Shown in pieces: positions 1-64,000 of a stretch of 64,000 bases of DNA. Each line of letters starts with the position of its first letter. Position 1 is the first letter of the stretch. Made by a program: the position numbers and the translations under genes. The notes under the pieces are model-generated. The model was not told where the DNA came from, made no database searches, and saw only the letters and a program-made list of their open reading frames with translations. This DNA is from Coniochaeta sp. PMI_546 (lineage: Eukaryota; Ascomycota; Sordariomycetes; Coniochaetales; Coniochaetaceae), in the NCBI GenBank assembly GCA_021432605.1, contig MU271144.1:2228606-2292605 (forward strand), in the 5' to 3' direction.

Positions 1-314
1 GGTGTTTTTGCTTCTTTGCGTACAAGTCCTTCTGCGCGAAGGAAAACATTACGGCTGACATTTTGAACCCTCCTAGGCATGATACGGGAGGGGCCAGCTA
101 CCTTACTCATAATGAGAGGTAGTAGAGGTTGATGAGCCATATTGTACCGGCTCCTCTAGGTAATCTAACGATCGTCTACTTATCCATAGGAGAGCGGACG
201 GGATCCCGAGTTCTCAGACGTCTATGGTCGAACGTGATAGTTTCAAAGTCTTATTTACTTTATATACGCGCATCCCATGCTCGTCGCAGCGCCAGATACT
301 GCTCGTGGTAATGC
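1..314. other. gene-free left edge
   Basis: This is the left edge of the window. Short open frames are present but none resembles a protein family, and no RNA gene is seen. It probably holds the 3' flank of the aldolase gene. Confidence 0.4.
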
Positions 315-1133
315 TCACGCACTGTTAACATAAAGCTTGCAAGCCTCGACCTCTCTAACCCAAAGCTTCCACGGCCTCTGCGCCGACCACCGCGTCATCT
401 CAGTCGCAGCCGAAGCCTCCTCCGGCGATAAATAATGAACACCGTCCGAAGCATCTGCCCTCGAGACCTGCTCCCCACCAGAAAATAAGGCAGCCCTCGT
501 GATCAGAGCCGACGTCTGGATGGCAGCGTTCTTCTGCGTATACACCGCCCTGAGGACCACCTCCTCAATACTCTCCCCCACAGCCGTGAAGCCATGGCCC
601 CTCATCAGCGCAAGCGCAACCCCATCATCAAAGAGCACGGCCAGCCCCGCACCCAACCACTCGTTGCGCACCAGCATGTCCTTCACATCCCCTTCCCTCC
701 AGTACTCGCTGATCTCATACACCGGCGCGCCCTCGGCCCTCAGAAAGCCGGCCATATGGTAGCACGGTCGGAGCGGCACGCCCGAGATCCCGTACGGTAC
801 CACGGCCTCCGAGTGGCTGTGCACGGCCGCCTGGACGGAGGGGTGCCGCTTGTAGATCTCGGAGTGGATGTGCCGCTCCGCGTAGCCCTTCGTGGCGCCC
901 GGGTCCACGGGCTCGGCGTCGCTGACGTTGTACTCTATCAGGTCGTCCGGCGAGGATATCGTGCCGGGCGCGATCTCGCGCGACATAAAGAAGGTGGAGG
1001 GATTGGAGGGGTGCCGGAAGGAGAGGTGCCCGTAGGCGTCCAGGACGGCGTGGTAGTGCAGGATGTGGCTTCCGGTTATGAACTGCCGGAAGTAGGACTG
1101 CAGGACGACAGTCTGGGGATCTTCGGACATCAT
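315..1133 (-). CDS. class II aldolase/adducin-like protein
   Basis: Single-exon gene for 272 residues, matching the class II aldolase/adducin head fold (250-300 residues in fungi). Family members cleave or epimerise sugar phosphates with a divalent metal. Visible metal-site candidates are the HSHSE stretch near residue 103 and a later RGHG near residue 179, which fit the spaced histidines of the family. A possible acidic partner lies in the intervening region. No signal peptide or membrane segment is seen, so a cytosolic enzyme is likely. Two ATG codons lie in tandem at the start; the first is used. The substrate cannot be read from the sequence, and many fungal members are uncharacterised. 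The upstream neighbour on the same strand is an epimerase-like protein, which suggests but does not prove a shared small-molecule theme. Confidence 0.85.
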   Translation of the reverse strand: MMSEDPQTVVLQSYFRQFITGSHILHYHAVLDAYGHLSFRHPSNPSTFFMSREIAPGTISSPDDLIEYNVSDAEPVDPGATKGYAERHIHSEIYKRHPSVQAAVHSHSEAVVPYGISGVPLRPCYHMAGFLRAEGAPVYEISEYWREGDVKDMLVRNEWLGAGLAVLFDDGVALALMRGHGFTAVGESIEEVVLRAVYTQKNAAIQTSALITRAALFSGGEQVSRADASDGVHYLSPEEASAATEMTRWSAQRPWKLWVREVEACKLYVNSA

Positions 1134-1504
1134 GTTGTGCGTCGCACGAAACGGAGAAGTTGGGGTTGAGGTTGAAGGTTGGTGAGTTACTCGTACTTAC
1201 TTTTGTGTCCTTGTTGTCTCCGATACAAGGTTTGGAGCTGCGCCAAAAGCCGGCGCATCTCCGTGTCACGACAGCAAGCGGTAGCTTCCATCGATGCCGT
1301 CATCCGATTTCACCTACGTCCAGTCCTGCGTCTTTGCTCTGTCTATTATGGACAGTTTTGCATCGTACCTCCGCTGCTTCACAAGTGCGGAAGCATGGAA
1401 AAGGGAATATAAATTTGCTGAGTTTAGAAGTACTCATAATACTATCTTGAAACTTAATGTACTGTAGCTCCGTCTTCAGATCCAGTCGTTTTTAGTATCC
1501 CACG
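1134..1504. other. intergenic, aldolase promoter side
   Basis: About 370 bases separate the aldolase start from the 3' end of the next minus-strand gene. It should hold the aldolase promoter and the neighbour's polyadenylation region. No clear box was recognised. Confidence 0.4.
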
Positions 1505-2867
1505 TCACTTCAGATTCTCCAGGATTACTGCAACCTCATCGTCGGCAGCTTCCAGTATATGCTCCGGTGCGTATTGGGCCTTCCAGCCGAGCTTATGGCC
1601 GTGCTCCGCGGTCAAGGTGCAGCTGCAGTCAAGTTAGCAGTGAAGAATTCCGCCAGGACTGGCGCCTCGAAAATCCGGAAAACTTACTTCCCGCCAATTT
1701 GTACAGCGACTATTGCTGGGGGTACGCCCAAGGCAGCACCCATCTTCTCAAGAGTCTCTACGTCTGCGCGCACCACTGAGGCATCGGCGACGACCTTTCG
1801 CTTGGCTAAACCCTCAGCCATGGCGCTGTAAAGGTCGTCCCATGCGACGCTGCCAGACGCAGCAAGATAAAACCCGCTTTTCCCGTGGTCTGGATTCTCG
1901 CTAGCTACGATCTTACGCAGAAGCTCAAGGTAGAGGTTCGTGTTGTCGATCACATGGCAGACGGGCCACGTCTGACGGGGTCAGCGATTACTTGTTGAAC
2001 CCAAGAATACGATCAGCCTGAGTACTTACTGGCTTCCCATCGTCAACTTTGTAGACTTTCCCGACGGCCTTGGCTGCTTTAACGATAGCAACCGTCTGGA
2101 TCGAAATTTTATTGCCGAAGCCCTCCCCCTTTCCGTCTATTCAAGTATCAATCAGTACGGGCGATGGCTTTTTGTGGAAAAGAGCGCCCGACAGAGACGT
2201 ACAAACTATGCAAGGCACAAAGATATAGCTTCGAACTCCGAGCTTCTCGGCCTCTTCGATCACAATGCAGTTCGTTGCCACGGCCTGTAGAAGCATGTCA
2301 GATTAGATCGGCTTCCAATGCGGATGTGACGGATAGACCCAAACGTTGCTTAACCTTTTGGAAGAACTCATTGGTAGGATGTTGGGCCTTCTGAATATCG
2401 TAGAGATCCGGCTCCGTATCCAGGAGTGGTCTGTCCGTCGGCGCGCCGGCATGGCTCGAGAAGATCTTGGCACCAGTTGTCTGCTCTCAATCAGCACGAC
2501 TCCATTCAAGGGTCTACAAGAGGAGTGCTTGACCGACATGTAGAAAATGCACGTCTTGTCCCGTCTGCTGCCTGACTTCGGCTAAGGCCTTGATGAAGTT
2601 GACCTGCACCTCATGGTTCACGGGATCGGTGAGGAAGTACACCACCGTGATTTTATTCCCGACAACGGCGTCTCTGAGAGCAGCGGCGTCGCTGAAGTCA
2701 AATGCGAGAGGCTTGAACCCGTAAGCTCTCACACCCTCGGCCTGCACCTCGCTCCGAACGGAGGCGTAGACGTTTTCCGGAGAAAGCAGGTTGGCGGCTG
2801 GGAGTCGATTGAGGAGGGTGCCGCCCAGATAGCCCGACCCACCTGTGATGAGAACCTTATGCGACAT
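1505..2867 (-). CDS. NAD(P)-dependent epimerase/dehydratase-like extended SDR
   Basis: Six-exon gene (2538-2867, 2480-2355, 2284-2203, 2136-2030, 1971-1688, 1622-1505) giving 348 residues. The N-terminus has a Rossmann dinucleotide motif, GGSGYLG, at residues 8-14. The middle matches atypical extended SDRs (NmrA, epimerase and 3-beta-HSD-like): YDIQKAQHP, then VPCIVYGKGEGFGN, which in this family shapes the active site and substrate pocket. The C-terminal part (HVIDNTNLY, AEGLAKR, GWKAQYAP) is the usual substrate-binding region. The canonical YxxxK is not obvious, so it may be an atypical oxidoreductase or a redox sensor rather than a classical epimerase. It is probably cytosolic. The exon chain is continuous in frame and each join restores family-like sequence, so the structure is fairly secure. 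The substrate is unknown. Confidence 0.8.
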
Positions 2868-5800
2868 GTTTCTTGTATATACTGATGAGTTTGTATGTAT
2901 ACAGGTAAGTGCTCTGTAAGTTTAGATGATGGCTTATGTAGCGGAGGAGAGTTGGACGCACACGTTGATTAATATTTTTGTCAGGAGACAATCTGGCACC
3001 CATTTGTCATCGGCGTTGACGGCGATGCGGGCGAATGCTCAAAAGCCGTTGTGGGACTGAATCCTGCTATCGCCTTGAAACATTATTAATGATATACCGC
3101 GCCTTACGAAATCCAAGGTTTGAACAGCAGCTGTTAACGGCCAAAGCAAGGCTGAGGCCATCATAGCTACTTCAAGAGCTGAGTGATACGAAGATTGAGC
3201 CGGTTGTTTCAACTGTCAAGCATTTCAAGATACCGTGCGATTTGCACACAACGCCGCTTGACGGATTCGACGTCATCAATGTAAAATGAAAGGGAGACGT
3301 CGCATTGGAGTGGGTTTTCCTCGATCCTTGACCCAGAAGTCCTTCCGCTCTCGAGGTCTTTTCTCGTCTCGAAAAGTGTGCAAACCCATAATTCATCGTC
3401 ACAAATGCACAGCCGCGTGCTGGTCGAATCAAGAAACTCGACGAAGACTCAAAAGATCAAAGGTGATGTCTTTCTTCTACTCATCCTCGAGTACATAGCA
3501 GGGGATTGCTACCGAGTGAATCCGCTCACGATGAATGAAGCCACGACCGCTGGTCGCTAACACCTAACATGTGCCAAATTCTGTCTGAAAGGGAACCATC
3601 GACCATACCAATACGGAGGGACTTGTGTTGCTACTTTGCTTGACAACCACAAATGACAAGCTGAAACTATGTCTAGAAGTACTCAGGCTTCTGCAGGCAG
3701 TGGTCTTGTCAATCATAAGATCAGACCAGGAGCAGGAGTGACAGCAAAGAAAAATCATCTTGAGGTAGATAGGTTTGGCACCTATCTTAACCTCATACAT
3801 GAAAGTGCCATGTTTTTACCCGTCGTCCTTTTCATGGTATGAGATACTTGTGTGAGTTATCGCTTCCTTACTGGAGAATGCCAAACTCGGGAGTCACGCT
3901 GACTGATTCTCCATCTCTTCGTCACTGCTTTCAGTTGACCTTTGCTAGGTCCGGGACTTTTGCTTCCGGAGATATATCGTGAGCTCTTGTTTCATTCTTG
4001 ATCCGGGTTACTAAATATTGTGTCTGATGGAGGACAACGGCTTATTCGCTACCACTGTGGTCTTAACTGTGCCAGGAGCGCAGTACTTGGTACATTGTGA
4101 GCGCTTGTAAGTACAACGCTCTGCGGCCGTAAACGAACAAAGCCTAACTTCTTCATATAGCTTAGCAGCCCCTATTCTTGAGCCGCATATCCGAATACCT
4201 TCTGTTTGGACAGCGTGATATCTCAAGTTCTGTCGTCAATCTAGAAGATAGGCATGTAATAGCACCTGAGGTGAGACTGAGTTGAATGATCCGAGCTCTC
4301 ATCGACCATACGGCATTTTCTTACCAGAATTTGGCTGAACCCGAAATCGTCTCCAATGCGCTTGAATCAAAATCATTCGGCTGTTTCGACAGCGGGCATC
4401 AGAGACTTGCAAAGTGGCGTCCCAGACCAGAGAACCCAGCACGAAGTATTCAGTCTGGAAGAGCTCGCCTAGATGAGACAGGAAGTACTAATTTATGGTT
4501 AGAGAAGTCAGCACCGTTGCTCTTCTGGCTCGTGATAATATCGGACTCCTGTCATGACCAAATTGATGTTGGATGGCGTCCCACACGTGATTGGTGTCAG
4601 GCTCAAACTCTTACTATACGCCCTTGGCCCCCCTTCAGGTCTTCCTCGAGGCCAATATAACAGAATGTATCAGTTCGTGCAGGCATTTGAAGCTCTTGGG
4701 GGGTCAGGAGGATTGAGAAAAAATTCGCAAGTCTATGGGCAGAAAACACACCTGCTCATGCCGCTGATCAAGTCTCTGACTTTATTTGGCAGTTACAAGT
4801 CCCCCCCTGCGAAGAAGCTTCAGCATGAGCTACTAACTGGAATAAAACAGTCATATGGCCCCTCTTTGTCACTACTCCATGACGAATGGCTTACCCACAA
4901 GACCTTCCTGGCACAATACAGAGGACTTTCAGTTGTGGCTCTTCACAGGACACCGTCACAAAGCACAGAGGGAGGAATGATAGGAAAGTGTGAGTGTAAG
5001 GGAAGCGACCCACACGGACTATGCAAACAGACTCAGTGTCTTCCCGAACTGGTTCCTAGGTAACAGCCTTGCAGGAGTAATCCGCGTCAGGGCGCGTACT
5101 CTCATCCCACAATGGTTTTGCCGCTTGGCACACCTGAACCGAGAATCGTAATCATCTCCCAAAGTGCTGAGTTCTCAGGAACTCTAGACCTAGAAAGACC
5201 AGCAGAGGCTGATCATTTCGGGGACACCGAGAACAGTAGTCGCGTCGAACCGCTCTCTCCAAACCTTGGGACCCCTGAGGTGATTACACCTTGGAAGATG
5301 GAACTTATCCATACTGGGACAATCTCATAATGCAGAGGGAAGCCACATAGTCCCCAAAAGTACTCGCTTGCTGCAGTCGGCTGCGCGCCGTATGTCTCAG
5401 ATATACGCCATGGGTGATGCACTCCACTTGTGGCTCCCTGATAGGAGCGAAAGGTGCGATAAAACCTAATCATGGGAAAAGGTGCGGCATATGCCGCCAA
5501 ATGAACCGCACAGCACTAACAGTCATGTACTAGTAGCAAGCGATCTGCTGCTTGAATGGCTTGTAGAGGCACCAGTGCCGAAGGGCCGGTAAGCCAATCC
5601 CGCTCTCGACTAGTGACCGAACATTCAAGCGCGGTTCTGGCCATGTGTTGACTATGAATGCAGGACGCCTGTCATGGCTCGGCAGACCCGACGAGACGGA
5701 GCGGTCTGACGAGCAGCTGAAAGAGCTGGACAGAAGACGACTGCGACAAGTTCGAGTCTGGCATGGTTGTACTATGTAGGTGCAAGGGATCTGGCGCTGA

Positions 5801-6616
5801 GGCTGACCGCCTGTATGTAGTCGAGTAAAGAGCAAGGGATCACGTCTTGTTGATAATCGCGCAGAGCCTGACAATAAGACAATAGGTTTCGTGGATGACT
5901 TACAAGGTCCTGGAGAGTTTATGGGAGCGTGGCCGAGATGCTTGGAGGGCTTGTACCAGGGTACATGCGGAACTCGGCATGGTATGACAGACCATGGAGC
6001 GTTACGGTGCTCAAAATGCGGCAAGCATTAGGTACCTCAGTACATGGGGAAGAATTCCTCCTGCATGCCTGGCCTGCTCTCGCAACCACTGATAACGTGC
6101 CTTGACCCGCAAATGCTCATCCGCGACCGATTTTCCGGGCTCTAGGTATATGGCGGCGTTCCATCTGCATTGGCCCTGGACTCTGACATTACTTGCGCTC
6201 ATGTGATGAACCTCTGGCACACACACAAATGCTCAGAGAATCGCACGGTTGTTTGATCGAGATTCTCACATATCGATTCTCGTGTGGATCCGGAAGAAGC
6301 TCCGGCGCCCAGTCACAAGACGGATGGCGCCAAAGTGGTTCGTGGCAGGCAGTGTTCTAGGCCTTCTAGCCCGTCTTACAAACGACCGGGATGGTGTCCG
6401 CCTGCAGGGACCGACCAATCCCCGCCCGCAGCCCATCCCCAGCCAACGGCCCGAGGTCTAGACCTTTGAGATCGACAGCCCATATCGCTTCATTACCACG
6501 CAACATGTAACCCCCGGTGTAATTACTTATTGACGCGAAACTGGTGTCATGGCCGTAGCTCCAGGTCCCCATCCGCCGCGCCTCGAGACAAATGTTCTTC
6601 ATGGCGCGCGCCTCTT
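2868..6616. other. 3.7 kb stretch without a recognisable gene
   Basis: Both strands hold only short open frames, the longest about 165-170 codons (near 4554-5063 plus and 5530-6024 minus). They have no recognisable domain, no fungal exon pattern joining them and unusual composition. No terminal repeats, transposase-like motifs or tRNA were seen. The last few hundred bases should contain the promoter of the Zn2Cys6 regulator, and the first few hundred that of the epimerase-like gene. Confidence 0.5.
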
Positions 6617-8965
6617 ATGTCTCATAAGGACGGCGATGACAGCGACGGTTCGAGGGCGCTTTCCGGCGGACCCAACGCGCTGCTCCATATGGACCGAGAG
6701 CGACTGGAACAGGACAAGTACCAGCAACAGGCCACGAAGCGTTACCAGACGCTGCTCCCGGCCGTGGAATCCTCGCCCATAACGAGATCTCTGTCGATCG
6801 ACACGAGCCGCAAGCTCCCGCCCAAGAGGAAGCTTGTCCTGGTCGCATGTTCGCGTTGTCGACAGAAGAAGGAGAAGGTACCGCAACCTCAGCACCGTGG
6901 CCGGCGCACATGACCTAACTCTGAGCAATGTAGTGTGACGGCGAGCGCCCTTCATGTGGCCGCTGTATCACCAAGTCCGCGGAATGCCAGTACGAGGTGG
7001 ACGACGCCAAAGTCAGTCGGACGTCGGCCCTGAAGCGTAAGTGCGACGCCTTCCAGGACGAGAACGAACGGCTTAGAGAGCTGTTTGGCCTCCTACGACA
7101 GAAGTCCAAGCGGGAAGCCCAGGACATCCTCTCGCGCATCCGCAGCTCCGAGGATCCGCTGGCGGTTTGGAGATCGATAAAAGACGCCGAGTTACTTCTC
7201 CCTTGGTCCCCCTCGGCGTCGGGCTTGGGCGCCATCGGGGACCCGAGGCTCGAAAAGATCGACGCAGAAGCATTCGCCGACAGTCATGTCAAGGTGAAAG
7301 CGAGGCCATGGACTGCGGTGGCCGGTGATGGGATTGTTTCGGATCTGGTTTCGTCCTTCTTCGCCTGGGACAACAGCTTTCGCTTCTCCTTTATTGACAG
7401 GGACTGCTTCTTGGAGGACATGGCACTTGGAGCTCCTGAAAAAGCTAGGTATTGCTCGTCGTTTCTCGTGAATGCCCTGTGTGCCTTTCGATGCGTGAGT
7501 GACCCTGGTCCATGCGTGTTCCCGTTTAATCGCCTGATCCTCGATATCTCCAGTATACTTCTGCTCGCGCAAAAGCATTTAGTGCCATCTCTGGCGAGGA
7601 CTTGACGATCCGATTCGCCACCGAGGCGAAGAGGCTACTGGCCCTGGAACGTGGAAGAAGCTCGCTCCCAACGGCGCAGGGGCTGATGTTGCTATTCATG
7701 ACCACTGTATTCGATGGTTCAGATCGAGTCGGCGTGATGTACCGACTTATGGGTTCCGAGATGCTGAAACAACTCAACCTGGAAGCCAAATTTGCCGCCA
7801 TCGAGAGCGATGCGCTGAAAAAAGATGAGAAGAGGCTCTTTTCCAAGGCTCTCTGGGGCCATTTTATATTTGAGAGGTATCTACTCCCAGCTTACCCACG
7901 TAACCCTGTTCAACTGGTCCCTTGCGTGACTCTCCTATATCGAACACTGTCTCACAATCTGCCTTAGCATGGTAGCCTATACCTATTTACAACCATCCTT
8001 AACAGGTCCGCCCAAGACGTCTCGAGCCTGGTTAGAGGCTGAACAAGACCAGCGGAATTTTGGCGTGGCACAGAAGACCGATTTGCTGGGGAAGAAATAC
8101 TCCCGTGAGGCAGGTTCGCCGCCGCCTTTTGTCTCTGGCGTCTTGGATGCCGCCTCGGAGGTAGCAAAGCTGTTATACGAGTCAATGAAGTACAATTCCA
8201 CTTACGGTATAATACCAGGGAGTGCTGAAGACCTCGCAGAGCGCCGAGTCTTGTATGCTAGGATGGTGGATTTCATGGAGTCACTGCCAACCAAACTGCG
8301 GTCCAGAAGCAACTTCACTCCCCAGACCTGCCTGTTAAGGTAAGCGGCACCTGAGAACACTTTGCAAGACCGACGACGGTGAGTCGGACTGACTTTGTTC
8401 GTATGATAGTGTACTTCATAACGAGGTCGCAATAAGCATCCTGCGCCCTCTGCGCCATGACACAATCTTCGACGGCCGGGGCGAGGTCGTTAGAGACATG
8501 TTCATACGACACTGCCAAAGCATGGTCGAACTCCTAGACCAGTACGTTCAAACCTGGCCACTGGTGGAGTATACCTATACGGTAGTGTGCTGTACCAACA
8601 GCGTCGCTCTGGCGCTCGTGCCGGTCTTGGACGACACCAGAACCCACGACATGTTTGCCCGAGCCTGCGGGATCATCGACGCCTCCGCGCGGGACTTTCC
8701 GATATCGACATATGTCCTGCAGGGCATCCGAGCGCTGGCTTGGGCGATGAAGGTCAACATACCGCCGGCTGCGGCACCCTACCTGGAAACCACGAGTGAG
8801 GCATTGGGAGAGCAGGAGCTGCGAGATCTTCCTGTCGCGCTGAGGATACCGTATCTTGACGCTGCTGGAAATGTGATGCTGGGTGATAAAAACGATGTGA
8901 CGGCTCAGGGAGCGGAGCTGGGGGTGCTCTTGTCAAGATGGAGCGCGATGTCTCTTAGCGACTGA
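6617..8965 (+). CDS. Zn(II)2Cys6 transcription factor with fungal middle homology region
   Basis: Five exons (6617-6877, 6934-7494, 7554-7876, 7968-8339, 8410-8965) give 690 residues. The Zn2Cys6 binuclear cluster begins near residue 78 and is split by the first intron: CSRCRQKKEK, then CDGERPSCGRC and a final Cys after ITKSAE. This fits CX2CX6C with the downstream three cysteines. A short basic/coiled linker (DENERLRELF) follows, then a fungal_TF_MHR-like helical region (about 200-560). Such proteins are nuclear and bind CGG-type sites as dimers. An in-frame upstream ATG-like start would add about 29 low-complexity residues; the ATG before SHKDGDD was chosen because the sequence upstream looks non-coding. 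Targets are unknown. The nearest plus-strand genes are a small membrane protein and an aldehyde dehydrogenase. Confidence 0.88.
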
Positions 8966-9395
8966 AAGGAACGGACGCATTTTGCCGACAGCATGGTGCT
9001 ATGGTGACGTGGTATTTGTTCCAAGCTCTGGCGAAGACGGGAGGGGGAGCATCATTGGCCTCGTGCTTGTGCTTGGAATTAGCAAACAAGATTCCAGATA
9101 ATTATACACATCCGAGACAAGTAGAGACCATGAAAAATATCCTAAAAGGGTAACTCGTAAATGAGTCGGAAACAAAGTGTGCTTGTGATTGGATTAAAGT
9201 TGTCCAGATGTTGGCGGTGACTAGGTTCGGATTGGCTAAGGTGGGCGGGCGCCCTCTGCAGCAGCGTATCGCATCCGCACTGAGGCGTCTTCGGTAACAA
9301 GACTCTAACATAAAACAGCGACCAGCCGTCTTCATATCTATCTCTTTCTCATCCACTTGAAATTCTCAAGTTGCGACACAGTGCAGGATTATCAC
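8966..9395. other. intergenic between regulator and membrane protein
   Basis: About 430 bases hold the regulator's 3' flank and the promoter of the membrane protein. No distinct motif was recognised. Confidence 0.4.
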
Positions 9396-9972
9396 ATGCG
9401 TGACGCCTACATTATGTCGCTGCTGTCGTTGATGGAAAATACTTTCCTCGAGTCGGCCGCTGTCGCCCTCGTCAGCGCTTACGCGACAGCTGTCTCCGTC
9501 AAATCGATCCCCAAACTACGAAAATACGAAGCCAAGGCGCAAAAGGCGGCTGAGTGGAGCAGAACGGCAGAGAAGCGACTCTGGGACACACGATATACCG
9601 TCGGCGCTGGGCTCATCTTCGTAAGCTATTCCTGACCCGTGGAAAAGTAGGCATCCTGTCAACCCTGACCCCTTCTAGGCCATCGTGTCTCTACTGAGCT
9701 CGTTGTGCTATGTCGCATTCGTCACTCGTCAGAGTGGACTTGTCCTGCTGGGATGGCCGACTCTCTTGGCATCTGGAGCGTTTTATGTGACTGGATACAT
9801 GCGCTCGTTTTGGGATTCGAAAGCCAAGATTCCACTCCTGGACGAGTATAACGAGGCCATATCGGATACACAGACTGTTATCGACTTGTTGAACTGGATA
9901 GGCGCTGGATGGACGGCGATCGCTGTCGTCAAGCTCGGGACAATGTTTTCTACCGAGGGGTCCCCTCGTTGA
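9396..9972 (+). CDS. small membrane protein of unknown function
   Basis: Two exons (9396-9620 and 9679-9972) encode 172 residues. The join at AGLIF/AIVSLL is in phase and lies inside a hydrophobic segment, which supports the intron. A weakly hydrophobic N-terminal helix is followed by a Lys/Glu/Ala-rich amphipathic stretch (KLRKYEAKAQKAAEW). Two hydrophobic segments come next (about 65-90 and 92-112), and a fourth lies near the C-terminus (LLNWIGAGWTAIAVVKLG). No family was recognised. A second ATG at 9414 could be the true start. The layout suggests an intracellular-membrane or plasma-membrane protein, but no role can be assigned. Confidence 0.65.
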
Positions 9973-10568
9973 TTAGTGCCTGCTTGCCCACGGGGTCTTA
10001 CCATCCTTCTAGGAAGGTCACAGCGGTCCAATCCGGAGAATCAGAAGCCTAGTCTGGATTACAAAACAATGGTCATGCACCATTGTTCGTACGAAGACTC
10101 TTATGGTTACCAGCTTCCACAAAGACGGGAGACAATTGGACGTGGTGCCTTTATCGCCGAACACCATCGGCCTCTCAAAACTAACTGCCGACAGCTTGTC
10201 GATGGATGCTAGGTTGGCCGAGACAGCCACCTCCACATGGCGAGCGGGGCGAAGAAGTTGGGGTAACCAGCGACCGTCGAGGCTCGATCCTCAGTGTCGC
10301 GGCTGTTTTTCCTGCATCATTTGCCGGCTGCTATTCTGGACTGCTTTCGTTAATCTCAAGCCGGCAACCAATATTCGCCTTTGTCGAGGGTTGGGGTATT
10401 TTTTGGGGGGGAATATATGAACCGAGGGCGACGCTCAATTTGAACCTTGAAGGTGAAAATCAACGTCAATTACACGGAGCTTTTGCCCCCAACTCCTACT
10501 TGGCCTGGAACAACGACTGTTTAATTCACAAATCGAAAAAAAAAAAAAAAAACCGAAAGAACAGCAAG
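9973..10568. other. intergenic, aldehyde dehydrogenase promoter
   Basis: Contains the promoter and 5' leader of the aldehyde dehydrogenase. A 17-base A run lies only 16 bases before the start codon. Short open frames here have no recognisable content. Confidence 0.45.
10536..10552 (+). repeat. poly(A) homopolymer run in 5' leader
   Basis: Seventeen consecutive A residues lie 16 bases upstream of the aldehyde dehydrogenase ATG. Such runs are length-unstable and can exclude nucleosomes or affect translation; an effect here is only inferred. Confidence 0.8.
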
Positions 10569-12162
10569 ATGAATCTCAAACTGGGCCAGGCTGAATTCCG
10601 CCCTCAGCTGCTCATCAACGGCAAGGTAGATAGTACTTGGTTTCTCGGTTCGCATGTCACCATTTGGTAGCTAACGTGGTAACACGCCAGCTCCAAGATG
10701 CATCAGATGGGAAGACGTTCCCGCTGTACAACCCGGCCACTCGCGAGAAAGTAGCAGATGGTAGGCACATAATGAGCTTATCTCTCGGAGACGGACCTTG
10801 ACGCTGATCCGCTGTGAAGTCCCCGAAGCATCTGCAGACGACGTCAATGCGGCAGTAGCAGCAGCGAAGGCTGCTCAACCCGCCTGGGCCAAGTCATCAC
10901 CCGACGAGAAGGCGAAGTGCTTCAAGAAGTTTGCCGCCCTCCTCCGCGAGCACAGCGACGAGCTCGCCCACCTGGAAGCAATCTCCATGGGCCGGCCAGT
11001 GAAAGGCTACTTCGACGCCTACGCAGCAGCGTCAGAGTTCGAGCATTATGCCGAGGCCTGGGCCACCATCCAGGGTCAGGCGAGCATCAACACACCTGGA
11101 TTCCTGACCATGACGCTGCGGCAGCCTTTCGGCGTCGTCGCCGCTATCATTCCCTGGAACGTGCCGATCCTGTTCCTTGGTCACAAGTGCGCGCCCTCGC
11201 TGATCACCGGCAACACTGTCGTCCTTAAATCGAGCGAGAAGGCGCCTCTCACGAGCGCAAAGGTCGCGGAGCTCGTCAACGAAGCTGGGTTCCCGCCGGG
11301 TGTGTTCAACATCCTTTCCGGCCACGGTATGCCCTCGGGTGCGATGCTGTCGTCGCACATGGACGTGCGCGCCCTCAGCTTCACGGGCTCATGCCGCACG
11401 GGTCGTCTCATTCAGGAGGCAGCTGCCAAATCCAATCTAAAGAAGGTTGTGCTTGAGCTTGGCGGCAAGTCGCCTTCAGTCATCTTCGAGGACGCGAATA
11501 TCGAAAAGGCTGTCAAGGACACGGCTCATAGCCTGCAGTGGAACAGCGGACAAGTCTGCATGGCCAACTCTCGGATCTACGTGCAGAAGAGCATCGCGCC
11601 CAAGTTTATCGAGGCTTTCAAGGCTCATTTCGCAAAAGTTAACCATGGAGATCCGACGAAGCAGGAGACGGATATGGGACCCCAGGCCGACGAGGTGCAG
11701 TACAAGAACGTTACATCCTACCTTGAAGAGGGCAAGAAGAGCGCCACACTAGCTCTAGGCGGCACCGGCAAGCTTGAGACCATGAACGGCTACTTCGTCG
11801 AGCCAACAGTCTTCCTCGACGTTCCCGAGGATGCCAAGATCCAAAAGGAGGAGATATTTGGTCCAGTGGCCAACATCAATACCTTCGAGACGGAGGCAGA
11901 GGCACTCAAGAAGGCCAACGACACCGAGTTCGGATTGTATGCGTCCGTGTACACCAAGAACATCGACCGTGCTATCCGGGTGGCCAAGGCGCTCGAGAGC
12001 GGCTACGTTGGCGTGAACTGCACGAGCCCGCAGACGGCGAGGGATCTGCCCTTTGGTGGGTACAAGGCTTCTGGCCAGGGGAGGGAGGGATACCTGCACA
12101 GCATGGACAACTTCCTCGAGACCAAGAGTGTCATTATCAGCATCGCTGAGGACGAGTTATGA
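10569..12162 (+). CDS. NAD(P)+-dependent aldehyde dehydrogenase
   Basis: Three exons (10569-10625, 10691-10760, 10820-12162) give 489 residues, the normal ALDH superfamily length. The enzyme oxidises aldehydes to acids. Visible signatures are the cofactor-side IIPWNVP, the general-base glutamate in LELGGKS, the catalytic Cys in NSGQVCMAN, EEIFGPV and the C-terminal PFGGYKASG. The two short 5' exons are supported by LLINGKLQDASDGKTFPLYNP, interrupted by one intron after LLINGK, which matches the usual ALDH N-terminus. No targeting peptide is obvious, so a cytosolic enzyme is likely. Fungal relatives act on acetaldehyde, betaine aldehyde, aromatic aldehydes and others, and the exact substrate is not clear. 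The first and second introns both fall within the first 45 codons, as is common in fungal ALDH genes. Confidence 0.93.
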
Positions 12163-13002
12163 TAGCTGCTTCAGTTCCAATATACCTATGCTTTATCGTC
12201 TCACTTAAACATGACCTATTGCGTCCCAGATCGTGAAGCTCCCGCTCCTACTGGCTTGATCGTACTTTCACCCTTCAATAATTGCATGAGAGAACTGTGT
12301 CGCTCCACCTACCCCAACATAACATATCTTCACCTTGCCTCCAAGGGGCTCAAGCGTTTTCACCACCAGTTCTATCGCAAACACCCCGCATTCATCTCCA
12401 TGACTTCTCCATCTCACTTCGACAGTTCATGCACCGTAAACTTGGTTCAGCACATATCAGAACCGCACGGATCCGGGCGTTTCGAAACCCTCAGGCAGGG
12501 GGAAAATAAGCTTTGCCAATCCTGCAAGGAACGCGGAGTGGCGTTATTGGCTGCCGAGCAATCCTCTCACCTTGGGATCGACTCCCGACCCTCGTCCGCA
12601 CGGACAACATTCGTGGCATTGACCTTTCTGATGTAGATCGCTGATGAGATGAACAGTGCTCACCCCCAGAACTCTGCTCATGAACATACAGGTGCCGAGA
12701 CAGGAACTGGCAAGGGCTGAGAGGCACGAGGTCGAGAGTTGATAATGATGATGCTCGCGGTGTGGAGTGCGGAGGCTGGGATGCGTTCGGTCCTCGTCTC
12801 TCGTGGGAAGGCACTCTCGTCTATAAGATGGCAGTCTATTCTCATGTAAAATTCATGTCATTCTTCTACTTGGCTTTCACGCAATATCCAGTCGAAGGCT
12901 CTTTGAATCACAGAACAAAGCCAGTCCCTAGAATTCAACAAGCCAAACCGGTTCCATTTACAACCGCAACCATCACAAAAAGCCTCTACCAAAATCAACA
13001 CC
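12163..13002. other. intergenic, no gene seen
   Basis: About 840 bases hold the 3' flank of the aldehyde dehydrogenase and the leader of a small repeat protein. Short open frames on both strands show no domain. Confidence 0.45.
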
Positions 13003-13419
13003 ATGGCCCAAATCTTCTCCCGCTACCTCCTCTTCCCATCCTCCACCCCTTCCCCATCCTCCCCGATGTGGGATCGTCCTTCTATCGGCACCCCGATCTT
13101 CGTGGAGGCCCACGCCTCTCCGTCGCAGATGTGGTCCCGCCCGAGCACCGGCTACCCCATCTACGAGGAAGCGGTGCCGAGCCCCTCCCCAATGTGGCAC
13201 CGGCCCGGCGCCGCGCCGGTGCCCATATGTCCCTGCTGCATGGCCTCTGACCAGACGACGGCCGTGGACGGCAGCAGGCCCGGCAGCAGCGACACGGTCG
13301 GCAGCGTGGACTCTCAGGCTAGACGACCGAGCCTGCGAAGCGTGCCGAGCGGTCTGGGGCTGAGGCTTAAGAAGAGCTTCCGCAGTTTGAGGAGTAAGGC
13401 GAGTCGGACGGCCTTTTGA
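13003..13419 (+). CDS. small Pro/Ser-rich protein with three internal repeats
   Basis: Single-exon frame of 138 residues. The first half consists of three imperfect units of about 21 residues, each with the core S-P-x-x-MW-x-RP followed by PI: PMWDRPSIGTPI, QMWSRPSTGYPI and PMWHRPGAAPVPI. After a short CPCC segment the C-terminus is Ser/Arg-rich (LRLKKSFRSLRSKASRTAF) and strongly basic. No signal peptide or membrane segment is evident. The repeat conservation at protein level and the ACC-rich leader with CAACACC just before the ATG support a real gene. No family was recognised. The basic tail could bind membranes or nucleic acid, which is only a guess. Confidence 0.6.
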   Translation: MAQIFSRYLLFPSSTPSPSSPMWDRPSIGTPIFVEAHASPSQMWSRPSTGYPIYEEAVPSPSPMWHRPGAAPVPICPCCMASDQTTAVDGSRPGSSDTVGSVDSQARRPSLRSVPSGLGLRLKKSFRSLRSKASRTAF

Positions 13420-14064
13420 GAATGGAAGGAGAAGAGGAGGGCACGCTATTCGATTCTTACTTGCTTGGGGCGCCGGGATGGTCCCGGTAAGCTTACTGTT
13501 CTCCGATCTCTCACTTTCGCTTAACGACATGTATGATGAGTCTGGACGATCATTATGATTTCCTTTGTCGGAGGAGAATGGGCGATGAAATGATCGGCAG
13601 GTACTTGCAGGGCGAGATGGGGAATGGACAGCTCACCTGCATGTTTCACGACACTGCAAGGTAAAGACGGTCTGTGTGGCCATGGATTTTGGGCATGGGA
13701 TGGAGGTCTGTTCTTGGCCCAATGCGGCATCGATTTTCCTAGCGTAGCAGTTGGATATATACCCCAGCGAAATACCAATGGTTGTCTCCTTTTTACTTCA
13801 CAGAACAAGCCCCGCTATCAACGCAAGCATGACTGTGCTGAACGAGACAGCAAACATGTGAGCAGCGTCTCTGACCACTGCGGCCATCACGGCAATGCAT
13901 GTCCATACCCTGGTACGCATGATTCCGAGGCCAGAGAGCCTCTTCTTATCCCTGCGGACTCACGAAGCTCTCAACTGCTCTCCGCGAAGGACGGTCCTCC
14001 AAGATCCTGACTTCATGTCACTTTTAATCCCACACTATTATTCAGCCCAACACACAACAACACC
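13420..14064. other. convergent intergenic region
   Basis: About 645 bases separate the small repeat protein from the 3' end of the Prp22 gene. Open frames here are antisense or lack domains. It should contain both polyadenylation regions. Confidence 0.4.
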
Positions 14065-17000
14065 TCAACCCCAAGTCCCGCCACCTCCACCAGACCGCCC
14101 AACCCTGCGCTGCGCACTGAGTCTCCAGTCATCCTCGCCCTGGAACTTGTTATACAGCGGCACAATCCTCTCCTGCGCCTTGCGCTTGCTCAGCTTGTCC
14201 GTCGGCGCGACCTTGAAGAACGTCGGCGCCGCCTCGACCAGCCACTTGGGCTCGATGGCCGTCGTGCAGTGCATGTACTCCTTGGTCGTCAGCACCAGCG
14301 TGTGGTAGATGACCCACTCGGCCTGCTTCCCGAACAGCGCCGAGCTCGGGTGCAGGTACACGGGCGTCTGCTCGATCAGCGTCTTGTAGCCCTCCTGCGG
14401 GTCCTTGCGCGCGCTGTTGCGGAAGAAGCCGCTGCAGAGCGCCTGCCGCACCTTCTGCGTGTTCTTGCCGCAGCTGACGACCGGGTGCCGGTACCGCTCC
14501 ATGATCTTGACCAGTTGGTCGCGGACGTCCTTTGCGCGCCGCATGGAGCGGGCTTGGATGAAGTTCTCGAAGCACCAGGGGCTGGAGTAGCCGCTTTGCT
14601 TCCAGGCGTTGTAGACGTTCAGGAGGGTCAGGTGGTCGCCGTGCGGGTCATGGAACTTGGCTTTCTTCTGGTCTGCTTGTGCCTGTTTTTCTTTTGGCCG
14701 GTAGAAGACTGTAGGCAGGTTGAGCATGGCGACGATACTGAGTATTTCGTCTGAGCAGCCCATGTCAACCGCTGCGATGAGCACCTTGGCCAGGGTAGGT
14801 TCCATGGGAAAGTCGGCCATTTTTCTCCCGAGACGGGTGAGCAGCCCTTCGTCGTCAAGTGCCGAAAGAGCGTACAACTCCTCCAAAGCCGTAAGCATAG
14901 TATTGACAGGCGGTGGGTCCATGAAGTCAAAGTGGAGGAGATCGTTGATGCCCATGGCCTTCAGCATGAGGATAGTATTTGACAGATTTTGTCTCTGAAT
15001 TTCAGGAATGGTGGTAGGAAGCATCTCGGATTGGAAGGCGGCCTCCGTATACAGGCGGAAACACTTTCCAGGCCCTGTCCGTCCGGCACGACCAGCTCTC
15101 TGATTTGCTTGCGCTTGCGAAATGGGTGTTACAACGAGAGAGTCCATGCCAAGCTTAGGATCGTAGGCGTTCTGCTTGACGAAACCGGGGTCAATGACAT
15201 AGTAGATGTGATCAATGGTGATAGATGTCTCTGCGATATTGGTCGCGATTACGACCTTGCGGCTCCCTGGTGGCGCTGGTTCGAAGATCCTACTCTGCAT
15301 TTCGCTGGGCAGAGCAGAGTAAACCGGAAGAATGATAAGCTCGGGCACATTGGGTCCTAACGCTTTCATCCGCTCGTATAAGATCTCGCATGCTGTATCG
15401 ATTTCTTCTTGACCTGTCAAGAACAGGAGGATGTCGCCCATCGGCTCGCTCAGGTGGATTTGCATGACTGTCATTAGAGCGGCGTCGAGGTAGTCAGACT
15501 CCGGCTCCCGGGAGTAGAGGATTTCCACAGGGAACGTCCGACCGGGGATGGTAAATATAGGGCATTCGTTGAAGTAGCTGGAGAACTTGTCGGCATCCAA
15601 GGTAGCAGATGTGACAATAACCTTGAGGTCGGTGCGGCGTTTCAGCGTCTTCTTCAAGAGCGCAAAGAGGACATCCGTAGCAATCGTTCTCTCGTGGGCT
15701 TCGTCAAGCATGATGACGGAGTACCGTTTGAGATCGGGATCCATTAGAATTTCACGTTGGAGCATACCGTCTGTCATGTACTTGATCTTTGTTGCCGGAC
15801 TTGTGCAGTCCTCGAAACGAATCGTATAGCCAACCTCTTGGCCAAGTTGGCAGCCGACTTCCTCGGCAACACGCTTGGCGACTGACATGGCAGCGACACG
15901 ACGAGGCTGGGTACACCCTATTATGCCGTTGTTTGTAAAGCCTGCCTCAGCCAGATACTGTGTAAGTTGTGTCGTCTTTCCCGAACCAGTCTCTCCTACC
16001 ACAATCAAGATTTGATTCTCTCTTACAGCTTGGATGAGCTGATTTCTGAATGCGAAGACGGGCAGCGACTCTCTCTGTTGCTTGATCGTCATGTCTGTCC
16101 GTTTGCCGAAAGATTGATCCTTGGACTGAATGACTTTCTTCCATTCTGGCACAGCTTCGTTTTTGGCTTGGGTATGCGCGTTCCGCAGGTCGCTCGCAAA
16201 CTTCCGCTGCTCCGGATTCGCCATGGGATCCTGCCACTGCTTGGTGAGATCGACCTTGGTTTCTTCTTTTTCTCCGTCTGCCTCTGCCTGTCTCATCTCC
16301 TTTCTTTCCTTTGCCAGGTTGGTTCCAGCCATAGCAGCACGGTTGAGAGACCCATCAGGAGCTTTGACGACTCTGATAGGCGATAATTCAAGAGACTGTT
16401 TTGTCTGACCAGCGAGGAAGGGCGGCTCTTCTTCTCGCACTTCAATGTCCACATCCTCTTCCAGATCCATGCGGCCTTCTCCATTGAGTGTCGAGTGGTA
16501 CTCTTCCTCCAGATCCGGGTAATCTGACGCCTTGGCAACTCCAGAAGCAATGAGTTGAAGAATCTCCCATCTTTCAGGGGAGGTCATCCTCTTCTTTCTC
16601 GGCGGATTCCTGGCAGCGCTAGGTGGAGGCATCGCTATGCTGCTGTCCACTGGTAGGAGCTCATCGTCCCTCCGCCCCATTCCTCGGCCGCCTATTGCTT
16701 CCATATTTGCGCCGGACTGTATCCTCGCTTGTGGAGCAAGGTCAAGACCAGTTTCCTGGTCCACCTCCTTCATAGAGAGCCCTATCCTGTTGTTTTCGAT
16801 CTTGACAACCTTGACCTTGACAGTCTGTCCCTTGGTCAACAGATCCTCAGGGTGACTGACGCGCTGGCCCTCCACCAGCTGCGACACATGGACCAGCCCA
16901 TCAACCTTTCCCTTGATCCCGTGGAGATTGACAAAGGCGCCGAAGTCCTTGAGCCCAGTGACGTGGCCCTCGTACACCTTGTAAAGGATTGGTTCATCAT

Positions 17001-17652
17001 CCAGCTCCCGCTCGGGCGGCCGGCGAAAGGCGTCATCGTCGTCTCGATCCCGGTATCTCCTCGACTTATGACCGTCGCGTGAGCTATAGTTGTCTTCCTC
17101 GTCGTACCGGGCGGCCTTTCGGCGGCCTCTTGACCTCGACCTTGACCTTGACCTATGTTTGCGGCTTCGATCTCTGCGTCCCTCATCGTCTGGGCTCCGG
17201 CTTCGTTTCCGCGACTCTTTCGGCCTCCCATTTCTCGCCTTGCCTTCCAGATTCTCCAACATCGCCAGGGTATCATCGATTGCATCTGTTTCCTTCTCCT
17301 CATATTCGATTTGTTTGTCCGGTAGGGCAAGGCCGCGAAACACGCGCTCCTTCTCCTCTGTAGTCCGGCCGTGGTGATCATCATCTTCATGATGTGCTCC
17401 GTTCTGTGTCTGACCCTTGAATCTGGGGTGCATCGTCCGAACCAGACGATCTATGCTCTCGACCAAACTGGGCGGAAAGTCGGCGCCCACGGCGGCCAGT
17501 TTGTTTTTGAATTCGTCGAACGAACCGCATTCTAATCGTTGGGCGATAACGAATTCGGCGAGTGTCTTTTCGCTGATTCCTAGATGGTTCTGCAACTCTG
17601 ACGTGACTTTCGACACGAGAGAGAGCAGTTCTAGCGACTCCAGGTCATCCAT
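14065..17652 (-). CDS. prp22: DEAH-box splicing helicase Prp22 (DHX8 family)
   Basis: Single-exon gene for 1195 residues. Prp22 uses ATP to release spliced mRNA from the spliceosome in the nucleus and proofreads exon ligation. Order of parts: an N-terminal helical domain, an RS-like region (about 140-200), an S1 RNA-binding domain (about 222-295, starting [18 protein letters not shown]), then the DEAH helicase core from about residue 535. Motif I is GETGSGKTT, motif II DEAHER, motif III TSAT and motif [14 protein letters not shown]2 and OB-fold regions follow to the end. The S1 domain separates it from Prp2 and Prp16. The absence of introns over 3.6 kb is notable in an intron-rich neighbourhood but not unusual for fungal helicases. 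The start is the first ATG, preceding [15 protein letters not shown], which fits the family N-terminus. Confidence 0.97.
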
Positions 17653-18120
17653 GGCTGCGGTTCGTGTTGAGCAGGAAGAAAATGGCGAGGACTAAGTTTG
17701 TGATGGCGAGAAACCGCAAGGCTGATCCAGTCCAGGATAACGCCTTTGCCTCCAAAAAGTTTCCAGATCCAACCATGGACCGACTGGCCGACAGCGATCA
17801 TTGCTGCCAGCTGACATGCAGCTGGCAGCCCGACAACCGATGTTCAGCCGCTCTGCATCTGTCGGCAATTCTGATTCGCCGCCTAGCATCGAGTCACTGA
17901 CGCAGGGACCAGCTCAGACAGGTGTGGATTACGCAAGCTCTCCCTTCCAGCTCCGCCACCCCCGGCGAGTTTGCCTTGCGGCGTGATCGATCAGTTGCAT
18001 CACTGCGGGTCACTCCACCATCCTCAAGACCAAACCTCAAGTACTGTCCTCGATCCTCACTTCAATCTCATCCTACAACCGACGCTCGCTTCTTGACGAA
18101 CAATCCTAAAATTTTAACGA
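17653..18120. promoter_or_regulatory. divergent promoter region of Prp22 and Pmp3 genes
   Basis: A 468-base divergent region between two start codons. It holds an inverted sequence, CAGCTGACATGCAGCTG, near 17808-17824. No classical TATA box is seen on the Prp22 side. Confidence 0.5.
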
Positions 18121-18733
18121 ATGCCCGTGGTTGTTATGTGTTCCGCAGACATCTTCCTCGGCCTTCTGGCCATTCTATTCCCCCCCTTGCCAGGTACGAG
18201 AACCCTCTTGACTGCCCCGCACTCAGTATCGTGGAGTCGTGGACTAACACCGTGATTCATCAAGTATGGGTTAAACGGGGTCTCTGCTCAGCAGACAGTC
18301 TCATCAACATCCTGCTCTGCTGTCTAGGACTCGTACGTCTACCATCTCCCCTCTATTCTATCGCCTAGGTGCTAACTCACACTCCTCTTCAAAGATCCCG
18401 GGCCTCATCCACGCCTGGTACATAATCGCCAAGTACCCCGAACCAGGCTACGACTACGAGCCCCTCGAGCAAGACGCTGAAGGCCGCGTCTACGTGATCG
18501 TCCGCGAGGGCCGGGTGCAACGACCGCCGCAGCAGCATGCGCAAGGCCAACAACCCAAGCCGAACAACAAGCCCGGCCAGCCCAACGCAAACATGAGCTA
18601 CGGCACCAACGGTGCGCCTTCGGCGCCCGCGCCGCAGCAGAACGCGGGTGAGGGCAGCAGCGACGGCCACGCGCCGCCGCCGAGCTACGCCCAGGTCGTC
18701 GCTGGCGATCACAAGGTCCAGACTCAGGACTAG
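18121..18733 (+). CDS. pmp3: Pmp3/RCI2-type plasma membrane proteolipid with long C-terminal tail
   Basis: Three exons (18121-18193, 18265-18332, 18395-18733) encode 159 residues. The UPF0057/Pmp3 core has two hydrophobic segments: SADIFLGLLAILFPPLPVWV and INILLCCLGLIPGLIHAWY. It ends with the family signature WYIIAKYP. Pmp3 proteins are small plasma-membrane proteolipids affecting membrane potential and salt tolerance. Yeast Pmp3 is about 55 residues. This copy carries an extra hydrophilic tail of about 100 residues, rich in Pro, Gln, Asn and Gly, and ending with PPPSYAQV, a PPxY motif of the kind bound by WW-domain ubiquitin ligases. Similar long-tailed forms are known in filamentous fungi. 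Both introns have good donors and all joins restore family sequence. Confidence 0.9.
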
Positions 18734-19436
18734 GAATCCGCTTGTGGATGCCAGTGCGAGGCTTGTTTGAGGAGGCGGAAGCGGAGGGTTTCGTCGTGGA
18801 TCCCGTGGATGGGTGGCGCACCCTGGTGATGAGTTCTGGTTGGCATGGTGACTGGTGTGGTGACGTGGAATGGAATGTGTTTGATGTGTAATGTCCCGGG
18901 GCGTACTTTTTATTGGCGTTGGGAGGAGCTAGCTACTACATGCGCGATGGTTACCTTGAATCTCATCTTTTAGAACTCTCTCTTTTGATTCTCTTTGCCT
19001 GCACTTGCAAGATGGCTTGACATGAAATGTAAAGCCTAACAGGTTTATAATGAGGGCAGCTGAAATGTTGATGGCCTTGCTGCTCGCAGAGGACAACACT
19101 GGCATGTGGCAGACGCATCTCAGATGGATCCAAACAACTCAAAATACCCCAGCTACATCGCGAGATTGTGTCACCGAAGTGATTTTGGCAGTTCTTGACA
19201 GGGATGCCTTGATGTTTCTATCCAGCCGTGATGGGCTATCTAGGTCTCCTACCATTCCAAAGCGTTCTTTCGAAATGGGTATAATGTCATCCGTAACACA
19301 GGCTTTCTAATTTTCAACTCCAGGTTTTGCATCGCCAGAACATGCACCTACATCCCCATTCATGGGATGTCTCAAAGTCCCAAGTCTCATCGCTCAGTCA
19401 TGAACATGGGCCCGGAGATATCCCCGACGCTTCCGC
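18734..19436. other. convergent intergenic region
   Basis: About 700 bases between the 3' ends of the Pmp3 and Arb1 genes. Only short anonymous open frames are seen. Confidence 0.4.
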
Positions 19437-21216
19437 CTAGTCATCCAGATTGGCGTCAAGATTGGCGTCACATCCACCCTCGACACCAACATCCGGATCC
19501 TCAACGCTCGGGGCAGGCCTCTCGTTAGCGATAGGCTCCTTATATGTGACCATAAGCTCCTGCGGCAGAAAAGTGTAGTAGCGGGGACGAACGTCCGCGA
19601 AGGCCTTGATGAATTTGAAGTCGACGTTAAGCATGCAGACTATCAACTTCAACTTCATGCCCACGGTGATGTGCTTGAGCACCTCGCAATCGAGTACGAA
19701 TTCCTCCTCGTCACCAATGCCGGGAGCCGGACCACGAACAGAGCCCTTGTCGTAGCCGTCCTCAATCTCGATCGGCTTAAGTGTAAGTTTGCCGCAGGGC
19801 TTGACCGTTCCGGTCTCTCCCTGCGGGTTCTTCATGCCAAGATATAGGGCTGCCAGTTTCTCATCCGGCTCACAGATCTCGACGACTTCGAAACTCTGCC
19901 TGACCTCGTCCACAACTTCGATAGTTTTGGTCGGCCTGTCTCTCAGCTTCTTGAATAGAGAGGTATAGGCAGCGACACTGGCATAAAAGACACGCTCAGC
20001 GTGCTCGACTGGCATATTGTAGCGCTCAGAGGTGCTGCTATCGGGGTCAAAGACCTTGCGCTTGCCGTGGTCAAAGAGAGCCAAGCATGCAATGGCGAAA
20101 TCTCCCGGACCCTCCGAGATGACTTGGAAGGATCGAGTGATCTGGTCTACAGCCTCCTGGCAGATAGCCTTGGCATTCATGACATCGCCTGCATATTCGG
20201 GGCAGACATCGTGGTGCAAAATGTAGTTCAAAAAGTTCTCGACCACATCCACAGCCATTTTGATTATACCCAAGTCGGTACCAGCAAGTTTGAAGATTCG
20301 TTCAGAGCTAGTCAGTGTTAGTTCCAGCACAGCCTCCAGGATAGTGACAAGATTGGGAAATTGTGACTAACAAGTAACCGGCGACGATTCCGGCAAAGTC
20401 CACATCCCAATGCTCAGGCTCACTAGCGTTGTAGTAGCGACGGTTGGTACCACCTCTGTATATGACATCGCCGGCTGTCATGTCACGAATATCGTTGTTG
20501 CTTGCGCCTCCCGCATCGAGAGACTTCACACCCTGGAACATGCGGGGGGTAGTGTCGATACCTCCCAGAGCAAGATACTTGTCAAAGAGATTGTTGCGAG
20601 CGCTGTCCATACGACGGCGAGCGCGGTATCGCTGAATACACTCCTCAATGCGGCTGTGTTCGTTAGCTTGCCCTGGGTCATATGCATGGCAGTGTGGTAG
20701 CCACAAAACTCACTCGGCAAATGGTCGGTCACTGCCATCTTGGTCAGTTATCTGCACATTGGGGCTAAGGGCAGGAATTCTTACGCTGGGTAGATGTCAT
20801 TCCTCTCCTCCTCTACCTCCTGTGGGGTCATAGGAGGATCGCAGTAGTAGTCTGTTCACACATGGTCAGTTTCCTTACGAGAGGGAAGTCACTGTCGAAC
20901 ACTTACCTTCGAAGCCGGTCCCACGGTTTCTGGTCAGAGCAGTTGGGCCCCGCTGCAAGAAACCCTTCTTCTTCCTCTTCTTGGGCCGATCAGTACCCGT
21001 CTGAACGTGACCATCCGCAGTTCGTGTCTGCTGTTCAACTGCCATGGTGCTCTGATCCTGGCCAGACTCATTGTGCTTGATGTTAGACTCAGTCACGGTC
21101 TCGCTAAGGCATGGCTTAGCCTCTTCACCATTGCTAGTGGCGTTCGTCGTCTTGCGCAGCGCAGTGGACACTTCCTTATACCCAGTCGGGGTCAGTTGGT
21201 CAACACTTGGAGACAT
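19437..21216 (-). CDS. arb1: Arb1-like subunit of the Argonaute siRNA chaperone (ARC) complex
   Basis: Five exons (20907-21216, 20785-20851, 20714-20731, 20372-20653, 19437-20307) give 515 residues. Arb1 (Pfam Arb1 family) associates with Argonaute and Arb2 in fission yeast; the complex handles duplex siRNA and is needed for RNAi-directed heterochromatin. The N-terminus is disordered and ends in a lysine-rich patch (RPKKRKKKG). The conserved core begins with RGPTALTRNRGTGFE, YYCDPPMTPQEVEEERNDIYP, RIEECIQRYRARRR and LFDKYLALGGIDT. The long last exon carries the helical C-terminal domain. The third exon is only 18 nt; it is required to keep the frame, has a CTGAC branch point before its acceptor and supplies DRPFA. 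It overlaps no neighbour. Nuclear and cytoplasmic roles are both possible. Confidence 0.87.
20714..20731 (-). other. 18-nt microexon of the Arb1 gene
   Basis: Six-codon exon between two short introns. Earlier acceptors in the same intron lead to immediate stops, whereas this one keeps the frame and is preceded by AACTGAC, a fungal branch-point sequence, at a normal distance. The donor is GTGAGT. It encodes part of the junction between ERNDIYPA and IEECIQRYRARRR. Confidence 0.7.
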
Positions 21217-22635
21217 GCTGGAGAAGACGAAACCACTAGTGATTTGAAGCCAAGCGGTAAGCTAACTGCGCCCGATTTGCGGTGAGATGCCGGATCGAAC
21301 CACGGGTCATCTATTCCAATCTCTTTCAGGTCTTGGCAGCAAAGCTGTGAGCGCGCCGGTCGCCTGATTGTGGCCTAAAGACGTGATAGCTCGACGAGGC
21401 GAGGTGCTGCGGGGAATGCTCCAAGTAAGCTATGGTCTTCTAACCAATAAAGGTAGGAGGCGAAAATGTGAAAGGAGCGGGAAGAAGTGGCGATGAGGCG
21501 GAGTAGAGGAAGAGAAGAAGGCCCTTGAATTGCTCGAATATCAAGACCTTGAAGCGCGAGTGAAGTGAAGCGACCTTTTTAGCCCGGTCAAGCAGGAAGC
21601 AACTCGTAAGGAAGTAGCAATCTAGGGTAAGGTACCTTAGGTAGATAGATCAGGTAGATTACCTGATTGATGTCAGACGAATGATCAGGAAGGACTTACC
21701 GTGACCTACTGGCATGGCACCCAATGCAACTGCCATTTGCATTTTCTATCGATCGCGGGACACTAACCCAACCCGAGTTTGTAGCTTCATGTTTGCCCGT
21801 CCGCGGCCACCAAACTCACAGATCACCTAGGTAGTTTCTAGAACAAACAAGGCGTGAATCGGACAAGGGTGAATGATCAGTAACCATAGTAGATGAGGCT
21901 GAGTCCCAGCTCGACAACCGCCCTACCCTGTCCTCACAGTGCATATCATGCCAACAACCCATGACAGCATAATGGCGCATAACTGCATAGCGGCAAGTCT
22001 GATCCTTGTTTGATGGCAGATGGAAGGCAGGTAAGGTGGAAAACTATCTCCACCAAGCTCACAAGAACTAGAGATGAGGCAATGCCTCTCGGTTGCACGC
22101 ATGTGTACCCGCTGTCGATGCTGTTTGTATAGCATATGAAAGAAGCATGTCAAGCGCCGGCATACAGCACAGCGAAATGTGTGCATCAGCAAACATCCAC
22201 TAGGATCTCTGGGAGCCGCCGGAGTGAGTGAAGGGGTGGTCAACCGGCCGGTAGCCATGGGGGTTGCCCAGACACAGTAGCACGTACTGAAGCAACGACG
22301 ACCTCGCCCCAGGACAGACGGTTCCGGCTGTTCTTTGAACCAAGATAATCTCGTGATGACTCCATCTTGTGGCAGTTTTTGAGGTCGCACACAAGTCTAT
22401 GCTGTCCATACACTCTGCAACTCAAACGGGTTCAGTGATGGCCTCGGTGACACGGGGTTCCCACTGCTGCACAAGGACTCAACATGATGAGCTGCCAGTG
22501 TCTCTGGATCCGTACGGGCCCTCTTGATCATGGTTATAAGTGAGGCAAAAATGTACATGTGCAGAAGTGCACTACGGTCTGCTTGCCATTCTGTGACGAT
22601 ATGGCGCGTCTTGTTGCGCCCAAGAGATGCCATAT
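21217..22635. other. intergenic, Arb1 promoter side
   Basis: About 1.4 kb upstream of the Arb1 start. It contains GGTACCTTAGGTAGATAGATCAGGTAG-type low-complexity sequence near 21630-21660. No protein-like or RNA-like element was recognised. Confidence 0.4.
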
Positions 22636-22730
22636 GCAGATATGGTCGAGTGCCTTAAGGCAATGGTCTTAAGTTACACACTTTTATCACCATTATCGAG
22701 ACATTCGTGGGTTCGATTCCACTGTCTGCA
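22636..22730 (+). tRNA. tRNA-Leu(UAA)-like gene with a short intron, probably defective
   Basis: A near-complete type II tRNA. The acceptor stem GCAGATA pairs with TGTCTGC (one G-U), with A73. Box A reads TGGTCGAGTG and box B GTTCGATTC. The D stem GTC/GGC and the anticodon stem ATGGT/ACCAT fit. The loop gives anticodon TAA, followed by G37 and then a 14-nt insert at the canonical 37/38 intron site; the insert starts with TTA, complementary to the anticodon. A long variable arm is present and a TTTT terminator follows a few bases downstream. The T stem is one C short on its 3' side: GTGGG faces CCACT instead of CCCAC. This leaves two or three mismatches, so it may be a pseudogene or a sequencing error. 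Confidence 0.6.
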
Positions 22731-23866
22731 ATAGTTTTGACCTCCTGTTCTGTTGCTTCATACAGTCAGTGGAAGTAGGTTGAGAGTGTCAAGCAGATGG
22801 GGTTAGTGTTCTCTGTGTGTACTTAGTCATCACTACCTGTAGACAGCACGCGAGACGAAACCAGTCCTGTTTATCTTTTTGCCGAGTCAACCGGCAACAC
22901 GGGAACGCAGCGCGAGAATGGTCACAGATGAGTGAAAAAAGCATACGGCTGCTGAATGTTGTTGGCCGTCTGCTGCGGTCATGTTCAGGCGACATAGGGT
23001 TCGGTTGTGACAGCGACTGGTCGAGGCATACTGAAGCGCTGTGGCTGAGCTTCCCGAGTATTCCCTCGTTCAGGCCTCTGGAGCGTCGAGTAGGGCAAGA
23101 CAGCTGGCGAGGTTGACTGTGCACAAGTCTTCGCCACCCGCTAACGCCGCCACTTTGAGGGATAGTGATGCACGAATCCCGCTAACACAACCCTGGAACA
23201 AGAGGTACTTTAACCCCCTTGTCACTGTCTGTCAAAGCCACTGAGACGGTGTGTAACCCGGGCGAATAAAGCGACCTCTTTGCCTTGCTTCCTGCTGAGT
23301 GTTGGGGCTAGGATAGCGAATAGAAGGAAGCTCAGTCACTACAGATGTACCGTGCTCTCAATTATGTACTCAGATCACACACATTCACGAAGCACAGGTA
23401 CCGCCTGTTGTAACTCTGTAAGTTGCCTGCTAACGTTTATTGCCGCGCCTGCATTGAGGATCCGCTAAGCACCGCTTTGGCATATCCGCCTCCGACAAAC
23501 CTAAACTGGTCATTCGTTTCACTTCGCCTGGTGCAACCGCCATTCATCAACTTCTCTGCCGTGAGTGCCCAACTCGTCACCACTTTCGTACTCGCCCATA
23601 CAAAATTACACCTTCGCCCGCGGTCCTCCTGGCGCTTCCCTCTATTTCAACTTCGAGTTACCACCTCTGGCATCGACAGATTGATGTCTCTGCGGAGCTT
23701 GACCCTGGCATTGGGACCTGTCGACAACCTGCGCAACCTATGATCCGTCCTCGCTACATTTCTCTACCTCGAATTCTCCCCTCTCTGGATGCGCTCGCGA
23801 TCGCGTTTCTTCTCATCCTTTTCTCCTTCGCGCCAAAAAACTGTCGGATAAGACCCATCAACAAAT
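22731..23866. other. intergenic, kinase promoter side
   Basis: About 1.1 kb between the tRNA-like gene and the inositol kinase. The last 300 bases are CT-rich on the plus strand, as in fungal 5' leaders. No other feature was recognised. Confidence 0.4.
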
Positions 23867-25082
23867 ATGATGGGCACCAAGGAAATCCCGAAACGGGCGG
23901 ACTTGGTAGACTACAATTATGCCGTTGCCGGACAGTAAGCTTACCTTCGGGAGAAGTCCCTAGGCCTATCCTCAGGATACTAACGACCGCCGCAGTGAAG
24001 GCACATTGTGCGACGCAGACGGCGAACTATTTATAAAACCGTGCACACAGCAGGAAATTGACTTCTACGAGTCGGCCAACCAGGGGCACCCGGAATTCGC
24101 AGCGCTCATGCCCTTGTATTTCGGCCAAATGGTGCTGAACGATATGACGGATATGGCATCAATCAACGAACAGTTACCCGCGGTCGCGGAACATATAAGC
24201 ACACACATGAAGGAGGAAGTAATAAGACTAGCGCATCAGCTACACCCGGATCCAGCCAAGGATAACATCAAGTGGGTTCCGAATAAGAGCAAAAAAATCG
24301 CCACAAACATATCGCTCGTTCTCGAAAACGCTGCCTACGGGTACAAGCGGCCGAACATACTGGATGTGAAGCTAGGCCAGCGCCTCTGGGCCGACGACGC
24401 GCCGCTCGAGAAGAAACAGCGGTTCGACAAGATCAGCCAGGAGACCACGCATGGTTCGCTAGGGTTCCGCATCGCCGGTATGCGGGTATACCGAGGCTCG
24501 GATAAGCTGGAAGAGCTGGATGAGGAGGATTACCGGATATACGATAAGGATTACGGTCGAGTCACCGTCAACGAGGGCAATGTGCTCGATGCGTTCAGGA
24601 AGTTTATCTTCAACGAGGCGGCAGGTGTTGACGAAGAGCTGGGCAAGGCGGTCGCGCGTGCCTTTATGGAAGAGGTCAAGCACGTGCAGGAAGTCTTGGA
24701 GAACGAGGAGAGCAGGATGTACTCTGCCAGCCTCCTGTTCGTGTTTGAGGGTGACGGCGATGCGCTTCGGGCTGCAATTGACGAGGCGAGCAGTAGCGTC
24801 ACCATGTCCCAGAAAGGGCGAGGTGAGGCCGGTGGCCGGTCCACACTCCGCGTTGATAGTGGCATCGCAATGGACGAGGAAACCGGCGAGCTGATCCTTG
24901 TAGAGGATGATGCGGATGAAGACTCCGGCGACGACGAGAACGTGCCGCGCATTTACAGCGTCAAGCTGATCGACTTTGCTCACGCGGAGTTCACGCCGGG
25001 ACAGGGGCCCGACGAGAACAACCTGAAGGGCGTGAGGAGCCTGGTTCGGATTTTCGACGAGCTTTCGCGCGAAGAGGATTGA
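23867..25082 (+). CDS. inositol polyphosphate multikinase (Arg82/IPMK family)
   Basis: Two exons (23867-23934 and 23996-25082) encode 384 residues. IPK-family kinases phosphorylate inositol trisphosphate to higher inositol phosphates; the yeast homologue Arg82 also acts in transcription control. The first exon gives MMGTKEIPKRADLVDYNYAVAGH, 23 codons with a typical fungal start, joined in phase to EGTLCDADGELFIKP. The signature PxxxDxKxG is present as PNILDVKLG. Further motifs are SLGFRIAGMRVY, the ATP/metal-site SASLLFVFEGD and the C-terminal VKLIDFAHA, with the catalytic Asp/His pair. The size is that of IPMK, not of the much longer Kcs1-type IP6 kinases. An acidic insert (EDDADEDSGDDE) precedes the last motif, as in Arg82. 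Nuclear and cytoplasmic locations are likely. Confidence 0.92.
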
Positions 25083-25807
25083 AAAGTGCGTTTGCAGAAA
25101 TGATCTGCTGCATTGAGGACGGGATAAAACTCCCTTTTCTGCGTGCTCAACCAGAAGAGAGACGGGGCGGGTTATGCGCCATTTGCATCAAGCCTTATCA
25201 CGACATTAAAGACAAAACAGGCGTTTTTCCTGGGTTTATGGTCCATTTCAATACCCATTGGGAGACATGTAAATTAGAACAGGCACGGCGTTGGTTCATA
25301 GCATCTTCTGCATTACTCCACTGGCTTCGATCACGACGGCATGACAAGATAAACCAATAAATAAAGCGTTCAACACTGCACATTACTTGCTCTATCACAT
25401 GAACTATTGCTCTTGCAGTGAACTTATCCGCGGTGAGTAGAGTTGCGAGTGGCTCTCGCCGGCTTCAAATCCTACATCTACCTTGGTGAGATCACATTTC
25501 AGTTCGCAGCTACATGTAAGGTACATTACCTCTAGGCAGCATCACGTTGGACACGTCTGACACGGTCTTCACTCGGCTATAGCTCCTAAAATCAGCGCAT
25601 CGAGGTCCAGCAAACTCGTGTGGGGTGCTTCCCACTAGGTAGCAGTATCGATTAAGGTAGCCTTGCATTAGCGTCTGAAAGCCCACAAGGCTGAGCCCAC
25701 TCCGTCATCCTCGACCACCCTCGTCTTCACCACGTGACGGCTCTTCTTCGTGACCACGACAATATTCATAAGATCCAACAGGCGATACTGCCTCATAGAC
25801 CGTCAAG
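25083..25807. other. intergenic, Clp1 promoter side
   Basis: About 725 bases hold the 3' flank of the kinase gene and the promoter of Clp1. A CACGTG-like CCACGTGACGG occurs near 25731-25741, which could bind bHLH factors; this is not tested. Confidence 0.4.
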
Positions 25808-27423
25808 ATGTCTATCCCGGGCCTGGGCCAGATCCCAGTTCAGGTGCCTATCCACATGCTTCCTACCATCCACCAACCGCCATCGTGCTAACTAAAACCC
25901 CCAGACCCCGACCTCAACAACCCGCACAATAACCCTCAAGCCCCTCTGGGAATGGCGTTTCGAGACCCCCTTCCCCTCCAGCACAGGCGGCGCCCACACA
26001 ATGGCCAGCTCCTCCCTGGCCCCAGCCCCCAACCCCTCATCAGCCGCCGCGGCCCCGACCCAGCTCACCGTCAAGCTCACCTCTGGCACGGCCGAGCGCG
26101 ACGGGACCGAGCTCGCCCTGGGCAAGAACTACGTCTTCGTCGGCGCCAAGTCCAAGATCTTCACCCTGACCGGCTGCACGCTCGAGGTCTCGGGTCCGTG
26201 CGAGGACTACGTCGCCGAGACGGACGACCCGGACGACTGTCCGGCCGTCAGCTACCTGAACCTGCACTTCGCGCTGCAGAACCAGCGCGCCGCGGGGGTA
26301 GTGGGGCCCAGGGTGCTGGTGGCTGGTGCTCCGGCGAGCGGCAAGTCGACGCTGGCGAGGACCCTGCTGGCGCTGGCGACGAGGCAGAACGGCGGGCAGC
26401 AGCCGGTCGGCGTCGGGCTGGACCCGAAGGACGGCATGCTGAGCCTGCCGGGGACGGTGGCGGCGGCGGTGTTTGGCAGTCTGATGGATCTGGAGACGGG
26501 GGGCACGGGTGTGGCGGACACGCCGAGTAGTGGGCCGGCGGCGGTGCCGGTCAAGGTGCCTGTGGTTTACTATTATGGGCGGCAGAGGGTGGAGGACGAG
26601 CCGGGGTCGTGGAAGACGGTTGTCAGTGGGCTTGCGGCTGCGGTCAGGGGACGGAGGGAGCAGGATGGGGAGGTCAGGCGGGCCGGGGTTGTGGTTGATG
26701 CTCCGGCTGTGGGGGCGGGGAAGGCGGGCGTTGAGCTTTTGATGCATGCTGTTGAGGAGTTTGCTGGTGAGTGTGATTCTTGCGAGAGTGTGTTTGTTTA
26801 TGAATACGTGCTAACGCTGTGGAATAGTCAATGTTGTCGTGGTCTTGGGATCGGGTCGCCTCAATGCCGAGCTCCAGAAGAGCTTGGGACAGAAGAGGAC
26901 GAGCCTGGGAGAAGCCATCACGGTGGTGCAGCTGGACAAGTCCGAAGGCGTGGTCGAGAGAGACGAGGCGTTCATGCAGCAGACAAGAGAGGCGGCTATA
27001 AAAGAGTACTTCTTTGGTGATGCGAAAATGACGCTCAGTCCGGCCACGCAACAGGTTGATTTCAGCGCCGTGACCATCTACAAGATCCCAGACTGTGTGT
27101 TTCCTCGCTCCTTTTTACTTGTTTCCGACGAGTGTTTTACTGACAGCTGCACAGTATCGGATTATCTTGCCGACGAGGAAGTTCTAGAAAAGATGGACCC
27201 GGTGCCGGAGATGGCGCACTGGACCCTGGCCGTCATGAATGCTTCTGTGCGCGACTCGATGGAGACCATACGGTACGCCAGCGTCATGGGCTTCGTCTAT
27301 GTGGCTGACGTCGAGCCTGAGCGACGGAGACTAAAGATCCTGGCACCGGTCAGCGGTCGGCTTGGTGACCGGCCGCTGGTCTGGGGTCACTGGCCGGAGC
27401 CACATATCAATCTTCTGGGCTAG
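25808..27423 (+). CDS. clp1: Clp1, mRNA cleavage/polyadenylation factor IA subunit
   Basis: Four exons (25808-25843, 25905-26766, 26828-27094, 27155-27423) encode 477 residues. Clp1 is a P-loop protein of cleavage factor IA that binds Pcf11 during mRNA 3'-end formation; animal homologues are RNA 5'-kinases. The start MSIPGLGQIPVQ joins TRTITLKPLWEWRFE, the usual N-terminal beta domain. Walker A is GAPASGKST near residue 125. The central domain contains YYYGRQ and VVVDAPAVG, and the C-terminal domain ends GDRPLVWGHWPEPHINLLG, a family hallmark. The third intron is 60 nt and free of in-frame stops, so retention would insert 20 residues. Its removal gives a more family-like IPD-x-SDYLADEEVLEK. 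Fungal Clp1 proteins often lack kinase activity; activity here is unknown. Confidence 0.92.
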
Positions 27424-28047
27424 TCATTTTGTGGATGAGGAGGCGGCGGCTAGGAGTCCAAAACTTGTTGCTTTTATTGTGTACAGGCACCGCGAGATGG
27501 AGTTCATACCCTAAGAAGGATCAGATGGCGTTTTGAAAAGTTCAATTTTTTTCATTACTCATAAGGAGCTCAGTTATCGGGACTACATGACAGTCAGAAA
27601 TCATCGAAGGGTATACCTTTTCCAGACACTCTTAACCAGGATCAATGTCAACCGGAGTCTAAGCCTTGTAAATGCAACTCAACGCGGAATATCACAAGAT
27701 AGCTTCGACACATTGCTGCGCCTGCTCTGCGCCTGCATCCGACAAGCTGCCGACCGAGATCGTCGTCCTTCGAAGTAGCTATCCGGGAATGCGTACCCTT
27801 CCAGCCAGTCTCAACTAGGAACGACGTCAACCGGATCTAACCATTGTAAAAGCAAATCAACGCAAAATTTCCAGGTAAAATATCGTTACAAAGCTCCGCA
27901 ATGCTCGAAACTCAAACAACACAATTGCGTAGTCGATGCCCCCACAACCTTAGAACATCATTCGTCACTTGCCAGCGACAGAAAAAGTGAACAAGGTGTT
28001 GACGACATGTGCTTGTGGCGCAGCAGCGGCCAGGGTGACAAGGTGTC
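27424..28047. other. convergent region between Clp1 and LSH genes
   Basis: About 620 bases between two 3' ends. It contains a diverged direct duplication, described separately, and no gene. Confidence 0.5.
27612..27880 (+). repeat. diverged direct duplication in convergent 3' region
   Basis: Two copies of about 75-90 bases, roughly 27612-27700 and 27792-27880, start about 180 bases apart. They share blocks such as TACC-TTCCAG, GTCAACCGGA, TCTAA, TTGTAAA and TCAACGC in the same order. By eye, identity is around 70-75 percent with small gaps. No terminal repeats or coding potential are visible. Confidence 0.6.
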
Positions 28048-31016
28048 TTAGGCAGAGGATGTAGCACCCGCAACCTCAGCCCTCGCCTCGGTAATGCCGT
28101 CAGCACCGGTCTCGATGACAGTGAACTTGTTGGCATTGCCCTGTCCAGTCGCAGCGCGTTCATACGCCTCCTCGCTCCTGTAGCCCCGTTAGCACGTGGT
28201 ATGGTACTCGATCAGGGAGAACTCACCTGTCACACAGCACCGCAAGATCCTCCTCGCTGAGGACCTCCTTCTCACCAGAGAACTTGTATCGCTCCCCATC
28301 TCTCAACAGCAGAGCCTTGAGCGTCTCGGCATCCATGACATCCCTCTGATTCTTAGCCAGGGTTCTAAGGTCACCCTTCTTGATGACAAGCTTCTCCAAC
28401 CGCCGCTTGGCATCGGCACTCATAAGCAACGTCTCCTCGACCGTACCCTTAGTAGCCAGTCGGTACACAATAACAGGTCTAGACTGTCCGATCCGATGAG
28501 CGCGGTCCTGCGCCTGGAGATCCTGCTGGGGGTTCCAGTCGCTGTCGAACAGGATAACGGTATCTGCGCTAGCCAGATTGATGCCCTGCCCGCCCGCGCG
28601 GGTCGACAGTAGGAACAGCTTCATGTCCTTGTCCTTATTGAACCGCTCGATCTCCGCCCGTCGGTCGTCCTGCGCCACTCCACCGTCGATGCGGCAAATG
28701 TCCCACCCCCGCAGCTCGCGGCAGTAGTCCTCGAGGATGTCAAGCTGGGTCTTGAACTGCGAGAAGATGAGGACCTTGTGGTCCTCCTTAAACAGAGCCG
28801 GCAGTAGACGATCGAGGAGAAGCATCTTGCCGGAAGAGGTGACTATGCTCTCGTCTACGGGCAAGCCGGTGCCGCCCCAAGGGTTGTAGAAGTTGTGCGG
28901 GCTGTTGCAGACCAGACGCAGCTGTAGGAGAGGGTTGCCCAGCTTCTTGGTGCTGATCTCTTTCTTTGCTTGCTCCACGATCTTGGCCTGCTCACGCTCC
29001 TCGGGGGTCATGTTTGCAAAGGGGTCGAGCGCTTTGGTTTGCTCTGCGAGTTCGTTCGCCAGCTTCGCCTCGAATGTCTTATCGTCGAGGAGGTCGTCGT
29101 CGGAGGCATCCGAATCCCTGTACTTCACTGGTGTCTTGCGAGAGCGTCCGCGCCGCAGGCTGATGGGAGTGTCTGGTCGGACACTGCCTGGAGTGGTGTG
29201 TCTGCTAGACTTGGCACTCTTTGAAGCAGGTGACTCGTGGTCTGCGACGAGCCCACTCTTCCTCTTGCGGTTGCCCTTGGGCGGGGTTGAGGACTCGGTT
29301 TCCGTGGTTGCGGCCACCACTTCCTTACGTGGTCGACCGCGGGCGCGTGTCTTACCCATCATAATAGCAAACGCGTCGTTCGAAGCCGCAGGGGCGGCAG
29401 GTGACTGGCTGTCATTCTTCTTTCGGGGACTGCTGCGAATGCTGAGCTGCAACTGTTTGCCGTTCTGCTTCGGCTCAGCCTTGGGGCTGACACTGCTAGC
29501 TCTCGATACCAGCGGACTTGCCTTTGCGGAGGAAGCGGCGCTGCTGTTCGCTTTGGTGAGCCGCTCAACGACCTTGTTCTCGAGGTAATCTCGAGTGTCG
29601 ATGTTCGCGTCGGTGATGGCGTTGTAGAGGTCCGTCTGATCCTTGGTCATCGGAGCGAACAAGACATACTCTCGCTTTTTCGGCAAATACGCGGCAACGT
29701 CTGCCTTGACTCTCCGCAGCAGAAAAGGCCGAAGTATGAAGTGGATTTTGTTCACCAACTTCTGCTTCTCTTCGTCCTCAATGAACTCACCGGCGCCTTC
29801 CTCGTCTTGGAGGTCATCGAAGTCGAACCAGTCCTCGAAGTCGTCGAATGACTTAAATGTCTCCGGCATGAGGAAGTGGAGGAGTGACCACAGCTCCTTG
29901 AGGTTGTTCTGCAGAGGCGTTCCGGTAATCAAGAGGCGCGTCGCCGACTTAAAGGTCTGCAACTCTCGATACAACTTTGAGTCAAAGTTCTTCATACGGT
30001 GTCCCTCATCCTAATGGATTGTCAGTCAGCTAGCACATCGCAACAGACTGATCAGAACAACGCCGCCGGCGCTTACAATAATGATGAACTCCCAGTTGAT
30101 ACGACTCAACACGGCTCGATCCTTCAATACCATCTCGTAACTAGTGCAAACGATTGGAAACTTGACCGTTGGTCTATTGTTCTTGAGATTCTTGAAGATC
30201 TCATTCTTGGCGATGGCGGCCCTCTCATCAGGGGTGCCATGGTACATAACGACCGGGATCGAAGGCGTCCAGTGGTTGAACTCTGCCATCCAGTTTGACA
30301 GAGTGCTGAGCGGAGCAACGATGAGATGCGGGCCGAGATAGTTCTCCTTTTCGCGCAACAAGGCGATCGCCGATATGGTTTGCACCGTTTTACCTATTAC
30401 AGGGGGTCAGTTGCCACAACTTTTCTTTGGAGATTGGAAATTGAATAACCGTACCCAGGCCCATCTCATCAGCGAGGATACCGCTCAAGCCTTGCTCACA
30501 CAACTTCATAAGCCATGTCAAGCCTTCCAACTGATATTTTCTCATAATACCTCCAGTCACGCACCTGGGCTGCTCAGCGATCTCCAGCTCCTGCTCGCCG
30601 AATGTCTTACCATCCAGCCCAGAGCCAATCTGGCCAAGAGTTCCGCCGCTCCTCTCAGTAAGGAATTCGCTGAAGGCCTGCGACTGCCGCATAAGCTGGT
30701 CCAGAGCTTTTGCCTTTGCCTCGCGCTCGGCGGGTGTGACATCTCTCCTCTTCTTCCTGTTGCTCCTCTTCTTGAGAGCAGCACGACGCCTCTTCTCGGC
30801 GGCCTCATTGGCGATACGCGCTTTCTCCTCTTCCTGCATTAGTTTGATACGCTTCATCTCCTCCCTGACCGCCTCGTAGTGTGCCTCATCTGGCTCTACA
30901 TATCCTGGCATCCAAGGAGGGATGTAGTCATCGCCGGCTGCAAACGGGGAAGAAGGGGCTGTTGTCGCCTGGTGGGAGTTGGAAGAGCTCGAACTGAGCT
31001 CGGATGATGAAGCCAT
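28048..31016 (-). CDS. LSH/HELLS/DDM1-type SNF2 chromatin remodeller (Irc5, MUS-30 family)
   Basis: Four exons (30455-31016, 30077-30393, 28227-30010, 28048-28177) give 930 residues. The SNF2 ATPase core starts with [15 protein letters not shown]. Walker A is GLGKT, rebuilt across the first splice. Motif II is DEGHRMKN, a DEGH variant usual in this subfamily, and is rebuilt across the second splice. [20 protein letters not shown] and the C-terminal lobe ([31 protein letters not shown]) follow. Between the lobes lies a long disordered insert with an AT-hook-like RGRPRKE. An N-terminal charged coiled coil precedes the ATPase. The subfamily supports DNA methylation, heterochromatin and genome stability; the Neurospora member is MUS-30. 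ISWI is excluded by the lack of HAND-SANT-SLIDE. Its upstream region has two MluI cell-cycle boxes. Confidence 0.9.
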
Positions 31017-31344
31017 GACTGAAGCGACAGCGTGACTGAGCACCTGAGCTTGCCTGAAGTTGTGAGAGTCTTAGGGTCCTGATGTTCCCTCTTGTTGAAG
31101 AGCTGTAAATCGCAGAATGCAAGCGGAAGATGCCAATGACACAACTTCGCCACTTTATCCTCCCTTGATACAAAGAAATCGCGGGTTTGAAGCTATCAAG
31201 ATGTCAATTGGTATCCAAGTCATGCCACAAAAAAGGTTAAAGAAGCTCTCAATAATTAATTGTAATCTCCAAACAATGAAACGAACCAGATTATGTGAGC
31301 TCTGAAGCAAAGGGCGCGATCAGATAGTCTTCGTCATCGACTCA

Positions 31345-31385
31345 ACGCGTCTTAGCGCGTTAAGTGGCGTCGCGATGTCACGCGT
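31345..31385. promoter_or_regulatory. pair of ACGCGT (MluI cell-cycle box) elements
   Basis: ACGCGT occurs at 31345-31350 and 31380-31385, with a GCGCGT-containing half match between them. ACGCGT is the known site for MBF (Mbp1-Swi6) that drives G1/S genes. The pair lies about 330-370 bases upstream of the LSH start and 400-445 bases from the Arc1-type start. Function in S phase would suit LSH better; this is inferred. Confidence 0.5.
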
Positions 31386-31722
31386 TTGGATTGCAGAGTT
31401 GTTCGGAGTTAAGAAAGAAGAAGAGTTATCTCCGAAGGTGGTATTTGTAGGAAAAGGATGAGAGGATCACGTGCCGGCAGAGATTCTCCAAGCTGCAAGT
31501 GAATTTGTTGCCCCTCCAAAACTTTGAGTCAACAAGGGAAAATGCCCCACATTTGTGATTTCATCTGTCTCTGAATTCTATCTGACTCTGGACCTAGATT
31601 TCTCGGAAACCTCACGAGTCTTTGACACTCTTTTGACACTCTTTCAGGTGTCAATCTACATCAGTTACGCTGTTTTCACTGCGGCCCTTTCAGTCCGCTC
31701 TGCGAAGTGTCTCGCCCCTCCG

Positions 31723-31757
31723 CCAGCTCACCAGCTTCACCAGCTTCACTAGCTTCA
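31723..31757 (+). repeat. 9-bp tandem repeat in 5' leader
   Basis: Four imperfect copies of CCAGCTTCA (the first one base short, the last with C to T) end 32 bases before the ATG of the Arc1-type gene. It is a small minisatellite in the presumed 5' untranslated region. Confidence 0.75.
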
Positions 31758-31789
31758 CCACCGCTCGATACTACACCTCATCCATCATC

Positions 31790-33073
31790 ATGGCCCTCTC
31801 GTCGCAAAAGTACACTCCCACTGAGGAGACCGAGATCTCCCAGTGGCTCCAGACCGCCGAGCGTCTGAAGTCTTCCCCTTCTGAAGCGTCAATTCTCGAC
31901 ACACTCAACACGCACCTCTCAACTCGCTGTACCCTCCTCGGCACCAAGCCCTCCAAGGCTGACACCGCCATCTACTCTGCCCTTGCCTCGACCGTTAAGT
32001 CATGGACCCCCGAGCAGCGCACCGGCCAGAGCGGCCGCCCTCACGTAGTCCGCTACCTCGACTTCGTCCAAAACAGCCCCGTCTTCGAGCTCTCCGTCCC
32101 CGAGGCCGAGAAGATCACCGTCGACCCGGAGGAGATCCTCTACGTCAAGCCCCCCGTCGACGCCAAGGCCGAGAAGGAGCGCTTGAAGAAGGAGAAGGCC
32201 GCCGCCGCCGCAGCTCTTGCTGCTTCCGCGGGTGACGCCGCCAACACTCTCGTGGACCGCACCAAGCAGGTCGCCTCCGCGGCAGCAGACAAGCTCGCCG
32301 AGGTCAAGGACGCTGCCGCCGCGGCCGCTACCCAAGCAACCGCAGCGGTGACCCAGGCCACCGTTGGCGCCACCGAGGCCAGCAACTCCGCCGGCGCAGC
32401 TGCGCCCGCCGAGCAGAAGCAGAAGAAGGAGAAGAAAGTCAAAGCACCTAAACAAGTCCAGCCCACCCCGCCCCCCGCACCTCTATCTCCCGCCCTCATC
32501 GACCTCCGCGTGGGCCACATCCTCAAGGCGATCAAGCACCCGGAAGCCGACTCCCTATACGTCTCCACGATCGCCATGGGCGACAAGCCCGGCACGGACG
32601 ACACGACCGAGTACGAGGGCCAGGTCTGCCGGACCGTCTGCTCGGGCCTCAACGGCCTGATCCCGCTCGAGGAGATGCAGGGCCGCAAGGTGGTGGTGGT
32701 CGCCAACCTCAAGCCCGTCAAGATGCGCGGCATCAAGTCGTGCGCCATGGTGCTGGCCGCTTCACCCAGGATCAAGGAGGGCGAGGCGGACGACCACAAG
32801 GGTCCCGTGGAGCTGGTCAGCCCGCCCGCGGAGGCCAAGGCGGGCGAGAGGGTGTTCTTCGAGGGCTGGAGGGGCGAGCCGGAGAAGGTGCTCAACCCGA
32901 AGAAGAAGGTCTGGGAGACCTTTCAGCCGGGCTTTACGACTACGGATGCACTGGAGGTGGCGTTCGACGCAGGTGTGGTGAAGGAGCTGGGCAAGGAGGG
33001 GCTGGGCAAGTTGGTTGTGGAGAGTGGTGGTGTCTGTACGGTTAAGAGCCTTGCCGGCGCGCAGGTGCGGTAA
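31790..33073 (+). CDS. arc1: Arc1/AIMP1-type tRNA-binding aminoacyl-tRNA synthetase cofactor
   Basis: Single-exon gene for 427 residues. Yeast Arc1 binds tRNA and docks methionyl- and glutamyl-tRNA synthetases in the cytosol. The N-terminal 115 residues resemble a GST-C-like helical docking domain (AIYSALASTVKSW, VVRYLDFVQN). A low-complexity Ala/Lys/Glu linker (about 128-230) follows, with the basic KQKKEKKVKAPKQ. The C-terminal EMAPII/OB tRNA-binding domain starts at LIDLRVGHILKAIKHPEADSL, then has VCSGLNGLIP, VVVVANLKPVKMRGIKS and a final helical extension. Domain order and length match Arc1. No intron is needed, and codon use is strongly C-biased, as in highly expressed fungal genes. The nearest neighbour is divergent. 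Confidence 0.93.
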   Translation: MALSSQKYTPTEETEISQWLQTAERLKSSPSEASILDTLNTHLSTRCTLLGTKPSKADTAIYSALASTVKSWTPEQRTGQSGRPHVVRYLDFVQNSPVFELSVPEAEKITVDPEEILYVKPPVDAKAEKERLKKEKAAAAAALAASAGDAANTLVDRTKQVASAAADKLAEVKDAAAAAATQATAAVTQATVGATEASNSAGAAAPAEQKQKKEKKVKAPKQVQPTPPPAPLSPALIDLRVGHILKAIKHPEADSLYVSTIAMGDKPGTDDTTEYEGQVCRTVCSGLNGLIPLEEMQGRKVVVVANLKPVKMRGIKSCAMVLAASPRIKEGEADDHKGPVELVSPPAEAKAGERVFFEGWRGEPEKVLNPKKKVWETFQPGFTTTDALEVAFDAGVVKELGKEGLGKLVVESGGVCTVKSLAGAQVR

Positions 33074-33349
33074 GACGGGTCGAGAACTTTAGCGAGAAGT
33101 GGATTAGCGTTTTGCGGCTTGGTCGATATAGAAGTATTACATTGTACAGCTAGACCAGCGTGAAAATAGACTGGGGGATTACAGCCAAGGAACGGAGAAA
33201 GCAATGCAAGCTTGGCCAAGGCGCAATTGTCAGTATGTGAGTGATTTTTCTCTGCGTTCTAGTCTTCTTTCCATTGGCAGAGTGCCTCTCGCCTCGAATA
33301 ATCGTCCCCTGTTTTGCGTCCCCATCAACCCAAGACGTCTGTTCCTTCT

Positions 33350-33928
33350 TCACATTCTCCCCGGTTTGAGGGTAACGCTCGCATCCCCTCCACCAGGGAT
33401 CAGCGTCACTGACGGACCGCCAGGCGTCCCGGTCACGATCGGCGTGACGGTAGTCTTGCAGCCTGTCGTCATGGTGACGGTCGCGGTCGGGATGACGCAG
33501 CCGGTCGGGCAGGTCGGGCACGAGGTCGTGATGGTCTTGGTGCCTGTTTTGGGGCAGCAGTCTGTGCTGCAGGGGACCTTGGATGTCGTAATGGAAATAT
33601 ACATGGGGCACATGATGCCCGTGAGGTCGGGGCAAGCTATCTTGGGACAGGCGGCTGCGTCTGGGTTCAGTAAGAGGGGTCTATGTCAGAGCGGGGAGGT
33701 GTGAGCTTACAGGGTGCGGTGTATGCTGTGTAGGTGTGGCATGCGGTCTTCTTGGTGCAGGTCGAGGGAAGGGCTAGGCCGACTTCCTCGGCGGGAGCGG
33801 CGGCGCTGGGACGTGTTAGTATGTGCGAGAGCCATGCGCCACAGTGGTAAGGGATATCTAAATACTGACCAGGACCACACGCCCATCAAGCCGAGGAGCA
33901 GGCTGGTGGTGGATGTTGTGAAATGCAT
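33350..33928 (-). CDS. small secreted Cys/Thr-rich protein
   Basis: Three exons (33870-33928, 33711-33805, 33350-33654) encode 152 residues. The N-terminus MHFTTSTTSLLLGLMGVWS is a likely signal peptide. The mature part has about twelve cysteines (for example STCTKKTAC, ACPKIACPD, CSTDCCPK, SCPTCPTGC), then a Thr/Pro-rich tail (TVTMTTGCKTTVTPIVTGTPGG) likely to be O-glycosylated. No GPI signal is evident. All three splice joins keep the frame. The composition is that of small secreted fungal cell-surface or effector-like proteins, but no family was recognised. It converges with the Arc1-type gene. Position of the signal-peptide end is approximate. Confidence 0.7.
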
Positions 33929-35368
33929 GACGGCCTTGACTGCTGTGTAAGTGATTGGGAGGCAGGTGCTTAGGATACAAAGGGGGTAAGTTGTGATTGT
34001 TGATCTGATGGGATTAATACCGATGAGGACGATATTGAGGATGAAGAAGAAGTCCAACTGTCAGTTCTGTTGGTGTGTCGCAAAGGAAGACTAAATAACA
34101 TTATCAGAGCATCAGTCCATGAGTCTCTACTATGCTTACTTAGGCCTGGACATGGCTCCTCCGGCGCAGCATCCTCCACCTCACGTCGCTTCTAGAACAC
34201 ATAATCACGAGAATGCGACCTCGTTCTCTTGTCTGGACACTCTTGGCCCATTTCCTCTCGCTTCTACCTGTTGACCGAGTGCCCGGAGTGGCAAACTCGA
34301 GGCCTCGCTGTGGCACAACGGATCCAGATCCGACGGAGAGTTAGGGACGTTGGCTTGAACGGTCCGTCAGACCCCTATCTGATGTTGGCCCATCATAGAC
34401 CTGCAGCCCACTGCTACCTACCCACACTCCGAAATCTCATCAGAGGAATGATCTCATTGACCCGCGGTGTGATCGGAAGTCGGACACAACGTCAGTTTAA
34501 ACTTTTGCTGCTCTATTTGCCTATTCCAGGGGTATCTACCATCCCTACCCGTACTTCAAGTCAAAAATAGAAGTCAGAATGACATTGCGACTGTGACCTC
34601 AATCAAAGAAAACCTCTGCCTGTACTCGGGGTTGTCTCATGGATTTCCAGGAACGTGGTATTCACTCAATGTATATGTCGTCGCGGCTGAATGGCTCCCC
34701 CAGGTTTCCAAGAGAGACGTTCTTCCACATTCGGTCCCGGAGTTATATTGCTTATTTAGTGTAATATAAGCGAATTCCCAACACGGTCTTCTGCGTCCTT
34801 GGCTCAGAATCTGTAGGGGGCAGAGAACATGCTGTCAGAAGTTCTTGCGCTTTCTAGCTGTTGAGAAGGCACTTTGAACGGGTAGTGTGAGGTAATGGGA
34901 ACGATCCTATCTCCCACAGCCCGTCGTAAAGCCTCTCCTCCTGAGGTATGTTCTTGGCCTTTGATCTGTGTTTCCAAAACGGGAGTCTGGACACGTAAGT
35001 GGGAGGACGGAGGACGGATTCCAGCACCTGAGTTACCCAAGGGAGTAAGTATCCCCCAAGGTCAATAAGCGACGACTAAGGTACCACAGGAAGTACGTGT
35101 ATGTACAGTGATACAGGGTGGCCCGTGCTCAATACCCCATTGACAGTTTTGCACATGGCAAAAGTAGAACGCAATTCCAGATACGGACTAGCGGTGTCTC
35201 CCGAGCAACAATCCCACTTTGTTTTCTTTCGAGATGCCCTGCCTTCAAACACGCGCGTGACAACTTCCGTGCAGAGCATTAAAAGTCATCAGCATTCGCG
35301 ACAGATACCAAATATCACCACTCTCGCCTACACACTTCGGCAAACTAAACCCCGTAAACACCGCAAAC
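33929..35368. other. 1.4 kb region without a recognisable gene
   Basis: Upstream of both the secreted-protein gene (-) and the Nuf2 gene (+), so a divergent promoter region. Open frames at 34229-34570 and elsewhere have no domain. No motif was singled out. Confidence 0.4.
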
Positions 35369-36816
35369 ATGGCCTACAACCCCCGAATGTCCATCCTGCC
35401 CGCGGCGCAACAACAGAACCGCTCGCGGAAAAAAGAAGAAGAAGCCGACGCCTTCATGCGTCTGCCCGACAAGGAGATCGTGGGCTGCATAACCGACATA
35501 GGCATTCCGTTTACCGTCGCCGACCTCCAGAAGCCCAACCCCCTGCAGGTGCAGATGATCTTCGAGTGGTTCGCCGAGCTCCTCCTCAACGCGACGCGCG
35601 AGACGGTCGACCCGGCCATGCGCGCCGCCGCCGAGGACGTGCTGGGCGAGAACGGCGACCTGCTGATGCCGGCCGACACGCGCAACCTGATGGGCTTCTA
35701 CGTCTCGCTCAGGCGGCTGCTGCTCGAGTGCGGCATCACCGACTTCAGCTTCACGGACCTGTACAAGCCCACCCACGACAGGCTGGTCAAGATCTTCAGC
35801 TACCTGATCAACTTTGTCCGCTTCCGCGAGAGCCAGACGGCCGTCATCGACACGCACTTCAACCGCGCCGAGACGACCAAGTCGCGCATCGAGACGCTGT
35901 ACGGGGACAACCAGGACATGGAGGCCAGGCTCGAGGAGATGCGCGGCAACCGCCGGCAGATGGAGGTGCTGGTGGCGGAGAAGACGCGGCGGAACGAGGA
36001 CCTGAAGAAGCGGCTGCTGGAGCTGCGCAGGAACCAGGAGAAGGTCGCCGCGCGGCTGGAGGAGGCGAAGGCGAGGAAGGGCGAGCTGGCGGCGCGGCTG
36101 GAGGAGAAGACGGCGGCCAAGCTGTCCCTGAAGCAGGAGAGCGCCAAGCTGCGGCCGTACGTCATGCAGAGCCCCGGGGCGCTGCAGGCGAGCCTGACGG
36201 AGCTGAGCAACGCGCTCAACGCGGACAAGGCGCACATCGACAGCCTCGACCGGCGGGCGAGGGCGCTGCAGATGTCGACGGACTCGTTTGCGGTCGTGTC
36301 GAGCGAGGTGGCGGGGTGCATCAAGCTGCTCGACGAGATCGCGTCGGAGCTGGCGAAGGAGGAGGAGGAGAATGCGAAGAATGCGAAGCAGCGCGATGCG
36401 CTGACCGAGAGGGGGGCGAATGTGAGGGAGGTCGAGAGGACGGAGGCGTTGCTGCAGAGGCAGCTGGCTAAGTGGGCCGAGCGGACGGAGGCGCTGCGCG
36501 AGCAGAGCTCGGAGAAGGCGGCGAGGGCGAAGGAGAAGATGGAGGAGTTGAGGGCGGTGCATAAGAAGTTGACGGAGGAGAGGGGGGAGAAGGGGAAGGA
36601 TATCGAGAGGCGGAGGGTGAGGATTGAGCAGACGGAAAAGAAGGTGAGTCTGCGTCGTGACTGGCTTTTCTGTTTCTTGCGAGTGCTAACGCGCGTGACT
36701 AGATGCTCGATCTCAAGGAGAACATTGAGAATGAGGTGCATGCGGCCTACGACGAGTACCTGAAGATGGAGTCTCACATCAAGCTCTACATCACGGAGAT
36801 GGAGCAGGCTATCTGA
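35369..36816 (+). CDS. nuf2: Nuf2, Ndc80 kinetochore complex subunit
   Basis: Two exons (35369-36643 and 36703-36816) encode 462 residues. Nuf2 pairs with Ndc80 in the outer kinetochore and helps bind microtubules. The N-terminal calponin-homology-like domain spans roughly residues 25-165: [28 protein letters not shown] is split in the family by conserved hydrophobics, followed by [11 protein letters not shown] and [20 protein letters not shown]. From about residue 170 to the end it is coiled coil, rich in Glu, Lys, Arg and Ala with heptads. The second exon supplies the last 37 residues ([15 protein letters not shown]). The total length matches fungal Nuf2 proteins. The splice donor is GTGAGT. 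Nuclear location is expected. Confidence 0.95.
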
Positions 36817-37025
36817 CATTGGCTGGGGATCTGGTCGGTTGTATCACGCTTTAATGTCTCGTTGGGGGGTCAGGATACCATTGCAAGGCGTTTGGTGTTA
36901 TGTGTTGGTTTATTCGCTAGAGCAGTCAGGCATGGATGGTGGGATATGGTACTGTAAGATGCACTTGACCGAATGGATCGACTCTTGAGTCCTGGTTTCT
37001 GATATTGCGCAACGAGAATTTGGAT

Positions 37026-37880
37026 TCAATGAGTTTCGTCATCGACTGGGACTTCTCTCGGTGCATCCCACGGCCCTTGCTCAAAACCGAACCACCGACT
37101 TAATACTCTCCTAACAGAGACGGTCCTCCCGATCCATCCGCTGCCTGCTTCATCCTGATCACGCACGGCAGCTCTCCTCTCTGCTCCGCTCAGCATCGGC
37201 ATCTCTTCGCCCAAGACGGCCTCCGAATTGCGCACTTGCTCATCCCAGTCCAACCTAGGCTCAACTATGACAGCTCGCAGGGTGGCCTGTCGAGCGGCCT
37301 CGACGAGTGTTGCAGCACTGTTGCTCAAACCTTGGGCGCTCCATTCACTAGTGTCGCGATGCAGATCCAAGAAGCCATATAGAAGCAGAAGAGGGGCAGT
37401 CTCGGTCTTGCGTGCGAAAGTGCTCGCCGCAGCCGCCGGGGGTGCCTCGACGGTCTTGGGATCAGGCGGCGGGAAAACTGTGAGCCAGGCTCGGAGATGT
37501 GACACGCTGGGCACGTAGACGACGCGGATGTGTTTCGCAATGGCGACTCGGTGGATAGAGTGCTGCAGTAAGGGTGAGATCCAGGCCGGAGGTTCGTCCG
37601 GGATTTCTGGCATGACGGACATGTCTAGGTCTTCATCCACAGCGGCATCTGGTCCTCTGGCACTGTGGCTATCTCGTTCTTGCTGTTCGTCTTCCTGCGC
37701 CTGCGGATAGCCAGGGTTATACAGCCTCATTTCACGGCTGATATCCTCGCTGAGAGCGACGTCGAACTCCTGTTGCGTCGTGCAGATGACGAGTGTGGTC
37801 GGATGGACGCATTGCGACGAGACGTAGATGGCCAGCTCGGACGGCGTAGCTGGCGAGAGGAAGACTGGCGCTATAGACAT
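37026..37880 (-). CDS. conserved-looking protein of unknown function
   Basis: Single-exon frame of 284 residues starting at MSIAPVFLSPATPSELAIY; an upstream extension has no ATG. It shows alternating hydrophobic strands and helices (TTLVICTTQQEF, HIRVVYVPSVSHLRAWL, LLLLYGFLDLH, LRAVIVEPRLDW), suggesting an alpha/beta fold, perhaps RecA-like. No Walker motif is present, so a non-ATPase RecA-like or pseudo-enzyme is one possibility, with low certainty. An acidic linker lies near residues 85-110. No signal peptide or transmembrane segment is evident. It converges with Nuf2 and diverges from AP-3 beta. I do not recognise the family. Confidence 0.7.
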   Translation of the reverse strand: MSIAPVFLSPATPSELAIYVSSQCVHPTTLVICTTQQEFDVALSEDISREMRLYNPGYPQAQEDEQQERDSHSARGPDAAVDEDLDMSVMPEIPDEPPAWISPLLQHSIHRVAIAKHIRVVYVPSVSHLRAWLTVFPPPDPKTVEAPPAAAASTFARKTETAPLLLLYGFLDLHRDTSEWSAQGLSNSAATLVEAARQATLRAVIVEPRLDWDEQVRNSEAVLGEEMPMLSGAERRAAVRDQDEAGSGWIGRTVSVRRVLSRWFGFEQGPWDAPREVPVDDETH

Positions 37881-38341
37881 GGCTGGCCAGACCTTTATCT
37901 CATATGACCACAATCGACGAGCCAAGACACACGCCAGACTCGAGATGAAGCATTGGATGAATGTCTCGTGGCGCTCATCAGACTTCTCCCGCAGCAGCCA
38001 TACTTCGGATTGGCGACACTACTAGCATATTATATTGCCCGGATCTTGTATTTCAATGTTGAGAATCAATACCTCCATTTAGGAAACTTTGATGACTGAA
38101 GCGGATGATAAAAGAGCTCGATGTCGCATGCTCTTCATATTGACTCGCATAAAACGATTGAGATGAGCTTCTAAATACATAAAATACATATTATCATTAC
38201 CCCACCATGCACGAAGCTCCCAAAGCACCTTTATGCAGTTATGCAACCCGGCCGATAACGTCACCGCATGCGACACCAAGATCCGGAACCGAATCCGCAT
38301 AAACACGCCAACCGTGGATGTTAGGCTATAGCAGGGCAAGG
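37881..38341. promoter_or_regulatory. divergent promoter region, unknown gene and AP-3 beta
   Basis: A 461-base divergent region. It is more A/T-rich than its neighbours, with repeated AAATACATAAAATACATA near 38175-38192. No specific site was assigned. Confidence 0.45.
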
Positions 38342-40928
38342 ATGGAGTCGATATCCCGAATCTCGTCCCTCCTAGAGAGCGGTAAGCAACGTGTCATGTC
38401 CATTCCAGGCTGGGTGTGCAAATGCTAACCACCAACGACGCCGCCATGCAGCACGAGAACTCACCCTCGATGCCGCCTCAGCAGCCCGGAGTAGCTCCAG
38501 GGGTATTTCGAAGCCCCTCGACCGCGGCCAGATCAAGAAGCTCCTTGATAGCCGCAATGAACGCGAGGTCTTGGACGGACTGCGGCGGGTCATCTCTGTA
38601 TGCCCCCTCTACTCTCCTCTCTATTGCATCACAATAGTTCGTCGCTGACCACCGCCATCGCAGATGATGTACCGCTTGCAAAAGACCTTACCTTACTTCT
38701 CTTCCGTCGTCAAGAATGTCGCATCCTCAAACCTCGAAATCAAGAAGCTGGTTTACATATACCTCACCCACCACGCCGAGCAGGACCCCGACATGACCCT
38801 GCTATCCATAAACACAATCCAGAAATCGCTGTCAGACTCCAACCCCCAAGTCAGGGCGCTGGCTCTGAGGACAATGTCGAATATCCGTGTTCCAGTCATC
38901 AGCCAAATCGTCTCCCTCGCGATCAAGAAAGGAGTGGGCGACATGAGCCCCTACGTCCGCCGCGCCGCTGCCTTAGCCATACCGAAGTGTTACCGCCTTG
39001 ATCCCGGCCAGCTGCCGCAGCTGGTGGACTATCTGTCCGCCCTTCTGGCAGACAAGCAGTACTACGTCGCAGGAGCCGCCGTCACGGCCTTCATGGAGGT
39101 GTGCCCAGAGCGGCTGGACCTAATACACAAGCACTACAGGAGCCTCATCAAGAAAGTGGTCGACATGGACGAATGGAGCCAGCTGTCGACCCTCAAACTA
39201 ATGACAATATATGCCCGGAAGTGCTTTCCGCGCCGGACCAAGTCCGCGCAGAGCGCGAATAAATCCGCCGATCTTCAAGACTTCTACGCCGAAAACGGCC
39301 GCCCCCAAGTCTCCACCGATGGCGACGTCGTCCCCATTTTAGACCCCGACCTCGAGCTCCTCCTGAACGCGATCAGACCACTCCTCCAGTCCCGCAACTC
39401 CGCCGTCGTCGTGGCTGTAGCCCGCGTCTACTCTGCCGTCGGCACGCCAACCCACCTCCAGCACGCCATCGGCCCGCTCATCGCCCTGCTGCGCGGGCCG
39501 CAGGACATCCAGCAGATAGCCCTCTTCAACATCGTGTCCATCTGCCTCGACGCCCCGGCCTCCTTCGTCCGCTACGCGCCCCACTTCCTGATAAGGGCGA
39601 CCGACACCCACCCGATCTGGGAGCTCAAGCTCGAGCTGCAGACGCTCATCTTCCCCCACGCCCCGCCGGCCACCAAGTCGCTCATCCTCAACGAGCTGGA
39701 GCACTTCTCCCGGGGCACCACGGACAGGGTCCTGGTCAGGGAGGCCGTCCGGGCCATCGGGCGGTGCGCCCAGGCCGACGCCGGGACGGCGCCCAGGTGC
39801 CTGCGCCTGCTGCTCGGCCAGATCACCAGCCTGGACGGGACGCTGGCCGCCGAGAGCCTGACAGTCATACGGCACCTGATCCAGCAGGACCCCGCGGCGC
39901 ACGGGACCACGACGGTGGTCAGGCTGGCGCGGAACCTGGACAGTGCCGCGGACCCGCGCGCCAGGGCGACGATTGTCTGGCTGGTGGGGGAGTTTGCGGG
40001 GCTGGGGAACGGGGGGGAGGATAATATCGCTGCGGACGTGTTGAGGATCCTGCTCAAGGGGTTCGCGGACGAGGCTGAGGTGGCGAAGAGGCAGATTGTG
40101 CTGCTTGGGGCGAAGGTGTATCTTCACTACCTCAACCGCGTGAGCGGGGAGGGGGCGGCTGCTGGTGTGCCGCGGGGGGAGGGTGAGGGGGAAGGTTTCG
40201 GGGAGGCGGTGCCGGGGCAACCGAAGTTGTTGGAGGAGGATGATCATCCTATCGCCAAGTTGTGGCGGTATGTGTTGGCTTTGGTGCGGTATGATACCTC
40301 GTACGATCTGAGGGATAGGACGAGGGTGTACAAGGCGCTGCTGGGCGTGCCGCAGCTGGCGACGCTGATGCTGCTGGCTCCTAAGCCGGCGCCGCAGGCG
40401 CCTAGTCCGAGCGAGACGAGGAAGGGGTTTGTGCTCGGGAGTGCGGCGCTGGTTCTTGCGGATGGTGGAGTTGGGGTGCATGGACTCAGAGGCTATGAGC
40501 CGCTTCCTGAGTGGGTTAGGGAGGGGGAGGAGCCGGACCCTAGGTTGAGGGAAGGGGAAGTGCAGGGCGGGGCCTCGTATGCGACGGAGAGGAAGGCGGT
40601 GGGTGTCTCGGCTGCGGAGAAGCTGGATGGTATGGCTGGTGTGTCTACGGGGTCGGGTTCGGGTACCGGGACGCCTGCAGGGAGGGCAAACGGGGCGGCT
40701 CCTGGTGTCGGGGCCAAGACGTTGGATGACTGGCTTGCTGAGGGGGATGGTGGCGTCGAGGAAGAGGAGAGCGAAGAGACTGAGGAGGAATCGGAGGAGG
40801 AAGAGGGAGATGATGAGGAAGAAGACAGCGGTGAGGGGGAGGAGGATGAGGAGGAGGTGGAGGATGAGGAGGAGGAGGAAAGTGAGGACGACGACGAGCG
40901 AGCTGAAAATGCTCGACTTGTGAGTTAG
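38342..40928 (+). CDS. apl6: AP-3 adaptor complex subunit beta
   Basis: Three exons (38342-38381, 38452-38597, 38664-40928) encode 816 residues. AP-3 sorts cargo from the Golgi or endosomes to the vacuole without clathrin in many fungi; beta is a large subunit. The short first exon gives MESISRISSLLES, joined in phase to ARELTLDAASAARS. The adaptin N-terminal solenoid follows: LDSRNEREVLDGLRRVIS, NVASSNLEIKKLVYIYLTHHAE, DPDMTLLSINTIQKSLSD and PYVRRAAALAIPKC. The C-terminal part ends in a long Glu/Asp-rich hinge (about residues 745-810) and the protein stops there, without a folded ear domain. Similar short-tailed fungal AP-3 beta proteins are known. All joins restore family sequence. Confidence 0.93.
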
Positions 40929-41166
40929 GTGGCGGCTGATCGCAAGGGTGTAGAGCCCAAAAGCCCCGGCGCAAGAGCCGAATTGAGATTACCTGGATAG
41001 CCAGAACCTCGCCTTCGCATCGTCTTCACCGTATGTCACCATCTTGAGGTTGCTCTCCTTTCAAACCACGGGATGCAACAACACCTGGTCGAACTCAACA
41101 ACTGATTTGACTAATAATTTGACATTGCTACGTCTTCAGCCATATTACTATAAAATGAGGTCATAT

Positions 41167-43102
41167 CTAATGGGCATAGGTGACCATCCCGCCATCCTTC
41201 TCCGTTTCCAGCTTGGCAGCCGTGCTGCTGTTCCGCGCCTTCTCGTCCACCCCTTTCGTGGTGAAGGCCGCCGTGATGGCCACAGCACCAAACGCGATAG
41301 CGACCAGGTAGACAAGCTTGTACGCCTCAGAATTTGCCTCTTTCACGGCATACTGCACGGCGCTGATAGTCGCGTTGGTGATGCCCGGCACCTTACTGTA
41401 CGCCGCCGCCGTGTTGGCAGTCGCCGCCGTCAGGAGCGCCGACTCGGACCCGTTGAAGCCGGACGACTTGGCGGCGGACTCGACCCAGCCTGGCAGAACT
41501 TGGGTGTATCGGCTGCTCTGGATGGACGTGTAGATGGCCGTGGCGATGGCGCCGCCGATGAGGCGGAAGGTGCTGATCAGGCCCACTGCAACGCCGATGT
41601 CGGTTTGATCTTCGAGGTTGAGGGAGACGATGCCGAAGGACAAGGGCGAGGGGGGCAGGTTGACGGTCGAGACAAGGATGACTGTCGCGATGGCCTGGGC
41701 CTTTGAGTCGATGCCCACGGACGCCAGGGAGCCGATAAGGGCGGTCTGCAGGACCATGAAGGCGATCAGCTGCCAGCGCTCGTGCTTGATCCACGGCATG
41801 ACGCCGACGCAGTACCAGCCTGCGATGATGGTGCCGAAGGAGACGAGGTTTGCGTAGACGCCACGGATGATGGGCTTATCTTGGGGCACCCAGAGGAGGC
41901 CCGACTGCCGAGGCCAGATCCTTGGAACAAGTGTCAGCGACGCTCTCATGTATGGAAGTGGTGGTGTTTACTTACACGTTCATGCTGTAGTACAACATGC
42001 CGGCGACAAAGCAGACGACCAGGAAGGAGGTGAACTTGCGCCACTGCACAAACAAGTGCGGAGGCAAGATCGGATACTTCAGCGGCATGTATGCCTCCCA
42101 GAATCCCAACGCAATGAAACACACGAATCCGACTATCAGAGGACCGACGACCCAAGAGCTGTTCCAGGGGTGCATGCCGCCACCCCAGTTGAGCGCGAGC
42201 AGGACCAACAAACACCCAGCGGTGAATAGCACCAAGCCGACATAGTCAATCTCCTTGATCAGCTGCCACTTTGTCTTGTGGTCGTCCTCATGCTTGGTTT
42301 TGAACGTCGGCGGATGGTAGAAGAAAAACAGCATGACGGCCGTGACTGCCTCCCACGCAAAACACCACCAGTAACAGCTCCGCCAGCCGGGCTTCGTGTA
42401 GGCGATGAAGACGTAGCCGATGATGGGGGAGAAGGAGCTGAAGTGGTTGGCCAGGATCATGACGCCGAGAGTCTTGAAGCGGTCCTTGTTGGGGACCAGC
42501 TCCTGGGCGCACGCGAAGCACATCTCCTGGAAGCCGCCGCCGACGCCGAAGATGATGCCGCTGACGATCATCTGGTTGATGCTCTGGCCCGTCGCACCGA
42601 TGATGGCCCCTACTGCCGCGGCGCAGGCGCCGAAGAGGAGGAACCAGCGACGGCCTGCTATGTCGGAGAGGCGGCCGCCTATGGTAACGATCACGGAGGC
42701 GCCGAGATTCCAGCTGTGTGTGGGGGTTATATCAGCGGCCTGGCTTGGGATGGTGCGATGTGAGCGGATCGTAGCTTACCAGATGCTGATCCAGGGGTAG
42801 CGAGTGTCCGGGCCGAGATCAGCATTGATGTATGTCAAGACGGCGGCCGGCATCAGCAGCGTGAACAGGTAGCTCTCATACATGAGGATGAGAGCCTTTG
42901 ATATTCCGTTAGTCTATGTTACTTTGAGCTGGAAGAATGTGGGTTGACGCACCAACACTGCCATCTTCGTCTTGAAGGTGATCTTGCCATCTCCCTCCTG
43001 GGCCAGTGCCTTCTCGGTGTCGGAGGAGAAGTTCTGGTCGGTGGCTTCAATGGTGTCAACATTTGCGTCGTGACTCGACGACTTCTCGAGCTCGATTGTC
43101 AT
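41167..43102 (-). CDS. TRI12-type major facilitator transporter
   Basis: Four exons (42953-43102, 42780-42895, 41976-42713, 41167-41920) give 585 residues. The pattern is that of the fungal TRI12 MFS family with about 14 membrane segments. These proton-driven carriers export toxins or metabolites, or move siderophores and other small molecules. The N-terminal 50 residues are hydrophilic. The MFS loop motif between segments 2 and 3 is present as GGRLSDIAGRRWFLLFG. Other conserved parts are GVGGGFQEMCFACAQELVPNK and FHHPPTF-like FYHPPTFKTKHEDD. The C-terminal half has SFRLIGGAIATAIYTSI-like segments. It is probably in the plasma membrane. It shares a divergent promoter with an SDR gene and begins the candidate cluster. 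The substrate is unknown. Confidence 0.9.
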
Positions 43103-43850
43103 TGTTGCTCGCCTATGGGGCTGGTGTGAGCGGTGTCCGTTTGGTTGTCTAAGTCTAAAGCAGCTTCCAGCTGGATTACGAGGTACTGGATAGGACCGGC
43201 AGATGTAACCCAACTTGAAGCTTATCAACCCGAGGCCAAGGCTGAGGGACACATCTCGGCGATCATGTCGGCAGAGCCTTATAGTTATACCCAGTCTAGT
43301 TCCATATGGTATCCCCTCTGTAACCCACACCTACCCCGGATCTACAGCAGGCCATGGGTTGCGTACCCAGTTCCTCGTTTCCAAGCTCCTGGATCAGAAC
43401 CCCCCCTCTGGGAATTTCTCACTATTGAGGGGTGGGCTGCATTAGCGCATCCTGGGGAAGAGGATCGGCACGAGGTCTTGGAATGAGCAGAAAACGGATA
43501 TGTCTAATGAATCATTAGCTTCCTCAGCTAGCACGCTGATTCACAGCACCCGTCGGGAACCTTTTGGCTGCGGACACGAAAACCCCCGGCCCTGGGCTTG
43601 TGCAGTCGTACGTTCAAAATGAGGGGGAGTCACAGGAGGTCAAGTTTGTGCAATGGTCGGGAAAACAGACCCTTGGAAATCTGGCACTCCGTCCCATTGT
43701 ACGTTAACTTATCAGCAACTATGCGGACATGTTTCCAGCATCCATGTATTCGTACTCTGGGGAAGAGGCCAAGTTCTACATTCAACCCGACCTTGGCCAA
43801 TCTCATTGAAGTCTGAATAAGTCAACTTCCACCCAGTCTCATCAGCCGCC
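43103..43850. promoter_or_regulatory. divergent MFS/SDR promoter region
   Basis: A 748-base region between two divergent start codons. It carries the palindromic cluster element at 43504-43518. No other gene is seen. Confidence 0.6.
43504..43518 (+). promoter_or_regulatory. bZIP-like palindrome CTAATGAATCATTAG
   Basis: A 15-bp element symmetrical around its central A. The inner ATGAATCAT is one central base different from the Gcn4 site ATGACTCAT. Twelve bases, TGAATCATTAGC, recur in two other promoters of the same cluster. The protein that binds it is not known; the local bZIP is the natural candidate. Confidence 0.55.
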
Positions 43851-44708
43851 ATGTCCAACCAACAGTTCGCCACAAAGGTCATAGCCCTGACCGGCGGCGC
43901 TTCAGGCATAGGCCTGGCAACGTCCCATCTCCTCGCCAGCCGTGGTGCAACCCTCTCCATTGCCGATGCCAACGGTGCCGCTCTCGATGCCGCAAAGTCA
44001 GCGATAGTATCAGCCAACCCCAACACCAAGATTCTCACCACCGTGCTCGACGTCCGTGACGCTGCCGCCGTCGATGCGTGGATGGCCGAAACGGAGTCGA
44101 CCTTTGGCCGCGTCGACGGTGCGGCCAATCTTGCTGGCGTGATCGGACGGAGTATCGGACATGGTACTCTGGCAGAGCAGGATACGGCGGAATGGGACTT
44201 CATCATCGGTGTTAACCTCACTGGTGTTATGCACTGTCTTAAGGCGCAGTTGAACCGCGTGACGGATAATGGCAGTATTGTCTGTGCTAGCAGTATTGCC
44301 GGATTGCAAGGGCGGGCGAAGAACGGTGCTTACTCTGCCAGCAAGCATGGTGTACTTGGTTTGACGAGGAGTGCTGCGAAGGAGGTTGGTGTTCGCGGTG
44401 TTAGGGTCACTGCTGTTTGCCCGTGAGTTGATGCTTTATTCCGTGTGTGGACTGCGAGCAACTTGACTGACATTGGGAATAACAGGGGACGGATAGACAC
44501 ACCCATGGCTCGTAACGCCGCGCAAATCGCCGGCAAGGGAGACAAGGAACTTGGAGCGAAGCACGAGAAGAGCATGATTGACGAGGTGGCACTCAAGCGC
44601 AGTGGGAGAGCTGAAGAGGTTGCCCACCTGATCGCCTTCCTGCTCAGTGACGAGTCGACGTACATCTCAGGCAATGCAATCAGTATTGATGGGGGTTGGA
44701 ACTGTTAG
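43851..44708 (+). CDS. classical short-chain dehydrogenase/reductase
   Basis: Two exons (43851-44422 and 44486-44708) encode 264 residues, the normal classical SDR length. The cofactor motif TGxxxGIG is TGGASGIG at residues 14-21. The catalytic residues fit: Ser in SIVCASSIAG, and Tyr and Lys in YSASKHG, with NLAG earlier. The C-terminal INxDGGWNC-like ending is SIDGGWNC. The splice joins AVCP to GRIDTPM, the usual region after the active site. These enzymes oxidise alcohols or reduce carbonyls with NAD(H) or NADP(H). It is divergent from the MFS gene and shares its promoter element, suggesting common control. The substrate is unknown. Confidence 0.92.
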
Positions 44709-45566
44709 CCTATGTACGACCAAATCACTAAGTCCATATGCAGTCAGCCTGAGATTGTAGCCGTTTTTCAGTGTTGAGAAAGGAGGTTCAATGGCCAATA
44801 TAGACTCAAGTCTTTTATGTCGCCTCATTTCCACGTCGTGTTTTGGATGTCATCTGTACTCATCGCTCAGGACCCGACATTGGCGTCCAGTTCCTCAATT
44901 ATCCATCAAACTGAACTGCAAAAGCTTAGACGACATCGAAGTCACCTTTGTCTGCTACGTATTTAAACCTGTTTACTCAGAGTCACATGAATGGGTCTCT
45001 TCACTTAGAGTCACCTACCGTTCCGATATACGGGATGCTACCCAGCACGGGACAGGAGTCTCGAAAGAATACACTGAATGAGTTGAAGATGTATCAAATC
45101 GAAACCGGCGATATACAGCTTGTCGGACAAGCGTTAGACCTAACAGACATAGCTATAAAGTGTAGATACCCATACAGTTACTCAGGGGGTCAACCCTAAC
45201 CCTGACCCGTAGTTGAAATTTTTCACCGGGATCGGCTCGCACTCCTCGCAAACACCGCTGTCTTTGCCTCGATCTGACTCGTGCGGTTGCCACTGACCAG
45301 GGGCATAACTCTATCTCAGCCTTACAGGATCTCGGAATGCGCTCGCCGGGGTAAGATCTGCTCCATCAGGGTAGCTGTGAGCCGATCTGTCGGGACGGTC
45401 GGGACGACATTGGCCACATTGAGGCTGTTTTTTTTTTTTACACATAGAGATTGTGCGACGACGTCCTCTTCCTCGTCTACTCCATAATGATACACTGCCT
45501 GCAACGCACTTCAGTCTTCCTATATACCTTTAAACAACCAGCGATACCAACGAATACCCACCCGTA
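44709..45566. other. intergenic, AKR promoter side
   Basis: About 860 bases. It contains AACCCTAACCCTGACCC near 45192-45208, a T run at 45428-45439 and TATATACC at 45521-45528, some 40 bases upstream of the AKR start. The shared cluster element was not found here. Confidence 0.45.
45428..45439 (+). repeat. poly(T) homopolymer run
   Basis: Twelve consecutive T residues lie in the AKR gene promoter region. Such runs are common in fungal promoters and can exclude nucleosomes. Confidence 0.8.
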
Positions 45567-46565
45567 ATGAAGGACATGCGGCCGGCTCTCGTGCTCGGCA
45601 CTGGCCCCCTCACAGGACCAGATCCACAAGCTCAAGTCACGTCCCTGCTCACCGCGGCCACGGACCTTGATGTTGACCGGATCGATACCTCCCCCGTGCA
45701 CTCGGACCAGCAGGTCATCGGCGACTCGGAGCGCATATTAGGCCTTGACCAAGCAGCACAGAAAGGCTTCACCATTAACGCCAAGGTGGCGTTCAACACA
45801 GATGACAGGTGTCCCCTGAACCGTGGCCAGGTCTGGGAGAGTGTCAAGGGCAGTCTGCAGCGGTTGAATGTGGAGCAAGTCGACATACTCTACATCCATG
45901 CCCCCGCTTCTGAGACTTTGCTGGAACAACAAGCCGCTGCCATGGACGACTTGTACAGGCAAGGGAAATTCAGGAGAGTAAGCTCACCCTGACATAGCAA
46001 ACACAACCTCAGAGCAATGTAACTCACACCACCGTAGCTCGGCCTCGCCAACTTCTCCCTGATCATGCTTCAAGACTACCTCACCATCTGCCAACAGAAC
46101 AACTACGTCAAACCCACTGTCGTCGCGGTCATGTACAACCTCCTCTGGCGCTTCCCGGAGGCCAAACTCCTCCCCTTCTTCCGGCAGCACGGCATAGCCG
46201 TCATGGCCCAGAGCCCGCTGGCCGGCGGCCTTCTGACGGGTCGCTTCGCCCCCGAGCAGCTGCGCGGCACGAGGCTCGACACGGAGCGGTACAGGATGTA
46301 CAACAGGCCGTGCTTCCCCGCTGCGGCCGCGGATCTCGTGGCGCTGGTCTCGCCGCACGGCGTGAGCCCTGCCGAGGCGTCTTTGAGATGGCTGTGTTGG
46401 CATTCGAGGCTGGGGAGTGAGGACGGGGTGGTGCTGGGAGGCACGTCGGCGGAGCAGTTGCGGGAGAATGTGAGGGCTGTGGAGAAGGGCCCACTGCCGC
46501 AGGAGCTGGTGGATGGGATCGAGAGGATATGGGAGACTGTGCAGGACGCGGTCAGACGGAGGTGA
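45567..46565 (+). CDS. aldo/keto reductase with His in place of the catalytic Tyr
   Basis: Two exons (45567-45977 and 46038-46565) encode 312 residues, most like the aflatoxin-aldehyde reductase (AKR7) branch. The usual tetrad is Asp, Tyr, Lys and His. Asp is in RIDTSPVH, and the Tyr position five residues later is His. Lys is in INAKVAF and His in ILYIHAP. Further matches are LGLANFSLIMLQDYL, YNLLWR and the C-terminal GGTSAEQLRENV, which binds the cofactor. With Tyr replaced, normal reductase chemistry may be weak or altered. Both exons join in phase at GKFRR/LGLANFS. It sits within the candidate cluster but lacks the shared promoter element. Function beyond the family is not clear. Confidence 0.88.
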
Positions 46566-46697
46566 AAGGCGATATGAGTGTGGATTGGTACAGGGCAGGG
46601 AATCTTAGACGGAAGCCAAACTGTTAGACGGGGCTCGACCCTATAGAGTGATAGATATTTTGATACCTTATAGACACGAGACATGTAATAGACCACA

Positions 46698-47572
46698 TTA
46701 GAATAGCCTCTCTTCATTTATCACATCCTCCGGCCTCGGCATCTCGTTCTTCAACACCACCTCAGAGATCTTACAAGTCTCGATCGCTATCCTATACGCT
46801 ACTCCGAGCTGCTCTCTCGTTCCCCCGTTCCGGATCAACCCCCTCATATGCCACGCCACCTCGGCCGTGACATCCATCGGCACCAGGCTCGCAATGTTCA
46901 GCTGGCTGGTCGTGATAGCGTCCAAGATACTCACATCACTCTGATAATACCCGTAAATAGTCGTAACGACTAAGGTCCGCAGATCCGGCCAGTAGGCGTC
47001 CATGGCCTCCAGGAAGGGGTCCAGGTCCGCCCGGAAGATGTTGCGCATGTACGCCAGGCCACGCTCGTCCGTGTCTGCGGGCACGCGGATGTGCGACCTG
47101 ATCGAGGTCGTTTCGTTGGATTTCGGGGAGGGTATGGCAGTGATTAGAGAGCGGAAGGCGTTGATCACACGGGGGATGCCATAGATTATGCCGGTCTTGA
47201 GGAGTGCTTCTGTGGGGGGCGCGTGTAAGATAAGGAGGTGGCATGGTTGTATAGTGGTGCTCTTACAGACCTTTGATCCTACGGAGGACGGTCTTGTGGA
47301 AGTCTATGTCGTCTTTGTGGTCTCTGATGGCTGCGGTGAATATATCGGCAACATATTTTCCTTGGTTGCAGGCTGCGAAAGCACATGCCTAGCAAGTTGC
47401 CGTAGTTAGAGTAAAAGTTGATCTGATATTTGGTATTTCGTGTTTGAGATCTTCGGATACCCACAGCTATGCAGTACCATGTATGTTCGATATCAGTTCC
47501 TGTAGAGTCTGCGGCAAGTGAATTGATGAAGGTGATTGCACGTCGGTTCATGTCCTCGTCATCGGGACCCAT
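46698..47572 (-). CDS. AhpD-like/carboxymuconolactone decarboxylase-fold protein
   Basis: Three exons (47465-47572, 47271-47388, 46698-47209) encode 245 residues. The fold is that of the CMD/AhpD helical family, whose members decarboxylate gamma-carboxymuconolactone or act as peroxide-related redox proteins. It has a repeated pattern of helices: HTWYCIAACAFAACNQ, then GYYQSDVSILDAITTSQLNIASLVPMD is split by small residues, and ends with AIETCKISEVVLKNE. The CxxC catalytic pair of true AhpD is not apparent; the only close pairs are ACAFAAC. All three joins are in phase. It is convergent with the AKR gene and 234 bases from the end of the first AtuA-like gene. Many fungal clusters carry such proteins, where their role is mostly unknown. 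Confidence 0.8.
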
Positions 47573-47806
47573 GTCTGATCAAGGTATGAGGATGGAAGAG
47601 GTTGTCGCTAAATTTCACGGTGCGTACGGTATAGGAGGTAAGGTATGCTAACGTCATGGGTGAAGAAATGTATAGTATAGGGTTGTATGGATAGGATTCC
47701 TTTTTCACGGGTAATAATATATGTCAGTGCAAGCGGAGAAAGGAAACGGATATCCGGGCCCCCTTGAATTGCATCAAGGAAGGAATCCGACCGTGTTATC
47801 AGGCTC

Positions 47807-49807
47807 TCAGATCCTCCCATTTTCGAGAAATCTTCGCGGAATAGGGACATATTTTGCCCTGAGATACTCGCACAGATTCTTAGCCAGGGTATCGAGCTTT
47901 GAGCCCGAGTTATACCCTCTGTCAAGGTGATTCTTCAGCAAAAAGTGCACAGCACGAATGTTGCCCATCTCGAACCTGTCAATCCTGCCGTCCGAGTACT
48001 CTTCCGGGCCAAGCAGTTCCTTCACTTTCTCAATGGTCAGGAAGCTTCGTAGCCAGTCCCACTGTTCCTGGTCCGGGACGAAAAACCCAACGTTTGCATC
48101 AGATGCCTTGTCGCCGGAGCGGCCTAAGGCGATGTAGCCGAGAGGAGCCTCGACAGTCTCGCCGAAGTGTTCTAAGGGTGACGGGTTTCTCGTGTTGTAG
48201 GACTCTTGCGGTCCATATTCCCTCATTATTGGCGGTAACGGAATACTGATTGGGCCGTGTTCCCCAAAGAGGAGATGTACGCGATGATTGCATGCCGACT
48301 GCGGTATCAAGGTGGGATAGTACTCATAGTAGCTTTTGGCCGTTGATTGCCGCAGGTCATTCGGTCTCGAGACGCCCTGGTTCTGAATTAGCGCATGCCA
48401 GACGCCTTCAAAGCTGGTTGTCGATAGAGACTCACCGGACAAGATTGTAAGACAGTCTCGTAAAGCTTGCGTGCAAACCCGTCAGGCAAATTGGGATCAA
48501 ACAGTGCTGCGTCTCTTGCCTGCGCAAATATCCTGAAATCAACCGTAGCAATCTCTTGATTTCTCGGGTTCGCTGGACTCGTTCCGTGAACGTGGAACTT
48601 GAGCATCGAAAACTTGCTGATCAAATCCTCTCCGATGGCATACCTTGCCTGCTCTTCCATCCACTGACACTTCTCTTCTATATCTAAGCCAACTAGATAG
48701 AAGTGCCACTCAGCTTGGAACCCTCCGTCGGCCGTGACCCCACATCGCGTTGTCGGTGGAGGTGGCAAACCTCTTATACCGGAGACGTGCACGCGATTTT
48801 CCGCAGTCTCGTTCAGCGAGATATTGTGCAGATCTGCTACCACATCAGAGTTGAAGTAGAGCGGACCGGATATCTCGTACACGAGCTGCGAGGTCACTGT
48901 CTCGGCGTTTACGACGCCATTGGTTTCCTTTTCCTTCGTGATGTCGAACTCTCCGTTGTGGTGTACTTCAGCAATGGGAAATCCGAGATTGAGATGCCTC
49001 TTTGCCTTCATCAAGTCCTTAAAGCGGCTGTAGTAGCCACCAGTTACGAAGGCAGAGCATTCAATGATGTGGCCGGCAATAAGAGCACCCGCGATTTCAT
49101 CCAGTTGTTGGGCGTCCCAACCGTGCCACCATGCCGCAACGCCAATGGTAGGAGCAGCGTCAGAGACACTAGATTTTCTTGTCAGCTTCAGCAACTTCCA
49201 AATCACTTTGGCTGCAGACCTACCGCCCACAGATGACAATATCCGCGCCCTGTCGCAGGGCCTCCGCGATGCCCAAGCTGCCGAGATACGCTTGAGCACA
49301 GAGCGGCTCAAAGCCCCATTCCTGCAACGTCTTGCCATCGGCGACACTTTTAAAATTCGCACCCTTGGCAGCCATTTCCATGAACGGAACAGTCACGTCA
49401 TCTCCCTCCACCCATGCCACCTTCAGATCGAGCCCGGCCTTGTCCACAATGTCTTTGCAGATCTCAGCCAGAAGCTCAGTATCGCTCGCACCGGCATTAA
49501 CGGCCAGCTTCGCGCCGTTCTCAGCGAGTTTGTAGATTGCCGGTTCGAAACACTGGAGAAAGGTACTCGCAAACTGGCCAGTCTTTCTGCGCTCCTCAAG
49601 TGGGAAGTCTTTGGTGTAGGACCCAAGTTTGTCCCTACGTGCTCTACCCGCGCCATAGCCGGTCATCACGTTTTCAGACAACCAGTCTCCGACAATGGCG
49701 TCAACGTCTGGATCGCTGGCAAGACGTGTTATCGCAGCGACGCGATCTGTGAAGCCGCCCGACGCACCGCCGATGCGTACTGGTCGACGGACATTGTTGG
49801 CCGTCAT
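47807..49807 (-). CDS. AtuA-family (DUF1446) protein, first paralogue
   Basis: Three exons (49224-49807, 48436-49168, 47807-48376) encode 628 residues. The N-terminal AtuA/DUF1446 domain runs to about residue 450. Visible conserved parts are RIGGASGGFTDR, AIVGDWLSE, KLAVNAGASD, GDDVT, GADIVICGRVSDAAP, WWHGW, HIIECSAFVTGGYYS and RIFAQARD. The C-terminal AtuA-like ferredoxin-fold domain has PLGYIALGRSGDKASDANVGFFV and IRAVHFLLKNHLDRGYN. In Pseudomonas, AtuA lies in the acyclic terpene utilisation operon but its reaction is unknown. The fungal form fuses both domains. Its intron positions differ from those of the second paralogue. The promoter carries only a weak match to the shared element. No signal peptide is seen. 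Confidence 0.88.
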
Positions 49808-50275
49808 GTTGGAGGCTTACTTAGTCGTAGATGGGAGCCTGGGTGGTTGCGGCTCAAGCCAAAGTTGCACTGTCCAACGATCAAGCCGCAATATAAATCC
49901 AAGACATCACGTTCTGGAAACCGGCTGTCTCCTAGATTTCGCATCGACGTCTTACACTGGAGGAACGCATTTGTACTAGCGTGTCCGTCGGCTGAGGAGC
50001 CCTACTGTGTAGGCTCGGGTGAGAGGAGTGGATCCCGCATCCCGAGGGTGCCCCGGATATACCAAGCCGCTTAGCTCAAGCTTCAGAGGGGACCCCTCCT
50101 GCGTGAAGCGAATAGGATCTGCTCGTAGGCACATGGTGGTTTTTGCGCTGTAGACCTAGTATATGTTACTCTTGCTACCCAGTCATTAGTGCGAGAAGAT
50201 CCAATGACATACGGACAGGGTTTGTCGTTGCAGTGTCTGCAGATTGCGATACTGTGTGGATGACGCAAGGCTGTC
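49808..50275. promoter_or_regulatory. promoter region of first AtuA-like gene
   Basis: A 468-base region upstream of the first AtuA-like gene and downstream of the bZIP. It has TCATTAG at 50183-50189 and TAGCGTGTCC at 49977-49986; the latter 10-mer also occurs in the second AtuA promoter at 53683-53692. Confidence 0.5.
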
Positions 50276-51451
50276 TCACTCAAGCAGTGCATCCTGATCC
50301 ATGAGTTCACTAATCTCTGGGAAGCGAGTCCGAAAAGTTTTGGCGACAGTCCAGTACTTCAGCTGGCGGATGTGCTCCTCGTATACGGGGTTGATGGTGA
50401 TGTCTTCCGTGTCAGTCGCACCAGGAGTCCGGATGAGAATGTGACTTGGATCGTAGGGCCAGCTGACGCAGAAGGACGAGCTGTATGTTGCTGCAAAGTC
50501 ATCCAGGGTGATGCCAGGGTGTGCGACTAGGTACTCCCTAACTCGTGGCCTGTTTATCGTTATCAGCGCTCTGTAGAGGAATCAAAATAGAATGCATAGA
50601 TGAATCACTATTTACCAGGGAATACGATCAATCCAAGCGGCGTGTGGTGTGACTATCTGACAGGGTGTTGGTCGAAGCCAGACTGGCATCAGGTCCCAAC
50701 TTTTCTTATCTTGGAGGACCATCCACTGTGGTAGTCTGAGTCAGTAGCTGGGCGGAGTCATTAGACTAGCAAGCCAGTGATCTCGACAAACCTTGAGCAA
50801 CGTCGACATGATATAGAAGACAGCAACTTGTTTTGGAAGCGTGTTGATCTCGAGGTAGCTCCTGATGATATCTCCGACAACATTACTGATGTCGTCGTTG
50901 GATCGTTTATCCTTGTCTAACAATGACACGAGATTGGGTTGCGCCGCATATGCAGCGACCTTTTCTGATGCAGTCTCCGAGGCCGAGAGGCGCTCTTCTC
51001 TCTTGGAGTTGAGAAAGCCTTGCAATATTTGATCAGCGAGGCATGTGGGAGGAGCATTATTAGGGGACATTTCCCATGGATTTGGCTCTGAAGCAACGAC
51101 GGATCCGTCCGCCATGTGGTCCTGGGCCCCAGTGAAGCCTATGAGACTGAGCTGGAGCGCCGCGTTCTGAGTTCTCAAGTGAGAGTTCTCAGCCTCGAGG
51201 ACGCAGATGCGAGAGTCAATGATGGCGGCCTCTCGCGATCTCTCTTCAAGTGCTTGGGTCAGGAAGGCAACCTGCTCGGTGAGATTGGCAATGGTCCACT
51301 TGGTCCTCTCCCGCATAGCCTGTTGCGACTTGCGATCACGAGCTCTCTTCCGCTGGAGTTCGATATCTTTGACAGCTATGTTGCCAAATGAGTCCTCTGA
51401 AGAGCCCGGGGACGTGGCAGAGGCCACCGACGGCCCTGAAGCTGGCGGCAT
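50276..51451 (-). CDS. bZIP transcription factor with DUF3425-type C-terminus
   Basis: Three exons (50792-51451, 50616-50725, 50276-50549) encode 347 residues. The basic region and zipper start near residue 35: RKRARDRKSQQAMRERTK, followed by LTEQVAFLTQAL, with leucine-type heptads continuing to about residue 100. The basic region has Asp (RDRKSQQAMR) where classical bZIPs carry the invariant Asn. The C-terminal half matches the DUF3425 type that accompanies many fungal bZIPs: WDLMPVWLRPTPCQIVTPHAAWIDRIPWP, split here by the second intron, then VREYLVAHPGITLDDFAATYSSSFCVSWP. It is nuclear by inference. It lies in the middle of the cluster and is divergent from the ABM-type gene. It is a likely cluster-specific regulator, not proven. 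Confidence 0.87.
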
Positions 51452-52559
51452 TCTGATGATGTTGATGATGACTAGTATTCTTGTCCGAGCTGCAATGATC
51501 TTCTTTCTCCCCTTTTCAACGACCAAACATACCTCTCAGTGGATGGGGTGGTATCGACACGCGCTTAGCTAAAGGTGGAGCTGGGGTAGAGTGAGGGGAT
51601 GTCGCTGTTGGATTGGAAGTATCCTCTGGGGAACCTGGGGTAGCCTTGGCGCGCTCTAGTGCTCCATACCCTCCTTCATCTAGGACGACAGAGTCAACAG
51701 AATCACGTCTCCAGTGGTTCTGCGCCGATCAAAAGGCGTTCAAGCATGTCCGCCCTATCCGCTGATGCAGATCTCGCTTGAGGTTGGTGAGCTCAGGAGT
51801 TCGCCGCGCCCACCATTAGTCTCTAAGCAAGTGGTCGGCCTCGCTATGCTCTGTGCCGTGTGAGCCGCCTGAGCCCAGAGCTGCAAAGATGTGCTGGACA
51901 AGATCATGGTGGCCCGGTTGTGGTTTCCCGAAAGTCCGGTCAGTGGGTTCAAAGTGTGCTGTTCTGAGACCCCTGTACCCCGCATTTGCCAGGGAGGTCT
52001 GGCTTGGCGTTTTCGCGGGGAAGCCTGACGACGCTAATGATTCAGTACCTCACCTTTTCGCAACTCTCATGAGCTCGACTCGTCGCGTCAGTTTGCCAGC
52101 ACAAAGCTCTTTGACTTATTTCTGACAATTTCAAGTCACCTGCCGTGCTGAAATGGCCTTCTGCAGCCTGATACAGTGGCGGGGCGTATGATAGGAAGCA
52201 ATGGAAGATGTGCTGTATCCGTGCGTGCCTAGATAGCGCGGTGTTGATTCCAGTATAGGAGGCTCGTCCTCGGCCCGGAGTTAGCAACGCGACCGTCTCG
52301 ACCGCATATGTACTGTACAGGACTGCGATATGGAGTAATAGTCCTGGCTGTTGAAGAATGTATTTGCGGAAGACTTAGGCAGGATATCCGTATCCTCACC
52401 CAGGTCTCCAGCCCCACTCAGCGCTGTTGAACATGGATCTCTACGACAGGGCAACGTGCAAATCCCCTTTGCTCAGTTTTCTCGACTTCGTGTCTTGACT
52501 TTCTATCTTGGATGTGACTTGTCTCAGTACGGATTTACCTCCAGATAACCTAAACAGCC
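51452..52559. promoter_or_regulatory. divergent bZIP/ABM promoter region
   Basis: A 1.1 kb region between divergent starts. It holds the shared cluster element on the minus strand at 52031-52044. Open frames inside have no domains. Confidence 0.55.
52031..52044 (-). promoter_or_regulatory. cluster element TGAATCATTAGCGT (minus strand)
   Basis: All 14 bases are identical to the element upstream of the second AtuA-like gene, and 12 are shared with the MFS/SDR palindrome. It lies about 580 bases upstream of the bZIP start and 515 upstream of the ABM-type start. The core TGAATCA is bZIP-like. Confidence 0.55.
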
Positions 52560-53346
52560 ATGCCGAACAGAGTCGTCTTCTGCCAACTTGTCACAAAGAG
52601 CAAGGAGGTGCGCGATGTGGTAAGCCTCATCTCCTAATTCAGATTGTACAGCATGGGAATCGAGGCTAACGTACAAACAGTTCATCAAGAAACTGGCGAA
52701 AGCTGGAGAGGATGCCGAGAAGAATGAACCCGGAACGTTGAAATATGCTTGCTTTGTGCCTGTCGACGAGTCGGATGAGACAACCCTCTATGTCATAGAG
52801 GAGTGAGTTTTGGCAATATCTTCGTCATTGAGCTGTGATTTCTAATGCTCGGCAAGGTACACCAATGACGAGGCCTTTGACACGCACATGGCATTGCCCG
52901 ATGTGCAAGACATGGTCAAGTGGCTGGGCACAGGAGAGGTCCTCAGCGGAGACATGAAGGTCAAGATGAATCTCACCTACATCGATGACTTCTACTTCAC
53001 ACGGCCCGAGCTCAAAAGCGCCACGAACCCGTACGTTGCTGTCGCAGAGCTGGAGTACAAGCCCGGCGCTGTTCCTCAGACGATACCTTACTGGAAGGCC
53101 GTGGTCGAGGAGGGACGGAACAACGAACCCGGCACTCTGATGTATGGTATTGCCAAGGATCCCGAGGATGAGAACATGCTGTACGCCCTAGAGGTTTACG
53201 AGAGCAAGGACTACCTGTATGACGTCCATGTCAAGAGCAACGCAATCCAGGAGAGCATCAAGAACACCAAGCATCTACGGAACAACCTCACGCACCACTT
53301 CCTAAAGCTGGCTGGAGGGTTTTTGGTTAAGGGTATTGCCTCATAA
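52560..53346 (+). CDS. tandem ABM-like (dimeric alpha/beta-barrel) protein
   Basis: Three exons (52560-52619, 52681-52802, 52857-53346) encode 223 residues. It has two copies of the antibiotic biosynthesis monooxygenase-like fold. The first copy is about residues 1-105: RVVFCQLVTKSKEVRDVF, then GTLKYACFVPVDE, TLYVIEEYTNDEAFDTHM. The second is about 115-205: NPYVAVAELEY, GTLMYGIAKDPEDENMLYALEVYESKDYLYDVHVKSNAI. Each repeat has the EPGTL core and the E-x-Y element followed by a His-containing helix. Family members oxygenate quinol-like substrates, bind haem or have no known activity. All joins are in phase. It is divergent from the bZIP and shares its promoter element. A true monooxygenase role is not shown. 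Confidence 0.86.
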
Positions 53347-53993
53347 TAGTAGAGCCATACTCCATAGAGAATCATGCTTCATAGAACTGTATCTAAATAT
53401 TAAGGATACTTGACATTATTGTGCTACCAATATCCAACAAGGCAGAGCAACATTTCCAATTTGCTGGCTTCATTAGGGGACTAGTATGTACCTTAAGGCT
53501 CATCACTCCCGACCCCGTCTCAAATAGGGGTTCCAGGTCAAAGTGAACACGAGTCAGGGAATTGTAGTCCACATTACCTTCGAGTTCAAGCCCATACTAG
53601 TCCGGACAGCACATGGCGGGGTTACCAGTGGCCATACAGGCACGATAGGTGATAAGGAGGGAAAGGGGTCTTGATGAATCATTAGCGTGTCCAGCTCCGG
53701 AGCTGCTCCTAGACCTATCAAGAGTTCCGTCCCAGAGTCCCATCACGCAGGTCTAAGTGCTGAGCAGCGACTCTTTGGATGAGTTATCTGAGTGATGAGG
53801 GTCCTTAGGGGCCAAGATGGAGATGTATGTCCGAGTATATGTCAGCCATAATCCAGGGACTCACTGAGTATTTGAACTCTTCCATCATCCTTCACCGGTG
53901 TGTTATTCTACAGGACAAGACCCATCCATCACTCTCTCGAATTTCTGCCGTAGATATCCCCCTCTCTACTTCACATCGTCCTAGTAACACACA
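53347..53993. promoter_or_regulatory. promoter region of second AtuA-like gene
   Basis: A 647-base tandem region between the ABM-type gene and the second AtuA-like gene. It carries the shared cluster element at 53675-53688. Confidence 0.55.
53675..53688 (+). promoter_or_regulatory. cluster element TGAATCATTAGCGT
   Basis: All 14 bases are identical to the minus-strand copy at 52031-52044, and 12 match the MFS/SDR palindrome. It is preceded by GA, giving ATGAATCAT, a Gcn4-like pseudo-palindrome. It lies about 310 bases upstream of the second AtuA-like start. Confidence 0.55.
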
Positions 53994-56154
53994 ATGGGTT
54001 CCATTGGAGATGCGCCTAACGGCCTTAACGGCCAGCCCAAGCGAGGGATCAGGATCGCTGGATGCTCAGGAGGTGAGATATGCCCCCAACTCTCGCATTA
54101 CTGGCGCATCATTAACCATACCTTTCACTACAGGTGTCTACGACCGCAAACGAGCAATCCACGACATGGCCAAGAATGAGGACGTGGATGTCATCACAGG
54201 CGACTGGATGTCCGAATGCAACATGACTCTAAGAGGTTCCGACAAGCGAGACCGTCTCGCTCAAAAGTCCATGACTTCGGGCTCAACTGTGGTTGCAAAG
54301 GGTTACGAGCCATATTTCCTCGACGAGCTGGATCCCGCCATCCCCTGGCTGGCCAAGAAGGGCACCAAGGTTGCTGTCAACGCCGGAGCTAGTGATGTTC
54401 ACGGTCTGGCGGCAGCCGTCAAGGAGCTCATCAAGAAGCACGGCGTAGACTTGAAGGTCGGTGTTGTCGATGGTGACGACGTGACAGATGTTGTTCTCGA
54501 TCTGTACAAGAAGGGTGAGCACGAACATGGCCTGTCGCAAGTGAATCCGCAGCGGAGCATACTGACGTAGACTCAGGCGAACCGTTTCACAACCTCCCGG
54601 CCAACAAGCCAATCCAGGAATGGGGCTACGATCCCATCTGCGCGCAGTGCTACCTCGGCGGCACGGGTATCGCAGCTTGCTTCCAGGGCGGGGCCGATAT
54701 CGTGCTGTGCGGCCGCGTGGCCGACGCCTCGGTGACCGTTGGCGCAGCCATGTGGTGGCACGGTTGGACGCGCGACAACCTCACAGAACTTGCCAGCGCC
54801 CTGATGATCGGTCACATCATCGAGTGCAGCACATACGCCACTGGTGGATACTACTCGGGCTTCAAGTCGCTGGCCCCCCACGACACCGACATGGGCTACC
54901 CCATCGCCGAGATCGACCACAAGGGCGACGCCGTGATCACCATGGAGAAGGGTCGTGACGGAGTCGTAAACACTGCGACGGTCGCCAGCCAGCTTCTGTA
55001 CGAGATCCAGGGCCCGCTGTACTACAACAGCGACGTCACCGCCTCCATTGAGGACATCGTCATCAAGGAGATTGGCCCGAATGCCGTCCACGTGTCTGGT
55101 ACAAAAGGCCTGCCCCCACCGGCGACGACCAAAGGTACGACTTGAGATCTCTTCCGTTACACTGCCGGAGTATGACGCGGGCCACAGCATGCTTGACAGC
55201 TGGCGTCTCAGTCGTACTTCGGCTTCCCCCCCAGAATACAGACCCAATCACTAACACCTGTCTTTCACAGTCGGTATCACCGCCAAGGGCGGCTACCAAG
55301 CCGAGTTCCACTTCTACCTCACCGGCCTCGACATCGAAGAGAAAGCCGCGATGGTCGAGCGGCAGACCAAGGCCCTGATGGGCGAGCACCTGACCCGCTT
55401 CTCCTGCCTGCGCTTCATGATCGCCGGCGCGGTGCCCTCCGACCCCCAGTCCCAGGACGAGGCGACCGTCGACCTCCGCATCTTCGCCCAGACGCGGGAC
55501 GCCGAGATCCTCTCGGGCAACAACTTCGTCGACTCCGACCGCGGTTCCTTCGCGCGCTTCTGCATCGAGAATCTCCTCCAGGGGTACCCGGGTAGCACCA
55601 TGGCGCCCGACATGCGCACCGCCATCGGCCGCCCCTTCTTCGAGTACTGGGTCTCCCTCCTGCCCCAGGAATTCGTCAGGGAGCAGGCCTACCTGCCCGA
55701 CGGCACGGTGCTCGACATCCCCTCCCCGACCGTGGTGCAGACCTACCCGCGCGAGCAGCCTAGCTACGACCCGGTCTCGCCCGCGGACCTGTCGTCCTTC
55801 GGCCCCACCACGCGGGCGCCGCTGGGCTACGTGGTCCTGGGCAGGTCGGGCGACAAGAGCTCCAACTGCAACCTGGGCTTGTTCGTGCGCCACGACGACG
55901 AGTGGGAGTGGTTGAGGTCTCTGCTGACCATCGGCAAGATCCGCCAGTTGCTCGGCAAGGACGACAAGGGGAAGCAGATTGACCGCTGCGAGTTCCCGAA
56001 TATCAGGGCCGTGCACTTCTTGCTGAAGGATCACCTGGACCGCGGGTTCAACTCGACGAGCAGCTTTGACTCGCTGGGCAAGAACCTGTGCGAGTATATC
56101 CGGAGCAAGCATGTGGATATTCCGAATAGGTTTCTTGAGAGGGGTCGTATTTAG
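53994..56154 (+). CDS. AtuA-family (DUF1446) protein, second paralogue
   Basis: Four exons (53994-54072, 54134-54514, 54577-55134, 55271-56154) encode 633 residues. It has the same two-domain plan as the first paralogue: AtuA/DUF1446 to about residue 455, then the AtuA-like ferredoxin-fold domain. Visible parts are RIAGCSGGVYDRKRAI, VITGDWMSE, KVAVNAGASD, GDDVTD, GADIVLCGRVADAS, WWHGW, HIIECSTYATGGYYS, RIFAQTRD, PLGYVVLGRSGDKSS and IRAVHFLLKDHLDRGFN. A short N-terminal extension (MGSIGDAPNGLNGQPK) is extra. Alignment by eye suggests about half of the residues are shared. None of its three intron positions matches the two of the first paralogue. No targeting signal is seen. The reaction is unknown. 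Confidence 0.9.
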
Positions 56155-56754
56155 GGAGGCTGAGAGGTGGGAAACTCATGCTTGATTGTAATGGAGCTAG
56201 GGTAGTTTGTTGAATTTTCGCCCGGCCGTTAAAGGCACCAGATACGATTGTGCGTTCGGTGATGTTTCCCACGCCACGCGGCCACCTCGAGGCTTGTATG
56301 GGGGTGGGTTTGCGTCGTACAGTCTTGTCGTGGAACGTGACTGGCTTTGCCATGTCTTGTACATTACATAGAACAGCCAGAGCTAGGTGTGAGTCCTCTT
56401 GAGCGTGTATCGACCATGTGCCTCGTCGTCTCCGGTAGCGGACCCTACGAAGGTTAATAGTTGGTTGATGCGTGCCGACGAGACTCGTGGTGTCAGTGGC
56501 GATTGAATGAGATGTGCTACCTTTTCCAGTAGCACACGAGTTCATGTGGCCAAGTTTAAAGCCTTGAAATGGAACAGTACCCTTGAGAGAAGAGGTTTCG
56601 AGTGGACGGTGTGAAGGAGTATAAGTAAAGGCGGCCAGCGAGCTTCATGTCCTGGAAAAGGCTCCCAGACAACTCTGTACCTCAGACTTACTACTTCGAC
56701 TAACAGATTATACTATCGCGTACCCATCCAGCTACCTCTCCGCGAAGACCAGAG
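56155..56754. promoter_or_regulatory. promoter region of a small secreted-protein gene
   Basis: A 600-base tandem region. A likely TATA box lies at 56630-56637 and a CT-rich leader follows. The shared cluster element was not found, so the cluster probably ends with the second AtuA-like gene. Confidence 0.5.
56630..56637 (+). promoter_or_regulatory. TATA box (TATAAGTA)
   Basis: TATAAGTA lies 118 bases before the ATG of the secreted-protein gene, a plausible distance for a fungal core promoter with a leader of about 80-90 bases. Confidence 0.5.
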
Positions 56755-57297
56755 ATGAAGTCCTCGAGGCATATGCTCGCACTCCTTTGCGCCTCATCAC
56801 ACCTGGCTAGTGCTCTGCCACCACCAGCGCCGGAATCAACCGGCAGACCCTTCCAGATCGACGGCTTTGTAGCACAAGGCTATCCTCAAGCGATGGACGG
56901 TGACCAGCACCTGTCATTGTATGAGCCCCCCTTTCCACACATCAACAGGTATATCACTGACCAGGGCCACAGCGTCGAGTATAACGTCACCCTCACGCCC
57001 GGCGAAGGCAACGCATGGTGCTGGGCCTGGAGCGAGGTCTCCGACCTCAGCATCGGGGACGTCCCGACTTCGACGTGTCAGGCCGACCATTCGGTCAAGT
57101 GGTCGTTCCTCAAGGCTTCCGACACGTACAACTTCACCGTGACATGGCAGTACACCGGGCACGGCCATCTCGTCGGCTCGTGGATGATCCCGGAGTCCCA
57201 GGTGCAGTGGCTCACCGACGACGGAGATGTGGCCGTGCAGCATTATGTTGGGCCGACGAGCTTCAATGTCAGCACGGAGGATGTGTTTGGGCGGTAG
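56755..57297 (+). CDS. small secreted glycoprotein of unknown function
   Basis: Single-exon frame of 180 residues. The N-terminus (MKSSRHMLALLCASSHLASA) is a signal peptide with likely cleavage after the ASA/ALP region near residues 20-21. The mature protein is acidic and Trp/His-rich (WCWAWSEV, HGHLVGSW), with N-glycosylation sites at NVT, NFT and NVS. Two cysteines remain after cleavage (NAWCWAW and STCQAD), so one disulfide is possible. The pattern of alternating strands suggests a beta-sandwich. No family was recognised. A TATA box and leader upstream support expression. The gene converges with the RTA1-like gene. Confidence 0.72.
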   Translation: MKSSRHMLALLCASSHLASALPPPAPESTGRPFQIDGFVAQGYPQAMDGDQHLSLYEPPFPHINRYITDQGHSVEYNVTLTPGEGNAWCWAWSEVSDLSIGDVPTSTCQADHSVKWSFLKASDTYNFTVTWQYTGHGHLVGSWMIPESQVQWLTDDGDVAVQHYVGPTSFNVSTEDVFGR

Positions 57298-57567
57298 TGA
57301 GCGGGTGAAGCAGAAGATGATGCGCGGATGGTATGATGTCGGCCGAGTAGATTGGCCTGGCACGACAGGTCAGGGGTGAAAGAAGGCTGAGATGAAGGAG
57401 ACCATGCCAGCAGCAGTCGAAGCATGCATAACGATACATTGAAATGTAAATTCTAGACAGATGAAGATCTATAACCAAGACCCAAACTCCAACGCTGAGT
57501 TATAAGTATGCCTGCCGGGAGAAAATTTGACATAGATAGCCGCCTGCCGCCTTGTAAGAGTGAAGCC

Positions 57568-58702
57568 TCAATGTCCGACCTTCGTCTCTTCCACTGCCGG
57601 TTCGGACATCTCGAGGTCCTGTTGACTGTCATCCCCGCTTCGGGCTGCCTTCTTGGCCGCCTTCTTCGCTGCCTTGTCGGCCTTCTTGGTCTGTTTTGCT
57701 GCAGCACTACGGGCTGCCATCTGAGGGAAGAGGATTCCGGGTGGTAACCATGCCAGGAGATTTACCGCGATAGCGACCATGCTGGGGGGCGAGTCAGTAT
57801 TGGATATTGCGTGGATATGACAGGGTGCGATGTGACTTACAAGCCCTCCAGGACGATGAACGACGGCTCATCCTGCATGATATGGTTGCCCCATCCGCCT
57901 GCCATCTCAGCGACACTAGGTTTGCTGTTAGGACCTTCAACAACAGTATATGTGAGTCACCCAATACTTACCGATAGATGCACCGTATCAGGATCAGGAA
58001 GTAAGCGCCACTGACGCCGTAAATAAAGAGACGGAACCTCTTGTTATTCCACAGCGCTACCGCCTCCGGGTCGGCCTCGGGGCTTCTGATCCACTTCCTC
58101 ACGCGCAGACTGTAGTCCACCGCCGAGAGACCGAAGAAGGCCAAGACGACGACCTGCAGCACGATTCCGGCGATGATGGCCCGGTTGCCGTTCTGCAGCA
58201 GCTTGGGGTTGGGAGCCTTGGACGCTCCGCCCGCACTAGCGGCGATGGCACCGCCGATGGCCTGGACGAGCAGGCAGGAGACGTCGCCGGGCACGAAGAT
58301 CCAGGGGTACAGGGTCGGGCGGATACGCGAGAGGGCCGGGTTGAGGGACAGACAGACGTGTTTGAGGGTCAGGTAGATGGAGATGCAGATGAGCGTGGGC
58401 CCCAGGATGATGGCGACAATCTGGGTCTGGAAGGCCTCGGAGTTCCAGGGGTTGTCGTGGAGGGGCACTCGGGCTGCGTAGCCGGCGAGCTCGAGGGCGC
58501 AGCCGGCGGTTATGAATGCCATGTAGCTCCATGTTCTCTTCTTCACTCCGACGGCAAAAGTGACCACCATGGCGACTCCAAAGGCGGCCGCGAAGAAGAT
58601 GTTGATCCCCTTGTTGGGGTAGTAGCCCTGGGTTGTCTTTGATACCGGACATGCTGGGCTGACCTCCTTGCAGACGTAGTAGGGGCGCGTCGAGTTAGAC
58701 AT
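57568..58702 (-). CDS. RTA1-like membrane protein
   Basis: Three exons (57972-58702, 57841-57915, 57568-57781) encode 339 residues. The RTA1 family has seven membrane segments; members include yeast Rsb1 (sphingoid long-chain base export) and Rta1 (7-aminocholesterol resistance). The N-terminus (YYVCKEVSPACPVSKTTQGYYPNKG) is split only by loops, followed by membrane segments including INIFFAAAFGVAMVVTFAVG, AFITAGCALELAGYAARV, IVAIILGPTLICISIYLTL and FVPGDVSCLLVQAIGGAI. The family signatures ELAGY, LxPxLxxAxIY-like and DVxSxxxQxxGGG-like are present. The short second exon carries the GGWGNHIMQDEPSFIVLEG loop. A Lys/Ala-rich cytosolic tail of about 50 residues ends the protein. It probably lies in the plasma membrane. 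Its substrate is unknown. Confidence 0.92.
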
Positions 58703-59936
58703 GGCGGCGCAAAGTATCGCGATCGCGATCGCGGTCAACTATACCGGTCCTGTCGCAAAACTCCAAGCAAAAAGCGGCTCAGAGCCAGAACAGAAAATGG
58801 AAGATGTCGAGTCTTCACCCTCAAAAGTAGAAACGAAAAAGAAGCCGCAGAACGAGAAAGAGAATGTGTAAGCAGTCGCTTCCCACGTGGGAAAGACAAC
58901 ATTTGGTTCTGTAGAGGCAACATTATTCCGGTCACTCACTTGATGGATGTGGTCCAGCGGACCTAGGGCCAGGAAAGGAAATACGATCGCAAGGTGGGCA
59001 TCGGCAAGAGGGCCAAGAGTCCAAGACGGACCATAAGAATGACTGGTATCCACTCCTCCCAACGTTCTGGGCTCTGGCTCTGGGGAAGGAATTGGCGACG
59101 TTTACTCGAAGGGGAAACGCATACGAGTGTCGCATATAATATCCGCATCCTCCAAAGATCCTTTCATTGCGTATCGGGTACGAAGCGCAATATCACTTGC
59201 TGGCATCTTGGCAAGGACTGCTTCGGCTGCTCGGAGAGATCTAGACTTGATCTGTGCCCGAGAGCTACGGGATATTGGAAGCCTGGGAGGAAACCCTGCG
59301 AGAATGGTGCCATAACTCCCAGCGGGAGTGCCATGCACCAGGCGCGCGGGATGCACATCTCGGAACCAGACCGACCCGAGAAAAGCTTCCTTACGATGAT
59401 ATGTAACATTGGCAGCCTTAGCGGCTAAGGCAGATGACTAAACTTCAGGACCGGGTCGATTGAACCCTCCGAATGTGACATTGAAAATTTGATGCCCAAA
59501 ACACCGGGACGGCTTCATTTGCCAGATCGCACCCGACCGTGTTATTTGTCAATCTGTCCTATTTTAGTGTCCAGTCCTGCCTTTGGTCGGTCCCAAGCCA
59601 TGTCATGCACGTCATTACGCGACTTGTGAGATGTTTTCCTGTGAATGGAGAAACCGCCTGAGACGAAAGACCAGCAGGTTGTCAAGGCTGCACCATAGCA
59701 GATGGGTACAAATAGAAGAACCATAGCTAGAGCTCACAACGAGCTCAACTCCTGCCAATTTTCCGGGAGAAGAAATGAGCATGATTCCGCAGTTACAGGC
59801 AGGTGCAAGTCTGACGACTGTCGCTGATATACCTCTCTATGCCGCCCGCTATTCACTTGGATATGCTAAATCGAACCATCATTGATCATGACTGTGTACA
59901 AGCGAAGCCTCAACTACCAAACGCTGCTCGCTGCTC
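58703..59936. other. intergenic region, no gene seen
   Basis: About 1.2 kb upstream of the RTA1-like gene and downstream of the SGNH hydrolase gene. Open frames near 58994-59428 lack domains. A GC-rich stretch with a weak tRNA-like look at 59412-59465 was rejected. Confidence 0.4.
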
Positions 59937-61499
59937 TCAAGTCCGAATAGATACAACATCGCTCCACGGCGAGTGGTCCTGCTGATCGCCGCAGTAACTC
60001 TTGACGCGCACCTCCCACTGCTGACCATTCCCGGGCCAGAATATCCTGTACTCGTTAATATCTGTAAACAAATCTGCTCCCCAACCCCAACCTTTTTGCC
60101 GCGCTTGCACAAAATACCCAAAGGCGCCGTAGAGTCTATCCCACGTCACCTTGATCGGTTGCGTGGTGTCCTCTAACAGCGTCCTGAAGACCCGAACATT
60201 CTTCGGCGACCAGCACGGACGAAGAGGGATCGTGGCCGGGATGGTGAAGTTGGCATTTCCGAGACCGTACTTCTCATACAGCACCTGGCTGAATGCCTTT
60301 GCGATCTGGAACTCGCCCAGAGCGTTCGGATGCAGACCGTCGTGACTCGCTGGGCAGCCTCTGAGGCCGCCTTGTGGGAGGGCCGTGTCAGCTACTGTGA
60401 CTCTCATTGCTCATTTAAAGAGACACGAGACTCATGACTCACAAGAATAACTCTCCCTCAACCTCACCAGATGGATAGGACTCCTCTCACTCGTCAGCCG
60501 CTCAATAAAACCCTCCAGCATGTCATTATACTCGTCCGTCTTGGTCGGCAAGTCATCATGCCCGGCAGCAGGCGTCCGCCGCGGCACATTCGCAACCGCA
60601 AACTTGACATCTCCCTTGGCCGCCCTCGCATTGCCAATGAAGTCCCTCATGCTCTCAATCGTCCCATGCGCATCGGAGATCCACGCAAGATCATTAAAAC
60701 CGAGCGCTACCAGCACATAATCCGGCTGGTACTCCTCGACCGCATCTCTGATCAGATACCTGAACTGCGCCACCTGCCTGCCCCAGTGAGCAAAGTGCTC
60801 CTTTCCGTTCTCGTTGAGAAAGGCCGGGTCCACGTCCAGGGCGTAGCCGCCCCAGGTACGCGTCTCCAGGCCCGGGGTGATGGGCTGCGGATATTGAGGG
60901 GGCGGAGCGTCTGATGGAGGGAAGGTGCCGTTGTAGGGTCCCACGAAGGTGATGTTTGCGTCTGGGCTATCGCGGGACCATTCCCATAGCCTGTAGCGCC
61001 AGCTGTAGTCGCCTTCGGCGCCTTGGGTGATTGAGTCGCCCACTATCAGTACCCTGACGGTTGGTATTGGCGATGGACGTGGTGAGGGCGGTGAGGGCGC
61101 TGGTGGTGCAGCCGAAGGGGGTTGGCTAGGGTAGAGAAGCCAGGCCGCGGCGGTGAAGAGGGCCATGATACATGCGGCGGTGAGGATTGTGGGTAGGTAT
61201 CTAAAGAGAGGGCGGAGTGCTACAGGCCTGTGGCTACCCAGGGCGGCCTCCGTATCCTCCTCACGATTGCCCTCCCCGCCATCGTCACCGTGATCGACGG
61301 CGAGGTCCGTAGCACCGTTGTTGATGCTAGGGTCGCTGTTGCCGTTCTCGGCCACGGGCTGAGACCCGGAAGGCGTGCTGCCAACTGGCAGTCCGGCATC
61401 TGACGGAGCTGAAAATGTGCCATACTGTCCGGTAGGGCGCGAGGCTGGACTCAGACTGTCCCTCTCACTGTCGTGAGGGGAGCTGAGGCTGGTTGACAT
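59937..61499 (-). CDS. membrane-anchored SGNH/GDSL hydrolase
   Basis: Two exons (60443-61499 and 59937-60394) encode 504 residues. After a disordered N-terminus (about 1-100, rich in Ser, Pro and Gly) comes one membrane segment, TILTAACIMALFTAAAWLLY, near residues 103-122, then a proline-rich stalk. It is probably a type II protein with its catalytic domain outside the cytosol. The SGNH domain starts at VRVLIVGDSITQGAEGDY, with the nucleophile Ser in GDSITQG. It continues with ALGFNDLAW, containing the oxyanion-site Asn, and ends with the catalytic pair in DGLHPN. The splice joins RESYS to LADTALPQGG in phase. A C-terminal fibronectin III-like region (KVTWDRLYGAFGYFVQ, WEVRVKSYC) follows. Related fungal enzymes include carbohydrate esterases and lipases; the substrate is unknown. 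Confidence 0.87.
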
Positions 61500-64000
61500 T
61501 GGGAGCTCTGAACCGTCTGCAACGGCGTGTAACTGAACGACAAGTCATTACAGCCATGCACACTAGCGCAACAACACGATCGGGTCAAGCCGTACCAATC
61601 TGCATCAGCATGTTCTGAGTCCGATTAACTTGAGTCGCGCGAGGGGCGCGGTGATGGTTCGCATGCTACCTACCCCTGGTGTTTCGGCGGTTGGAGCGGG
61701 TTTGGCGAATGAAATTGGGGGCCGTCTTGGCTGGTGAGCTCTACATGCAATTGGATGCGCTCTGCAGCTGATTGGGTGGTACCACAGCACAATACCGTAT
61801 TCGTGCTTTGACTTCAGCCCATCCATGACCTGCTCACTTGAAACATCAAGCAGCCCATTTCTGTAAGTGCTTTTCTTGAGCCCTTGAAGCTTCTGTCAAG
61901 CTCATGTTAAGCTACGGGGAAAGTGTATACAAAGAACTCTTAAGGCATCCGTTTTCACATGTTTGGCAGTGCTACTTCGAGGGATTTCAGGATGAGCACG
62001 ATACCAAGATCGCATGCGATATAGCGCCATCATATGTGACGATAGCCTTCACTGTAGAGGTGGAACTTCAAGCGCTGTCTAGGTCTTCCACATCCCATCC
62101 ACGCCGGGCGGCAAAGTACAAAAAGTTAGGGTAAATAGCGATACAGCATCGCCGCATCAGATCTAATGACAATGGTTTATTGAGAACACTGTTTGGATCA
62201 GTAACTCGGCCGCGGAGATGGCCCAAGTCCAGGACGGCGACAAGCAAGTGGGTAGACTTGAATGACACCCCACTTGACCATGCTGTCTGTAGCCCTGCCA
62301 TCAAGAGCATAGAAGTTGCAGCGATATGGTGAGCTTCAGACTGTGAGTGCGTGGACAGTCCAGAGAATACATTACGGAATCTGGATAGTGGAGGAACCAG
62401 GACCAGCCCCGAGGCCAAAGAAGGCAAGGACAAGAAGAGAGGGATTAGCTGGCACGATCGACCTCATTTAATGGCCACTCAAGTTCAAAATGAGGTGCGC
62501 TGGCTGGCATACCGAGTGGCGGAGAGACAAGGGAGGAAGATGGGGAGAACTCGAACTCACAAGACCACGTCGCTCTGCTTTTGAGTATGCGGTGTGTGGC
62601 CTTGTGAGACAACGTTCATGCCTGACAAAACCACAGCCAGCTTCACGCTATTTTCACACTCAGGACACCTAACCCATGGAAATGCCCGTGCGCGATCTTG
62701 CACCTGTGAAAGCCGAGTTCCACTCCGGCGCAGCCTTGGTAAACCTGGAAGTGGAGGCTGTCCCCCCTCCTGCCCCAGTAGCCCCTCCTGTGTGATACAT
62801 CATGACGGGATCACCTCCAGCCTTCAAGCCCCCGCCGTCTGGCTCTTTTCCACTCCATCCTCATTCTTCCGGCTGTCCTCGTGATTTCTACTATGCTGTT
62901 GTTGTCTTAATGACAGTCCCTCGAGAACCGAATCCCTACATGATAGAATACAACTGCCGTCGCTAACTTTCCCTCGGTTAGACCTGATTGGAATCGGGCC
63001 GTTGACCGCTTTTTGAGTACCTCTTCTGTGTCATTTCAGTGCGTACGCCGATCAGTATATTACAAGTGTAGCCGACGACAGCTTCGTCCTGTGAGGGTCC
63101 GCCTGTGGCCTGACTTGTTGAGCTTGGAATGCTACCGGCATGTTGGTTCGGTGACAACGCTTCAATATGGAACCCAAGACGGTGCGGACGACGCGTAGCC
63201 CGCTATGTATTCGCTGTCATCGAGGGTTGTGGCGCTTCTTGTGCGCCATTAAAACAACTTGAGCTGGAAACTGGCCAAGGTGAAGAAAAGCAAGTGCATT
63301 TCATTGTCCGAGACATTCCAGTCAGCCGGTTGAGGCATCAGATCGGCCCACGGGCGATCTCTTCACTCCCCCCTCCTACGATTCGCCAGATTTTGCGCCT
63401 CTGAAAATCCAGACGCCGTACGACTGGCCCGAAGCGGCATCCTGTCGTCACCGGTCTCCTAGATCTCTCCACCCCCAGTACCGACAGATTGGACAGATTG
63501 GGCGGGAGGGGCGCGTCGAGGCTCTAGAGCTGGCCGCGCCCATGAATTGTCATGATCTTGCGCCCTTCAGCTAATGTGTTATGAGCCCATATTCTTTCTT
63601 TTCGTGGGGACCCTAGACCCTTTAACGTTCGCAAGCGCGGTCACCACCAGCTAGTCGGTTGGTTTCTTGCCTAGAGCGAGCCCGGAGCAATCGGCGTCCT
63701 AGGTCTAGTGCAATTGATCGTCTTGGCCATCTCCATTTAGCATCCCTTCTTTCGATCACTTCGGCATGCGTACCGCCCTTTCGTCCCATGACCGGCACTT
63801 GTAGACATCTAACCGCTTATTTCTGGGAATTTGGCTTTTAGAGACACGTGGACTAAGCTTTTGCTGTTGCTTTTCTCTTTTCTTTTTGGGGCTCATGAAA
63901 TTGGGCCCGCCGAGAAGACAAGACGCCGTTGACGTGACAAAAGCACTTTCTCCGGCCAAATGATCGACTACCGCGGTAACTAGTCTAGCAAGCCAGTGTG
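61500..64000. other. 2.5 kb right-hand region without a recognisable gene
   Basis: The first few hundred bases are the promoter side of the SGNH hydrolase. The rest has only short open frames with no domains on either strand. No tRNA, terminal repeat or tandem array was recognised. An exon of a gene lying further right cannot be excluded. Confidence 0.45.

Follow-up and report, generated by a model that had tools for sequence, protein, structure and literature searches.

The Pfam AtuA family is named after the atu cluster of Pseudomonas, whose ATU route proceeds through a geranyl-CoA carboxylase and a hydratase (PMC4097962). Another report calls the ThnQS lyase of anaerobic naphthalene degradation AtuA-like, describes it as two gene products, and states that the C–C bond it cuts is at a carbon bearing a tertiary hydroxyl (PMC12016498). 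The citramalate lyase CmlAB, with solved structures (PDB 9erq, 9evf), also consists of two separate proteins, CmlA and CmlB. In fungi, AtuA/DUF1446 has been interpreted as serving terpene uptake, transport or detoxification, according to one paper (PMC12148953). The open-access literature searched, as far as it was consulted, yielded no characterised fungal AtuA/DUF1446 enzyme or similar cluster, nor any mention of PF07287 as a term.

The window analysed here is a 64,000-nucleotide stretch of the genome of Coniochaeta sp. PMI_546, a root-dwelling fungus. Its AtuA genes have the AtuA domain in common with the Pseudomonas atu cluster, but the scan of the cluster and of the chosen flanking ORFs revealed neither a geranyl-CoA carboxylase nor the accompanying hydratase.

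Organization of the gene cluster

The window contains a run of eight complete genes, whose spliced models (GT-AG introns) extend from the stop codon of an MFS gene to that of ATUA2, exactly positions 41167–56154; the sequence-only reading had placed eight adjacent genes there, and the models bear this out. The TRI12-type MFS transporter (41167–43102, minus strand; 585 aa, 4 exons; PF06609, 201 bits) is divergent from a short-chain dehydrogenase (SDR; 43851–44708, plus strand; 264 aa, 2 exons; PF13561, 186 bits), which is followed by an AKR7-like aldo-keto reductase (AKR; 45567–46565, plus strand; 312 aa, 2 exons; PF00248, 146 bits) and a CMD/AhpD-like protein (46698–47572, minus strand; 245 aa, 3 exons). 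ATUA1 (47807–49807, minus strand; 630 aa, 3 exons) and ATUA2 (53994–56154, plus strand; 633 aa, 4 exons) each encode an AtuA domain fused to an AtuA_ferredoxin domain (PF23544). Between them lie a bZIP-type transcription factor with DUF3425 (50276–51451, minus strand; 347 aa, 3 exons; PF11905, 84 bits), whose basic region was recognised by eye rather than by a separate bZIP Pfam match, and a tandem ABM-domain protein (52560–53346, plus strand; 223 aa, 3 exons; PF03992, 72 bits against a cut-off of 23.1, in two stretches).

Seven of the eight family labels proposed earlier exceed the Pfam curated cut-offs. The exception is the CMD label, which is a hint only because its PF02627 score is below the cut-off (20.0 bits vs 23). 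This protein also scores 21 bits against the PcaC model (cut-off 155.7), its best solved CMD match by sequence (E 0.041) ranks below chance-looking fusion-tag matches, and its third exon, modelled alone, gives a poor structure (pLDDT 44). The SDR has levodione reductase as its best solved match (1iy8, E 5.2e-53), and the AKR has AKR7A2, an aflatoxin B1 aldehyde reductase (2c91, E 3.9e-40), with a His at the position of a Tyr in the aligned AKR7A2.

At the proposed borders, the Pfam scan finds Adaptin_N (putative AP-3 beta) and Nuf2 genes on the left and, on the right, a putatively secreted protein without a Pfam match, followed by RTA1 and GDSL genes. The predicted absence of backbone genes holds for the ORFs scanned, with no Pfam match to a PKS, NRPS, terpene cyclase or prenyltransferase among the eight models, two border ORFs and 20 flank ORFs. 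The models and Pfam matches show what defines a fungal metabolic cluster, namely metabolic genes side by side with their own regulator and transporter. A genome search found at least six AtuA loci and at least two ABM loci, yet two AtuA genes and one ABM gene lie within about 8.4 kb at the cluster, so their grouping goes beyond chance.

The two AtuA proteins

ATUA1 and ATUA2 match PF07287 over nearly its whole length, with 537 and 542 bits against a cut-off of 22.8 (profile positions 1–437 and 1–435 of 437, respectively). The AtuA/DUF1446 family is large: of 7996 candidates scored, 2167 proteins reach E 0.001 or better, and the named relatives among the best 120 of these 2167 are fungi. In a 221-row tree, from which proteins shorter than 540 aa, ABM rows, P0055 and P0201 were left out and in which four fusions were trimmed, ATUA1 forms its own clade and ATUA2 falls in a separate one. 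A recent tandem duplication is ruled out as the origin of the pair, since the two proteins are 50% identical and belong to separate clades. With regard to possible horizontal transfer, a quick tree of 37 picked rows, covering the ATUA2 clade and outgroups, places a Dothideomycete protein (P0013) and a Eurotiomycete protein (P0015) among Sordariomycetes, in a 24-row group with 99% SH-aLRT support; monophyly of the Sordariomycetes is, however, not rejected in this tree (p-AU 0.17). Some residues invariant in the bacterial alignment (75 of 80 rows, excluding five outside 420–700 aa) are changed here: a Lys is M276 in ATUA2, another Lys is R336 in ATUA1, and a Pro is Ser in both (S302/S305).

By sequence, ATUA2 alone has no relative among solved structures (best E 0.33). 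The predicted structure of its orthologue P0001, which is 96% identical to it, adopts the CmlA fold in its large part (9erq, 9evf) at 14% identity. In sequence, the resemblance to CmlA is weak (profile E 0.018, domain E 0.51); the motifs GR..D, EC and YE align. The C-terminal domain of P0001 matches CmlB (9evf_B) with a Foldseek probability of 0.99 but an E-value of 0.03, and the families differ, PF23544 in the fungal protein and DUF4387 in CmlB. The fungal proteins are also fused, whereas CmlA and CmlB are separate. The likeness to ThnQS is one of description, and ThnQS acts on a CoA thioester, whereas the scan of the window cluster turned up no CoA enzyme. On the strength of the predicted structure, AtuA is better read as a putative lyase fold, which does not itself show the reaction, than as a marker of acyclic terpene use.

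Other AtuA loci in bacteria and in the same genome

At E 1e-4, the window ABM, CMD-like and MFS proteins have no match in any of 80 bacterial AtuA loci, the AKR is matched in two and the SDR in nine. The best bacterial relative, L022, is a single case in which a tandem-ABM membrane protein lies near AtuA with another gene between them. In a further bacterial relative, L026, AtuA adjoins a carboxyltransferase, a biotin carboxylase and an enoyl-CoA hydratase; a carboxyltransferase occurs in 17 of the 80 loci (including L026, the source of the query) and a biotin carboxylase in three.

A second AtuA locus of Coniochaeta sp. PMI_546, C7:19000-28900, likewise encodes AtuA fused to AtuA_ferredoxin (36% identical to both ATUA1 and ATUA2) and has a TRI12-type gene nearby. 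Unlike the window cluster, it has an AMP-ligase, a MaoC hydratase and an ECH protein beside it, and it is thus regarded as a CoA-type route.

A shared promoter word

Three of the six cluster promoter segments contain a rare bZIP-like word, TGAATCATTAGC. First, it occurs on the plus strand in the segment that separates MFS from the divergently oriented SDR gene, where it starts at 43508 and overlaps an inverted repeat, CTAATGA-A-TCATTAG, the two together occupying 43504–43519. Second, it lies on the minus strand in the segment shared by bZIP and ABM, which also diverge (52033–52044). Third, it is found on the plus strand at 53675–53686, with its first base 319 bp upstream of the ATUA2 start. 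The segments before AKR, the CMD-like gene and ATUA1 lack it.

The word was first spotted by eye and tested afterwards; to limit the resulting bias, a shared word of whatever sequence was counted in the shuffle test. Shared words arose in 2 of 1000 shuffles at 11 bases, 25 of 1000 at 10 bases and 298 of 1000 at 9 bases, so the result is strong for long words only. The 11-base form shows no excess genome-wide (15 vs 14 for the reversed control) and, with up to two mismatches, no enrichment in the window (15 vs 12.4 expected). Six other copies of TGAATCATTAGC exist in the genome. Two of them, L103 and L105, fall within long stop-to-stop ORFs (966 and 506 aa), and another two, L104 and L106, within short ones. 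The eight genes are probably switched on together by their own regulator.

Conservation in other fungi

Linkage in other fungi was assessed from protein searches with ATUA2, ABM and ATUA1. In Verticillium albo-atrum and Fusarium albosuccineum the orthologues of ATUA1 and ATUA2 lie a short distance apart, and in Coniochaeta 2T2.1 and Rhizodiscina they share a contig. Conservation of the pair is partial, because among the nine assemblies listing both it shares a contig in four and is on different contigs in five. Three other fungi have ATUA1 fused to an SDR, and the window SDR is 57–63% identical to the SDR halves of such fusions. Together with the shared promoter word, the AtuA linkage and the ATUA1–SDR fusions support the view that the eight genes, or some of them at least, make up a unit, whereas the separation of the AtuA pair in five assemblies counts against it.

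Proposed function and alternatives

The chances are about even that this is a backbone-free fungal metabolic cluster for the breakdown or detoxification of an oxygenated small molecule. Breakdown is favoured over synthesis because the two central enzymes resemble a bacterial C–C-cutting enzyme. The TRI12-type pump would lower the toxic load, the SDR and AKR would interconvert carbonyl and alcohol groups, and the ABM and CMD-like proteins would perform oxygenation, isomerisation or binding. ATUA1 and ATUA2 may each act on a carboxylic acid with a tertiary hydroxyl and cut the C–C bond next to that group, in a retro-aldol manner like CmlAB and ThnQS, and the resulting oxo acids and acetate-like pieces would enter central metabolism. 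Binding of the cluster bZIP to TGAATCATTAGC would activate the gene pairs MFS/SDR and bZIP/ABM as well as ATUA2.

The cluster might instead tailor a product that is exported by the pump and has its backbone assembled elsewhere. Biosynthetic clusters often contain TRI12, SDR, AKR, ABM and DUF3425-bZIP genes, which counts for this explanation, as do the dedicated regulator and the shared promoter word. It is nevertheless rather unlikely: the ORFs scanned include no backbone gene, two lyase-fold proteins would fit cleavage better than assembly, and the levodione and aflatoxin B1 aldehyde reductase matches do not favour biosynthesis. It is similarly doubtful that only ATUA1, ATUA2, SDR and ABM cooperate and that MFS, AKR and the CMD-like gene are chance neighbours. 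The separation of the AtuA pair in five of nine assemblies, the abundance of TRI12 and SDR genes genome-wide (51 and 54 match rows, each exon counting on its own) and the lack of the word before AKR and the CMD-like gene all suit such a loose neighbourhood, but the MFS/SDR promoter has the word, and the Adaptin_N and Nuf2 genes delimit the run on the left. These explanations overlap, and their likelihoods need not sum to one. It is improbable that the cluster is a fungal ATU-type route for acyclic terpenes resembling citronellol or geraniol: despite the strong Pfam AtuA scores and the CoA-type partners of AtuA at L026 and other bacterial loci, the eight models and 22 border and flank ORFs include no CoA carboxylase, no enoyl-CoA hydratase, no acyl-CoA dehydrogenase and no CoA ligase, the CoA-type partners in this genome adjoin a different AtuA on contig C7, and the Pfam name derives from one bacterial pathway and says nothing on substrate.

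The catabolic or detoxifying route of the sequence-only reading stays plausible but unproven, while its tie to acyclic terpenes is not supported. More speculatively, and with little confidence, fungi may possess a large family of fused CmlAB/ThnQS-type C–C lyases that act without biotin carboxylation; the two members present here, which belong to different clades, might then work with the levodione-reductase-like SDR and the tandem ABM protein, under the control of a dedicated bZIP, to open the ring of an alicyclic or norisoprenoid plant compound, the last step being a retro-aldol cleavage at the carbon that bears a tertiary hydroxyl.

Linking AtuA to a solved lyase fold replaces a misleading label with a testable reaction. 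The cluster and its promoter word together provide a genetic system for finding the substrate, and the locus illustrates the kind of pathway that cluster searches built on backbone genes would overlook.

Gene content of the cluster

Coniochaeta sp. PMI_546, whose isolation source is given as the interior of healthy poplar roots (PMC6757388), has a 33.5 Mb genome. Its window (G000:C2:2228606-2292605) contains eight complete genes at 41167–56154, each a spliced model, which bears out the eight adjacent genes of the sequence-only reading: TRI12-type MFS transporter, SDR, AKR, CMD-like protein, ATUA1, bZIP (DUF3425), ABM and ATUA2. Its family labels largely hold, with seven of eight passing Pfam cut-offs (the bZIP through its DUF3425 part only), but the CMD-like label falls under its cut-off in the cluster protein scan. 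The cluster is also backbone-free as proposed, no backbone enzyme being matched among the eight cluster models and the 22 border and flank ORFs scanned. The Pfam scan identifies a Nuf2 gene and an adaptin-type gene on the left, the latter the putative AP-3 beta border, and on the right a protein with no Pfam match followed by RTA1 and GDSL genes. The RTA1-like membrane protein gene, close to the right border at 57971–58738, might be an additional cluster member.

Relationship and co-location of the AtuA genes

A genome search recovers at least six AtuA loci and at least two ABM loci; two AtuA genes and one ABM gene fall inside ~8.4 kb of the window. ATUA1 and ATUA2 share 50% identity and, in a FastTree phylogeny of 221 rows rooted on the contig C7 paralogue, belong to separate clades of 36 and 50 rows, respectively, with support of 100 each; a recent tandem copy is therefore ruled out. 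P0013 (Rhizodiscina) and P0015 (Exophiala viscosa), proteins from other classes, are placed among Sordariomycetes in the ATUA2 tree; horizontal transfer is possible, and Sordariomycetes as a single clade is not rejected. AtuA is also joined to other domains (TauD, peptidase M28 or cyclase, by precomputed Pfam labels) within the single chains of P0011, P0055 and P0238; these would be gene-model errors or else point to other neighbours.

Co-location in other fungi was read from the contigs and locus tags of protein-search matches, using for each protein cluster the longest contig, whose assignment to named species is inferred. Both AtuA clades are represented in nine assemblies among the best 120 clusters, and the check on co-location divides: the orthologues share one contig in four assemblies and lie on separate contigs in five. 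The four are Coniochaeta 2T2.1, where the 2.30-Mb contig also carries ABM; Verticillium albo-atrum, with locus tags ACHAQA_006213 and ACHAQA_006223; Fusarium albosuccineum, on a 59,888-base contig; and Rhizodiscina lignyota, only loosely informative because its contig is as large as 4.06 Mb. The five are Niveomyces insectorum, Neonectria ditissima, Patellaria atrata, Sporothrix curviconia, whose ATUA2 row sits on a side branch, and Fusarium zealandicum, whose contigs of 16 and 29 kb are too short to settle linkage. Sporothrix schenckii (both proteins, but in two strains) and short Verticillium pieces excluded from the tree are outside the nine. The ABM search yields 17 clusters among 173 candidates. 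Cosmosporella has ABM and ATUA1 on one contig, their locus numbers differing by 70 (seven genes should the numbering run in tens), Sodiomyces alkalinus has ABM and ATUA2 on one 2.5-Mb contig, and Coniochaeta ligniaria has ABM, with neither AtuA orthologue named among the matches listed.

ATUA1 is followed by SDR in a single chain in P0158, P0165 and P0201. The SDR portions of these chains share 63, 61 and 57% identity with the window SDR, versus at most 54, 53 and 51% over best pieces with its closest relatives elsewhere in the genome, themselves 50 and 47% identical to the window SDR by one program and 44 and 48% by another. These fusions may be gene-model errors spanning neighbouring genes; true fusion or error alike, the predicted chains indicate that the ATUA1 and SDR genes adjoin in those three cases. 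A loose neighbourhood, one of two main rivals to the catabolic or detoxifying reading, is rather unlikely.

A shared promoter word

The word TGAATCATTAGC occurs at 43508 between the divergent MFS and SDR genes, at 52033 (minus strand) between the divergent bZIP and ABM genes, and at 53675 ahead of ATUA2. It is the sole 12-base word common to at least three of the six promoter segments, and is not present ahead of AKR, CMD-like or ATUA1. Such sharing arises in 1 of 1000 dinucleotide shuffles at 12 bases, and in 2, 25 and 298 at 11, 10 and 9 bases. Genome-wide there are nine copies versus one of a reversed control word; the 11-base form shows no excess over its own reversed control (15 versus 14) and, with up to two mismatches, no enrichment in the window (15 versus 12.4 expected). 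Its TGAATCA core, which matches the AP-1 form TGANTCA, sits at 43504 within CTAATGAATCATTAG, whose inverted arms flank a single base. We infer that the cluster bZIP is the natural candidate binder. Of the six further copies, long stop-to-stop ORFs hold two and short ones another two, and one comes just after a TRI12-like gene (locus L107, position 3016; G000:C18:167315).

Candidate role of the cluster

The Pseudomonas acyclic terpene utilisation route employs geranyl-CoA carboxylase and a hydratase (PMC4097962). Unlike that route, the cluster and the border and flank ORFs scanned yielded neither enzyme, and the earlier tie to acyclic terpenes is not supported. Among solved structures, the SDR finds its best match in levodione reductase (E 5.2e-53, against 4.5e-36 for the runner-up) and the AKR in aflatoxin B1 aldehyde reductase (E 3.9e-40). 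The AKR (45567–46565) has His in place of the Tyr in the D-T-x-x-x-Y motif of aligned AKR7A2, the catalytic tyrosine, and its activity may be altered. Catabolism or detoxification ranks first, with about an even chance of being correct; this part of the sequence-only reading remains plausible. A reasonable guess at the substrate, no more, would be a ring ketone or an oxygenated compound of that kind, cut after oxidation. Biosynthetic tailoring, the other main rival, we consider doubtful.

A second AtuA of this genome, on C7, adjoins AMP-ligase, MaoC and ECH genes, CoA-type partners, and this locus is a CoA-type set. Its segments (L011, G000:C7:19000-28900; L017, C7:10000-19000) hold a TRI12-type transporter, ECH, MaoC hydratase, AtuA and AMP-ligase, <30 kb from a contig end with telomere-like repeats. 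Elsewhere on C7 (L014:4583-5865; G000:C7:2438k), adjacent frames match CmlA at E 5.2e-43 and CmlB/DUF4387 at E 9.3e-21; they represent a eukaryotic relative of citramalate lyase, perhaps as one fused gene. In Sphaerisporangium (L022, 5930-6976 and 8007-9812), a membrane protein with tandem ABM domains is encoded close to the top-scoring bacterial AtuA, with a regulator-like gene, GntR-like by eye, in between.

Fungal backbone-free catabolic clusters are a known kind; in the open-access literature searched for fungal AtuA/DUF1446 clusters, we did not encounter this gene set. A lyase reading of AtuA already exists for bacteria, and the new step is to carry it over to the fungal fused AtuA family and to this cluster.
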